Shown here: one piece after another, positions 1 through 64,000 of the stretch
Layout: every line of letters starts with the position of its first letter
Position numbering within the stretch: position 1 is the first letter of the stretch
Assembly: GCF_010389155.1 (NCBI RefSeq)
Contig: NC_057761.1
Coordinates: forward strand, 17,238,501 to 17,302,500
DNA length: 64,000 nt
Source: Erigeron canadensis
Lineage: Eukaryota > Streptophyta > Magnoliopsida > Asterales > Asteraceae
Direction of reading: 5' to 3'
Translations under genes and position numbers: made by a program
The notes under the pieces: generated by a model
Told to the model about the DNA's origin: nothing
The model's input: only the letters and a program-made list of their open reading frames with translations
The model's database searches: none

Positions 1-1866
1 GTGCTAGTACTTCTAGGACTCAAGATAAAGGCAAAGCTGTGATAGCCGCTCCAGATGCATCTTGATGATCCTAATATTATGATGAGAAGATTCCAATTCA
101 GGTAACTCGATTCTAATTTTGATTGAATAGAAAGGGAGATTCGAGAAAAGCTAGTGAATGATCCTCATAATCATATAGAAAAAGAAAATCTTAGCAAAAG
201 AAAATCTACTCAGGATAGTGAGTCAACTAAGACTGATTCTACTACCAATGCCTCTACAGAGTCAGATTTGCACCCAGTAATTGTGGATAGACTAGAAAAG
301 AGATTGGGTTATGATCCACAAGCTCATATGATAGCTAGAGCAGAGATTATGGATTATGATGATTATTATGATCCAGGATCACTTAGGGATCAAATGAAAG
401 ACAGTCAGGATTAACTCATACATCTTCAGAGTCAGAGTCAGATTCGGATTCAGATTCGGATTATTAACCTTAGTGCTAATGATTTTGTTTTTGTAATGAT
501 TATAAGATAAATATAAATGTATTTATTACATTATTTTATGATATAATATTATTGTTGTAAGTTAAAATAATAAAGATTATAAGATAAATATTAATGTAAT
601 TGTTGCATTATATTTATGATATAGTATTATTTATTTTAATTCTTTTATGTATTTATACTATTTTATTATGTTTTGACTTATGATTTATGTTCTTTATCTT
701 TGTATATGTAAATCGTTTGAATTGCAGATAAGCTTCAAAGGATAGGTGCATTGGACGATCTTGATGCTGAAGAAGATCTAGAAAGTATCAATGATGAAGA
801 TATGGAAGAAGGAGAGTTCATTACTTCAGAAGCTAATAGAAAAAGGTTGCTTGATATACCTTATGACTTTGATCGTGTCTTTAATGTAGATGAAGTCATT
901 CAAGTTGAACCAATAGCTGAAGTGGAACATCTCAATTTCAATCCAATCAGAGACAGTCCAGATGAACCTAAGAATGCTGCAAGTTTGAGGTTCGCTGTAT
1001 ATGCAAATATAGTTGATGAAGGATATTATAATACTTTTGATCTATACTGGAATATAGATGCTACGCGAGAGGTTGATCTTGGAAGATTTAATATACCTCC
1101 GTGCAGCAAGATCATGAGTTTATTATTAATTGATTCCAGGTTATAGAGGACATACGGGCTTGGTAATACGTGATACGTATAAGCCGTCGATGTTTTGGAG
1201 TTTGTCTCAGACAAGAATGCACCCAAGTACTTCTCAGTGATACAAAGTTGGTTTTATGATCAAAGAATTGATTTATTTGTTATCAAGAGAAAGGAGGGAT
1301 GCCAGTATATGTCTATGAGTCAAAGACATTTCAACTCTCTTAGTGATTCTGACATGATAGATTTGGGAAGACGATGATTCGTTAATCTTTAGAGCAATGG
1401 ACTTGCAGATTTCTACTGGAATAGATTCAGAGATGAAAGAATTAGAAATTTCAGTGATAGAGGTCTGAAGCCAGAAGAAAGTTGATTAAGCCAACACCTA
1501 TGAAGAAGATTAGAATCCAGATGACACATTTCGGTTTGTCCAGAGAAGGATTAAATGTTTAAGAAGGTTCCCGCTATCAGATGGGATCAAGATATGCTGA
1601 CAGAGATGACATTTTGGCAAATAGATATCAAGTTAGGCAAAGCACAGATGTTCGTTGATGATTCACAAGAACAAATGTTGCTACGCATGTATGATCCAAT
1701 GCAGATTATTAACTTGTCAATAGGTGATCAGAGAAGACTTTTGAACACACCTTGCTCAACAGTGGATTTTTGGAGAGTTGAAGAAAGGCGCTATCGCAAC
1801 ATTCTCGCACATTGCTTACACGAGAGAATTCATGCGAATAGCACAAGACTTTTGTTTAATGGATAG
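1..1866 (+). pseudogene. Decayed third ORF of a SIRE-like retroelement, copy 1 (5' end outside window)
   Basis: Open stretches at 154-414, 751-1146, 1195-1377 and 1555-1866 lie in different frames with stops between them. Together they match, in order, the accessory ORF at 48419-50466: DKGKAV (base 30) against DKGKGI, KRKEGCQY against KRLDGCRY, MYDPMQIINLS against VYDPHEFVNLS, and ERIHANS against EYIHADS. The product is acidic and has no signal peptide, transmembrane segment or catalytic motif that I can see. The sequence at 415-735 is AT-rich and ends in a pyrimidine stretch plus TTGCAG before base 727, so it may be an intron or just decayed coding sequence. A polypurine tract follows at 1916, which places the ORF between pol and the 3' LTR, the position of the so-called env-like ORF in SIRE/Maximus copia elements. 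Function is unknown. The window starts inside it. Confidence 0.6.
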
Positions 1867-1915
1867 CTTTGAAGTTCAAGTTCGAAGACTTTAAAGAGAT
1901 CTAGTTGCAATCGTC

Positions 1916-1924
1916 AAGGGGGAG
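1916..1924 (+). other. Polypurine tract (plus-strand priming site) of the first retroelement
   Basis: AAGGGGGAG directly after the accessory ORF. The same purine run precedes LTR starts at 24117 and 50659, so it is read as the PPT that primes plus-strand DNA synthesis. Confidence 0.6.
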
Positions 1925-2611
1925 TCGGTAGATGCAGATTCGTTGTGACAATCGCAACATAGATTTGATTATCGTTTATGTTTTAGGAACTATGTTTGTA
2001 ATCATTTAAATAAGAACTTGTGTTGATATTTAATGATTACGTTTGAACTTCAATATTATATCTGTTTATGTTTTGTATTGTGTTTGTGTGTTATATATTG
2101 TTTTGCAGGTACAAGAACATAGAATCAAGGTTTATAAGTGTCATAGAATACTTAAACGATGATTGGATGTTATGTACGAGCCAAATGAAGCTAAACAAAG
2201 AGTCAAAGGTCGAACCTCGTGCTGAAGTCATCAGCATGTAGGAACAACCTCGTGTTGACGTCAGCACGAGGCAAGTCGATTGACTTATTGTTTCGGCCTA
2301 ATCTTCGATTAAGGCCTAAGCCCACACGATCCAATACTTAACTAGTATAAATACAAGACCTAACCTACGGAATTAGGTGAATCTTTGTTAATTGTTTCTA
2401 ATCATTTTAGATTGTTTTGATTATACTGAATCAAGGTTATTTGTTCCTTCGTGTGACCTCCTACACAAGCCTTGTGCATCTCCTTGGGTTGGTTAATTGC
2501 TCATTAATCAGCAAAAGGCAATAGCAATCTAGTTATCTCAAGAGGATTCCGCACTCTTAACATAACAAATCACATCTTATTACGATTCATGCAACAATAG
2601 GGCACCTTACA
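1925..2611 (+). repeat. LTR-like region with TATA box, (+) orientation
   Basis: About 400 bp of this stretch (2240-2611) recur in reverse complement at 27396-27755, so it is a dispersed LTR-type repeat. A TATA box (TATAAATA) lies at 2346-2353, and the right edge reads CCTTACA in both copies, fitting a TG...CA terminus. The left edge just after the PPT is assumed, because no clear TG start is visible. No primer-binding site follows, so this is a 3' or solo LTR. Confidence 0.6.
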
Positions 2612-2761
2612 TCATATAAGCAAAAAAAAAGGTATCAAAAAACCAAGAAAACCAAAGATAAATAACCTTAACGAAAATAAATAACAAAGGAAAAATAAAT
2701 ATTGTGTAAAAGTTTCCAATATATTAATTTAGAACAAAAGCCAAAAAACTATAATGAACAC

Positions 2762-3080
2762 CAAGAAAAAACCCCAAACGGGATCCAAAATGACAAAATC
2801 TAAATAGTGATGGGGATATACGATAAACCAATAGAAAGAAAACACAAAAACAAAATACTATGTAATAACCAACAACCAAAAGAAAAATAACCTTAACGGG
2901 ATCCGATATTGCAAAATCAAAAAAAACGCGGGGTATAGGTGGACCAATAGAAAGAAAACACAAAAGCAAAAAAAACTATGTAGGAAACCAAGAAAAACCG
3001 AACAAAAAATAACCTTAACGGAATCCGATATGGCAAAATCTGGGAAAAACGCAGGATACAGGTGGACTAATAGAATAATG
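2762..3080. repeat. Tandem repeat, three diverged copies of about 120 bp
   Basis: The segment GGATCCNNNATNNCAAAATC appears at 2781, 2899 and 3021 (third copy GAATCC), with flanking blocks such as CCAATAGAAAGAAAACACAAA also repeated. Spacing is 118 and 122 bp. Small open frames across it are shadows of the repeat, not genes. Confidence 0.75.
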
Positions 3081-5659
3081 CCATATGTCACGTGACACTG
3101 TTCATGGTCCTCGCCTTTAATGAAATTACAATACAATAAGAGTCATAATTATTTGTGTTTGGGCTTCTTATGCAAATGGACATTAGAGAAAAATAAAAGA
3201 GCAACCATACATTCCTTGATGGGTGCGGCCCAAAATCAAAACAAGATTAGGCTATTGCCTTTGATGTTCACGTGGGTCTCAAGAAGCAGAAGTCTATATA
3301 TTCTATTATTTGTGTTTTGGAGGGGTGGACAATTAAGAGTCGGCAGCCTCATTAATTTAGAGGGCTGCGGACGAATTTGGAAACACATAATATTCGACAG
3401 CCTAAAAGTTTGAGAGGGTGCGGACGAATCCTGGAACGAACAGAAAGTCGAACAACATCATCATGCGACAACGAATTTCTACATCTACCATTGGTGACTT
3501 GAAGATGATTATGTTCGGTTAAGGTTTTTGCAATCTCTACCGATGAACAATTGTTAGTTAATTTTACTTGATGAACTTTACTTTTAATCGCGTAAACATT
3601 GTTATTTTTGGATTATAATTCATATGACTGATTGACTATTTACTCACTATTATTTGATTGGATTTTGGTAAGACAAGTTATTGTGAGTTAATGATTTGTG
3701 TTGAGTCCACCTAGTTTAGGGATTAAGATAGGTCATATAATTAACATAGGTTGTGCCCAAAATTGTTCTTGTCAAGTAATAAAATTATGTCGATGTAATT
3801 TAGAATAAATACTCGGTAAAGTTTATTAGGTAAATTAACACAACTTTGGGGATTCGGGAGATGCACTTTTATCATCGTTTATAACTTCTCTGTTTAATTT
3901 GTCTTGTTTTATTAATTAAAGTTTAGTCAATTAACTAGATTTTAGACCCGCATCCAACACTGGACATGGGACTTACGATATTATTAATATTATATATTTA
4001 TACATTAAAGTAATAAAAACTCATAATTTCAAAGTTGAAGATATACATAAAAACTAACTATTCAGTTCAAATGTAAAAAATGTTATAAAATAAAATAAAA
4101 AACAAAATAATATTTCTTTATGTAGGTTCTGGTAAAAAGATCTTCCGGCTGCACAATCGAAGGCTGATCAAGCAATAGTTGGTGATATAAATTACACGAA
4201 TATTACAAATAAATGAACAGTTGTATAAAGGTTGTTGTTTCAGTTTTGGTAGTTGAACTTTTCCTTGAACAACATAATGAATATAATAAAATTTTAAGTT
4301 AAAGAATACTCTCTTTTTATCTAAAAATTATATTTATAACTTGTACCTATTGATATACGAATTTTGCTGTCATATAAAGACTTTTTTATTTTGTACTCAG
4401 GAGACGTCGGTAAAGTTACATCATGTAGATTTGAGTCATCGAAGTAATGGTACATGGTTTTGAAAATTTCAAATTATGTATTCATTGTATTTTTTTAAAA
4501 AGGTTGTATAGAGTTAAGTAGAATTTGGAATTTTATTTTGTATTCATTGCGTCGTTAATGTTACTATATGTGAAGCATGTAAGAGTAAGTTATAGTTTTA
4601 GGAGGATACTAACTAATCGATATAAGCCATCTTTTTTATATATTAAACAAATTATAATTGTACTTATCCAATATGATAGTTATCTTTGGTCGACTACTAT
4701 GTGTAAATATATATATTTATTTATTAATATATATAATAAAAAGTCAAGAAAAGTCAAAATTGAAAACTTAAAGAAATCGAAAGATGTAACTGGTTAATAA
4801 ATTATTAGAGCAATCATGTTTTAGTATAATAAAATTTTTTATCTTTGCTTTAGTTAATTAACATTACTTTTATTATTGTCTTTAAAATCCATTAAAATTG
4901 TTAAAAGTTGACTATAACCACAGACACAATGATACCCACTTACCCTATCTAGTATAAGGTATTTAGGTTTATTTTCGATCGATACTTCGACGTCGATCGG
5001 ATTTTAAGAGAGTGTGGAAAAAGTGAAGTGATCGAACTGACGAAAATGACCCACACTTGACTTGTACGTGGAGAGACTTAACAGAAGTACAGACAAAGTG
5101 TAAACCACATTAATGATTTTGGACCAAAAGTTGACAGAGGGATTAAAATTGCAAAAGTGACAAACCACATTAACGATTTTTGCACTTAACCCTTATTTTT
5201 ATGATACTTTAACATTATTTGTTGTTGTGTGTAAAAGTTATATTTTGTTATGAATTATGTATTTGATATTATTTTTGTGTAGATTGTGATTGTATTTTGA
5301 CTATTTTGGTCAAACTATAACACGGTTTTTTTTAGCATTCTATAAAATTAACCATACTAGTAATATCGGCCAATAACACCGACTAACCGGCAGAGGCAGT
5401 ACTAGAAAAAATTTTCAAAAAGGGCAAATAAAAAAATCCGTGAAATATAAGTATAAAAGGGGGTCAAAATGTTAGAAACCTATAGGAATTTTTTAAAAAT
5501 CGATGAAAAACTTATAAATACATGACAAAATCTAAATTTCGAGGAAGGTATTTGCCCCCTTTCCCCCCATGTGGTATCGCCACTGCTTACCGGTATGATT
5601 AAAATACCGGTATTTAATATATTTTTTTCCTCTCTCCTACTAGCTTCCCGAACTTCCTA
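3081..5659. other. AT-rich interval with no recognised gene
   Basis: Scattered short open frames only, with biased low-complexity translations. I see no conserved domain, LTR terminus or RNA gene. Blocks near 5100 and 5160 repeat the phrase AAACCACATTAA.GATTTT, which hints at an old dispersed repeat. Confidence 0.5.
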
Positions 5660-5687
5660 GCCTAGAAAAATAACCTTTAATGACACC
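5660..5687 (+). repeat. Left terminal inverted repeat of the CACTA-type element
   Basis: Matches the reverse complement of 9321-9348 at 20 of 28 positions. The outermost bases have decayed, so the diagnostic CACTA is not intact here. Confidence 0.6.
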
Positions 5688-5879
5688 TAAATTATGACAC
5701 ACACCAAATTATGACACACAAAAACATGTGGCATAAAAAAACTGTAATAAATTGTGCAATCTCAAAGCTAGATGATAGGCAATTTCTAATGTCATAAAAA
5801 AAGGTAGTCTAACACGGAGTAAAATGACATTTCCTTCGGCGACAACAAAAAAAATTGAAATCAATTCTAAAAACTTAAA

Positions 5880-6043
5880 CCCTTTCCCCTAAAACCATAT
5901 TATCCTTCCTTCACTCACTCACTCACTCTCACACACGCATTAGTCTTCAGATCCTTACTCCCTCATTATTCATCTTTTGATTAGTCTTTATAATTAGGGC
6001 TCCGATGTTCAATTTTCAATTTCAATTTAGGGCTCAAATCAAT

Positions 6044-6100
<57 letters not shown>

Positions 6101-6177
6101 CAGTTTCAATTTAGGGCTCCGATGTTCTTCACGCGCAACTTGATCCGTTCCTTCCCTTGTTTTCACTCCTGTTGCTC
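5880..6177 (+). promoter_or_regulatory. Possible captured 5' leader/first exon with splice donor
   Basis: A pyrimidine- and CACTCA-rich stretch resembling a plant 5' leader (about 5890-5940) is followed by an exon-like segment ending CTC|GTAAGTT at 6177/6178, a strong plant donor site. If used, it could provide the start of a chimeric transcript through the captured exons downstream. No start codon context or protein match was found. Confidence 0.3.
6046..6098. repeat. (AT)n microsatellite
   Basis: About 26 uninterrupted AT dinucleotides inside the CACTA-type element, flanked on both sides by a duplicated TTTAGGGCTCCGATGTTC segment. Confidence 0.95.
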
Positions 6178-6309
6178 GTAAGTTAATTAAAATTAAATTT
6201 TAGTTTATTGTAATTACTTGCTATGTTAATTAATAATTTGAAGTATAATTCAGTTGTTATGAAATGATTATTCTATCTCTCATAAGTAATTAGTTGAAAT
6301 GGAAAATAT

Positions 6310-6640
6310 TGGTGGCGATATATATACATATACATATACATATGTGTGTATCTGTATCTATATTCTATATTATATTTAAATATTTATATCTATATCTATA
6401 CATCCGTATCTATATCCATATATATGTATCTATATCTATTTCTATATCTATACAACTCGCTTCTGTATTGACGTTTAGTAGATTTCATTTGTATATTCAA
6501 CATGATGAAAAAGATGAACAGTACTGTCTATATAGCTATATATATGTCTGTCTATATAGCTATATATATGTATCTGTGTCTATATTGAATACAAAAATAT
6601 ATCTATATGTATCTGTATCTATATATCTAATAGATTAAAT
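6310..6640. repeat. Degenerate (TATCTA)n / (TATACA)n low-complexity tract
   Basis: Long run of TATCTATATC-type units with interruptions. The open frame across it (Tyr/Ile/Ser repeats) is an artefact of the repeat. Confidence 0.9.
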
Positions 6641-7465
6641 CATGCTGTTTATATAGATGCTTAATAGATCAAATAATGTTGAATCACTGCTAGAATCGTA
6701 TAAGTAGGATTTGGAGTTTTGGTTGTAATGATTCTTGTGCGTTTATATGTGTATATGCTCAATCATGTTACTGGTTTTTTGAGGATAATTTGCTTTTATC
6801 AAAGTTCAGATAAGTGCAGATAGCTTATAGAGTAAATATTTGTGTGTAAGAACGTATGAATGGGAATTGTAGTTTTGGTACCGTCCATCTAGCCAGTCAA
6901 GAAAGATGTCTATAGGAATTGTGGTTGATTCATCTGCTAAGATGAAGAACACAAATAGCAAGGGAGTTTTTAATGTTATGTATATTATATACTCCGTATT
7001 ATCTTATTAGCTTTAGCTACAGTGGGTTAACATTAACATACCTTATCTAATGAGTCTTTATATAAAAATTTACGGTTATTACAATATCACCCACTTAAAA
7101 TGATTTCATCCTCGAAATCTACTAAATTGTAAGATGTAAATTAAGTACAGTTATCGTTACTACTATGGTATGCAAATTGTTGTTATTATTATTATTATTT
7201 GTATCTCTCATGACTAATACGTTGGTGTCGTAAGCATAAAAAGAAATGAGTGGAACGGATAGAAATCTCCAAGGTGAGTGGAGTTGAGTAACAAAATTGC
7301 AGTTGTCTAAGCGACAGATTCGAACCTTCAAAATGGTAAGGTGGAGCTAAATGGAAGTCTATGTCTGTATCTGTAAGATCTCTTCATGAAATCGAGTTAA
7401 TTCAGTTCCATGCTTTATTGAAGGCACTTGTTTGAAATTGTTGTTGTGTGTTTGTTTGTGAGTAG

Positions 7466-7537
7466 GAGAAAGCTCCTTATGTTGCTAAGGCTGCCACTAA
7501 GAAACAAGAGTATGGCATTGCTGTGAAACAACATAAG
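7466..7537 (+). pseudogene. HMG-box (HMGB-type) exon fragment captured in the transposon
   Basis: After an intron-like end (TGAGTAG|GAG) the sequence reads EKAPYVAKAATKKQEY and continues 8 more residues. Plant HMGB proteins have E-K-A-P-Y/F-x-A-K-A-x-x-R/K-K-x-E-Y in helix 3 of the HMG box, so this is read as a 24-residue piece of an HMGB DNA-bending chromatin protein. The rest of the box was not found. Only one exon is represented, and it sits upstream of the DMC1 exons in the same orientation. Confidence 0.6.
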
Positions 7538-7709
7538 TTTGATCTAATATTACCTATTTCCTGTATCATCTTTTGTCACATTTTTAATGAGTTATTTGTA
7601 TTTATTTGTATCTATTTTGTGTGGTAACTGATTGTATTAAATAAGAAGCCAAGCATGTATTTGTTGCTGATCTATTGATTCTTATCCTGAACTTATGAAA
7701 ATTTTCCAG

Positions 7710-7778
7710 ATTGTTGATTTTGTCATTGCTCTGTTCCGAGTAGACTTCACTGGAAGAGGAGAACTTGCAGAGCGCCAG
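7710..7778 (+). pseudogene. DMC1: DMC1 exon fragment A (meiotic RecA-family recombinase)
   Basis: Bounded by an acceptor (TTTTCCAG before 7710) and a donor (GT at 7779), the 69-nt exon encodes [20 protein letters not shown] then ERQ. Plant DMC1/RAD51 have [14 protein letters not shown](S/T)[10 protein letters not shown] around the Walker B strand (the D of IVD). Here the usual Ser after IVD is Phe. DMC1 forms filaments on single-stranded DNA and carries out strand exchange between homologues in meiosis. The exon alone cannot function. Its exact exon borders argue that genomic DNA with introns, not a cDNA, was captured. Confidence 0.85.
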
Positions 7779-8041
7779 GTTTGTTGACTTATACTGCTCA
7801 TCTTGGAAATGCTTTGGTAAAATTTGATTAATACCCTATATATCTGTGCTCAAAAGTGACAATTCATGTATTTCATTTTTAACAATTGGCTCTGAGGCTT
7901 GTTTAATGTAGCAGTGTACATGACAAACCAAGGTTATACTTCACTTTTCAATTGAAACAGTTTAACCTAATGCAAAATAGTTGCCTTGTTTAATCTACTT
8001 AGAAAATCTCAAATGGTCATTTTGTGAATGTTTTCTTGCAG

Positions 8042-8203
8042 TGATAGCTGATCCCGGTGGTGGGGTATTCATATCAGATTAAAAAAAAAACAGCAGGAGG
8101 GCATGTTCTTGCTCATGCAGCAACTGTGAGATTGATGTTTAGGAAGGGCAAGGGGGAATAGTGTGTCTGCAAAGTGTTTGATGCACCGAATCTGCCCGAG
8201 TCA
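8042..8203 (+). pseudogene. DMC1: DMC1 exon fragment B (decayed)
   Basis: After the acceptor TTTTCTTGCAG, the frame reads [12 protein letters not shown], then a run of A with one extra base shifts frame, then [20 protein letters not shown], then a stop, then VCKVFDAPNLPE. This follows fragment A in the DMC1 protein, minus the intervening exon. The stop codon and neighbouring Cys codon fit C-to-T changes (CAG to TAG, CGT to TGT), typical of methylated silent transposon DNA. It is the C-terminal part of the RecA core (L2 side). One or two DMC1 exons that should lie between A and B are missing or unrecognisable. Confidence 0.85.
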
Positions 8204-8394
8204 TAAAAGTATACATATACAGTAATAAAATTATATTCATTACTTTAAAATAAGCAGATTAGTATCTGGTTATTTCTTCAAAGCATGTAAGAACTCTAAT
8301 ACAAGGTGATATTGGCATTGCTTTTTTCATCTCATTCGAATGATTTTTTTCGTCACTCATGTTTTGTAATTTAGTAGTTTACTGTTGGTTGCAG

Positions 8395-8448
8395 CCAATT
8401 CAAATGCCGTGAAGCTCAGTTGTGAACTTCTGCGATTATTTGTCACAG
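8395..8448 (+). pseudogene. CENPX: CENP-X/MHF2 penultimate exon fragment (histone fold)
   Basis: Acceptor GTTGCAG before 8395, donor GT at 8449. It encodes NSNAVKLSCELLRLFVT, matching the plant CENP-X (MHF2) histone-fold helix with KLSCELL(R/K)xFV. The phase matches the next exon, since splicing gives an in-frame Glu codon. CENP-X pairs with CENP-S/MHF1 in the kinetochore CCAN and with FANCM at stalled forks and meiotic joint molecules. N-terminal exons are not present upstream, where DMC1 sequence lies instead. Confidence 0.85.
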
Positions 8449-8577
8449 GTAGATCCACCTTGTTTCTAGTGACCATTACTCTATTAGTATAAAGGGAAGT
8501 GATTATTCAGTTTCTTAGCATTGGAGAATGCATATTTCTAGTGAAATTTATAAAGTTGTATATATTCTTTAATGCAG

Positions 8578-8675
8578 AAGCTGTCCAACGTGCTGCTACT
8601 ATTGCTGAAGGGGGAGACAAGATCGAAGCAACACATCTGGAAAGGATACTTCCTCAGTTGCTGTTAGATTTTTAA
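8578..8675 (+). pseudogene. CENPX: CENP-X/MHF2 last exon with native stop codon
   Basis: Acceptor AATGCAG before 8578. Joined to the previous exon it reads in frame through EAVQRAATIAEGGDKIEATH and LERILPQLLLDF to TAA. The C-terminal ILPQLLLDF is the invariant end of CENP-X proteins in plants and animals. This piece has no lesion, unlike the neighbouring DMC1 exon B. That suggests it was captured more recently, is constrained, or was lucky. It is the only captured fragment that retains a true gene terminus. Confidence 0.88.
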
Positions 8676-8864
8676 GGTACTATACGAGGTCATAGGATTA
8701 GGCATTACCATGACTTCAGTGTTGGTTTTTCTTGTGAATGCAGATCTTTTGCATGATATATGGATTTAGCTCTTTCGATGTAGTGTTTCGATGCATAAAG
8801 CTTTCAGAATCACTAGATTTAAGTATTTACATTTACACATTCCTTGTATAATTTTTGAAAACAG

Positions 8865-8974
8865 GTTACAAGGTGCAGATCCGGGAAGGTAAAAAAGAAT
8901 GCACGGATGATGATTTGGATGAAATTTGTGAAGAATGGGCAAATTATGTGGCAAGCTTCATTTATCGGTCTTGA
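8865..8974 (+). pseudogene. Unidentified captured exon candidate
   Basis: After an acceptor-like AAAACAG, the frame reads YKVQIREGKKECTDDDLDEI then CEEWANYVASFIYRS and a TGA. The composition is that of a real protein, unlike the surrounding AT-rich sequence, and codons are unbiased by repeats. The D-L-D-E-I-C-E-E-W segment faintly recalls the N-terminal region of the serine palmitoyltransferase subunit LCB1, but I would not assign it. It lies 190 bp past the CENP-X stop in the same orientation and may be a fourth captured gene. Confidence 0.4.
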
Positions 8975-9320
8975 ATTCTATATAATTTAACGGTTGTAAA
9001 CTTTTATGGTTAATTTTAGAATTTTAAAATAACTTGTGGTTGTATGAAACACATTATTTTGATATATATCAAATTCGCTCTTTTGCTATTTGTATTATAA
9101 GATTAACTCTTATTTAATGTGTGAATTTTAGTAATTTTATTTAAAAATTTTATTTTATTTTTAAAATTGAACCATGACACACAAAAAAAGTGTCATAAAA
9201 AAGTGTCATAAAAGCGTGTCATAAATTCATGACGCGCGAAATACGTGTCATAAAGATTTATGACGGGTTGATTTATGATACAAAAAGTATGTCATCTGAC
9301 CCCTTTTATAACACGCAATC

Positions 9321-9348
9321 GGTGTCATTAAAGACATTTTTTATAGTG
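9321..9348 (-). repeat. Right terminal inverted repeat of the CACTA-type element
   Basis: Ends in TATAGTG, i.e. CACTATAAAAAATGTC on the minus strand, a canonical CACTA terminus. TATGACAC-type subterminal repeats continue inward to about 9170. Confidence 0.75.
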
Positions 9349-9908
9349 GTGTATTCACAGAAAATGTTATGGACGTTTACAATCAACCTTATTTATTTCA
9401 AAATTTTTAAGTGCGGAAGTGAAAAGACGAAAATGATTTGTCTTATAACTAGCTAGATAGCTAGATTGCATTAATCAACACATAAGATAGCTCCACAACA
9501 CTGAAGCAAAAACATAGAAATTAAATATACGTACTTCGTTTTGAACAAGAGTTAATCATATTAACCCTTTAAATATATCCGTTAATGTTATATGATATAT
9601 ACAACCAACACCGGTCATTTTTGAATTTGATATACAGAATTCAATTGCATAAAACTGTGCAAATACTTTTTACTTGTTAGTTAGCTTTGTTAAATTCAAT
9701 TATACGATTACTTAATTTTACTGAAAAGAAAACCTTCATACATGCAACTATGCAAGTGTTTGTGTTGTCTACGTATGTGTCACAAAAATCCTGAAGCTAT
9801 GTTTATGAGACGAATTGAAGATGCATTTTGTCTTATTATAGATTCCACATTTATCTAGGCACATCGAAATATGTAATTTATTTATTACTGCAATACTCAG
9901 CATAGATT

Positions 9909-9915
9909 TATAAAA
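9909..9915 (+). promoter_or_regulatory. TATA box of the decarboxylase gene
   Basis: TATAAAA at 80 bp upstream of the ATG at 9989, placing a start site near 9940. The 560 bp between the CACTA-type element and this box hold nothing else that I recognise. Confidence 0.55.
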
Positions 9916-9988
9916 GGCATGCAGGCTCTGAACATCTTTGAAAGCCATAAACATATATTCACAAAATATATATTCAAAAAAAAAAAAA

Positions 9989-11212
9989 ATGGGAAGCGTT
10001 GATCAATCAGCCGAAGACAATATTATCTCAATGTTTAAGTCGGTAAATTTGAATGAGTTTAAGCCCCTTGACCCTGAAGATTTTCGTGAAAAAGCCCATA
10101 AAATGGTTGATTTCATCGTCGATTATTATAAAAACATCGAAACCTACCCTGTCCTCAGCCGAGTTCAACCAAATTACCTAAGAAATCGGTTACCTAAAAC
10201 CCCACCAAATATACCAGAACCATTTGATACGATCTTAAGAGATATTCAAAATGATATAATCCCTGGTATGACACATTGGCTGAGTCCAAACTTCTTTGCT
10301 TTCTTTCCAGCTACTGTAAGTTCAGCTGCATTATTTGTGGGTGACATGCTATGCAATGGTTTTAATTCGGCTGGGTTCAATTGGCTAGCTTCGCCGGTTG
10401 CAACCGAGCTAGAGATGGTGGTCATGGATTGGCTTGCCACCATGCTTCAGCTCTCGAAAACCTTCATGTTTTCGGGATCTGGAGGGGGGGTATTGCAGTC
10501 CACGACAAGCGAGTCGATTTTTTGCAAGCTTGCGCTGCTAGAGACCGTGTGCTTAATGAAATCGGGGTTGAAGATGTTGGAAAGTTAGTCGTGTATGGGT
10601 CCGATCAAACTCACTCTACGTATAAAAAAACATGCAAATTAGTTGGTATACATCCACGTAACATACGATCTATTCCCACGGATCTCGAGAATGAATTTTT
10701 GTTGTCTCCTAAGGATCTGCAAAAATTCATTGAAGCTGATGTGGCAAAAGGGTTGGTCCCACTTTATCTATGTGTTAACTTGGGGACCACTTCTTCCATA
10801 GCAGTGGACCCCATCAAAGACCTTGCTGATGTGGCGCATAAGTATCGTATTTGGGTCCATGTTGATGCCGCTTATGGTGGTAATGCATGTATATGTCCTG
10901 AGTATCAACATTTTCTAGATGGAGTCGAGCAAGTCGACTTAATGAGTCTGAGCTCACATAAGTGGCTACTCAGTTACATAGACTGTTGTTGCCTTTGGTT
11001 GAAAAACCCGAATTCGGTCATTAGTGCACTTAGTACCAATCCCGAGTACTTGAGAAACAAACTCAGTGAGTCTGACTCGGTAGTTAGTTACATGGATTGG
11101 CAAGTGGGGACGGGAAGAAAGTTCAAGTCGTTACGCTTATGGTTAATTTTACGTAGCTATGGCGTAAAATTATTACAGAATCACATGAATCTCTACGATG
11201 CAATAGTAGGAA
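9989..11212 (+). pseudogene. TDC: Tryptophan-decarboxylase-like gene, frameshifted and 3'-truncated
   Basis: A PLP-dependent group II aromatic amino acid decarboxylase. The start is the ATG at 9989 (MGSVDQSAED) rather than the in-frame ATG 17 codons upstream, because plant family members begin this way. Conserved blocks are FRE.AHKMVDFIVDYY, NFFAFFPATVSSAA, GFNW..SP..TELE, VYGSDQTH, HVDAAYGGNACICPE and SSHKW, with the PLP lysine at 10960-10962. A catalytic-loop Tyr (NPEY, 11047-11049) predicts decarboxylase rather than aldehyde synthase. Gly in QVGTGRKF (11113-11115), where tyrosine decarboxylases have Ser, predicts an indolic (tryptophan to tryptamine) substrate. One base is missing near 10533, between SESIF.KLA and AARDRVL, shifting frame 2 to frame 1. 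Homology stops after DAIVGK at 11212, where a LINE begins. About 100 C-terminal residues are absent from the window. No intron is seen. Non-functional as it stands. Confidence 0.9.
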
Positions 11213-11684
11213 AAACTCTAATACTCTCTCCCCTATGGCGATCGTCCTTCTTCTTCTTCCTCTAATTTCCGATCAGGTTGCGATCTAAAAAGCTTGTAAA
11301 TACATCCCTCTCATCTACTTTCTAGTGGGTTGATGTGCGTGTTTGAGCTTTATTTCGTTTTTTCCAGGTAGGATTTTTTCGTTTGCTTTTTTCTTTGATC
11401 GTCATTAAAACCCTAGCTTCTTGTCGACTTTTCCTGATTATTTAACAAGATCGTTTTCGCGACTGACTCGTTTAGTTTAGCTAGATACTACGATTTTGTT
11501 AAACAATTAAGGGGGTTTGATCAGATTTTAGGGTTTTTCCTGGGTTAGGGTTTTTTCGTTTTTCCTGCAAGCTGTTCTTCATTTAGTTATTTGTGTCGCC
11601 TGTTCTAGCTGCTTTTGATTTTTTTGTGTTGCTTGTCTTGAGAGAGGTGTTCTTTCATTTTCGTTACTATTTGGTATTCCCTGT

Positions 11685-12990
11685 ATGAAGGATATACCAG
11701 CCTTTGATCTTAAAGCATTGGATGAACGTTTTAATAGAATATTAAAAGATAATCTACCAATGTCTGGAAAGAAAAAAAAGAAGGGTGGCAGTCCTCCTAA
11801 AGGTGGATCTCCAATCTCGGGAAAATCTGATGTTTTTAACAAGAAGGGTGAATCGTCTAATGTACCTATGGCTGCTGAAAAGCATGATACTGACCAGAAT
11901 ATTATGGAAGACACAATCAATAAAGATGGCGAAATAACAGGTGGTAGCATAAATACCACTAATAAAACTCCTGCTGATGCGTCGTCTAGTGAGAAGGAAG
12001 TTGAGGGAAGTGTTCCAGTCCCCCCATTGGCTGCGAATGCTGATATTCATATAGAAAATAAAACTAATATTGAAGAAGGTAATACCAAGAACCCTAGTCT
12101 GGGAGATGAGTCTAGCCAAGATAATAAGCTTAAAAACCTAGCTCTTGATAATAGTGAACCTCCAATATCTTATGCATCTAAGCTAAAGGAGAATACTGCT
12201 GCAAGAAAAGTTAATTTCAGGCTTATGGAATCGCATGAGGTTGTGGAAAATGTGGATATTGTTATACCTAAGGAAGCTGCTCGACAAGTCCAGTCGAGAT
12301 TTTTCGGAGGATGGGCGGAGCCTCTTAGCGTCCAAAATTGGTACTCCTAAACTACTTGATAATTATACTGCAGCAATGTGTGTAGAGTCATGCGGTCGTA
12401 GCGGTTATGCAAGGGTAATGATAGAGATAAATGCTGATAAAGAGATCAAAGAGAACCTTGTAGTTGCTATCCTACATTTGGAGGGAGATGGCCATGTTAA
12501 GGAGACGATTAAAGTAGAATTCGAATGGAAACCACCGAGATGTTCCATTTGTTGTACCTTTGGACATGCATTGTCAAACTGCCCTAAGCGAGTGCAACCT
12601 GTTCCTATTCCTAAACCGAGTATAGATAATCAAGGATTTCAACAAGTTAAGAAAAAAACAAAACAGGTTTTCCCTCAAAAGAAACCTGTACAAAATTTTA
12701 AGTATGTACCTAAAGCTAATGTTAATGTGGATAGCTCTTCGGGCACGAAACCTATGTCGACTCCTGTTCCAACCAGGAACTCCTTTGGAAGTTTAAATGG
12801 GGAATATGAGAAAAACAAGGATGTTCGCAATCAAAAAGCTAATAATACCTACAAAGTGTATGTCGATCAGGATGGTGATGAAGTAATTGATATCATTGAA
12901 ACTGAAACCTCAAAATTCGTGGCTGCGAATACGGATGCTAAAATTACTGAGGGGGCAAGCATTCCCGGACAAGAGGTTTCTAATGGGTAG
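11685..12990 (+). pseudogene. LINE ORF1 (DUF4283-like RNA-binding protein with CCHC knuckle), internally deleted
   Basis: The first part, 11685-12300, ends ...ESHEVVENVDIVIPKEAARQ then VQSRF, a conserved lead-in to the DUF4283 domain. The next frame begins directly at FSEDGRSLLASKIGTPKLLD, the second half of that domain in related plant LINEs. About 120 residues between them are missing and the frame changes at the junction near 12300. The C-terminal part has ETIKVEFEWKPPRC and the knuckle CSICCTFGHALSNCP, then a basic tail. ORF1p coats the LINE RNA. It ends with TAG at 12988-12990, overlapping the ORF2 ATG at 12983. Confidence 0.85.
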
Positions 12991-14086
12991 TATTGCAGCA
13001 TGGAATATAAGGGGGTTGAACCATCCCCTGAAACAAAATGAGGTTCATCAGGTGGTTGTAGAAAATAAGCTGAATTTTTGTGCTATTTTGGAATCTCATG
13101 TGGATGTTTCGAAACTCTTTAGTGTGTGTAAGAAGGTTTTCAAATCTTGGGATTGGACATCCAATGGGTCTTGTTGTGATAAAGGTACTCGCATTATTCT
13201 AGGATGGAATTTTGATCTTGTAAGTGTTATGGTTTTAGCACAAACAAGTCAAGTAATGCACCTTCAGATTATCTATAAGGCTGATAAAAAAATGTTCTTC
13301 TGTTCGATAGTATATGCGAATAATCATTATAAGGACAGAAGGGAATTATGGACGAGTTTGTGTGCCCACAAATCGGTCGTTCGAGATGCTCCTTGGGTAG
13401 TTATGGGGGATTTTAACTCGTCCCTCTACCTCGAAGATAATTATTACAACTCTTCATCTATTAGCATTGGAATGAAGGAGTTTAAAGAATGTGTTGTTGA
13501 AACAAAACTTGTAGATATTAATAGTTCTGAATTTCATTACACATGGACTCAAAAACCGAAAAAAGGTGTTGGAATTCTAAAGAAAATTGATAGAATTATG
13601 GGGAACATGCAGTTTATAACTGATTTCCCATCTTCTTATGCCATTTTTCAACCTTACTGTGTTTCTGACCATACCCCTTGTGTTCTGAAGCCGCCTTCAG
13701 TGGCTAGATACAGACCTAGGCCTTTTAAGTTTGCCAATTTTATTACGAGCAAATTTGGGTTTTTGGAAGCTGTAGAGAAAGGATGGAAGTAGGAGTTTAA
13801 GGGGTATAAAATGTTTTGTGTTGTCAAAAAGCTCAGAGCCCTTAAAACTCCCATGCGCAAGCTCTTACTTGAACAAGGTAACCTCCATGCTCGTGTCACC
13901 TCCTTAAAGAATGAACTTGATGAAATTCAAAAGGAAGTTGACAATAATCCAGGTGACGAATCTCTTCGTGAAAAGGAAATGACCTGTCTGGAAATGTTCA
14001 AAGTAGCTTCGTATGATGAGGAATGTTTTCTGAAACAAAAGATGAGGAATGTTTTCCGAAACAGAAAGCAAAGATTGACTGGTTAA
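12983..14086 (+). pseudogene. LINE ORF2, endonuclease part (APE/EEP family)
   Basis: The start is ATG at 12983 (MGSIAAWNIRGLNHP), chosen because NIRGLN is the first endonuclease motif and the ATG overlaps the ORF1 stop by 8 nt. Further motifs are MGDFNSSLY (catalytic Asp/Asn), the DRIM box and the SDHTPCVL histidine at the domain end. This nuclease nicks target DNA to prime reverse transcription. One in-frame TAG (13790-13792) interrupts GWK.EFKGYK. A 26-bp tandem duplication at about 14015-14067 (GATGAGGAATGTTTTC twice) then shifts the frame. Confidence 0.85.
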
Positions 14087-15428
14087 ATGCAGGTGATTCT
14101 AATACAACATACTTTCATAACACTGTTAATGTAAAAACCATAGAAAACGAATTGAAATGATAAAAGATGCTGATGGCCAGGTTTATGAGGGTGAAGCTGT
14201 AAATGATTCTCTTGTTACGCATTATACTAATTTCCTTGGTGTTGAGCAGCCTGTTGAACCGATTAATGCTGATTACTTGTTCACTAATGTTTTGGATCCT
14301 CACGTGGCTTCTCAAATGGTCATTCCTGTTTCTTTGGAGGAAATTAAGGATGCTATGTTCTCCATTGGTGACAAGAAAGCTCCTGGTCCAGATGGATTTC
14401 CCTCTGCATTCTTTAAGAAATCATGGGGAGTTATTGGCGATGAAGTGAGTTCAGCAATACAGGATTTCTTTGTGCATGGGCGCCTCCTTCAAGAGGTTAA
14501 CCATACTATCCTTGCTCTTATTCCTAAAGTAAGTACCCTTGCTACTGTGTTCGACTATCGGCCTATTTCGTGTTGTAATGTGATATACAAATGTATTAGC
14601 AAAATAATTACAAATAGAATTAAGCCTGGCCTTGATACTTTTGTTAGTATAAACCAGTCGGCCTTTATACCTGGAAGGAAGATATCTGACAATATCTTGC
14701 TCACCCAGGAACTCATGCACAATTATCATCTTAATAGAGGCCCGCCTAGATGTGCATTTAAAATAGATATTCAGAAGGCTTATGATACTGTCAGTTGGGA
14801 TTTTTTAAGGGAAAGTCTAGTGAAGTTTGGTTTCCACCAAACTATGGTTAATTGGATTATGGCCTGTGTTACTAGTGTTTCCTATTCTTTGAGTATTAAT
14901 GGTGATCTGCATGGATATTTCAAGGGTAAACGTGGTTTAAGGCAAGGTGACCCCATGTCACCTTACTTATTTACACTAGTTATGGAGGTTCTTTCTTTGC
15001 TTCTCCAACGAGCTTCTTTGGAGAACCCATTTAAGTTCCATGCTCAATGTAATAAGCAAAAAATTATTAGTGTTTGTTTTGCAGATGATCTGTTTCTGTT
15101 TGTTAGGGGTGATATTAATTCAGCTAAGACCCTTATGGACGTTTTGAACCACTTTCAAAGGATTTCTGGCCTTTCTCCGAGTCTTACAAAGAGCACAGCT
15201 TTTTTCTGTAATATTGCTGATCATATCAAGCAAGCAATTTTAGCTATTATGCCATTTGATGAAGGTAAGCTTCCTGTTCGTTATCTAGGTGTGCCGCTTA
15301 TCTCGACTAGACTGGTTTACAAAGATTGTAAGGTTTTAGTTGAAAGAATGGAAAAACGTATTGATGATTGGAAAACTAAAACCCTTTCTTTTGTTGGAAG
15401 ACTTCAACTTTTATCAGCTCGGTTTTAG
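14087..15428 (+). pseudogene. LINE ORF2, reverse transcriptase part
   Basis: Contains KKAPGPDGFPSAFFK, YRPISCCNVIYKCISKI, INQSAFIPGRKISDNIL, CAFKIDIQKAYDTVSWDF, GLRQGDPMSPYLF and the catalytic FADD box (15078-15089), i.e. RT blocks 0-5 in order. A missing base near 14133 puts the start of this part (WLNAGDSNTTYFHN) out of frame with the rest. The open frame ends at TAG 15426-15428, where a second indel separates it from the thumb/connection region. The catalytic aspartates are present, but the chain is broken on both sides. Confidence 0.88.
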
Positions 15429-15433
15429 CTTCA

Positions 15434-16684
15434 ATGCACATTTACTGGGCATCGGTCTTCATTCTTCTTGCTCGAGTTATTAAAGAATTAGAACAAAAAA
15501 TGAGAAACTTTCTATGGGGTACGGGACCTGGTGGGAAGGTTAAATCTAAAGCTTCGTGGAAATCAGTGTGTCTACCAAAATATGAAGGCGGGCTGGGAAT
15601 CAAAAGAATTTCATATTTTAATAAAGCACTCATCACTAGCCATATTTGGAGCATTGTGACTGATAGGGAATCGTTATGGGTTCGGTGGATACACTCCTAT
15701 AAACTAAAAGGTAGAAACTTTTGGGATGTTACTCCTTGTGGATCAATGAGCTGGGGATGGAGGAAGATCCTTCTATTACGGGACACTATCCGCCCTCACA
15801 TATGGAAAAAGATTGGGAATGGTCTATCTACTTCGGTATGGAGTGATACTTGGAATGAGCGTTGCCCCTTAAGGAACTTCATCTATACTAGAGACATCAT
15901 GCGAACTGGCTTTCGATTAGATTCTAATATTACTAATGTTCTTAGTAATGATTAATGGACCTGGCCTCAAGAGTGGTATAATACTTAACCTGTCCTCGAT
16001 CAGATTCATCCACCTGTGCTTCATCATAACATTCATGATCGAGCTGTTTGGAAGGATTTGGATGGAGTGGAGCAGGAGTTCTCTGTTAGCGAGGTTTGGA
16101 ATGCTGTTCGGTGTAAACAGGATAAAGTACCATGGGTGAACAATGTGTGGTTTTCTACATATGTACCAAGGCACGCGTTCCATCTATGGCTAGTTTTTCA
16201 GAATAAATTGAAGACCCAAGATAGATTGAAGGCTTGGGAAGTTGGAAGTGCCACAAATCTCAACCTCATGTGCTGCCCTTTTTGCCAAAGAGGAATAGAT
16301 TCTCGCTCACATCTATTTTTTCAGTGCTCTTTTTCTTTGCAGGTTTGGGGCCAAATTAAACATATGGCAAACATGTCAGCAGTTGTGGAATCATGGGATA
16401 GTATTGCTGGATGGCTAATTTCTAGATCTAGCTCTACTCAGAACTCAGCTGAAAGTGTAATCGCAAGACTCCTTGTGGCTGCTGCCTCATATTTTTTGTG
16501 GCTGGAACGTAATTCAAGATTGTTCTCTAATACCAAGTGCTCTGAAGCTCAAGTAAGAGAAAAAATCGTGACCACCTTACGCCTGAAGCTTCTCTCACTC
16601 AAGTTTAAGGCTACCACTAGTAATCGTCAGTTATTGAAGATGTGGGACATCCCTATGTCCAACATCTTACATGCTTCGGATTAA
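15434..16684 (+). pseudogene. LINE ORF2, C-terminal part with zf-RVT domain
   Basis: One frame throughout, with two in-frame TAA codons (15953-15955 and 15986-15988). Conserved marks are KMRNFLWG, W..VC.PK..GGLGI, WSD.W, PWVNNVWFSTYVPRHAFHLW and the zinc-binding C-C-P-F-C...H-L-F-F-Q-C set (about 16270-16330) of the zf-RVT family that ends plant L1 ORF2 proteins. The natural stop is TAA after SNILHASD. Confidence 0.85.
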
Positions 16685-16890
16685 GATCTAGGAGGAACTG
16701 TATCATGTCTTGACTAGTTCTGCGTTTTGTATGCGTGACTCATTACTGTTTGTAGTTTGTATCTTGTCTAGTTAACTTGTTATATATGGTATGCCATATA
16801 TTTTTTGAATGTGACAACCAGTCACATTATTTTGTACCTAAACAGTGATTATTGTTAATGTATCGTCAGGGGTGACGACCTTTTTCGAAA

Positions 16891-17400
16891 GAAAAGAAAC
16901 CCTTATGCTGTTGAGATTTTCCATTTTCTTAATGAATTTGATAATTTCATCAGCATCATCACTCTTAGAATTAAGAAAAATTGTCCAAGTGTATCGTGAA
17001 TATTCATCCACAATTACTAAAGTGTATCTACTACCCTTTAGACTTTGGACATTCACTGGACCAAAAAGGCCCATGTGAAGAAGATGAAAACAGCCCTTAA
17101 CAGAATTGGCTTGTTTTGTTTTGAATGTAACTCTATGGCATTTGCCTTTTTCACAAGCACCACAGAGTCTATCTTTTTCAAAGGAAAGAGGAGGAAGACC
17201 ACGAACAAGGTTCTTTTTGGCCAGTGAGTTTATGGTTTTGAAGTTCACATGCGACATACGCTTGTGCCATAAGCAATTTAACTCGGATGCTGACTTAGCA
17301 AAGAAACAAGTCTCACTATCAGACTTGATAGGAGTGAAGTCTACAAGATATACATCTCTTTTTCTTGGTGCTACCAAGACGACTTCCTTGTTGATGTTAC
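16891..17400 (-). pseudogene. Copia integrase fragment (zinc-binding region and start of catalytic core)
   Basis: Reads NKEVVLVAPRKRDVYLVDF, then LWHKRMSHVNF...LCGACEKGKCHR (the H-H-C-C zinc site of pre-integrase), then LLHMGLFGPVNVQSLKGSRY with Gly where the first catalytic Asp of H-x-D-L-x-G-P normally stands, and VDEYSRYTWTIFL. Similarity ends after IIKFIKKMENLNS near 16891. The second catalytic Asp and the Glu are missing. The frame at 17385-17400 does not join the upstream gag, in line with a deletion that removed the protease. Confidence 0.8.
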
Positions 17401-20400
17401 TTCAGAGGAGGTTGTTGGCTCTTCAGAGAGAGCCTCCTCAAGAGTAGTATGGTTTCCCACAGAGACAAGACCAAAGGTGTTATCATCTTCATTGAAGGGC
17501 ATAATATTAGTTTCATTGCTACGAAGATATGCATAGCTGCTTACTACCTCAGGAGCACTATACTCAACTAGCATTGAAGGTTGCCCCCAAGCATTTGAAA
17601 TAACCCTTTGAGAATGGGGAAGTTCAATGCGCTGAGCAGCAATGTATTCAGCGATGTTTACATTAGTGACAGAGGAGATGTCACTGAGTACAGGTTCAGT
17701 AGAAAGGTTCTCACTGACCCTAGTAGAAGAAGATGTTTCAGCAGATATAGAGGTGTTTGGTTGAACAATCCCTGGGGCATCTCTTGAGCTGACTGAGTCA
17801 CATTCAGAGGCAACATGTCCTCTGCTACTACAAAGATAACATTTTTTGTCAGAGGGTTGCCTTTTTGATTCTGAATGAAGAAGTCCCTCAGCTGAGATGA
17901 GAGGTCATTCACTCGCTGAGTAAGCTCATTTATTTGAGGAGAGGAGGAAGATGAAGCCTTTCTCTTTTGATTAGACTTGGATTTATTCCTTTGTCTAAGT
18001 TTAGGAGGGGGCGATTGAGGAACAGGACCAAGGATGGACTCACCATGATGATTTTGAGGTCCTCTAATCATGTTCCATGCTTGCTTTCCAGGAAGATAGG
18101 AAGAAGAGGAACTCTGCTGAGACTGATTCACTCTGTTTGGAGTGATGTGTCTAGTCTGACGACTTGGAGTCACTGGCCTCATTTGCCTATGAGGTAAGTA
18201 CTCCATGTTCAACACAGAGGATTGACCATGCTGAGTAGTAATATGTCCTCTTTGTGGAGTAGTGGGTCTCATTTGCTGATGTAGCAAATGTCCCCGCTGA
18301 GGAGTTTTATGCCTTACTTGCTGATGTGGCAAGTGTCCTTGCTGAGGAGTGGTAGACCTATTTTGTGAAGGCAATCTTCCCTTTTTAGGAGTATTATGCC
18401 TTAGATTGGATTTTAGAGGCATAGATTGAGATGCCATATGAGTTTGAACATCAGCAGGTACAACCTTTGTGGGAAGTACTTGCTGATGTCTTGCGTCAGC
18501 GAACCTAACTCGTCTATTCATTAGACGATCATGTTCAGTCATAGGATTAGCATGGGTAGGTTCTAGCTGAGAGGAAGATTGAGCACTAGAATGTTGCTGA
18601 ATGACCTGATTAACTCGTTGAGGAGTACCATAGTCATAGGGAGCAGCAGTAGTGCTTCTTTTAAAGGGCTCAACACCTTTTACAAATAGTCGCTGAGGAG
18701 CAATGGGTACATATCCATTACTTGAAATATCCCCTTTAAAGGTTCTAGGTGGAGAATGTTGAATTCTCCCTTCATGTGGCATCATGCCAACAATGGGAAG
18801 ATGAGAGAACATGTCAAAAGTACTGGTTGAGGGACTGGTACTTTGAACATTAGAGGAAGAGGGCACACTGGTGGAAGATGTAGCTTTAGAATCCATCTCA
18901 GCATGGTAGTCATTTTGTCCCTTGACAAAATACCACTTTTTCATCTCTTCAGGAGAGATGGAAGCTGAAGAGGGTGGAGGAATAGAGATTTCAGGCTTTA
19001 CATCATCATTAAATGAGTCAGCAATTGAGGCAACAACATCAAAATTGCCACCAATCACTGCTTGTACTTGAGCAGGGACTTGCTCACTTAAACATTGATG
19101 ATGAAATTTGGAAGCCTTTAACCAGGAGGTCACAATCTTCTTCAGATTAGAAACTTCAGCCTTGAGAGTTTCATTCTCAAGTTGGAGTTTCTGAGTCATT
19201 AACTCATGAGATTGAAGTTCAATATGAACATTTTTCAATTTCATAAGTTTTTCAGATTTTTCACTTAACTCTACACCAACAGAGTTAAGTTTAAATTGAA
19301 GTTCAACACGTAGGCTTTCTACGAACTGAAGATCACAAGACAAAGACTCAATACTTTTGGTCTTGTCATGATCAGAAGAGGAGGAAAGAAGAGAGTGTAC
19401 CTTTTTAACAGTGACGTTTACCCACTGACTAGAGAAGACTTGATCCTTTGTCAGAGCATCACTGTCAGCAAGTGCCATAAGGCACATGGCATCAACATAA
19501 TCGTCATCATCAGAATCATCTGAGTCAGCCCAATCATGTTCTTCAGCAACTAGTCCTTTTGCTGGAACTTTGGCATCCTCTGTTTTAGCCACCTTTGCCT
19601 TCAGCTGATAGTATTTGTTCCTGTATTCATCAGCAGATTTAGAAGGATTAGGTTTAGAAGCAGCTGGAGTGGGAATAGAGACCCTGCACTCCTTCTGGTA
19701 GTGGCCTTTTCTGCCACACCTCCAGCATTCTTCCTGTGATTTATCAACAGGAGGTTTGAGGGGAGCAACCGTTTTGCGATTGTTCCACCTTCTGGAGTAT
19801 TTTCTACCAGCGACAAGGGCAAAGCCCATAAAATCATTAAACAAGTCTTGTTTCTCTTCATCATCCAGCTCATCAATGAGAGTTTGAATAGGTACTGGAA
19901 GATTTGAAATACTGGTGCCATCATAGAGGTCGATGGGCTCAGTAGAAACAAGAGCTATAGGGTCAGAAATGGGATAGGAGGATATGCTGACAGAAGAAGA
20001 AGAAGAAGAAGAAGAAGGGCCAGCATGTCTTTTGGCATCAGCAGAGGCTCGAATGTTTTGAGCCAATGCTCTCTCTTCAAATTGAAGAGTACCAAAGAGT
20101 TCTCCAAGATCAAAATCTTGAATTTTCTTCGTTGTACGAAGAGTTTGTCTTAAGTTTTGCCACTTAAGAGGAAGAGAATCGATGAATTTATGGCATACTT
20201 CAAAGTTATCATGAGCAATGCCAACATTAGTTATATCATTGAGCAACCCTTTAAAGCGAGTATAGGTGCTCTCAAGACTTTCATCAGGAAGAGAGAAGAA
20301 GTTTTCATAAGCACGTTTCAAATCAATTTTCTTGATTTTGATGAGGTCAGCAGATCCTTCATAGGTGCTGACCAATCTATCCCATACTTCTTTTGAAGAG

Positions 20401-20750
20401 GGATACTTGATGACCAGCTTCATGATTTCAGTGGGAAGAGTGACAATAATCATGTTTTTCAGCCTAGCATCAAGATTTACCAGCTTTCTTTCTTCATCTG
20501 TCCATTGAACCTCTGGTTTAACCAGGTCAGTGACAATCTCAGGAGCTTCAGGTGTAGCTCCTGGAGTCCTTTGGACATACATCGGCACGTATGGACCCTC
20601 AGTTAATATAGTCATTAAATAGGGTTCCACACCAGAGATGTGAAGAAGCATTCTCTCCTTCCAAGACCCAAAATCCTTGGGCTCGAATTTTGGAGGTGTC
20701 GACACATAACCAAAGTCACGTGTGTTCACTAGGCTGGGAACAGAAGACAT
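17401..20750 (-). pseudogene. SIRE-like gag, one frameshift from intact
   Basis: The start is ATG at 20748-20750 (MSSVPSLVNTRDFGY). The Gag domain includes KFEPKDFGSWKERML and SSKEVWDRLVSTYEG (UBN2-type). The first zinc knuckle CWRCGRKGHYQKEC lies near 19685-19728, and a coiled coil (SEKSEKLMKLKNVHIELQ) follows. The region at about 18200-18420 is a run of 15-residue TPQ.GHLPHQQ.R repeats. A second knuckle, CYLCSSRGHVASEC (17800-17841), is reached only after a one-base deletion at about 17850. The frame then stays open to about 17400. Gag packages element RNA into cytoplasmic particles. The first 1,030 codons are uninterrupted, so the element is fairly young. Confidence 0.85.
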
Positions 20751-20853
20751 GTTCTTGTTATAGAAAAAGAATTTCAAGAAAAGTTAAAGAACATAATTTT
20801 TAATGTAAACACAAGGAGGCAAACAGATCTTGTTCCAATGATTTAGGAACGGT

Positions 20854-20866
20854 GGCTCTGATACCA
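20854..20866 (-). other. Primer-binding site (initiator tRNA-Met)
   Basis: Minus strand TGGTATCAGAGCC, complementary to the 3' end of plant initiator tRNA-Met, two bases inside the LTR end. It fixes the orientation and the 5' LTR boundary. Confidence 0.93.
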
Positions 20867-20868
20867 CT

Positions 20869-21517
20869 TGATGGTCCACGAATGCACAACTTATGTTATA
20901 TTTAAATTAGACAAGAAAGTAAATAAGAAGATAAATAACAAGAACAACAACAAGTTCAATTGTAATAAATCAATGCAAGTATAATCATATGTATCATTGA
21001 TTAAACGATGAATACATGGGCGATCTTACACACTTGACTTACAAGAATACAAATGAATAAAGGTAATTGCTAAGTCTAGACACACTAAAAACTTGAACAA
21101 TTACAAGTGACACACACTTTCAAGGTGACTAACACACTTGATACAATGCGGCTGTGTTGCTTTATATAGAGGAAGAATTAGGGCAACACAGCCTTCCTTT
21201 GATGGTGATAGATGGTGGTTGTCGACATTCCATTGGCTCCTTGTACTTCCAAGCAAGAGCCCTTGTCTTCTTTACCAAAATGGGTATGAGAGAGAAGACT
21301 CAAGTTTTGGTCCCAACATGTACCTTTACCAAGTAAGGTATGTTACAGTTGGAAGAACCACCATGTGACTCTTGTCTTCATATAGTTTGAATACTTCCCT
21401 CCATGACAAACATTTGGTCAGCATACACCCCGCTGAAGAGAGTCACTGGACTCGCTGAAGACTTGCTGACAATACATGTCAGCGAGTAAGTCTATTCAAC
21501 GAATCCAAGACTCAACA
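20869..21517 (-). repeat. 5' LTR of the minus-strand SIRE-like element
   Basis: On the minus strand it begins TGTTGAGTCTTGG and ends GGACCATCA next to the PBS. A TATA box (CTATATAAAG on the minus strand) lies near 21155-21170. The partner 3' LTR is not in the window, so age cannot be estimated. The outer edge (21517) is chosen on the TG rule and could shift a few bases. Confidence 0.75.
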
Positions 21518-24105
21518 CATATAGATTGATATAAGAAAACAAGGAATTGAACGCCTTTGTGTACTTCCAAGTGATCTTATATCAAGATGTATGTGTCATA
21601 GCAGTTGATTGATTCTAAATCAAATTTGCTTAAAATGTTTAATTGCATCCAACTTGTTGATATTAGATGCGAAGGATCGAACGCCTTTGTGTACTCCTTA
21701 GTATTCTTATTATTACCATTGTTGTTGAAGCAAAACTTTGTGATTCTTAAATGAAAATTCTTGTTCACATTAGACTCTCAAATTTTTTTTCCTATAAATA
21801 TCACAACAAAGATATTACTCATTTTGATTTCACAAATAACCAATTTTTGCTCTACCTTTCTATGGAAAACATTTTGATCTATTCTTGCATAGATTAAGGG
21901 GGAGTTTATGATTTCAAAATTTTCAAAACTTCAAATGTGTTTTTAAATCTTTCTATACACACGTTTGATGATTTTCAAATGATTTTCTTTCAATTGAAGT
22001 TCGGTGATTAGTTTGCACATGAGCAATTCGTTCACTCCATGAACTTCATCATCGCCGATAAGTTCTAACCCCGGAGTATTCAATTCTTTCGTTAGACTGT
22101 GAGGGTATTTTGGGTGATAATGGTTTCGTGCAAATAGGTTGGAGGGAGTAAAGTCGAAAAGTGAAAGGTTAAGGTGATATGTTGTGAGAAAATGGTTAAA
22201 AGAAATGATACCCTTCTCTAAATTCTCAAATCGCCGGGTTAAACACGTTTCTATCGGATGTCATTTGTTGATATCTTGATAAAGACTTCATGGACCCAGT
22301 GAAGCAATGCACATCTTTACCTAACCATTCAAGTGTTTCTTAACAAATACTTGTTTCAATTCTCACGGAGATTTTCACATTTCTATTGACTCTTCACTTG
22401 GAAGATGTTGATATTGAATAAGGGCGACATTCTGCTCCAGTCCCCGACTTCATTTGATCACGTTGTGTCTAGAGCTATCTTGATTGATCATTCATTTGAT
22501 CATTATTCATTTCTTTAGGACACATTCGAGTCATATCTTTGTGATATTATTGCTTATCTTTGTGATATAGCCGGAACATTTGTAGTGATATCTTTTGATA
22601 TTCCACAATGATCAAATGGAAATCCTATCAATGCTAACATCTTTTCCAACGTTGAACGTATGTCTCATAATTACATTTATGTGATTATTGAGTGAACGAG
22701 AAGTCTAACAGTGACCTCGGATTTTACTTAAAAATCTTTAAAGATAATAGATTGTGGTTATCGAACGCTTCAGTTGTACTAACCATGATTTATATTCTTT
22801 GGAGCAATCTAGTGGTTGAAAAGCCGCAGATCGAACTATGTTAGAACATTGCTTTGTGCATGTCTCAATGATACATAGGAAATCCGAAAAATGTTATACA
22901 TTTCTATCGGTCATTTCATTAATCCTTTTGATTTTTGAACATGTTAACGGATCATTCTTGTCCGGTTTCATTTCTCATCTCACAAACACAAAAACCACCA
23001 ACACATTACTATAACGTTTGTATCAACAACTTCAACCTTACATTTTAGTTACCCTTAGGATTCTTTGAGTTGGGCTAATTGTTTGGGTTGATGCGTTGAT
23101 GGTTGATATTTCTCTATGTGAATCTATTTTTGGATTGTGATATTTCTTTTATCAATCAATGTTTGCATAATGACATTGGTTTCCAACTTTGTCATTATGA
23201 GGGGGAGAAAAAGATTATGATTGATTAGGAAAGAAATAAGAATGAAACAGTGCTTGGTTCGTGCAATTATGGAGTTAGTATGTGAAAATTACACAAAAAT
23301 CAAGCTATGGATTGTTCAGGATAATGTGTCAAAGTTTTTCAAAACATTTCAGTCAATTGAGCTCAAATGTTCACTAGTTGATTGAGATCTTGATTTAAAA
23401 AAAAGAACTGAGATGAATACAAAGATAAGAATGAAACCAAAAATAAAAAAAATATTCTCTCAAGATGGAGCAAATGTTCAAAGATGCTCCAACAAGGTTT
23501 ATTCTCATAAATTGAGGGGGAGCATGATTACTTCAGAAGAGACTTATCCAAACTTCATTATATTTACTCTCAAAAGTATTCAAGTCAATATGACAAAGAT
23601 CAAAGATGCAAAAAGTTGTAAGATTGGTTAGAAGATTCAAGACAAAGAAGTAATGCTTCAAAAGAGTCTTCATCAACATACTTCATTGAAGATATTCAAA
23701 GTCATACAATAACACTTGTTCAAGATGCTCCAATGCATATATCAAGGGGGAGAGTACAAGTTTATTTCAAGTAGTCGAATTTTACTCAAGAATTGAAGAT
23801 TGAAGAATCAAAGACAAGTTTATACCTTCCGCACCTCAAAAGACAACTCTGATTCATGATTCAACAATCTTCAAAGATCCAAGACACACACACATATTTT
23901 ATTCTCTGTTCAAAAGGAACATTGAGAATCAACACATGATTTAACTTCAAGAAGTCCAAGACCAAGAATGAAACAAGTTCTCCAAAGACAATGAGAAAGC
24001 TTTGAAGACTTGATTCATCACACCAATTGTCTACTCCACCGGGCTCATCAAATTCATTCCTACAAGACAACATAACACGTACTTCATTTATTACAATATA
24101 TCACT
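21518..24105 (+). mobile_element. Internal region of a non-autonomous copia-like element, no coding capacity
   Basis: Two copies of GAACGCCTTTGTGTACT(T)CC (21550, 21680) match, in reverse, the leader repeats at 58817-59110, so this belongs to the same family in (+) orientation. PPT-like runs GGGGGAG recur at about 21899, 23203, 23516, 23747 and finally 24108 before the LTR. No open frame longer than 75 codons has protein-like content. Interpreted as an internally deleted derivative. Confidence 0.5.
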
Positions 24106-24440
24106 AAGGGGGAGAATGTTAGAAATTAAAAAATAGTGATAAATTGTAATTTAAATTAGTGGACTTACTTGTAGTTAGGTCATAGGTGTATGATTACTAA
24201 GGTTGAAGGACTAATTGTGATAATTAGCATATTTGTGTATTTAGGTATAAATACCCTCATACCTTAGATAATTATAACCTTTTTCCCATTCCATTTACAC
24301 ATTGAATCAAATCAGACTTCAACATACACACTTTCTCTCTCAACTCACACACTTACACCAAGAACATACACACTACACACACCACACAAATCCGCCATTA
24401 TTAAGATCGAATTCAGGCGAGAAATCGTGTTATGTCATGT
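24106..24440 (+). repeat. PPT and 3' LTR of the (+) non-autonomous copia-like element
   Basis: AAGGGGGAGAA (24106-24116) is followed by the LTR start TGTTAGAAATT. A TATA box (GGTATAAATACC) lies near 24244, then a leader rich in CACACA. The right edge is uncertain because an opposed LTR of the same family follows. Confidence 0.7.
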
Positions 24441-24600
24441 AATGTAAAGTAGATATTTAAGCTCAATTTGTGCAATAATGGAGAAATTAAGGTTAGTGTG
24501 TGAAAAGGTGTTTGTTCTTGGTGTAAGTGTGTGAGTTGAGAGAGAAAGTGTGTGTGTTGAAAGTCTAATTTGATTCAATGTGTAAATGGAATGGGAAAAG
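24281..24600. repeat. Inverted repeat of about 90-bp arms formed by two opposed LTRs
   Basis: Arm 24281-24370 (TTTTCCCATTCCATTTACAC...) is the near-perfect reverse complement of 24511-24600, separated by about 140 bp. Both arms are leader sequence of related LTRs that face each other, so transcripts started at both TATA boxes would converge here. Confidence 0.85.
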
Positions 24601-24723
24601 GCTTACAATTAGTGTGTGGAAGGGGGCTATTTATATCAAAAATCTAAGTTTCACTAATGACCCTTCCACCTCTAAAACATTTACATTTTAACACCATTTT
24701 TAGTTCTAACATTCTTCCCCTTG
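24445..24723 (-). repeat. 3' LTR and PPT of a (-) non-autonomous copia-like element
   Basis: Minus strand CAAGGGGAAGAA (24712-24723) is followed by TGTTAGAACTAAAAATGG at 24711 going down. A TATA box (GATATAAATAG, minus strand) lies near 24630. It matches 28628-28900 in reverse orientation and 27757-27966 in the same orientation. Confidence 0.75.
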
Positions 24724-25412
24724 GTGTTGAAATGTAATACATGCATGACATCATCTTTAAATACGAATTTGTTGATGAAGGTCTTCGAAGCTTTCTCATT
24801 GTCTTCAAGATCTTCCATCAAACTTGGCTTTACGTCTTTAATCTTCACACTTATCTTAAAGATGTATCTTTAAGTCTTGCATCATCTCAGAGTATAAGCA
24901 TTGCGGAAACTTGATCTTGGCTCTTTAGGTTTGAACATTAATTAAAGCCTCTTCTTGACAATCTTGACTTTGTCACACTTCCCCTTAATTAATGAATCTT
25001 TCTCTTGAAGCATTTGGACAAACATCATTTTCATCACAAACTTCCCCTCGATCAAACAATCATATTTGCATACCTCCAACGCTTATGTATATGGTGTACC
25101 CGCGGCGTACCCACCACGTTGGCGATAACTATCTTCAAAGAATAATTTAGGGATCATTTTAGTCAACAATTTATCTTTCTTCCCCTCAACTGATGAATTC
25201 TTATTTCTCCCCATCAAATTTCAAGAAAGCATAAAGACTTGCTCGACTTCATTATCCTCTCTCTTCCCCTCATGATGAATGTGTGGCTACATGTTCATCT
25301 TGTCTCTTTGAAGTCAAAACTGGGGAATCAACCATTATGAAGTAGTAGTCCAATAAACAACATCTTTAGCCCGGGTTATACACTGACATGTGTATAAGCC
25401 ATTTTCATCGAA
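24724..25412 (-). repeat. 3' untranslated region of the (-) element, inverted copy at 27967-28627
   Basis: Non-coding between the gag-like ORF and the PPT. The reverse complement of almost the whole stretch, up to GGGCTAAAG..CCCGGGTTATACACTGACA (25393), is found at 27967-28627 with a few per cent mismatches. Confidence 0.75.
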
Positions 25413-26714
25413 TCACTTACAAACAACCTTTGGGACCCATTTTTGTTGAGGCCCAATGGTTTTTGTCTTCACATTCCAAATGTAAGTATCATCTATTCGA
25501 AGAATAGAATCTGCACTCCACGGAGGATAAAAACTTGGCGTTGAGGAAAAGTGAATTTTTCGTGGGAGCAGTGCAGAAGCAAAGACATTCACTTTTTGCA
25601 CTGCAAATGGTGTTGGTGCAAGATCAAATAACTCCCAAAGTGAATATTTGAATGTCCTTGACTCAGTTGACTTGGTTTTATAAACTGACTTTGGTTTAGT
25701 CTTTGTCAACTGAGCTTATTCTTGGGAAATGAATTGAGAGTTGTGTTCAAATGATAAGAATGGAATGAGAGACTGTGTTCCATCAATAGTAGGCTTCGAA
25801 GAATACTTTCTATCCTTGAATAAGGCATAGTTAGTAAATTGAGAAGCTTTACGTTCAGCATGAGATGAAACTTTGATCTTTGAGCTCTTTGGGATGGACT
25901 CTGTGTAAACTTTCTTTGGAGCATCAAGTTCAGTTGGAAGTATTGGACTTGCATCATGATAAACTGAGCCATCATCACTTTGAGTGTCACCAGATGTTAA
26001 TTGTGTTTGCAATTCCATCTCAAGTTCAGAGATTCTCTTTTGTAGAGATGTTTCATTTGATTGAAATTGCAAACAATTCTCTTCAAGAGTCTTGATTTTG
26101 TTGCCAACATCTTGTCTCTCCTTCTCAACTTTGTTCATCTCATCAATGAACTTGCTCTCCATGGTTAAGAATATGGATGTCTCATTTTTCAACTGAGATT
26201 GAAAACTTAAAATCTTTTCTTGCAAAATAAGTTCTCTTGATTTGCTTTCCAAGATACTATCATTCAGCTTCTTGTTGGAAGTTTCCAATTCTTGTTGAAG
26301 TTCTTTTATCTCAGCTTTCATTTATGACATCAACTCATCATTGTTCTTCAAAGTTTGTTTGTCAATTTCATTCCAAACTGCAAGGTTTCCAAATTCAACT
26401 TGAAGTTCTTTCATCTCATTTTTAAGCCTCACATTCCCAGCTTGAAAGTAGATCATTTGCTCTTTCAGTTTGACATTCTCAACTTGGAACGTGACTACTT
26501 CCTCTTGAAACTTGACATTTTCAGTTGCAGTCGAATGAATCAATATCTTCATCACTTGACAAGGATTTGGGTAAGGTTTCGACGAACAACATGAACACGA
26601 TCCATTTTTATGAAGTTTCACTTCGGATGATGTAGGTGTCTTGGGTGAGGAAGTTAACCACAAATTGAAGACAAAATCATTTCTGACTGAATTTGAGATA
26701 CTTGGACTTGACAT
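25413..26714 (-). pseudogene. Coiled-coil gag-like protein of a pol-less copia-like element
   Basis: A single reading frame from ATG 26712-26714 (MSSPSISNSVRNDF) to 25413, broken only by two TAA codons (26322-26324 and 25716-25718). Residues from about 65 to 260 are heptad-rich (VENVKLKEQMIYFQAGNVRL, LQQELETSNKKL, EKERQDVGNKIKTLEENC), i.e. a long coiled coil. The C-terminal end WNVKTKTIGPQQKWVPKV resembles the gag/pre-protease spacer of Asteraceae SIRE elements. Protease, integrase and RT are absent: 3' UTR and LTR follow immediately. The protein could be a structural particle protein. Its exact family is unproven. Confidence 0.55.
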
Positions 26715-27069
26715 TTTGTTGAGCAAAGGTGAAATGAAATGAAAGGTAATTGTGATTGAAATTGAAGTGAAAGAATTAAAATTGAAATTTGGAAATTTTG
26801 TACTTCAGGTTTCCCTCCAAATTTTTGCCGTCAAAATATGTTCTCATGAAACTTGGAATTTCATGTAAACTTTGGATATCATGATCATAGGAAAAATTTG
26901 ATAATTTCTAAAATTTTTCGCCAAAACCGCGTCGATAACGGATGAATATTGGCCTAAAATTTTTTTAATGCTGTCAAATTTTAAATCTTCATGAATTATC
27001 CCTTTTTAAAACCCTGGGCAAAAAATATTTTTCCCGCCAAAAGACTTTTTTTTTTATTGGATTTTTGGA

Positions 27070-27395
27070 TTTGGAACGATCTTGTGAAGACCGTCTTAGA
27101 AATTGGTATGAAATTTCTAAGTATGAAAATCGGAAGGTAGGACGGTCTTGAAAGGAGATCGTCCTGGGAAAAAATGGGACGGTCTTGGGATGAACTGGAA
27201 CGATCTTGGTCAGGATCGTCCTAGTGTCACAATGCTGAGACGATCTTGGTAAGATCGTCCTAGGTTCTGGCTTAGAATCTTCAAATATCAAACACTTTCC
27301 AAGTGTTTGAATTGACCAAACCAATCCGTAAGGATTAGTTAGCCACAACAAACACTTCACCACACACAATCACTTGTCAGAACGATCTTGAGGAG
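27070..27395. repeat. Array of GACGATCTTG/CAAGATCGTC hairpin units, cluster 1
   Basis: Self-complementary units at about 27076, 27151, 27179, 27199 and 27240, with a half unit at 27380, e.g. GACGATCTTGG-TAA-GATCGTC. Same motif and same flanking phrase (TAAGTATG.AAA) as the array at 59203-59968. It lies upstream of the coiled-coil ORF, i.e. in the element's 5' leader. The last unit is cut by the LTR inserted at 27396. Confidence 0.85.
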
Positions 27396-27755
27396 TGTAA
27401 GGTGCCCTATTGTTGCGTGGATCGTAATAAGACGTGATTTGTTATGTCAAGAGTGCGGAATCCTCTTGAGATAACTAGATTGCTATTGCCTTTTGTCGAT
27501 TAATGAGCAATTAACCAACCCAAGGAGATGCACAAGGCTTGTGGTTCGTGTAGGAGGTCACACGAAGGAACAACCTTGATTCGTGTATAATCAAAACGAT
27601 TCACTAAGATCTAAAATGATTAGAAACGATTAACCTAATTCCGTAGATTAGGTCTTGTATTTATACTAGTTAAGTATTGGATCGTGTGGGCTTAGGCCTT
27701 AATCGATGATTAGGCCCGAAACAATAAGCCAATCGACTTGCCTTGTGCTGACGCC
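27396..27755 (-). repeat. Truncated LTR, inverted copy of the 2240-2611 LTR
   Basis: Begins TGTAAGGTGCCCTATTGTTGC, which is the reverse complement of the right end of the first LTR, and follows it (including the TATA region) to about 27755, where it stops inside the family's LTR. No internal sequence is attached. Confidence 0.8.
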
Positions 27756-27756
27756 A

Positions 27757-27966
27757 GTGTATAAAAGGTGTTTGTGTGTGTATAGAGGTTAAAGATAGAG
27801 ATAGAGAGAGAATATTTTAGTGGAATGGAATGATTAGGATAAAATGTGTAGGAAAGCTTACAATTAATGTGTGGAAGGGGGCTATTTATATCATAAATCT
27901 AAGTTTCACTAATGCCCCTTCCACCTCTAAAACATTTACATTTCAACACCATTTTTAGTTCTAACA
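27757..27966 (-). repeat. Partial LTR of the non-autonomous copia-like family
   Basis: Same orientation and sequence as 24511-24711 (GAAGGGGGCTATTTATATCA, then CACCATTTTTAGTTCTAACA). Directly joined at 27967 to internal sequence in the opposite orientation, so this is a rearrangement junction, not an ordinary LTR/internal border. Confidence 0.75.
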
Positions 27967-28902
27967 TGTCAGTGTATAACCCGGGCTAAAGATGTTGTTT
28001 ATTGGACTACTACTTCATAATGGTTGATTCCCCAATTTCGACTTCAAAGAGACATGATGAACATGTAGCCACACATTCATCATGAGGGAAAGAAAGAGGA
28101 TAATGAAGTCGAACAAGTCTTTATGCTTTCTTGAAATTGGATGGGGAGAAAGAAGAATTCACCAGTTGAGGGGAAGAAAGATAAATTGTTGACTAAAGTG
28201 ATCCCCAAATTATTCTTTGAAGATAGTTATCGCCAACGTGGTGGGTACGCTGCGGGTACACCATATACATAAGCGTTGGAGGTATGCAAATATGATTGTT
28301 TGATCGAGGGGAAGTTTGTGATGAAAATGATGTTTGTCCAAATGCTTCAAGAGAAAGATTCATTAATTAAGGGGAAGTGTGACAAAGTCAAGATTGTCAA
28401 GAAGAGGCTTTCATGTTCAAACCCAAAGAGCCAAGATCAAGTTTCCGCAATGCTTATACTCTGAGAAGATTCAAGACTTAAAGATACAACTTTAAGATAA
28501 GTGTGAAGATTAAAGACGTAAAGCCAAGTTTGATGGAAGATCTTGAAGACAATGAGAAAGCTTTGAAGACCTTCATGAACAAATTCGTATTTTAAGATGA
28601 TGTCATGCATGTATTACATTTCAACACCAAGGGGAAGAATGTTAGAACTAAAAATGGTGTTAAAATGTAAATGTTTTAGAGGTGGAAGGGGCATTAGTGA
28701 AACTTAGATTTTTGATATAAATAGCCCCCTTCCACACACTAATTGTAAATCTTTTCCCACATTTATCCTAATCATGCCATTTCACTCTAATTATTCTCTC
28801 TCCATCTGCATCTTCAACCTCCACACACACACAAACACCTTTTCACACACTAACTCCATTATTGCACAAATCGAGCTCAAATTTCTATTTTACAAATTAA
28901 AA
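27967..28902 (+). mobile_element. 3' end of a (+) copy of the same family (3' UTR, PPT, LTR)
   Basis: Reverse complement of 24450-25393. Contains PPT CAAGGGGAAGAA ending at 28639 and LTR start TGTTAGAACTAAAAATGG at 28640, with TATA near 28716. The LTR is cut at about 28902 by the gypsy LTR. The small open frame at 28276-28464 is part of this non-coding 3' region. Confidence 0.75.
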
Positions 28903-30170
28903 TACTTGTTTGGACATCTCAGATCTCATGGTACGACCAAATACTAGTTCTACTGGTTTGTTAGACTGTTTGAAACTTCGTCAGGGCTCGGATTCTCGTT
29001 AGTTGGGGCCTTACCTAAGTTACTAGTGCTGTCGCTAGACTCACACTACTCTATAGACAAATTCTCGTTAGATTCATTGTCTAAGCATTAAACGACCTAA
29101 AGTTTGTGTTACTAGTTCATCTTTTAGTTACCCGACTCTTAAGCCATGACCAGATATAATTCCCTCCGATGACCACAGTGCTTGTTTCCAAGTCAAAGGA
29201 TCGCGTCTGACATTGTTAAGCATCATGTTCAATTCAATCTAGTTATTATGGGTTATTATGGCTTTGGATCCCTCGGTTACAAGTGAATCACTTTTTACTT
29301 CTAGTTAAAGACCGACTAGTCGTTTTTTGTCCTAGCATGTTAGTCTTAGTGTATGATCGTAGACAACCATCAGAATTAAACTAACATATTCAGATATAAA
29401 ACCAATAATAACATGACCTACTAATAAACATGGATCTACGATGAACAGGAAAAATCACACTCCAACAGTAAATTAACAAACACAATAAAACAGTAAACGT
29501 CTACATGATCACATCGATTCCAAACAAGTCTCCAGCCCTTAGCCTAACATTATTAATGGAATAACAAAGTCTGAAAATATGAAAAACATAGTTCAAACAA
29601 ATAAAAGATAAATAGAAAGCTAGATTTAGACCGAGGATGAAGATCGAAAGGCGTTAGAAGCTCCAAAACCTTCTTGGAATCTGCAAAATTGACCTAGGGG
29701 TGTTGCTGGGCGGCTACGCCTGCTGTTTCGGCTCTTTCTTTAAGGTTTTGAGGGTTAGTTCGACTTAAATAGGCAGCAGAGTCGGTCTCCTGAACTGGGC
29801 TGACCAGCGGCGCTTGTGGGCTTACCAACAGCGCTGGTGAGTGGGCTTGATGGACCAGCGGCGCGGGGATGCTTGAGGGAGCGGCGCTGGATTTCTCCAG
29901 CGGCGCTAGTAGATGACTGGCCAGCGGCGCTGGTGGCTCCTGCTGCACTTCCCGCGTCTTCGTTCAGCTCCGAATCGCTTCCTTGTATCTTGTAATCATC
30001 ATAGGCTTCCCTCCTAAGTTACGTGATGCCATTTACCCTCTCTCGCATCTTCCGTGAACCTATATAAACATGCAATTCATTAAGTACCAAACGTTCTGGA
30101 ATATTAACTCATTTAGACATAGAAATGAAGCCTTTCAATAGGGGTTTTATCACAATTTGGACGCTCATCA
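28903..30170 (-). repeat. 3' LTR of the gypsy element (truncated)
   Basis: Nearly identical to 35488-36774. On the minus strand it starts TGATGAGCGTCCAAATTG at 30170. It stops at 28903, about 310 bp short of the full LTR length, where copia-family LTR sequence begins. Holds six CCAGCGGCGCTGG-like units at 29803-29936. Confidence 0.88.
29803..29936. repeat. CCAGCGGCGCTGG array in the 3' LTR
   Basis: Six units (ACCAGCGGCGCTTGTGGG, ACCAACAGCGCTGGTGA, ACCAGCGGCGCGGGGATG and so on), aligned with the 5' LTR array. Confidence 0.9.
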
Positions 30171-30186
30171 TATACCCCACACTTAA
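30171..30186 (-). other. Polypurine tract of the gypsy element
   Basis: Minus strand ACTTAAGTGTGGGGTATA immediately precedes the 3' LTR start, as in other plant gypsy elements. Confidence 0.65.
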
Positions 30187-31686
30187 GTCTTTACTTGTCC
30201 CCAAGCAAATAGTCCCATAAGGTAAAACAATTGATGAGTGGACATCTTAAGTGTAAAAAGTAATCTACTATATTGAATTCATTTGAAAGAATAGTCATGC
30301 AGAGTGTTTTGAGAAAGCTTTAGACAAAATCAGTAAGTTATAGCTAGAGGCGAGATAATTGGTCAATTAGAACTAAAAGCTAACTTTGTACTTGTGGTAA
30401 TACCTCTAAAACAGTTCATACATCCACATGTCTTACAGCTTAATCTTACTACTTTCTGCTGACTAGTTAAGCACTTAATTAAGGTTTGTATAGCAATCAG
30501 AACTACTAGCTACTAGCAAGGCATTTCACATTTCAAGGTTTGCGTACTTGTGAGTCACTACTTAGACATACTCCTACACTACAATCATGCTCACTAGCTA
30601 GATACAAAAGCAATTACATGATATTATCATCTTTAATAGTTGAGACAACAGTGACAGGTCGGTGATTCCTCACTCGCAGAGCGACATAACTCAACTAAAA
30701 GTTCACATCAAGACAACGGTGACAGGTCGGTGGTTCCCCATGGGCAAAGCGACATAACTTGATGTATATTGATTTTACTCGTTAATAGTTCTTTGAACTT
30801 TTAATTAATCTACTGATTGCCTTTTTTTTAAGATACTACATTATAAGGGTAATAGGAAAAACACGTAAAAATGAAAGATAAACAGGATTAACGAAACTTC
30901 CCGGGTCTAAAGTTGCATGAATTTGTTGAAGGTGGCAATTGTGGAGATACTTGAATGATCTTGAATCTTCAAATACTTTGAGTTTCTCCGTTTAATGGCG
31001 ATCCATTGATGCGTTTCCACCTCCTTTTCTTTTTGGTCTTTTCTGATTTTTTAATTTTTTTTGGATTTTTGGGTTTTTTCGATTTTTTTTTTTGGATTTT
31101 TTGGCGATCTGGTGTACGGGACGGGGCCCTGAGCGACGCTGGAAGGTGGGTAGCGGCGCTGGCTGGGATGGCCAGCGGCGCTGGTGTGTGTGTAGCGGCG
31201 CTGGTGGTGCCCAGGTTGCACTACCAGCGGCGCTGGTGCTCTCCAGCGGCGCTTGTAGCTCCTGTACGTGTTCCAGAGTCTGATTTCTTCAGCGATTTGA
31301 TGCTCGAACTCCCCCACACTTAGCTTTTGGTTAAATGCATGGGTTCCTTCAGACTACAAAGCAAAATACTCCTGCACACTTCAATCAAAATATCAAAATG
31401 GAAAAATACGAGCTAAAACAAAATAAAAATAAAAACTAAAAATGAAAACCAAATGACGATTGCTATAAGTTACTTGTTTCCTTGATCCTTGAAGCTTGAA
31501 TCTGTGATACTCAAAACAAACTCATAAAATATCACAAATTATAAAATTTAAAATAATTCCTTAATGGCAATTAGTCACATAGTTTCCTAAAAAGCTAAAA
31601 ATAAAAATAAAAATGAAAATACGGCTTGGGTTGCCTTCCAAGAAGCGCTAAGTTTAACGAGTCTTCAGCCGGACTCGGCCTAGGAA
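30187..31686 (-). other. Non-coding 3' part of the gypsy element
   Basis: Where RT and integrase would lie in an autonomous element there is only AT-rich sequence. It includes a 48-bp near-duplicate (GACAACRGTGACAGGTCGGTG...GACATAACT at about 30646 and 30713), a poly(T) tract (31030-31100) and a six-unit CCAGCGGCGCTGG array (31131-31257). Open frames over the array are repeat artefacts. Confidence 0.7.
31131..31257. repeat. CCAGCGGCGCTGG hairpin array in the 3' non-coding region
   Basis: Six units in 127 bp, e.g. GCCAGCGGCGCTGGTGTG, TAGCGGCGCTGGTGG, ACCAGCGGCGCTGGTGCT. The core ACCAGC-GGC-GCTGGT is a perfect 6-bp stem with a three-base loop. Confidence 0.9.
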
Positions 31687-33087
31687 CTAAGGTGAGGAAT
31701 GTGGGTTAGGCCTAGGGCCGACACCCGTGGGTGATTTGATATAAGGGATTGACTTATTTCTTAGGTGTGATTCTATTCTTCTTTTCTTAAGTTCCCATTC
31801 ATAATTCCTGGTTTTACATTTCGTTCCAAATGGGTTGGTCTCACTAACATCTTGTGTGGTCAACACTACTGTCTTGTAACCTAAGCTTAGAGTTATCTTC
31901 TTTGCCTTAACATTAACAGAGGATCCTACGGCGAGAAGGAATGGTTGTCCTAGGATAACATGATCTCTAGTCATTGAATCATCTTCAACGATAAAGAAAT
32001 CAGTCGGGATTTCTAGTTCCTCTATTCCAATCACTAGGTCTCTAATGAAGCCTTTGGTTAAAACCTTAGCTCCTCCTACTAATCTGATTTCTAAGTTTTC
32101 CCACCTAATCTTATTTCTAAGCTTCTTCAAATTGTTATTGTAGATTCTTATAGGTAAGATGTTTGATGTTGATCTAAGGTCTATGTAGGTGTTTTCGAAG
32201 CGGTTTGAGCAAATGTAGCTAGGTGTCTGAAATATACTAGGGTCACCATAAAACTTTCCATTAGGTTCTCTAGCTTTTATCTCAGTCATCTTATCACTTT
32301 CCAAGTCTGCTACATGATCCTCCCACTCCATGTTTTCTAATATTCCTCTAATCCTATTGGCCATTTTTCTTCCATTTCTGAGTTGTTCTTCTATCTTTTC
32401 CTTAAAATCCCTAAGATCGGTGAAATCTTCATGACTTATCTTACTCTTAGGTTTGGTCTCTACGGCTTCTTTCTTATCCACTAGCATCCTAACTTCCTTA
32501 CTAGTCCTCTGATTATTATCTAATATTTCCATCCTAAGACATTCCTCAACTTGATCTACTAGGTCAGACACTATAATCCTAACATTACCATCCAACAAAG
32601 ATATTTCACGTTTAAGGACATGGATAGTTGCATCAGCAACATGCAGAAATGGTCGTCCTAAGATTAATGGTGTCACAATATCACTAATCGAAACAAGCAC
32701 AACAAACTCAGTCCAAAATTCTAAGTCCTTAACCCTAACATGGACTCGTTCAACAATCCCCTTGGGTTGTCGATAAGTCTGATCGGCTAATCGAATACTC
32801 GTGTTGGCGGGTTTTAGCAAACAAAGGGTAAGTTTCTCATAAATCACAGTAGGCATAACATTAATACTTGACCCTAAATCAGCTAATGCACTCGAGAAAT
32901 ATTCATTATTAATAGTGCAATGGATTAGAAAACTTCCTGGATCTATAGATGCTTGCATTCCCGGCTTCCTGTCATCCGGTGTGTCGGGATCTTCAAATCC
33001 TTCCTTTCTGTCCGGATCTCCTCCATCTTCTATTCTGCATTTGGATGTCGAGGTCTCCTTCTCTGGACAAAACATTGCACGAATCAT
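31687..33087 (-). CDS. Tandem retropepsin-like protease ORF of the gypsy element
   Basis: 466 residues uninterrupted. Domain 1 (about residues 51-160) has the aspartic protease active site ALADLGSSINVMP (Asp70), a flap-region Gly stretch and the closing ILGRPFL (142-148). Domain 2 (about 295-395) repeats the plan with YIDLRSTSNILP (Asp303, Gly replaced by Arg in D-L-G-S) and VILGQPFL (377-384). A charged linker (160-290) separates them. Retroviral-type pepsins are normally single domains that work as dimers, so a covalent pair with one degenerate half is unusual. Upstream the frame is offset from the gag frame by an indel inside a CCAGCGGCGCTGG array (near 33105), so the first Met is arbitrary. 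No RT follows the stop. Expected role: processing of Gag. Confidence 0.75.
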   Translation of the reverse strand: MIRAMFCPEKETSTSKCRIEDGGDPDRKEGFEDPDTPDDRKPGMQASIDPGSFLIHCTINNEYFSSALADLGSSINVMPTVIYEKLTLCLLKPANTSIRLADQTYRQPKGIVERVHVRVKDLEFWTEFVVLVSISDIVTPLILGRPFLHVADATIHVLKREISLLDGNVRIIVSDLVDQVEECLRMEILDNNQRTSKEVRMLVDKKEAVETKPKSKISHEDFTDLRDFKEKIEEQLRNGRKMANRIRGILENMEWEDHVADLESDKMTEIKAREPNGKFYGDPSIFQTPSYICSNRFENTYIDLRSTSNILPIRIYNNNLKKLRNKIRWENLEIRLVGGAKVLTKGFIRDLVIGIEELEIPTDFFIVEDDSMTRDHVILGQPFLLAVGSSVNVKAKKITLSLGYKTVVLTTQDVSETNPFGTKCKTRNYEWELKKRRIESHLRNKSIPYIKSPTGVGPRPNPHSSP

Positions 33088-33101
33088 CTCTGTCGGGCTC
33101 G

Positions 33102-33208
33102 CTAGCGGCGCTTACCTGTGCAGCCAGCGGCGCTGGTGGTACACCAGCGGCGCTGGTTGCTACCTAGAGGGTCACCAGCGGCACTGGTAGGTTCCAGCGG
33201 CACTGGTG
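33102..33208. repeat. CCAGCGGCGCTGG array inside the gag-protease coding region
   Basis: Five units, two with A for G (GCGGCACTGG). In the gag frame they encode APVPLEP / TSAAGDP-like peptides. The frame changes within the array, so a unit gain or loss probably broke the gag-protease fusion. Confidence 0.88.
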
Positions 33209-33464
33209 CCTGCTGTTCAGCATGCAGAATTGTGTTTTTGTCCATTTCGCCTTCATTTTGCGTCCCTTTGACCTGCACTTGATTGGACACGTCACAAGAA
33301 CCATTAGAAACCATATTTGAGTAATTACCTTCTGTGAACACGGTGTTCACACTCTCATTTCTCCCGATTGGTGGTTGGTACTTTTGACTCGAACTAGGGT
33401 TTGAGCTTGAACCGCCTTGAGTTATTTGCCTCGGAGAGGGGTTGCTTTCCTTCCTTGAATTTTG

Positions 33465-34938
33465 CTATATGAACCTATCAATCCTCCTCTCCGGCTCCTT
33501 AATTACGGCTTGTTGGTTTCTTGATCCTTCATTGACCTTTTGATTGAGATTGCTAATTTTCTCATTCAAGGTCTTGGTGTAGCTTGCCAAAGAGTCGTGC
33601 CTCTTGTTATTCATGTCCATATACCTCTCCATCATGTGGGTTAGCTTGGCAATGGGGTCCTCCTTGGCTTCACCTTCTACCTTTGGCTTCTCCGGTTGAT
33701 CATTGCTCCTTTGCCACCTATTTTGAAAAGTACCATTGTTAGTTCTAGGATAACTAGAATTAAAGTTAGAATTACCGGGGTTTCTTGCAAATAGTCCTCG
33801 TTGAAAGCCTCCTCCTCGATATTGGTTCTGAACAAAATTGACTTGCTCGGTAGCCTCGTCCTCACAATCTTTGGTATAGTGCAATCCTCCGCATTTGGTG
33901 TACCCGTGTGCAATCACCTTGAGGTCCTTGTCCATAACTTCCAACCTACCTTCAAAATCAGAAAATCGGTTAGATAAAGCTTTAAGTTCATGAATTACCT
34001 CATTGTTGGAGCTGCTCTCAATGCTAGCCACGGTCCTTCTTGGTCTCCTATCTCGTTCTTTGTCGTCCATCTCCCGGGCTAAGCTAGCTTGCACCATATC
34101 CTCCATCATTTTGTACGCGTCATTGGTAGTCTTGTACAAAAAGTTATCACCGTCGGCTAGATCTAAGTCCTTTTGGGAAGTCTTGGTTAGACCATAGAAA
34201 AAGGTTTCCATGACCTCGTCCTTCGGTAGCCCGTTCCCATGACAGTTCCTGATCATCTCCCTAAGCCTTTTCCATGCATCAACTAGTGATTCTCCTTCGT
34301 CTTGCTTGAAAGCTTTGATGTCTCTAAGCATTTTCCTAGCCAAACTCGGGGGAAAGAATCATGAAACAAACTCCTCGCGAAGATGATTCCATGTAGTGAA
34401 GGTACCTTCATCAAGCTCATCGAACCAAGCACGTGCCTCTCCGGTGAGAGACGACGGAAATAAGCTAAGCTTCACGTTGTGTTCGGTGACATCTCCTCCA
34501 TATTTGAACATTTTGCACAAACTGGTGAACCTGCTTACATGCTTGTGTGGGTCTGATTTGGCTTGGCCGTTATACTGGTAGTCCTGAATGAGCTTCAGGG
34601 TGTTGACCTTTGACCGAAAACGAGTCTGCAAGGTTAGGTAGGACAATAGCCAAGCCCGGTGTTGGAGCAACAACTCTTGTCCTTTCCATCATGGGTCGAT
34701 CGAATTTGTTCATCTCCGGTTCTGGTGATGGTGGTTCTGATCTAAGGCTGGTTGATCCTAAAGAGGCTTTTAAGTCGAATAGGTTTCCTAGGTTAATGCC
34801 GGGTGATGATGCTGATCTCTTGAACCTGTTCCTACGTCTGAGTCTACTTAGGCTTGTGGAAAAACGTCTTACAACCGTTCCCAATCTCAAACGCATCAAC
34901 TTACCTAAATATCCTGCAAAACTCAAGAAAAAGATCAA
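33465..34938 (-). pseudogene. Gypsy (Athila/Tat-like) gag
   Basis: Conserved Retrotrans_gag features: LIQDYQYNGQAKSDPHKHVS, LSLFPSSLTGEARAWFDEL, TTWNHLREEFVS, then GESLVDAWKRLREMIRNCHG and the knuckle CGGLHYTKDC (one Cys short of classical CCHC, as in this clade). The N-terminal part (34938 to about 34597, ending AIVLPNLADSFSVKGQH) is in another frame because of an extra C at about 34597. An in-frame TGA follows EEFVS at about 34360; the expected codon is Arg CGA, so this fits CpG decay. A TAG lies after RRIDRFI at 33465, and the same frame continues to 33102. The start codon is uncertain. Confidence 0.82.
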
Positions 34939-35150
34939 CGCACCAATATAAAAACAAAATGAAATGAAGAACTAAATTAAACTAAAAATGCAACTAAAAA
35001 TGAAATATAATGCTAACTAAACCTAATTTGAACTAAAATGAACTAAACTAACTAATCCAAAAATGCAAAACTAAAATTAACTATCTTGTGCCGAAACACA
35101 AAATAGGGTCGAATTACACTAACTAAACTAAATAAAACAATGCGTCGCGT

Positions 35151-35167
35151 CCCCGGCAGCGGCGCCA
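35151..35167 (-). other. Primer-binding site of the gypsy element
   Basis: Minus strand TGGCGCCGCTGCCGGGG, the GGCGCCGTTGCCGGGG-type PBS usual in Athila/Tat elements, eight bases from the LTR end. Confidence 0.85.
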
Positions 35168-35175
35168 AAAGACTG

Positions 35176-36774
35176 TGATGTGCGTTTGTTTTACGGGTCT
35201 TTAAATTTATATGTTGTACAAGTAACTAAACTAAACAAAACCACACTTACGGGCACCGAACCCGGTTGATGTAGTATAGGCTAGTGGTAAGCTACAGGAT
35301 CGTTCGCAGGGACGCGTTGCACTGTTTAATCTATACCTAAGTGTAATCCTAAAGGTTGGGGGTTTGTCACGATTTCCTATTTTAACTAATTAATTGCAAA
35401 AAATTAACTCTAAGCCACACACTAGTAGTGAGAGGCTTAACCTGAAAATAGAATTGAAAAAGCAAATAACAGTAATTAAATTAAACTACTTGTTTGGACA
35501 TCTCAGATCTCATGGTACGACCAAATACTAGTTCTACTGGTTTGTTAGACTGTTTGAAACTTCGTCAGGGCTCGGATTCTCGTTAGTTGGGGCCTTACCT
35601 AAGTTACTAGTGCTGTCGCTAGACTCACACTACTCTATAGACAAATTCTCGTTAGATTCATTGTCTAAGCATTAAACGACCTAAAGTTTGTGTTACTAGT
35701 TCATCTTTTAGTTACCCGACTCTTAAGCCATGACCAGATATAATTCCCTCCGATGACCACAGTGCTTGTTTCCAAGTCAAAGGATCGCGTCTGACATTGT
35801 TAAGCATCATGTTCAATTCAATCTAGTTATTATGGGTTATTATGGCTTTGGATCCCTCGGTTACAAGTGAATCACTTTTTACTTCTAGTTAAAGACTGAC
35901 TAGTCGTTTTTTGTCCTAGCATGTTAGTCCTAGTGTATGATCGTAGACAACCATCAGAATTAAACTAACATATTCAGATATAAAACCAATAATAACATGA
36001 CCTACTAATAAACATGGATCTACGATGAACAGTAAAAATCACACTCCAACAGTAAACTAACAAACACAATAAAACAGTAAACGTCTACATGATCACATCG
36101 ATTCCAACCAAGTATCCAGCCCTTAGCCTAGCATTATTAATGGAATAACAAAGTCTTAAAATATGAAAGACATAGTTCAAACAAATAAAAGATAAATAGA
36201 AAGCTAGATCTAGACCGAGGATGAAGATCGGAAGGCGTTAGAAGCTCTAAAACCTTATTGGAATCTACAAAATCGACCTAGGGGTGTTGCTGGGCTGCTA
36301 GGGCTGCTGTTTCGGCTCTCTCTTTAGGGTTTTGAGGGTTAGTTTGACTTAAATAGGCAGCAGAGTCGGTCTCCTGAACTAGGCTCACCAGCGGCGCTGG
36401 TGGGCTTACCAGCGACGTTGGTGAGTGGGCCTGATGGACCAGCGGCGCTGGGATGCTTGAGGGAGCGGCGCTGGATTTCTCCAGCGGCGCTAGTAGATGA
36501 CTGGCCAGCGGCGCTGGCTGTTGCCAGCGGCGCTGGTGGCTCCTGCTGCACCTCCCGCGTCTTCGTTCAGCACCGAATCGCTTCCTTGTCTCTTGTAATC
36601 ATCATAGGCTTCCCTCCTGAGTTACTTAATGCCATTTACCCTCTCTCGTATCTTCCGTGAACCTATATAAACATGCAATTCATTAAGTACCAAAAGTTCC
36701 GGAATATTAACTCATTTAGACATAGAAATGAAGCCTTTCAATAGAGGTTTTTATTACAATTTGGACGCTCATCA
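35176..36774 (-). repeat. 5' LTR of the gypsy element
   Basis: About 1.6 kb. On the minus strand it starts TGATGAGCGTCC at 36774 and ends CGCACATCA at 35176. It carries seven CCAGCGGCGCTGG-like units (36387-36540), one more than the 3' LTR: the extra CTGTTGCCAGCGGCGCTGG at about 36518-36536. Confidence 0.88.
36387..36540. repeat. CCAGCGGCGCTGG array in the 5' LTR
   Basis: Seven units, spacing 17-30 bp. The counterpart in the 3' LTR (29803-29936) has six and several point changes. Confidence 0.9.
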
Positions 36775-37937
36775 ACCATAGATCTCGGATCTAGTGATTT
36801 TCGGTTTATACTTTTCGGATCTTGAAGGATTTCGGGTATAAGTTTTCGGATCTAACCGATTTTGGCTCAACTTTTCGGATCTAACAGATCTCGGATGCAA
36901 AGTTTCGGATTTAGAGGATTTCGGGCCTTGACTTGCCGGATTTGTACAAGATTTCGGATCTATAATGATATATATAAATAATATAACCAAAAAGTTTATA
37001 AAAAGCACAATGATTTCGGATTCAATGATGATTTCGAATATATAGATACATGAAACACCTTAGAACCCGAAAATATACATATTATTAGTATGAACTCGGA
37101 TCTATACATATTAATACATGTATATATATATCCAAAAATATATATATATACAAAATTTCAGATTTGAAAGAAAGAAGAAGAACAAATTCGATTTATACAT
37201 GTTCAAAGATAAGATTTTCGGATTCAACCAAATATTAGTAAGAAAATTCGTTTATATATATATACATATATATATATTTAAAGCCGAAAAAAAAGATTTA
37301 AAAGTGAAAGAAAACAACATCTTTTATGATGAACAAACCTTTACACTTTAGATCTAACCACATCTTACCAAAATCTACAAGAAATAAGAAGAAAAGATGA
37401 AGATTGGTGTGTTCGGTGGTGGTTCGATGGTGACTGGCCGGATTTGAGGAGAGGGGGGCGGCCACAAGAGAAAGAGGGGAGGAATGAGGGTTAGGGTTAG
37501 GGTTAGGAGGGTTTGTTGCATCCCATCCCTAGCTTTAACCATTTTGACCCATCTTTGACCCTCACAAGAATCATTTGACTCGACCAATTAAGAAAACCCG
37601 ACACCCGTTAAAACATTTTGTTGACATATTTAAATGTAACTTTTCAATAGCTTTCCAACGGATATAAACATGACTATATTTATTTAATAAATCTTTAATT
37701 TATTAAATATTAAGTATTCTACTTATTTTGGCATTTCCACAAGACAACTAGTATTCGTTTTGTTTCCGAGTCCACGCACAATCTGTCTAAAGTCTAAATG
37801 CTCGAAGAGTCCAAAGAAGTCATGAATCCACCTATTTCATCACTAAAGTCTTAAAGTCTAGTGACGTACATGAAACGAACTAAATGACAGGAAAAGTACT
37901 TCGAAAAATACGCTCAGATGACGGTTGTCATAGCATT
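36775..37937 (-). repeat. LTR remnant of the chromovirus, with CGGATCT tandem units
   Basis: The segment 37510-37937 is duplicated at about 41863-42289, marking both as LTR sequence of the (-) chromovirus. The rest (36779-36965) is a degenerate tandem array of TTTTCGGATCTAAC-like units about 20-40 bp apart, followed by AT-rich sequence and a GGGTTAGGGTTAGGGTTAGG run (37489-37508). It is cut at 36774 by the gypsy insertion. Confidence 0.6.
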
Positions 37938-37985
37938 ACCCCGTTAGAAGAATTTCGTCCCGAAATTCAACTCGCACTAGTCCCA

Positions 37986-38414
37986 TTAAAAGATTTGGGG
38001 GTATTTTGTCTTTAAATGATTTTCTCGTTCCCAAGTATAATCAAGCCCTCGCTTTGAATTCCAACGAACTTTGACAAGTGTATACTTGGTTTTCTTTAGT
38101 TTCCACACCTTGGGATCCACAATCTCTAAAGGTTCTTCAACGAAATTCAACTTATTGTCAATTCGGATCTCGTCCATAGGCACATGACGATCTTCTTCAG
38201 CTAGACATTTTCTAAGATGCGACACATGAAATACGTCGTGAACTCTCTTAAGCTCTTCCAAAAGTCTCAATCGATAAGCTACCTTGCCAACTCTTTCTAG
38301 TATCTCAAAAGGTCCAATAAATCTAGGTCCGAGCTTTCCACTCTTGACAAATCTAACCACTCCTTTCCAAGGGGAAACCTTAAGTAGTACACGGTCCCCG
38401 ACACTGAACACCAA
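37986..38414 (-). pseudogene. Chromovirus integrase C-terminus with chromodomain
   Basis: Reads VGDRVLLKVSPWKGVVRF, GKLGPRFIGPFEILERVGKV, AYRLRLLEELKRVHDVFHVS and then WKLKKTKYTLVKVRWNSKRG..YTWERE. These are the GPY/F module and the aromatic-cage chromodomain at the end of Tekay/Del-type Ty3-gypsy integrases, which direct insertion into methylated heterochromatin. The final stop follows KTKYPQIF. The integrase core upstream is missing. Confidence 0.85.
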
Positions 38415-38479
38415 GGGTCTACGTCTGACATCAGCATACTTCTTTTGACGTTCACGTGCTAATCTAAGTCTCTCTTTTT

Positions 38480-39110
38480 CTTAAGTGTTTAGTATGTTCC
38501 TATTTTGTCTTTGAGTAATTTAGAATGTCGTCAATAAACACAATAACAAACTTGTCCTAATACGGTCAATACACTTTATTCATCAAGTCCATGCACACTG
38601 TCGGAGCGTTAGTTAATCTAAAGGGCATTACTATAAATTCGAATTGTCCGTATCTTGTACTAAAAGCTATCTTCGGTATGTCATCCTCGTGTACACGCAA
38701 TTGATGATCCCCTAACGTAAGCCAATCTTTGAAAAACACTTTGCACCTTGGAGCTGATCGAATAGATCATCAATCCTAGTCAGGGGGATACCGATTCTTC
38801 ATTGTTAATATATTCAGCTCACAATAGTCGATACACATACGAAATGAACCATTCTTCTCTTTGACGAATAAAATACGTGCTCTCCACGGTGACTAACTAG
38901 GTCTAACAAATCCCTTGTCTTGATGTTCTTTTAGTTGCACGGATAAGTCTTGTAATTCAATCGTTGCTAGTCTATAAGGGGATTTCGCTACAGGAGTCGC
39001 GTTAGGGATAAGACTAATACAAAAAATTGAGTTGTCGAAACGGAGGTAAGCCAAGTAAATCATCAGAAACAACATCCTGATAGTCACGAACAACTGGGAC
39101 ATCAGTCAAG
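38480..39110 (-). pseudogene. Chromovirus reverse transcriptase remnants
   Basis: Out-of-frame pieces in the expected order on the minus strand: TPVAKSPYRLATIELQDLS near 39000, [19 protein letters not shown] near 38820, [16 protein letters not shown] near 38600 and the catalytic VFIDDI near 38525-38542. Many stops and indels. RNase H and the integrase core between this and the chromodomain are deleted. Confidence 0.75.
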
Positions 39111-39699
39111 CTAACCTCATTAACAGATGCATTCATGACACGACCCTCAAAAGGCTCAGACTCTCACCCTAAACTTCTAGTATCTCGTCATTATGTAAGG
39201 ATAAGAAAATGGGTTATGTAGAGAACCTTTAGCGTCGATTTCTCATAGAGCATGAAAAAGATAACGAAATGGTAAAAGTTATAAGGGAATTCTAACGATT
39301 TTTGCACTACATAGTATCGTCACATCAATCAAAGACATCTAGTCCATATTCCCATTTCAAAAGGTACAAAGTCAATAAAGAAAGCATAGCCATTAAGAAC
39401 TAATGTGCACGAGCGAATGACCGGTCTAGTCTGACTAGCTCTCAGTTAACCATTTGTATGTTAAAAGGATATATATATATACATAAGACTCGGTCTAGTA
39501 TCCAATAAGGTAACGAAACTAGTTGCGACAAAACTATAATCAGTCCTCGAGTCAAAAGAACAATTGCATAAGATCATTCAGAAGAAAGTCCTTGCAGCAC
39601 AGTCGAATCAATACGGGTCTCTGTTGCATTTAGTACGTAAGTACGAACTCTAGCAGCTTGAACTAGATCGCCTCTATTCTAACGGGTCCAACAATCTGT

Positions 39700-40400
39700 A
39701 GCTCATTAGGATAATCTTCTACTTGAACCAGTCGTCCAACTTACTAAGCCAACTCTTTATTCATAGCCTCAGATCTCAATATAGTCGCTTCTAGAGTAAG
39801 CCGATGTACAACGACCATAGTCGACCTAACCTGAAGGATCAACCTACGAAGATACATCTCGATGCCTTTGCTCTCTGGATTAACCAAATGTGACAAGCCT
39901 CGACAACTCATTGAAACGTGTAGCGTAACTAACATGATCAACACCAATCATCTTATGCTCCAAAAGTTCTCAATGTAACCTTATCAGTTCAGTTGCCGTA
40001 CAGAACTTTCTCGTCAACAACTCCTTAAAATTTTACCAAGACATCGCCTCAGCCGCTACTTTGTCTCTGGCTCGACACTGACCATTCCACCAAGACAGCG
40101 CATCCAAGGTAAAGAAAATTTTCACATAAATGACCCTCTGACCAGGAGTACACCCACTAATGCCAATCACAGCTTCAATCTATCTACCCAATGAATAAAC
40201 TTGACCGCTTCACCTCTGTCGTCATAATCTTGCACACCACAATTCTTGAAGTTTTTATAAGTAAAACATCTGACACCACTTTTAGGCTCTCTTAGTACAT
40301 TTCCAATATAAATTCTCTCATTAGCGTCTTCATCATAGACACTGGTCTCCTCATCCACTTTATCCTGATACTCAGCATCCTCAGTTTCATTATAATCAGC
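39700..40400 (-). pseudogene. Chromovirus gag remnants
   Basis: The best-preserved piece is 40167-40358: CFTYKNFKNCGVQDYDDRGE then AVKFIHWVDRL, the start of the Tekay-type Gag domain. 39744-39947 is probably a later part of the same gag. Everything between is frameshifted. 40400-41100 shows nothing I can assign. Confidence 0.55.
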
Positions 40401-41100
40401 CCTTCATTCGTCCCATTTCGTGCATTTCATGCCAGGACAACATTGACGACTTGAATAATCGTGGGGATCGTCTTTGTTTGCAGTAGCTCTCATCTCACGT
40501 TATCCCACACACGTTAGTATCTCTAGAACGTTAGTTGCGAAGAAACGCTCAAAAAGGTCAATATCTATGTCACATGTTACACTCAGCAAGCTCTCTCGTC
40601 TTATGGTCTAAGGGATACTATCAAGAACTTAAACTAGTCATGCAGTCCATGTCAATGCAATACATATATGTATATATATACTTATAATATATAACCCTAA
40701 ATTGCTATATGTATATCTCTAGCTACCACACTCTCACTACAAGTGCAATCACTGATGTCAATAACTGTCGCAAGGCATGGCGGTAATCATAGAACAGTTG
40801 ATCTGGCTTTTCTATGATTATTGTTATGCAATACTAGTTAGCGCCATCACTTCATTTTGCTCTAAAACACATAAATAATCACAATAACACCGAAAGCACA
40901 CAGTCACCACAAGTACACAGTCACTAAATGACAACCATAGATAAAATAAACACATGGATAATAAGTCTCAATAGGATATGAACTCAAAATATAAGCGACG
41001 TTAGCACGTCTAGAATGCATCTATGATTCCTATCGTGAATGCTATACGGGGTTCTTAGGTTATAGTCTAGGCTTTTCCACCTAATTCTCTACAATCACGT

Positions 41101-41111
41101 CTCTGATACCA
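41101..41111 (-). other. Primer-binding site of the chromovirus
   Basis: Minus strand TGGTATCAGAG, initiator tRNA-Met type, three bases from an LTR end GGGGTGTTACA, as is common in Tekay/Del elements. Confidence 0.85.
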
Positions 41112-41114
41112 TTC

Positions 41115-42289
41115 TGTAACACCCCACCGTTGGCGGAAACATGAGGTGTCATGAAAAATACAACACGACATGGAATTACATAGATACTGCTACATGAAAT
41201 AGAATATAATAAATATATTCTCAAAACATTAGTTCAATGTCTGAATAATGCTAGGAAAGCTTATCACAAGAACGTCCGTAACAGTATATAAGCCAAGGCA
41301 TGCAGCCTTAAAGTCTGACAAAGGAAAGGAGCATTAATCTCCGAAGTCCAGTCCTAACATTCAAGTCATTATCTCTGATTTGCTTGAATACCTGAAAGGA
41401 AGCTAAAATGTGTCAACACAAAGGTTGGTGAGTTCGTAGGTTTTAGTCAAAAAGTCTAGTTAAGAAATAAGTTTGGTGTCCATTCTTTTTAAGCCTAAAC
41501 AAGTATTTGTTCAATATAAAGTGAGCAGAGTTATGCCATAAGTCAAGGTACTCAAGTCTCAAAGTCTGGTCTTACGGTACCTGCCTCAGTACAAGCACAT
41601 AATAAGCATGTCAAAGTCTCAAAGTCTGGTCTTACGGTACCTGCCTCAGTCCAAGTCTCCAATGCACACAATAAGCACGTCATAACGCACAACCATCAAG
41701 CACATAATCACACACATACAAACAAGATCAAGGACGTCATATGACATAAGTAACTCTGTACGTACCGGCTCAATATTGAACATAAACAGGAATCGACAAA
41801 ACTGTTTAAAAAGTACCAGTATACTTTTCACCCCAAAACACATAAAAAGAGGGGCTAGGAGGGTTTTGTTGCATCCCATCCCTAGCTTTGACCATTTTGA
41901 CCCATCTTTGACCCTCACAAGAATCATTTGACTCGACCAAATAAGAAAACCCGACACCTGTTAAAACATTTTGTCGAAATATTTAAATGTAACTTTTCAA
42001 TAGCTTTCCAATGGATATAAACATGACTATATTTATTTATTAAATCTTTAATTTATAAAATATTAAGTATTCTACTTATTTTGGCATTTCCACAAGACAA
42101 CTAGTATTCGTTTTGTTTCCGAGTCCATGCACAATCTTTCTAAAGTCTAAATGCTCAAAGAGTCCAAAGAAGTCATGAATCTACCTATTTCATCACTAAA
42201 GTCTTAAAGTCTAGTGACGTACATAAACGAAACGAACTAAATGACAGGAAAAGTACTTCGAAAAATACGCTCAGATGACGGTTGTCATA
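41115..42289 (-). repeat. 5' LTR of the chromovirus
   Basis: Runs from TGTAACACCCC (plus strand, 41115) to TTGTCATA (about 42289), where copia integrase coding sequence resumes abruptly. It contains a tandem duplication of about 65 bp (GTCTCAAAGTCTGGTCTTACGG at about 41556 and 41621). Only its outer 430 bp match the other LTR remnant. Confidence 0.7.
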
Positions 42290-43665
42290 CCAAGTCTCTA
42301 AATTCTACAGCCAGTCCTTTTGAACTTCTTCACATGGATCTATTTGGGCCAGTAAATATGAGAAGTATTGGAGGAATGTATTACTGTCTGGTTGTCACCG
42401 ATGATTCTTCAAGATTTTCTTGGGTGTTTTTCCTTACTTCTAAGGATGAGACATATCAAATACTTGTGCACTTCTTTGCCAAAGTGGAAAATGTTTATAA
42501 CACAAGAATCAAGAAAATTCATAGTGACAATGGAACAGAATTCAAGAATAGGTTGATGGAGTTTTATTGTCTAAGCAAAGGCATTGATCAGCAGTTTAGT
42601 GCTCCGTATCAACCTCAGCAAAATGGAGTTGCAGAGAGAAAGAATAGAACACTTATTGAAGCTGCAAGAACAATGTTGGTTGACTCTAAAATTCCAACCA
42701 TATTCTGGGATGAAGCTATAAATATTGTCTGTTATGTACTTAAACAGAGTTCTGACTGTGAAGCGGTTTAACAAAACATGTTATGAGCTGCTCCACAATA
42801 GAAAACCTAACTTAAATCATTTGCAACCATTTGGTGTACCATGTACCTTCTTAAAGGTTAAAGCAAACGTAGCAAAGTTTGATGAAAAGGTTTATGAAGG
42901 TTACTTTCTTGGATATGTTCCAGGAACACCAAATCGACGTGTTTATAACAAAACTACTGGTAAGGTCGATATTGCATACAATGTTGAGATTACTAGTAGC
43001 TCACCTGGTATTCATTTAGGTCCTGAGAAAATGTTTAATTATGAAGACATTTTTAGCACTCTTAATCCCTTTTTTATGGAGTTGCATAATTCAGACGATA
43101 TAGTGGTGGTTCGGGATGATGATGTTTTTGCATCACCATCTTACGGAGGACCAATATCCAATGCAACTTCAGAAGATAGGAGAAGACGTCAGGATTCTGA
43201 ACAAGAAGTTATCTCAAGAAGGTCTGATGAACCAACAGGTCAAGACTCTTCAACTGAGAATACTTCTAACATGTTGTTACAGAGGAGCGTCCCTCAGTTC
43301 AGTTTGAGGAAGAGATTTCTACTAATTTGGATGGAAATCGTGATGTTGATCGAGTCACACAAAAACACATTACGAAGGCTCATCCTATAGAAAATATCTT
43401 GGGAGATCCTAACGTTGGTGTTAGAACTAGGAGCAGTCTTCAGGAAAGCACAAGTCTCTTTGCTGGCATCAGAGATACTGGCATATTGGAAACATGTAAG
43501 TACAGTTGCTTTATCTCTCAAGTGGAACCTAAGAATGTGCAAATGGCACTGAAAGAACCATCTTGGGTGGATGCTATGCAAGAAGAGTTAGACCAATTCA
43601 GAAAATTAAAAGTCTAGGAATTGGTGGATGTGCCTGCTGATATCAACTCTTTTGGAACAAGATAG
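42290..43665 (+). pseudogene. Copia integrase, core and C-terminal part
   Basis: Starts in HxDLFGPV (HMDLFGPVNMRSIGGMYY), then VTDDSSRFSWVFFLTSKDE, HSDNGTEFKN and QNGVAERKNRTL. The three catalytic acidic residues D, D and E are all present. A frameshift at about 42730 moves VLTVKRFNKTCYELL...LQPFGVPCTF into the next frame, and a second lies near 43320. Two in-frame TAG codons at 43615-43617 (LKV.ELVDVP) and 43663-43665 (GTR.VFRCKRD) stand where copia elements have Trp (TGG), i.e. G-to-A changes. The integrase N-terminus is lost to the chromovirus insertion. Confidence 0.85.
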
Positions 43666-45114
43666 GTGTTTAGATGTAAAAGGGATGATAAGGAGATTGT
43701 TATTAGAAACAAGGCTCGACTGGTTGTTCAAGGTTTTGCACAACAAGATGGATTAGACTATACCGAGGTATTTGCACCAGTGGCTAGAATTGAGGCAATT
43801 AGGCTTTTTCTAGCTTTTGCATCTTTTAAGGGTTTCAAAGTATATCAATTAGATCTAAAGAGTGCATTTCTCTACGGTAAAGTACAGGAGTTGGTGTATG
43901 TGTCACAACCTTATGGGTTTACTGATCCAGACTATCCTGATAGAGCTTATAAATTGGATAAATCTTTATATGGTCTTCATCAAGCACCTAGAGCCTGGTA
44001 CGATACATTATCCACACATTTGGTGGAAAATGGGTTTGTAAGAGGTCAGATTGATAGCACATTGTTTACAAAATGGAAAGGTGAAGATTTCTTATTGGTA
44101 CAAGTTTACGTAGATGACATCATTTTTGGTGCATCTGATGAGAATATGTGCAAAGAGTTTGAAGAAATAATGAAAAGCAAATTTGAAATGAGTGCAATGG
44201 GTGAAATGAATTTCTTTCTAGGACTGCAAGTTGAGCAGAAAAAGGAAGGAATTTTTATTCATCAAACCAAATATGTTTATGACATTCTTAAGAAATTTGG
44301 TATGGATGACTCTTCACCTATAGGGACTCCAATACAAGTTAATCACTTATTGGGAGCTTCAAATAGCTTGGATCAAGATGTTGATCCCACATTATATAGG
44401 TCAATGATAGGATCACTTATGTATCTTACATCATCAAGACCCGATATTATGTTTGTTGTCTGCTTATGTGCTCGATTTCAATCCTGTCCAAAAGAGTCAC
44501 ACTTGAAAGGAGTAAAAAGAATGCTTCGATACCTTAAAGGACAACCATCACTTGGTTTATGGTATCCTAGGAGAGGGGAGTTCGACCTGTATGCACATAC
44601 AGACTCTGATTATGGTGGTTGTAATTTCGATAGAAAATATACTTCAGGAGGATGTCAATTTTTGGGAGATAGATTGGTATCATGGCAGTGCAAAAAGCAA
44701 ACATCCGTTGCAAATTCAACCTGTGAAGCAGAATATATGGATGTTGGAAGCTGTTGCTCACAAGTGCTTTGGATTCAACAACAACGACGTGACTATGGTT
44801 TGAATTTCTCCAATACTCCTATTAAAACTGATAATAAATCTGCTATTTCTATCACCAATAATCCTGTCAAGCATAGTAAAACGAAGCATATTGATATTAG
44901 ATATCATTTCATTCGTGATTGTGCTGAAAAGAAGTTAATTCATCTTGAGAAAGTGCTATCCGATGACAATCTAACCGACTTTTACACTAAAGCCTTTGAT
45001 CGATCACGTTTTGAGTTTCTAGTCCAGGTAACTGGAATGAGAAACCCCTATTTCATATCTCTCAAGAGCCAGCTTATTCAGAAAATGCAACACAAAAATA
45101 GAATAACGGTTTAA
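43666..45114 (+). CDS. Copia reverse transcriptase and RNase H (open frame)
   Basis: 482 codons uninterrupted. RT blocks: RLVVQGFAQQDGLDYTEVFA, VYQLDLKSAFLYGKV, SLYGLHQAPRAWYD, and YVDD at 44107-44118. RNase H: HTDSDYGGCNFDRKYTSGGC, SVANSTCEAEYMDVGS, DNKSAISITNNPVKHSKTKH. Ends KMQHKNRITV, TAA at 45112-45114, followed at once by GGGGGAG. The true start is upstream, in the polyprotein; the first Met here follows a nonsense codon. All catalytic carboxylates seem present, so this part is well preserved although the polyprotein is broken. Confidence 0.88.
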   Translation: MFRCKRDDKEIVIRNKARLVVQGFAQQDGLDYTEVFAPVARIEAIRLFLAFASFKGFKVYQLDLKSAFLYGKVQELVYVSQPYGFTDPDYPDRAYKLDKSLYGLHQAPRAWYDTLSTHLVENGFVRGQIDSTLFTKWKGEDFLLVQVYVDDIIFGASDENMCKEFEEIMKSKFEMSAMGEMNFFLGLQVEQKKEGIFIHQTKYVYDILKKFGMDDSSPIGTPIQVNHLLGASNSLDQDVDPTLYRSMIGSLMYLTSSRPDIMFVVCLCARFQSCPKESHLKGVKRMLRYLKGQPSLGLWYPRRGEFDLYAHTDSDYGGCNFDRKYTSGGCQFLGDRLVSWQCKKQTSVANSTCEAEYMDVGSCCSQVLWIQQQRRDYGLNFSNTPIKTDNKSAISITNNPVKHSKTKHIDIRYHFIRDCAEKKLIHLEKVLSDDNLTDFYTKAFDRSRFEFLVQVTGMRNPYFISLKSQLIQKMQHKNRITV

Positions 45115-45371
45115 GGGGGAGTCGTTACTACGAGAGAAATGACTATTCAATATGGCATTTAAGTTTACTCATTTGCTATATCCAATCTCTTCGGCAGTAA
45201 TTGTTCATCTAGAACCTTCTTGATATGAAAAATCAGAAAATGCTTCACAAAAATATAATAATGGTTTAATGGGGAAGTCGTTAATGCAAGAGAAATGACT
45301 GTTAAATATGGCATTTAAGTTTACTCATTTGCTATATTCGATCTCTTCTGTAGTAATTGCTTCTTCTAGAA
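45074..45371 (+). repeat. Tandem duplication of the pol 3' end plus PPT-like tract, about 160-bp unit
   Basis: CAGAAAATGC.ACACAAAAATA...GGTTTAAGGGGGAGTCGTTA (45078) recurs as CAGAAAATGCTTCACAAAAATA...GGTTTAATGGGGAAGTCGTTA (45236), and both continue through GGCATTTAAGTTTACTCATTTGCTATAT. The duplicated unit includes the pol stop codon and the GGGGGAG tract. Confidence 0.85.
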
Positions 45372-45384
45372 ACTAACGCATGTA

Positions 45385-45700
45385 TCTGACTAAGCATGTG
45401 TATTCTAAGGTTGATTAGAGTACTTTCACTCTTGAAGACTACTGTGATTGACTTTTAAATTTCATGCTCAGTAGGGTATATTGCATATGCCAGACTAAGC
45501 ATAGTTATTCTAAGATTAATTGGAGTAATTTTAATTCTAAAGTTACTGTGATTGATTTTCTAAGTCTTATGCTCCGTAAGGCATATCGCAAGGACAGTAT
45601 TCAGCATAACTATTACAAGATTGGTTGGAGTGACTTTGATTCAAAAGTCCCTGTGATTGATTTTGTAACTTTATGCTCCGTAAGGTTCTTGCTCAATAAA
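45385..45700 (+). repeat. Three tandem copies of about 112 bp
   Basis: The block ACTGTGATTGATTTTCTAA.TTATGCTCCGTAAGGCATAT.GCA recurs near 45440, 45549 and 45648, preceded each time by ATTCTAAGATT.ATTGGAGT.A.TTT. Lies between pol and the third ORF. Confidence 0.8.
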
Positions 45701-46845
45701 AGGGTTATACTGCACGAGAGACAATGATTAGAGTTTTTGAGATTCCAGAGAGACTTGATTGTGTTCTTTGTGAACACAAGTAAAAATATGTTTTGTGACG
45801 AGGAAGAGGTGTAAAGTTAAAGGCATGAATTTGAGTGTGTTGTGTACACCTCAAATTAGGTCTTGTTTTGGAATTGCACGGAAAGTTAAGTTTGGATACT
45901 TAAGGTTTCGGTCAAAATGGGTCAAACGGAATCATTCTTTTGATGTATTTGACAGAAATTTTAATTTGCAATTTATTAAGAATAGCTGAATTGAATATGC
46001 TTATTGTATGAAATAACTCGATAATTGTTTAGATTCTAATCTTAAATATGAGAATCTATTGTATATTATCAGTTAAATCTGTTTAAGTGTTTTCAGAATT
46101 CAATTATTTCTTTTTGAGACAAATGCATATGTTGCATAGCTCTCATGAGTTTGCTGATGTGGTTGTAGTGTTATTTATCTTATCAGGATGTGTGTCAACT
46201 GACAAGATAAAAGATCTCCAAAGTATATGAAAATTGAGTCTATCCAGTCCGGAATGGAAAAATCTCAAGCTTAAAATGGAAGCAGAGTATACTTACACAT
46301 CAACAACTCAGCTAAATTCAAACGGAGACAAAAAAAAATGATGACGGAGAAATTATTTAAGGGTGTTTAATTTCATATCATTTATTTTTGTTGTATTTGA
46401 ATTTATGTTACAGCATTTTGTGTGTCCAATGGCTGTCATTGTCAAGACTTAAAGATGGTGCATTAAATTTCATATATTATTGACACAGTGGGTCATAATT
46501 TAATGTTTTTACTTTGCAAGATGTTTAAGTAGTGAGAACTCTGATTTCTTTATTGAGAAAAATATGATATTGTTTATGTAAAAAAGGGGGTTTATATTAT
46601 TTTCGTCATGTTCTCTAAAGAATTCTTTTCGTTAATCATATTGAGTTTAGTAAAGTTCTTTGTGACTTTTAAATGTGTTAATCAAGTTTGTGAAAGTTGG
46701 CTTTTTGTATGTCAAGGTTCTTTGAATCGAAGAAAGATAGGTCATGTTCAATACGCAAAGCATACCAAGTGGACTCATATGTATGTCTTTAGCAAAACGG
46801 GCTAATGATGCATGTTGCAGTCAAGTGGGATTAACTTTGTGTATT
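45701..46845 (+). other. Non-coding part of the pol to third-ORF spacer
   Basis: No open frame with protein-like content, no repeat above about 20 bp noticed. AT-rich. Confidence 0.5.
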
Positions 46846-47780
46846 TTACGCTAGTTTGATTGGCGTGTTTATGTCTAGTGGGCTTCTATATGCGCATTTC
46901 ATCTAATTGGACCTATATGCGTGTTTGACCAAGTGGGCTGATATGCGTGTTTTGGCAAAGTGGGCCGATATGCGTATTTAAGCCAAGTGGCTCGGATATG
47001 CGCGTTCTTAGTGTACTAGGGTTTGCGTGTTTGTGTGGATATATAAGGAAAATAAACACACCATCTGTATATTATACGAAAATACTTTTGCGTGTTCTTT
47101 CTTTTTCTAAATTTGTGCGTTCCCTGTCACTATTCACATCCTTTTTCGATTCATAACACTTGATTGTTACGTGTTTTTGTGACTCAAAACACCTCCATTA
47201 ACACTTCTTGAACTAAGGTATATGATTAACAAGATTTCTAAGTCCAGATTTCGAGTTCAAATGTCAAGATTTAGGGTTTTTATTTTCGGCCATAAACTCA
47301 CTAAAAAGGACTAGATTCACGAAAAGGACAAAGAAATGGAACGTTAAAACTTGTAAATCAAGCATTTAGGAAACTTTTGATGTCATTTTTGTGAGTTTTA
47401 AGGTTCAAAACACTGGATTAAGTTTTGAGGAAGATGAACAGCTATATGCGTGTTCTTGAGCCATATGCGTGTTCTTCATCTGCGCGTTCTTGTGAGCCCA
47501 GATCTTCAACATTCAAAAGCATCTAGTTTTTGCGTGTTTGTGATGATGTCATCACAAGAAACACGCATATTGACCAGTCAACGCCCTTTGCGAGTTCTTG
47601 TTGCCAAACACACTCATTTGCGCGTTTGTCACCATTTGCGTGTTGTGGCTCCATATGCGTGTTTCATGACTTAGAAATTTTTTTTTAAATTGAAGTTTTT
47701 TTTAGTAAAATATGAAACATGACTCGCATTGACTAGTCAAACCCGACAACATATGCGTGTATTGTCACCATATGTGTGTG
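46846..47780 (+). repeat. Dispersed array of the TGCGTGTT motif upstream of the third ORF
   Basis: About 20 occurrences of TATGCGTGTT or near variants (TATGCGCATT, TTTGCGTGTT, TATGCGCGTT), e.g. at about 46916, 46941, 46971, 46997, 47445, 47463, 47634 and 47654, with longer flanks such as CAAGTGGGC.GATATGCGTGT repeated in the first half. Spacing is irregular, 15-60 bp. Confidence 0.8.
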
Positions 47781-48085
47781 TATAAGGTTTTTGTCGATTC
47801 TAGGACTTATAAAATTTTCAGATTGGGAAAATTTTTAGTTAGTCAAATTAGAAAGGACACGTGCCGTATGTCGTCGGTTATTAAAACTTAATCATGTTTT
47901 TAAAAGATTTTGAGAAAAGTGGTCACACTTCTTGTAACAAACTACATAAGTTTTAATTTCGACATGTTGATTTGATAAAACTTATAATTTCTTAGTGAAA
48001 TATGCAAACAAATGGTTTTTTATTTCACAGGAAATAAAATAGGTCTATCATTCAACGTATTTGTCCATGTTTAAAGTGTATAATC

Positions 48086-48345
48086 ATTTTCAGAGCCGAT
48101 GAAACTACGAGTTTCAGGGACTTAGAAAGTGATTAAGGAGTTTAAACCATGACAGTGTTTGTCAATAACTAAAATGGATAACACTTTCAGAGCCGCTGAA
48201 ATTGAGAGTTTCAGGGGCTTGGAAAACTTTTAAGGGTTTTAATTTTGACATTGATTGTCGATTGATTAAGTTAATAACATTTCTAGAGCCGATGAAACAT
48301 GGTGTTTCAGTGGCTTAAGAAATGATTAAGAAACTTAAAGTTCGA
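48086..48345 (+). repeat. Three tandem copies of about 105-115 bp with TGAAA...TTTCA hairpins
   Basis: AGAGCCGATGAAACTACGAG plus TTTCAGGGACTTAG at 48092 recurs at 48190 (AGCCGCTGAAATTGAGAGTT plus TCAGGGGCTTGG) and 48284 (AGAGCCGATGAAACATGGTG plus TTTCAGTGGCTTAAG). Each carries a short inverted repeat (CTGAAA...TTTCAG type). Confidence 0.8.
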
Positions 48346-48418
48346 CACACATTATCTTTGGTAAAGTTTGTAACATTCTTGATGTTTCTTTTGAATTACA
48401 GATATTCAGCACATCAAG

Positions 48419-50466
48419 ATGTCAGGAGCTTCCAAAGATATTGAAGATAGTTCGTGTCAACAGCATAAAAGGAGGAGATTTGTTGGAGGAGGTGAACCAT
48501 CTATGACTTCTTCTCAACCAAGCTCTTCAAGATCTAATGAACACACTGTGTCAAAATTAGAGAAAGAAATGGAAGACTTGAAAGCTTTGATTGTAATTGA
48601 TGGAAAAGTTTTCCAAGCAAGAAGAGTCACATCATCAATTGCTTGAAGAGTTGAAGAATGAAAGTATTCAACTTCAGACTGGTCATGAGGCTCTACAGAA
48701 AGAACAAGCTGAGATAACTACACGTCTGAAAAGAGTTGTCAAGAAGTTGAACAAACATAAGAAAGCTATAGAGAGCCAAACTGAGGGTCTAGCAAGCTTT
48801 GATACAAATTTTGTCAAGCTAGCTGAAATAGTCGATAATCTTGGATCTCAGGGGGAGAATAATCCAAATGGCAAGGATAGTGATCTCAGGAAGCAAAGGA
48901 GAGAGGGTGAGATCAATATTCCTAGCAGACAAGAAGAAGAGATCTCAAAATTACCAAAGGGCATACGGATTGGCACTCCTGTTGTTACATTTCAAGGGGA
49001 GCAAAGCCAGCACGATGATGTTGGTACCTCTCAGGCTCCCACAGCTCAAGACAAAGGGAAGGGTATTGCTGAAGATACCTTCCCATTACCGACTAGTGAT
49101 GTAGGTGTTGGTTTCCAGACTCATGCACTTGATTCTGAGAGTGAAGAAGAGTTTATCACCATTGATGCTCTTAAAGACTTGGATGATGTTGCTAAAGTAG
49201 ATTCGGAAGGCTCAGAGGAGGGGGAATGGATACCTCGCTCTGATTGGAATGGAGTGATGGTTTCGCCTGAGCATAGATTTGAGTATGAGAATGCTCTTAA
49301 GACCCAAATTTCTTCAAGTCTAATGGTCAGAAGGAACGTAAGATCAAGTCCTATTATGAGCTTCCTGCTCATAATTGGGACTTCCTAGTCTATTATAAGG
49401 AGGATACAGAAAGGGATGCTAGGTTGGTTGTTAGAAGCTTCACGGATGATTTGGGCAAGGAGATTAATGATACTTTTGCTTCTGAATTTCTGATGATGAA
49501 GATGAGTATTATCATGTCCTGCCTAATGTTTATCGTGGAGATCCTGATCATCCATACTGCATTGTGGATGTACCCCTTCCACATATATACTTCGAGTCAG
49601 TAAAGGATCCTCGAGCTTCAAATCTAAAAGAACTTATCCTCTGTTGGACTTTTGACGAGGAAAAAAGGCTTTACTTGATAAAAAGACTGGATGGGTGTCG
49701 GTACCTTGAGCCTAACATTGAAGCTTTCAATTCGATGCCAAGAGCAGATTTCTTTGCTCTAGCATAACTTAGGCTCATAGGTAATCACAGGCGTGTGAAG
49801 TTGTTTGAGAGCTAGATCAAGAATGATCACTACATTCGAAAGAGTAGTAATTTGGATCCTAGAAAGCTAAAATTCAAACCAACTCCGAGAAAGAAGCGTG
49901 TCACCCAAGGAACAAATGGTGAAGAGATCGTTGTTAGGTTCATTAACAAGATCAAGAATGTTCACCAGGTTCCTTTGAAGAAGTGGCCGCAAAACATGCT
50001 TGGTGACATGGATTACCGGAAAGTAGATGACTACAGTGCAGTTGCCGTTGTTATGTCAACACAAGCTATAGGGCACAAAGAGTTGATGAGAGTCTACGAT
50101 CCACACGAGTTTGTTAATCTCTCAAGAAAAGACTTGAAGGGATTACACAGACATCAGCTAAGAAGTTCACAGCTCTTCACAAAGATAAAAGGTGTATATG
50201 AAAGGATGGTGAAGTTCTGTTTAGCTGAGTATATCCATGCTGACAGTCGAAGGTTCTTTAAAGAAGTAACTATAAAGGTGCGTGCTAGGGCTCCATCGGA
50301 AAGAAGACAGAGAAGGGTTCCTCCGGTTGATTATGAGCCATATGTGGATGCAGGGGCACTAATTAGAATGGAACAAACACTGGTTCCACCGATTGTTAAT
50401 GAGCCGAATGCAGAAACAGGGGCACCGAGTGGAGTGAAACCAAGTGAAGTTTCTTCAGACGTTCAT
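48419..50466 (+). pseudogene. Third ORF of the SIRE-type element (env position), frameshifted, copy 2
   Basis: Starts MSGASKDIEDSSCQQHKRRR at 48419, with a coiled coil (KLEKEMEDLKALI, then QLQTGHEALQKEQAEITTRL) across a frameshift at about 48595. An acidic stretch (DSESEEEFITIDALKDLDDV) and GEWIPRSDWNGVMVSPEHRF follow. After two more shifts (near 49320 and 49480) come YYHVLPNVYRGDPDHPYCIV and IYFESVKDPRASNLKELILC. A TAA at 49765 is followed by QVPLKKWPQNMLGDMDYRKV and MRVYDPHEFVNLS to the natural stop after SSDVH. Related to copy 1 (1-1866). No signal peptide or membrane helix is seen, so calling it an envelope would be unjustified. Role unknown. Confidence 0.6.
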
Positions 50467-50647
50467 TGAGCCAGAAAACATAAGCAGGGACTCCAATCAA
50501 GGATGATTAAAGTGTAATCTCCTTTGTTGTCATGAAGCTAGATGCTGAAGCACATGTATCCAAGACTGACGTTCCTAATGACAGGGCTTTTGGCCACACT
50601 TAGGATGACAAACGAAGACTTGAATGCCATATCTAGATGCTGATGTC

Positions 50648-50658
50648 AAGGGGGAGAC
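50648..50658 (+). other. Polypurine tract of the SIRE-type element
   Basis: AAGGGGGAGAC immediately before the LTR start TGTTAGTGCATGG at 50659. Confidence 0.75.
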
Positions 50659-50880
50659 TGTTAGTGCATGGTTCTCGGTGACATGAACATTTTAGATATG
50701 TGTTGTATATTTGTGTATAATTTCAAGTCATGTAATTATCTTTTAATTCCCATTTGTCTTAATATTACCCTGGCATATTTTGTGTAAGCCAAATTGGGAT
50801 CCAACTTATGTTTATATGTTTGTTTATTATTTGTACTTTGCAGGTTTTAGACATAACATGTAAAGAGTGTGAAGTCCCTC
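50659..50880 (+). repeat. Start of the 3' LTR of the SIRE-type element
   Basis: Begins TGTTAGTGCATGG. No terminus is reached before sequence of the next, oppositely oriented LTR. The border (about 50880-50990) is uncertain. Confidence 0.55.
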
Positions 50881-50989
50881 ACTCGACTGTTTAACCCACA
50901 AGTGTAGAATACAACAATATGCGCCGGAGAAAGCCAGGTGCAAGTCAAGTAAGCACTAGATAGGACTAGTATAAATGCGACAAGTAAGC

Positions 50990-51872
50990 ACTAGATTGGA
51001 CTAGTATTACGATAATATAAATGCCAGAATATATATAACGTAATACTATACTTAAGAAATATAAACAGATAAACAAGTAAAGTAAATGGTGAGACACAAT
51101 GTAATTTTCAAGTGTATTTTATTTATTGATGTTAAATAAAATGCAAGGTTGTTGCGGAACAAGATATTACAAAGTAAGTATCTAAACAACCTATAAATTA
51201 CAAGTGATCTAATATTACTAAATAAACTCCTTGATCAAAATACTTAAAGTTGTAAAGTATAAATGTTTAGATCGAGAGTATTTGAGCAAAGACACCAAAT
51301 TGCAAAAGTATAATTTGGACAAGGGAAGTGACTTGGTATTTATAGGCAAAAAGAATAAATATAATATTCTTTTTGCCTTATAAATTACTTTGATTCCTTA
51401 AGTGCATTGATTAAAGTACAAGAATAAAGTCACTTGATAGTGACTTGTCTTCTAATTAACCAACCACCTTTACATACGTGTAAGGCTTTTAACAAAGGAC
51501 AAATGGATTGTCCGGGTAAAGGCATGTAAAGGCATAAAGTCAATTCCTCGTAATCAGTGTTCAGACTTGTAAGGTCTAGAACACTGTCAAGGACTCCAGT
51601 CAGGAGATCTGGTAAGTCTGCTAGTGAGCTCCGCTATTTGTTAGACTTCTTTCTTCAGACTTCAGTCTTTGACTTCAGTGAGAATGTTCTTCAGTAGAAA
51701 GATCTTGACTGGAGTGAAGTCCAGTGAACAAATCTGGTGGAATTCAGATTCTTGTACAAGTAAGTTGTTCGCTGGTCTTCACATAATTTCTAGACAAATC
51801 TTCAGAGGGCTCCTGTAGTCACGTTTGGAGCGAGTCCAGTAAATCTGGACCAAACAAATTCCCCCTATTTGT
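50990..51872 (-). repeat. 3' LTR and PPT of a further (-) copia-like element
   Basis: Minus strand CAAATAGGGGGAATT (51858-51872) precedes the LTR start TGTTTGGTCCAG at 51856. A TATA box (CCTATAAATACC, minus strand) lies near 51335. The downstream end is not clearly defined; TAAGCACTAGAT.GGACTAGTAT occurs twice near 50960-51010. Confidence 0.6.
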
Positions 51873-52141
51873 TTAGAAATTATGAAAGGATTTTCAAGCT
51901 TTTATCTATACAAGTTTGTGCTTGAAAAATCCTTAAAAAAATGACTAAGTCTAATTTCGAATTACTGGAGAGCCACTTTATAGATCATCAGTGTTCCCAG
52001 TTTGTACATTTTAGTTTCTAGACTTAATCTGATCAAATACTTATGAAAAAATATAGCTTGCAACTTATATTTACAAACATCAATTGGTGACAAGTTACAA
52101 CTTTATAAAATACATACAATTACAAGTAAATGATAAAAGAG

Positions 52142-53553
52142 TCAGGCCATTCTCTTTTCAATGTGTCCAGATGCTTCTTCAGTGGCCTTTCTCTTGGGTT
52201 GTGGTAGTGAACCTTGTTCTGTAGTCATTCCCATATCAACTTCCATTTGCTTCTTTTTGAGAAATTTGTTCTTGATTCTTTTCATGAAAGCTAATTCTGC
52301 CCTGGAAAATGACGTTTTACCTTTGAAAAACTCGCCAATCTCCTTTAACTCTGTCATTCGAAAAGCATGAATTGTACATGTTGGCCTTTCATCAGTGAAA
52401 TTTTCTTCACTGAAAACTTTTCAAACTTGGGATCATCAGGAATGCCTTCAATTTCTACACTTATGATTTTTCTGACATCAGCTCTGCCATGTACGAAGGC
52501 TTCATATATTTCCCTTGTCTGAGCTTGTTTAACCAGAAACTGGACATCATCAGAACCAATGCCTTGTTCAGATGTTTCCATTGGTCTGCTTTCAGTAGGA
52601 GTCTCACCAGTTTTTCTTGTTACAACCTTGGTAAGAGACTTTGAAGTGTCCAGAGGAATGAATGTATTAAGATTAGCATCTCTTGAGGCCTAAGAGTTTC
52701 TTCCACCCTTTCTCTTCCTTGAGTACTCCTTTTCCAGAGCTTCAACATTACTTTTGACTTGGTTCTTCAGACGAACCAGTTCTTCTTTTCTTCTTTTAAT
52801 CAGTTTTGGAATAGGGATACCATGAGTAAAGGAATCCAACTCCTGTTCTTCCTTTAAATATGCACTTCTTAGTTTGACATCATCCAGAACATCAAGACAT
52901 TTTACAATTCTGGGGTCTTTCTTCATTTGTAAGTACATATCAAACTTCAGATTTAAGGCTCCAACATTAGCACTGTTAAGTGTACCCATCTGTTTCATTT
53001 CTTCATGATGCTTGACTAGTGCCTTTTTGGCATTTTCTTTATGAATATTAATGAGGAGTTCAGCTTGATGAATTCTTTTCGATTCTTCCTTAGTAACATT
53101 TGGCCTTTCAGGAGACTTAACTTCTTCACTTACACCAGATGTGCCCTTTAGATTTTTCTTAAGCTGCGCAACATCTTCAAATTCTTCAAACTGTGGCTCA
53201 TTGGCATTAGTACCAATAGCATCACTTTCCTCAACACGAGCAGATTCCATCTTCTGTTCCTTCAATTTTACAGCAGCAAATGCAACTAGAGCACCTGGAT
53301 TAGCACTTTCCCCCTTGGAATAACCTCCAGAATTGAGGTGATTCCAGACCTGCTCTAGCATTTGCCTATCAGTGGAGCCAAAAGTACGACCAGCCACTGG
53401 CTTCATTGCAGACACATCTTTTTTAAGTTCCTGGACTTGTTTTTTCAAATTATTAACTTCAGTCACCAAGTCCTTAGGAATTTCTTTAACAATCACATCA
53501 ATAACCTTCGGCAACATGACTTCTTGGAATTTGATCATAACAGAGTCAGTCAC
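52142..53553 (-). pseudogene. Accessory/third ORF of the (-) copia-like element, C-terminal part
   Basis: The first 287 codons (53553-52690) are open: coiled coil at VTEVNNLKKQVQELKKDVSA, then PVAGRTFGSTDRQMLEQVWN, KRIHQAELLINIHKENAKKA, and a basic end (EYSRKRKGGRNS). One TAG (52690), then the same frame continues (DDVQFLVKQAQTREIYEAFV). An indel near 52420 leads to MTELKEIGEFFKGKTSFSRA and the last stop at 52142. PPT and LTR follow 270 bp later. It therefore ends the element as third ORFs do. I recognise no domain. The upstream part is cut at about 53570 by the next LTR. Confidence 0.5.
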
Positions 53554-53589
53554 ATCTGATAATTGTAGAAATATTCGTGTTTTGATGCG

Positions 53590-53859
53590 GAAGTTATGTG
53601 ATCAACAATGGTGGTTATGGTGTGTTAGTGTGTGTTCTTGAGATAGAAAGGAGTGTGTGTGAAATGATATGATTTCATTCAATACGGGAATGAGTTGTTA
53701 GCTTACAAAAGGTTTTTTAGGAATGAAGGATTGAGGGGTTTATATATCCTAATGAAACTTACAAAAGCTCCCCCTCAACCTTACAATTATTACATAAAAG
53801 TTCATAAAGTTAAATACAACTAAGCGCTATTTTTGTATCTCTAACATTCTCCCCCTTAG
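53590..53859 (-). repeat. 3' LTR and PPT of the (-) element that carries the long accessory ORF
   Basis: Minus strand TAAGGGGGAGAA (53847-53859) then TGTTAGAGATAC from 53846 down. A TATA box (GGATATATAAACCC, minus strand) lies near 53740. The LTR start resembles the TGTTAGA starts of the family at 24117, 24711 and 28640. Confidence 0.65.
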
Positions 53860-54092
53860 TGCTTGGTTGTGAGCTTGGTAGTCCATCATTTCTTCCTTTG
53901 ATATCTTCTCCTTATGCTTGCTCTCCTTTGCTTGTTCTTTCTTTTCTTATAACTTTGAGCAGCAGTTGATGTTGATGGATTGTCAATCTTAGCACTCCAG
54001 AAGGCTCTTTTCTTGTAACTATTCCAAGTGTCTTTCCAAAACTTCTTGGGAATGAAATGCCAGTTATCACCTTCAGGGCGTTCATCTGGCAG

Positions 54093-57000
54093 TCAGATAT
54101 TGTCTTGGAAATTCACTGGAGGAATGTTGTGAGAACCATGCTTGTGACTAGGATTCCAAAGAACCCATGAGCCTGTCTCAGTATGTCTCACTCCTTCTTG
54201 AGCCTTGGGAGTCCTTTCAACAATAAGATCTCTTACTCTTGGACGTATTTCAAGAACAACTTTGATACGTCTAATATGATTTCTCCTCTGAGACTTGATG
54301 TTGTCATCTTCTTCATCACCAGCATCTTCATCTATTGCACTCAGAATGGACAAGCAGTAGTTCAAAGTACCATCAGAGTACTTTGGAAAATTTGAAGCAC
54401 GAATGAAGATCTTTCTCTTTAAACGATTAATGAAGACGAACCCATCCAAGTCTTCAATCACATCTCCAATTTGAAATGAATCTAGCTCATAACCTCCAGC
54501 TCTTTGATTTGGTTTTATGAGGTTAATCCTGCTAGTTCTTCTCTCTAAGCCGATCTGAAAGTCATTGAATTCATAAAATCTGATTATAGCTTGAATGTGG
54601 CTTTTCAATGCTTCATAGGCTTGAAGTTGATCTGGAGTCTTGATAATCAGATAAGCATATTGATTGTAGAGGAACAGAACGTCTGAGATCTTCAAGTGTT
54701 GAAATGATTCTTCTTGAACCATATACATACAACCATATGGCTCTGCGAACTTTGAATCTAACAAGTCTCATGTTGTGAGACATCAAGGGAACAAACAACT
54801 CTAGTACTTGTGTGATTGGCCTTTCAAACTGTCTATACCACCATTCTTCTCTCACCGAACTAACAACATTCATCAACTCCATGTACTTATCTCTTTTATC
54901 TTTATGTCTGAAAAGAAAGAATGTTCTCAACCGATTCAATGTCATGTTCAATCTTTCATCAAGTGTGCAGTAAATCTGGAAAGCTCTTTCTTCAAGATAT
55001 CTAGCTTTGCACACAATCTCATCGGGTTTTGTGCTTAGATCCAGAATTTGCTCATAATTCTCAACAAAATACCCTTCATTGATCTGCCATATTCTGCTTC
55101 TTGAGATTCTTGGATGTCTGACTCCTTGTGCAAGCTCACTCAGAGTCTCAAGATTCTCTGGGTTTCTCAAATGATGTATAATCTCTTCAAATATATCTTT
55201 CCCATATGTTTCTTGTTGAGATTGTTCACTTGTTGGAGCATTATCAGGATCATCACTTGAATCGGATGAATCAGACTCATCATCTTCAGGTTGAAATGGA
55301 TCAGGATCACTTGACTCGTCAGAAGTTGTGGAGTAATAATGTGAAATATCTTTGACAAGTGGAGGTAGATCATCTGAATCCGATTTATTAACATGAGTTG
55401 TAGAAGCTTGAGTTTGATCTTGATTGATTTGCTCTTGATCTTGGATCAAATCTTGTACATTTTGTTCTTGACCATCTTGTCCTTGAGTTTCATAACCTTC
55501 TCCGATATCTCTTATATTCTCCCCCTCGGGTTGATCATCCCGACTCCTTGAGATATCGGCCAATCTACATTGTTGGTCAAGTTCTCGAACTCTTTTCTGA
55601 AGAGCTTCTACTTCAGCTTGTTTTGCTTGTTGATTTTCTTGAAATGACAAATATGCAAGAAGTGATTGAAAGATTGATCGTTTATGAGAAGTTAGATGTG
55701 GTTCTTTGGATCTCAACCGATGCATGAGAGAAACAATAAGAGTGTCGGTTGATAGACCACTGGTGGCAAGACGTCTTGGTGAGCAATCACTTAGATATTC
55801 GACAGAATCAGAAGATTCGGAAGAAGAACTGGAAGAATGATGTGGTGAACTAGGATCAGGGAATGATTGAGTAATTGGTGTGGATGTTGTTGGTGGAATT
55901 GATGGAATTATCGGTATTGATTGAAGTGGAGATGATGGAATTGTTGTTGTTGTTTGCATTGTTGTTATTGGTGATGTTCTTTGAATTGATGGGGGTGTTG
56001 CTGTTGCACGAATTGGTATTGAAGATGCTACTGGAGTACCAATACGTAAAGCACCACCAGTAAGCAATCTCGATGATGATCTTGTTTCGGTGGCAGGAAG
56101 TTTTCCGGTTAAGATATTTCTATATACAAGCAATGCACTTCTCTGACCTTCTTCAATCCCTTCAACAAACTGGGATACCAACCTTTGAGCTTCAATAGGA
56201 AGAGGAATAAGAGAATCTGACACTTCAGTAGCCTCAAGTGAGTCTACCGAGTGACCAGAAGACATCATTACTATCTCAGGATTTCCTGTTGATTCAAGAT
56301 TATGAATAATAGTTGATGATTTGGCTTCACAACCTGAATCTTGTGGGAAATGAAGGTGAATAACTCCGGAGTCACTTAGACTTGCCGTTATGCCTGAGGC
56401 ACGAAGAGCTGACGCAACTGATTGAGCTCGAAGGAACTCATACTGTCGCACAGCCAATCTAGCCACTAAGGCGCCTTCGTTCAAAGCTGGCGTGATGTTA
56501 GCAATGGAAGGACTTCCAAACAATCCTCAAGAGGGCACAATAGCCAATCTCTCTATGTTTGTTCCGGCAACATCACCTAGATGTGCAAATGGTATTACAA
56601 TCGGTGCCATTGGTGTCCTAAGTGGGGTTCTAGACAAATGTGCAGAAATGAAGTTCAAGAGAGGAGCAGATGTCTCTTGTGTTTCAACATTCACAGACTA
56701 AGAAGGAAAATGGAATGGAGTACGTGGATTTTGCTCGTGCATGAATGAGACGTTAGTCTGTAGAGAGACTTCCGAATGGCTTGCATTCACAGACTCAGAA
56801 GGAGAATGGAATGGAGTACGTGGATTTTGCTCGTGCATGAATGAGACGTCAGTCTGTAGAGAGACTTCCGAATGGCTTGCGGAGGTTTGACCTTGCGAGA
56901 GTTGGGAGCTCTCGACTGCTATCCTAGGGCGAACCCGGCATTTATAGATGTTTGTAACTACGCGGAGGCCAACGTTTTCTTTTTGCCTTTTTCCTAGCCC

Positions 57001-58731
57001 GGACCTCTCATCCTCTCTGGTATTTTCAACCCCTCCCTCATTTCCACCTTGTCCCTCCGGGATGTCCACGACATCATCTGCAAACTTATTTGCATTCTCA
57101 GAATCAGACTCAGCATCACTCGAGTCATGTGCATCTTCTTGTGTTGTTGATTGAAATCGATCATATTCAAAGCGAGATCTTTTGAATGTTTTGCGAATAT
57201 TGACAGGGATCGATTTCTTTCGGCCTTGGAAATAAGTTGGTTGAGGTGACAGGGGAAATGAAGAAGATGAAGGAATTTGTGAAGCAACGATTTGAGGTTG
57301 GTTTTGTTCCATTGTTGGTGGTATTGGTGAGATGATTTCGGGAAGTGGTGATGATTGATGAATAGGTGTTTGTGGTGTTTGAGGTGATTTAGGTGAAGAT
57401 GGAGATGATGGTGAAGTTGATGATCTTTGAGGTGACGGTGTTTTGGGTGAAGATGATCTCAAAGTAGTTGTTTTTGGTGGTGGAGATCTAATTGGCTTTG
57501 GAGACCCAGTAACAGAAACTGTCTCCTCAGAAGATGCAGGTGAAGAAGGTTCAGCTGGAGTTTTTCTCTTCAATTTCTTTGACGAACTCCCCTTCTTCTT
57601 TCTTTGAAAAACTTGCTTACTTAATTTCAACTCAAACTTTTGACCTTTCACAATCTTTATTCTTTTAGGCTCACTGGAACTAGATACACCCTCACGCTTT
57701 TTTCTTTTTCTCTTTGACCCCTCACTTGGTGTCCTATGCACAACTTGGGCAGGAACCGGGAGGCTTTCCGGTCCCAGAGTTGTTCTAATCCAGTCTAGGT
57801 AAGCTTGATAATCCACATTATTCTCAGAAACCAAATCCAGCAAATGAGATGGAATCAAGTATGTATAACTTGCAATTCCAGAGTCTCTTACATACTTATA
57901 CTACTAGAGTATCACTTTTGTATCATCATGAAGTCTTGGAAGACTTTTCTCATGTCTGATTGTTGCATAGACAATTGCTGTCAGAAATCTGATGAATGGA
58001 ATATACTTCTTGGGAGCCGAGATCTTGCCATTAACCAATACTATCAACTGGTCCCACAAAAGTTGAGCGATATCATAGTGTCTATTAAAGACAACACCAT
58101 AGAATATATGCAGCATGGGTTGAGTCAAATTGTCCATCCCTCTGGTGTATGGAGTCAATGAATTGCTGAGGATGGAATATACATAATACCATATCTTTGG
58201 TAGATTCTTCAGCTTGAAGTCTTTAGTCTTTGTCAATGGACCTTTATACCCAAGAGAGATCAAAGCAGCAAACATGATATCATTAGACTCAAACTCATCA
58301 AAATTAGCATGTCCATTAGAATCAGCTTCAGGAAGCATCAAAATTCTTCTGAAGTCATCAAGGTTGAACTCAAAGTCATACACTCTATCTTCAGAGCTTA
58401 GTTGGTAAAAGAAACCTTGACAGCGAAGTTCGGGAGATTTATGTTTTGGTTTTGATCTAGAACTTGATGGATCTTGAGGCTGAACAAAGCTTATGGTTCT
58501 CCACATCTCAAACAAATAAACTTCCGGTAAGTCTCTTTCGACAGTGAGAACATATGACAGTGGATGATTATGAAGAATTCTCGGGACTATTGGGAATCCC
58601 GGGGCAATAAATGGATCAGAAAGAGCTCTGTTGTTTTTCATATTCTTTGAGTTGCCAGCAGTGAGAATTTCTTCAATTGATGCATTAAGAGCAATCTCCT
58701 CATCATGTTGGATTTCTTCTTGATGATCCAT
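54093..58731 (-). pseudogene. Very long accessory ORF (about 1,550 codons) with four nonsense sites and one frameshift
   Basis: The start chosen is ATG 58729-58731 (MDHQEEIQHDEEIALN). The open frame extends further up but is AT-rich leader. A single frame runs to about 54765, interrupted only by TAG TAG (57904-57909), TAG (56698-56700) and TGA (about 56528). A one-base shift near 54765 then leads to the last 220 codons. Residues 1-275 form a globular domain (LSYVLTVERDLPEVYLFEMW, RVYDFEFNLDDFRRILMLPE, GVVFNRHYDIAQLLWDQLI) that recalls a plant family annotated only as putative transposon protein. A basic, Ser/Pro-rich low-complexity region follows, then an acidic coiled-coil part (QAEVEALQKRVRELDQQCRL), then a second globular end (LDGFVFINRLKRKIFIRASN). 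No protease, integrase or RT motif. PPT and LTR follow directly. Function unknown. Confidence 0.6.
56684..56876 (-). repeat. 96-bp in-frame tandem duplication inside the accessory ORF
   Basis: TGGAATGGAGTACGTGGATT recurs at 56711 and 56807. The unit encodes SHSEVSLQTDVSFMHEQNPR plus TPFHSPSESVN-type residues twice (32 residues), with one Asp/Asn difference. Confidence 0.88.
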
Positions 58732-58816
58732 TATTTTTGATTTTTTGATTTTAGACACAAAACAGTTTAACGCACACATAAAGTAATGTTTGAATAGCAA
58801 ATAACAAGTTTCATAC

Positions 58817-59115
58817 AAATTATTTATATAAAGTACAAAGAGGTTCACAAAGGCGATCAACTCAGTGTATTTCATATAAATAACTTGATATGAGAAAATA
58901 AACACATAATAGTTAGATACATATTCCCATATATAAACATAGCAAGGAAGTACACAAAGGCATTCAATTCCTCATATTTTTATATATAGAAATATATATA
59001 TAACTTTGAAAAAATAAGATATAATCATATAAGTACAAGATATTTGAGAATAATAAGGAAGTACACAAATGCGTTCAATTCCTCGTATTTCAAATATATT
59101 GCAATTATATGACTA
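58817..59115 (-). repeat. Three tandem leader repeats with GTACACAAAGGC core
   Basis: GGAAGTACACAAAGGCATTC and AATTCCTCATATTT at 58946 recur at 59051 (ACACAAATGCGTTCAATTCC) and, more diverged, at 58834. The same core in reverse occurs at 21550 and 21680, tying the two regions to one element family. Confidence 0.7.
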
Positions 59116-59202
59116 TATAAAGCACTTTGTTACACCACACAAAAATTAGGGTTTTTGAAAAAAATTTCTAAGTATGGAAAAATATACTAAGTATGAGAAA
59201 CA

Positions 59203-59968
59203 GGACGATCTTGATGAGATCGTCCTGAGTTTCAACTCAAGTTAAGAAAACAAGACGACTTTGAAAAGATCGTCTGATCTTTTGAGAAAAAGTTTAAGTA
59301 TTGGAAACATATAGTTGGGACGATCTTGAGGAAGATCGTCTTAACATTTGAAACAAATGTTTAGTCTTGAAAAAGTAGTGGGACGATCTAGTTAAGATCG
59401 TCTCAAAGTTTATGAGATGAAGATGGTTTAAGTATAGAAATAAGAAATGGGACGATCTTGGTGAAGATCGTCTTGAGATTTGTCAGCATAAAAACGGTTA
59501 AGTATGGAAAAGAAAAATGAGACGATCTTGATGAAGATCGTCTTAAGGTTTTGTCCTTTGAAATCCTTTTGAAGTGAAGGAATATTGAGATGATCTTGGC
59601 GAAATCGTCTTGGTAAACAAGTGACAAAACACTTCACTTCATTTTTGAAAAATTCTAACACTTAGAAATGTAAGTTGAAATTATGTCAATTTCTGAAAAA
59701 ATTGAGCAAAATTTCCCCTTATATTTGAAAGTATTAGTTTTGAGCAAAACCGATTTCTTACAAAATCAGTTACCCATTCAATTGATTTTGAAAAGTTTCT
59801 AACAACCACACAACGTACAGACCCTAAGACGATCCTGACAAGATCGTCTTGGTCTTGGTCTCAGGGGTTTACAATGGGAAAACAAATAGATGGAACTAAG
59901 ACGGTCTTGGCAAGATCGTCTCATTTCCAAGTCGTTTTGGAACCAAGACGATCTTGAACAAGATCGTC
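59203..59968. repeat. Array of GACGATCTT...AAGATCGTC hairpin units, cluster 2
   Basis: About ten units at 59203, 59253, 59319, 59382, 59451, 59521, 59587 (degenerate), 59826, 59900 and 59947. Arms of 8-10 bp are nearly perfect while the 2-5 bp loops vary (TGATG, GAGG, AGTTA, GGTG, GATG, AA). Units are 50-80 bp apart with TAAGTATGGAAA-like spacers. Arm conservation with loop variability points to base pairing. It lies in the leader upstream of the accessory ORF. Confidence 0.88.
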
Positions 59969-60948
59969 TCAGAACTAACCCAAACAAGAAAATGCGAAGA
60001 CTTTGCCTAGATCGTTTTAAATCCAATCAGTTAACATACAACAAATATATCACAAAATGATTCAAACTAACATCAAAACTCATTACAAACACTTATCACT
60101 TACATAAATCACAAAAACTATCAAAAACAACCTAGACCAAATCAAGACCGTTCTAGGTCATCGTCTTCACTGAAACAGGGGGTTTTTATTTTTGAATTTT
60201 CAAAAACACAATTTCAAGCATTTAAACAAGTAAAAATCATTCACACATAACCTAAACATATTTCTAAATCATTCCAAAAACACAGAAACATTAACAGATG
60301 CAAGGAATTCGAATAAATTGAAAAAGCTGAGATCTACATTCAACGTCGAATTCTTACTTGAAGATGGAATTTTCAGATGATGATGATATGGAATGAAATG
60401 ATCAGCGTTGAAAAAGAAACACAACCCTTGTTTTGATTCAATGATCAGACCGAGATGATTTTTGAAGTGATTTGAGAGAGAGAGAGAGATTCGAGTTTTA
60501 CGGGTAAAAGAAATAAGGATAAGAAAAAGAATTCTCTTCCCTCCAACTTCTTTTATAAGATTCAAGACGGGTCGGGTCAAATGGGTTTTGACCCGGTTTT
60601 AAAATGGTTTGGACTAAACAGATTGAAAATTGGGCCTTAGAACTGGGCCTTTTGAAATTGGGCTCGGAATGGGCTTAACATAACAAAACATATAATAAGA
60701 CAAACACTAAACAAAAAAAATATAACAAAACAAATAATAAAGCAACTTAATCAAAACAAATATTGGTTTTTGATTTTATCATTTTTATATATTTTTCATT
60801 TTTCAATTTTTGTTTGTTTTTCTAAAATTAACAATAAGTTTCTCTTCAAATAGTGCATATACACAAACTCCCCCTAGATACATGAATTATCCTTTTTCGC
60901 ACATTGCACATAACTATAGCATGAATGTTTGACAGATAATGAATTGTA
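59969..60948 (-). other. Leader/5' flank of the (-) element and AT-rich sequence
   Basis: Isolated half units of the hairpin motif occur to about 60165. No PBS or clear 5' LTR could be located, so the upstream edge of this element is unknown. No gene seen. Confidence 0.4.
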
Positions 60949-63900
60949 ACAACCCTACTTTTCAAATATTATATATACGTGTTAGTTAGGTTGTCTATGT
61001 TCCCGCAAGCCATAGTATACTTGAAGCTAGTAGATAATGTCCCTAAATTAGCAATCTAAAGCTATTGATTAGTTCTAAATTCAATTTAATAAAAACACCA
61101 TCGAACATAAAAAAAAAAGAAATTGTTATTAATGTTCAATCAAGTTATAAATAATAAAGTGAGTCTCACGGGTTGAGATAGCAAATCAAAAATCCTTATA
61201 AATGTCCAACAAATTGTACCATCAACCCAACTAAGTAATATTTGGTCATAAAAATGTCATGAACAACTTAAAAATATTTATAACTCATAAAGCATATGAA
61301 AGTGTTTAAAAATCTATAAGTGTATATATATGCTTAAAAATAAATACAAGTTTACAACTAATAGCTTATGTAACCAACTAAAAACACAAAAATGTATACA
61401 TACATACATATACACACGACACATACATACATGTCCACTAGAAAAATAATCAACTTATATTACTAATAAACACATAATAGTCTTACAAAATATAAATACA
61501 TACAACATATACATACACACAAATCCACCAACAACTCTTTTAAAAAAAATTAAAAAAAAAATAAGAAAACCCCTTCACTTCCCCCATTTTGGTCGTCCCC
61601 CTTACACACTCCACACACACTCACATTTCAAATTTACTTCCACTAAAAATCCTTCTTGAAACTCTCATTCTTCACACACTCTTCACACTTTACACCTACA
61701 AGCTTTTATTTTCTCTAGGAAAAACTCTTCTCCCTCTCTTTTCTTCTCATTATTTTCGGCCCAAACAAAGGAGAAAAACACAAGCAAAAATCAATATAAA
61801 CAGCTACAAATAACAAGGGTTTACATTAGATAAAGAAAGGGTTACAGTGAGCAAGGTTTAAGGGTTGTATTAAGGTGTGAATAAGGGTTGTTGGAGGCTT
61901 TAAGGGGTCACGAAAATCTGCATATTTCCATCATCTAAAAGTGTTCTTCAAGGGTATATATCTTCATCTCTTTACTAGATTAATCTTGTTCTTCTTCATA
62001 TTAAAAAGGTTTTATCAAAAGTCCATTTTTTCTTCATATTTTCTTTTGAATATACACTTGATGAGGGCAAAGTTGATAGGATCTTTCTTTCCATGCTCAT
62101 GCATGTTGAATCCATGAAGAAAGATCCAAGGATTCAACTAGTTTAAGACCCAAAAGTGTAGTTATAGATTATATAGCTTTTGATATGGTTTTTCTTGTGA
62201 AAGATGGTCATATTAATATATATTATGAAGAAATATTTTCTGGAAAATTTGATAAAAATATGTATTTGATGTTATATTGTTAGATCCATAAAAGTTTGTA
62301 TCAAAAAGTGTTGATGTGTGTTGATAGTTTGTAAAGTAACTTTTTATATAAAAAGATGAACATATTTTATATAATATTTGTACATATATTTCTGGAATAA
62401 TTCATAAAAATATGTTTTCATGTTGATGGATTTGAGATGGATGAAGATTTATGTTAAAAAGTATTGATTTAAGTGCATACATGTTAGATTTAAGAAGGTT
62501 GGATTGTTATTGGATTATGAGATGGTTAGAGACTTGTATTAACTGGCAAATATGTTAATCTTAGTGAATATAATCTGGAAAAAATTTATAAAAATATCAA
62601 GTATGCAAGTTTGAATCAAAACAAGGCAAAATATGCTTGAAATCGCAAACCGAAAACATGCAAAAATGCATTTTGAGCACACACATGCACCATAATCTTT
62701 TGAGCATGAAATTATGATGAACCTATTGGAAATATTTCATATCAAATGTATAAAATTCAAGTCACTTAATGCATGGCAAGAATTAGCTCAAAAATCACCT
62801 TTTCAGGTCAAATAATCACTAACTGAAAGCACAAAATTACACATATCACACCACCACCACCATCACGACTTGAACCACCAAAATATGATGAACTTACTGT
62901 AATATTTGAGTGAAGAATGAAAATCCATTTTGAAGTACCTTTATAGCTTAAGAAATGAGGCTAAAATCACTATTTCGGTAAACGATTTTTAATTTTAAAG
63001 TCCTCAATTTAAGCAAGACACAATAGAGGTTGAATTGATATGAATTTTCATTGATTTGGGTTGCCAAAAAGGCCTGGAATTTTCAGACTAAAGCTCTTGT
63101 GGTGATTTGTAAGAATTTCTATGATTTAATGAATTACAATGATAATTAAAAGATATATAAAATAATTAATAAATTATATAAATCATGAATCTGATCAAAA
63201 GTACTTAACCAATGATAAAAGTGACCAAAACCTACTGGAGAAAAATAATTACAAGCAAGGGAACAAGAACTATGCAATTTAAAAGTAAATTATTAAGTAA
63301 AAGTCACTAATTAATCATTATTATTAAATAAATAGAAATAATGCACAAATAAATATAAAAAGCATAATATTACAAATAAAAAGGTTTAGAAATCAGTAAA
63401 TAATCCATCTATAATTGCTATGAATTTTAGAGATAATTTAAGGACTTATAAATAATTATAAGGATATATTTAATTAATAAATCAATAAAATAAATAAATA
63501 ATTAATTGAATAATATTAAATTAAGTAAATAATTATAAATCAGTAAAATATATCAACATTAATATTATAAGAACACAAATGTCAAATATGGTTATTAAAC
63601 AAAGTATGCAATGAGAAATATATATAAAACAAAGTTAAACTACCGAAATTCCAATAACCAAACAAAATCGTATAAATGGCCTTCACTACCAAATGTCTTC
63701 AAACCAAATGAGGTGAACAACATAATGTACTTGAATTCCATAATTAAACAATAACCAAAGATGGGCAAGTCTACTAGCATACATCTCATGATCTAGTTTA
63801 CTAGTCATGCAACACACACTTACGTTGTGTATATTTTAAATACCATGGTTTAGGCTTGCTCGAGGGACGACACCACTAGACGTACTTCACGCATCTGTTC

Positions 63901-64000
63901 AGCCCTTTTTCATACTCCAATCAAGTGAGTCATAGCCCCTTTCAAACTACTTATGTGTCTAACTATCGGGGTAAAAGCATGACATATAAATAAATTTGCT
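60949..64000. other. AT-rich interval, possibly old Ty3 LTR sequence
   Basis: TGTAACAACCCTAC at 60949 resembles the TGTAACACCCC edge of chromovirus LTRs. 61560-61760 is a pyrimidine/CACACA-rich leader-like stretch, but I found no PBS, PPT, second LTR or protein-coding content up to the window end. The 74-codon open frame at 61589 is low-complexity. Confidence 0.35.

Follow-up and report, generated by a model that had tools for sequence, protein, structure and literature searches.

Positions 5660-9348 of the window, the whole stretch of 64,000 nucleotides that was analysed, very probably represent a CACTA (En/Spm-type) element, non-autonomous and degraded, in a plant of the Asteraceae. Genomic fragments of host genes would have taken the place of its interior; they come from DMC1 and CENP-X/MHF2 at least, and exon-like pieces accompany them. 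For DMC1 and CENP-X, the identification as a CACTA-type element with host-gene pieces is well supported, and we infer that the element captured these pieces, as opposed to their assembly in some other way. A preliminary description of this DNA had proposed a Pack-CACTA candidate with fragments of three functionally related genes, HMGB, DMC1 and CENP-X, that could act on the parent genes through a chimeric transcript or small RNAs. The feature is real and that description is right in outline, with an over-reading of the third gene and of the function; this is an ordinary gene-capture element of plant genomes, in decay.

At the 3' end, the CACTA terminus is intact. The terminal inverted repeat (TIR) at 9321-9348 (minus strand) ends in a perfect TAGTG at 9348 and reads CACTATAAAAAATGTCTTTAATGACACC inward. 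Its counterpart at 5660-5687 (plus strand), GCCTAGAAAAATAACCTTTAATGACACC, is decayed, starting with GCCTA instead of CACTA, and is identical to the 3' TIR at 21 of 28 positions. When both strands of the window were scanned with the 28-mer of the 3' TIR, this repeat was the top match elsewhere, ahead of runners-up at 19/28 (minus strand, 4393) and 18/28 (plus strand), and in 200 Markov controls, each 2 kb long, no score reached 21 and the maximum was 19. The 14 TIR-like matches listed besides this repeat, three of them inside the element, score 17-19/28 and are at chance level. The 13-mer CTTTAATGACACC, counted with up to one mismatch, has two sites in the window, both exact, one at each end of the element and in inverted orientation; 1 of 100 shuffles reached two sites. 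As expected of a plant repeat, the TIR was not found in the viral contigs scanned.

The triplets flanking the element are CTA before 5660 and GTG after 9348, with no 3-bp target-site duplication. The GCCTA start and the unequal triplets together indicate that the copy is old and decayed, or that its left boundary is uncertain or damaged; the missing duplication could stem from an old insertion or from loss of the left end. Of the CACTA-like termini claimed earlier, the 3' end and the inverted match between the repeats hold; the 5' end departs from CACTA.

Subterminal repeats lie inside both termini, as had been proposed. On the left (5680-5798) these are TATGACAC/TGACAC and one TGTCATAAA; on the right (9173-9320) they are mostly GTGTCATAA, with the reverse form once. 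The hexamers TGACAC and GTGTCA occur in both ends (4 and 5 sites) and have no site in the 3.3-kb middle at 5861-9159; with window totals of 12 and 20, they are not rare overall. The looser ATGACA and TGTCAT have one site each in the middle of the element. Five of the seven TGTCATAAA sites in the window fall in the element ends, and none of 100 shuffles reached seven. The repeats are present in direct and inverted orientation, a feature of the CACTA superfamily.

Six-frame translation of 5660-9348 against Pfam (E<=1) detected no transposase, which is expected of a non-autonomous element and bears out the earlier claim on this point. The scan returned Rad51-family pieces, CENP-X and one weak ASY3-like match, all on the plus strand, and the minus strand gave no Pfam match at all. 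The ASY3-like match, near 6879-6953 (E 0.089), is under its cut-off and is taken as chance; it is the one further hint of a meiotic theme. DMC1 and CENP-X still scored above their Pfam cut-offs with the pieces read unjoined. The gene pieces all lie on the plus strand between the element ends, in the single orientation described before, and AG/GT borders where the exons of DMC1 and CENP-X begin and end agree with the account of them as splice-bounded.

DMC1 is represented by three exon pieces on the plus strand. The first, at 7710-7778, encodes 23 residues, 22 of them as in Mikania and Centaurea DMC1 (Pfam Rad51, E 2.8e-7). The second, recovered by tblastn with Mikania DMC1, is a remnant of the next exon at about 7902-7932, which encodes FNVAVYMTNQ (10/10) and is followed by GT. 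The third, at 8042-8203 (Pfam Rad51, E 7.4e-18), carries a net +1 frameshift at the A-run 8081-8090, an in-frame TAG and replacements. Since the FNVAVYMTNQ remnant stands between the two other pieces, three consecutive DMC1 exons are represented, with gene order kept. The exon half upstream of the remnant is unrecognisable, as 70 of 100 shuffles equalled the observed score, and a complete middle exon was rejected for want of any signal over shuffles there. The best PDB chains for the DMC1 pieces are named DMC1 (5.6e-30), followed by the first RAD51-named chain (1.3e-27), and the named proteins among the best 120 of 631 protein matches are plant proteins, many labelled DMC1. The variants in these pieces are common to Asteraceae proteins, though not exclusively. 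The DMC1 identity given in the preliminary description is thus upheld by Pfam, PDB and plant proteins, but its count of two exons becomes three exon pieces.

The CENP-X/MHF2 pieces, also on the plus strand, correspond to the penultimate exon (8395-8448) and the last exon (8578-8675) of the gene. The two join in phase, and the last exon has its stop codon at the expected place and a 2-residue in-frame deletion (AEAEGG to AEGG). Matches in Pfam (6.3e-15), PDB (3.6e-9) and plant MHF2 (2e-19) confirm the two-exon assignment. The nearest CENP-X among the matches listed is that of Erigeron canadensis (96%); over 50 residues, the sole difference from Erigeron canadensis MHF2 is the loss of one Ala-Glu pair, with no substitutions. 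Among the best 120 of 329 CENP-X relatives, none contains TIAEGG, and both sequence blocks of the fragment are exact only in the Erigeron canadensis protein. The nine top CENP-X matches, Erigeron canadensis first, all come from species of the Asteraceae, which suggests a host in this family and probably one like the Astereae. The search did not recover the N-terminal half of CENP-X.

Three other plus-strand pieces resemble exons. A candidate leading exon at 5890-6177, its start guessed, contains an AT microsatellite and has a GTAAGT donor at its end (6178); its translated part has no Pfam family at E<=10. The piece at 7466-7537, EKAPYVAKAATKKQEYGIAVKQHK, had been read as an HMG box. Its EKAPYVAKA...KxEY bears a putative resemblance to plant HMGB proteins. 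At E<=10, searches with this piece gave no Pfam family, no PDB match and none in the protein database, where none of the 19 candidates, drawn from eligible proteins of 165-525 aa only, scored. HMGB as a third captured gene is therefore without support in the three libraries; because the fragment has only 24 residues, this is a weak test, and the failure counts as lack of support and not as disproof. The three-gene capture proposed before accordingly holds for DMC1 and CENP-X but not for HMGB. The piece at 8865-8974, YKVQIREGKKECTDDDLDEICEEW..., which is preceded by an acceptor-like AG and closes in a stop, was absent from the preliminary description. Searches with it gave no convincing family (one chance-level match at E 0.17 and one designed protein at E 9.9) and no relative among proteins of 165-525 aa. 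Serine palmitoyltransferase LCB1, considered first as its parent, had no support in any search.

DMC1 is a strand-exchange recombinase and MHF2 a FANCM cofactor, and both are genes of meiotic recombination. Because HMGB is unsupported, the idea of functionally related captured genes rests on these two identified genes only, and their shared meiotic role is most likely chance. The link between DMC1 and MHF2 was picked out after the fact.

Introns are kept between the exon pieces and the CENP-X exons are in phase, so genomic DNA was captured. The host-gene pieces would have been copied from genomic DNA during the mobilisation and repair of two adjacent elements; tandem insertion may have come first and aberrant excision, with complementary terminal deletions, second, as in the Pack-CACTA model. 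The original paper on this model is reportedly Catoni 2019. The same sequence of tandem insertion, aberrant excision and complementary terminal deletions is given for Pack-CACTA capture in the relevant sections of PMC13317346 and PMC8903248. A transposase supplied elsewhere would then have bound the subterminal repeats and moved the element in the past, and the element presumably now drifts without function. It is unlikely that the pieces were instead gathered by another process, such as a Helitron, a Mutator-like element or the repair of a break with filler DNA, and that a CACTA element merely landed beside or about them. The unmatched flanking triplets and the non-canonical 5' end would fit such an origin, whereas TGACAC/GTGTCA directly inside both ends and missing from the 3.3 kb between them, and 28-nt ends that match each other (21) more closely than any other site of the window does (19 or fewer), argue against it.

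Chimeric open frames were sought in 255 combinations of the eight exon-like pieces, in every frame; the outer limits of pieces 1, 2, 5, 7 and 8 in this set are partly arbitrary, and no GT follows the chosen end of piece 2. The DMC1 core falls within none of the ATG frames, DMC1 and CENP-X are not linked by any open frame, and ATG frames that include the CENP-X end reach 60 aa at most; nothing in the combinations points to a product of DMC1 or CENP-X. Joined to 8865-8974, the leading piece does open a 93-aa frame from an ATG, or one of 100 aa with the piece at 7912-7932, the longest of all; of these 100 residues, 58 come from the leading piece (17 of them from the microsatellite) and the rest mostly from 8865-8974. 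Judged from the sequence, this 100-aa frame might conceivably be made as a protein. An expressed chimeric gene, assembled from the pieces and kept for a function, would draw on this frame, on the GTAAGT donor at 6178 and the acceptor and donor borders at several pieces, and on a CENP-X piece free of substitutions apart from its 2-residue deletion. Yet DMC1 is frameshifted and interrupted by a stop, the N-terminal half of CENP-X went undetected, and the 93-100-aa frame holds the identified core of neither gene, so we regard such a gene as very improbable. Equally little speaks for small RNAs from the element that act on DMC1 and MHF2 in meiosis. In maize, captured fragments (in Helitrons, Pack-MULEs and Sireviruses) are described as siRNA reservoirs against donor genes in the passages of PMC13317346 concerned, but the same passages note that selection may eliminate the silencing of donor genes that are essential, and of the 99 inverted-repeat pairs in our element, the longest 25 all fall in the AT-rich 6033-6586, outside the gene pieces. 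A feedback of the element on DMC1 and MHF2 that alters crossover number, whether by small RNAs or by decoy exons able to splice, is likewise a most improbable effect. The element would have wider importance only if the DMC1 and MHF2 pieces were expressed in meiotic cells or yielded small RNAs against their parents, and the analysis gave no sign of either.

CACTA elements that carry parts of several host genes, introns included, are already known, from Tgm-Express1 and Pack-CACTA, and the present element adds one more such case of multi-gene capture, in a genome that is probably of the Asteraceae. No published record of DMC1 or MHF2 capture was found among the papers listed, 15 of 117 for DMC1 and 10 of 80 for MHF2. 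Pack-CACTA is described in Arabidopsis, rice and maize in the sections cited of PMC8903248; according to the same sections, maize Pack-TYPE elements often derive from several loci, with Pack-CACTA drawing on the most distinct loci. Captured host coding DNA, a feature of Pack-CACTA, is present in 5660-9348 in the form of DMC1 and CENP-X. Pack-CACTA elements were annotated there from TIRs and target-site duplications with singletons removed (PMC8903248), whereas the triplets flanking 5660-9348 do not match. Since the duplication was looked for and not found, we class the element as degraded and CACTA-like, of Pack-CACTA type, short of a proven Pack-CACTA member. Captured gene fragments are also mentioned for CACTA-like elements of Chenopodium in part of PMC8978399. 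In lettuce, a member of the Asteraceae, the ends of CACTA elements are treated as 28 nt long and the majority contain a CTTTA/CTTTTA motif, as stated in the sections concerned of PMC8195511; 5660-9348 resembles the lettuce LsC1 family in its 28-nt imperfect TIRs and has the CTTTA/CTTTTA of most lettuce TIRs. LsC1 itself is without this motif in that source (PMC8195511), and the comparison with lettuce covers TIR length and motif.

Tgm-Express1 of soybean, as described in the part of PMC1947982 consulted here, is a CACTA element that carries fragments of five host genes. Both elements belong to the CACTA superfamily and carry several host-gene pieces, with exons and introns within a few kilobases (PMC1947982). 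Tgm-Express1 is inserted in an F3H1 intron, and RT-PCR demonstrated that its exons enter chimeric transcripts by splicing (PMC1947982), whereas 5660-9348 is decayed and sits upstream of a decarboxylase-like gene.

In the CENP-X piece, the last two exons of CENP-X/MHF2 carried by the decayed CACTA-like element (8395-8448 and 8578-8675, forward strand), one Ala-Glu pair is missing at 8600-8620, so that AEAEGG reads AEGG. The TIAEGG of this piece was found in none of the best 120 of 329 relatives. Two CENP-X entries of Lactuca sativa, P0151 and P0200, exceed the usual length (194 and 147 aa, respectively), and their additional residues look like intron or upstream sequence taken into the annotation.

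The possible leading exon of the element (5890-6177, forward strand) contains a duplicated 24-nt unit, whose copies (5987-6010 and 6104-6127, 88% alike) flank an AT microsatellite on either side (5987-6127). When this exon is joined to an exon-like piece at 8865-8974 (YKVQIREGKKECTDDDLDEICEEW...), which is preceded by an acceptor-like AG, the ATG frame stays open for 93 aa. Searches of Pfam and, among proteins of 165-525 aa, of the protein database found no parent gene for the 8865-8974 piece. Additionally, 6879-6953 gave a weak Pfam match to ASY3-like, a meiosis-specific protein, with an E-value of 0.089, under its cut-off; this match is probably due to chance.

Approximately 640 bp past the end of the element begins a pyridoxal-dependent decarboxylase gene (9989-11190), presumably of the tyrosine/DOPA type. 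The gene looks frameshifted, since its Pfam domain runs on in another frame near 10525-10530. Shortly after it, at 11685-16684, lie forward-strand open frames that resemble a LINE-type element, which may interrupt the decarboxylase gene; one of these frames carries a reverse transcriptase domain (RVT_1, 14157-15428). Retroelements are abundant in the window, and also include Copia-type remains of gag (17658-20777, reverse strand) and of the reverse transcriptase RVT_2 (43666-45114, forward strand).
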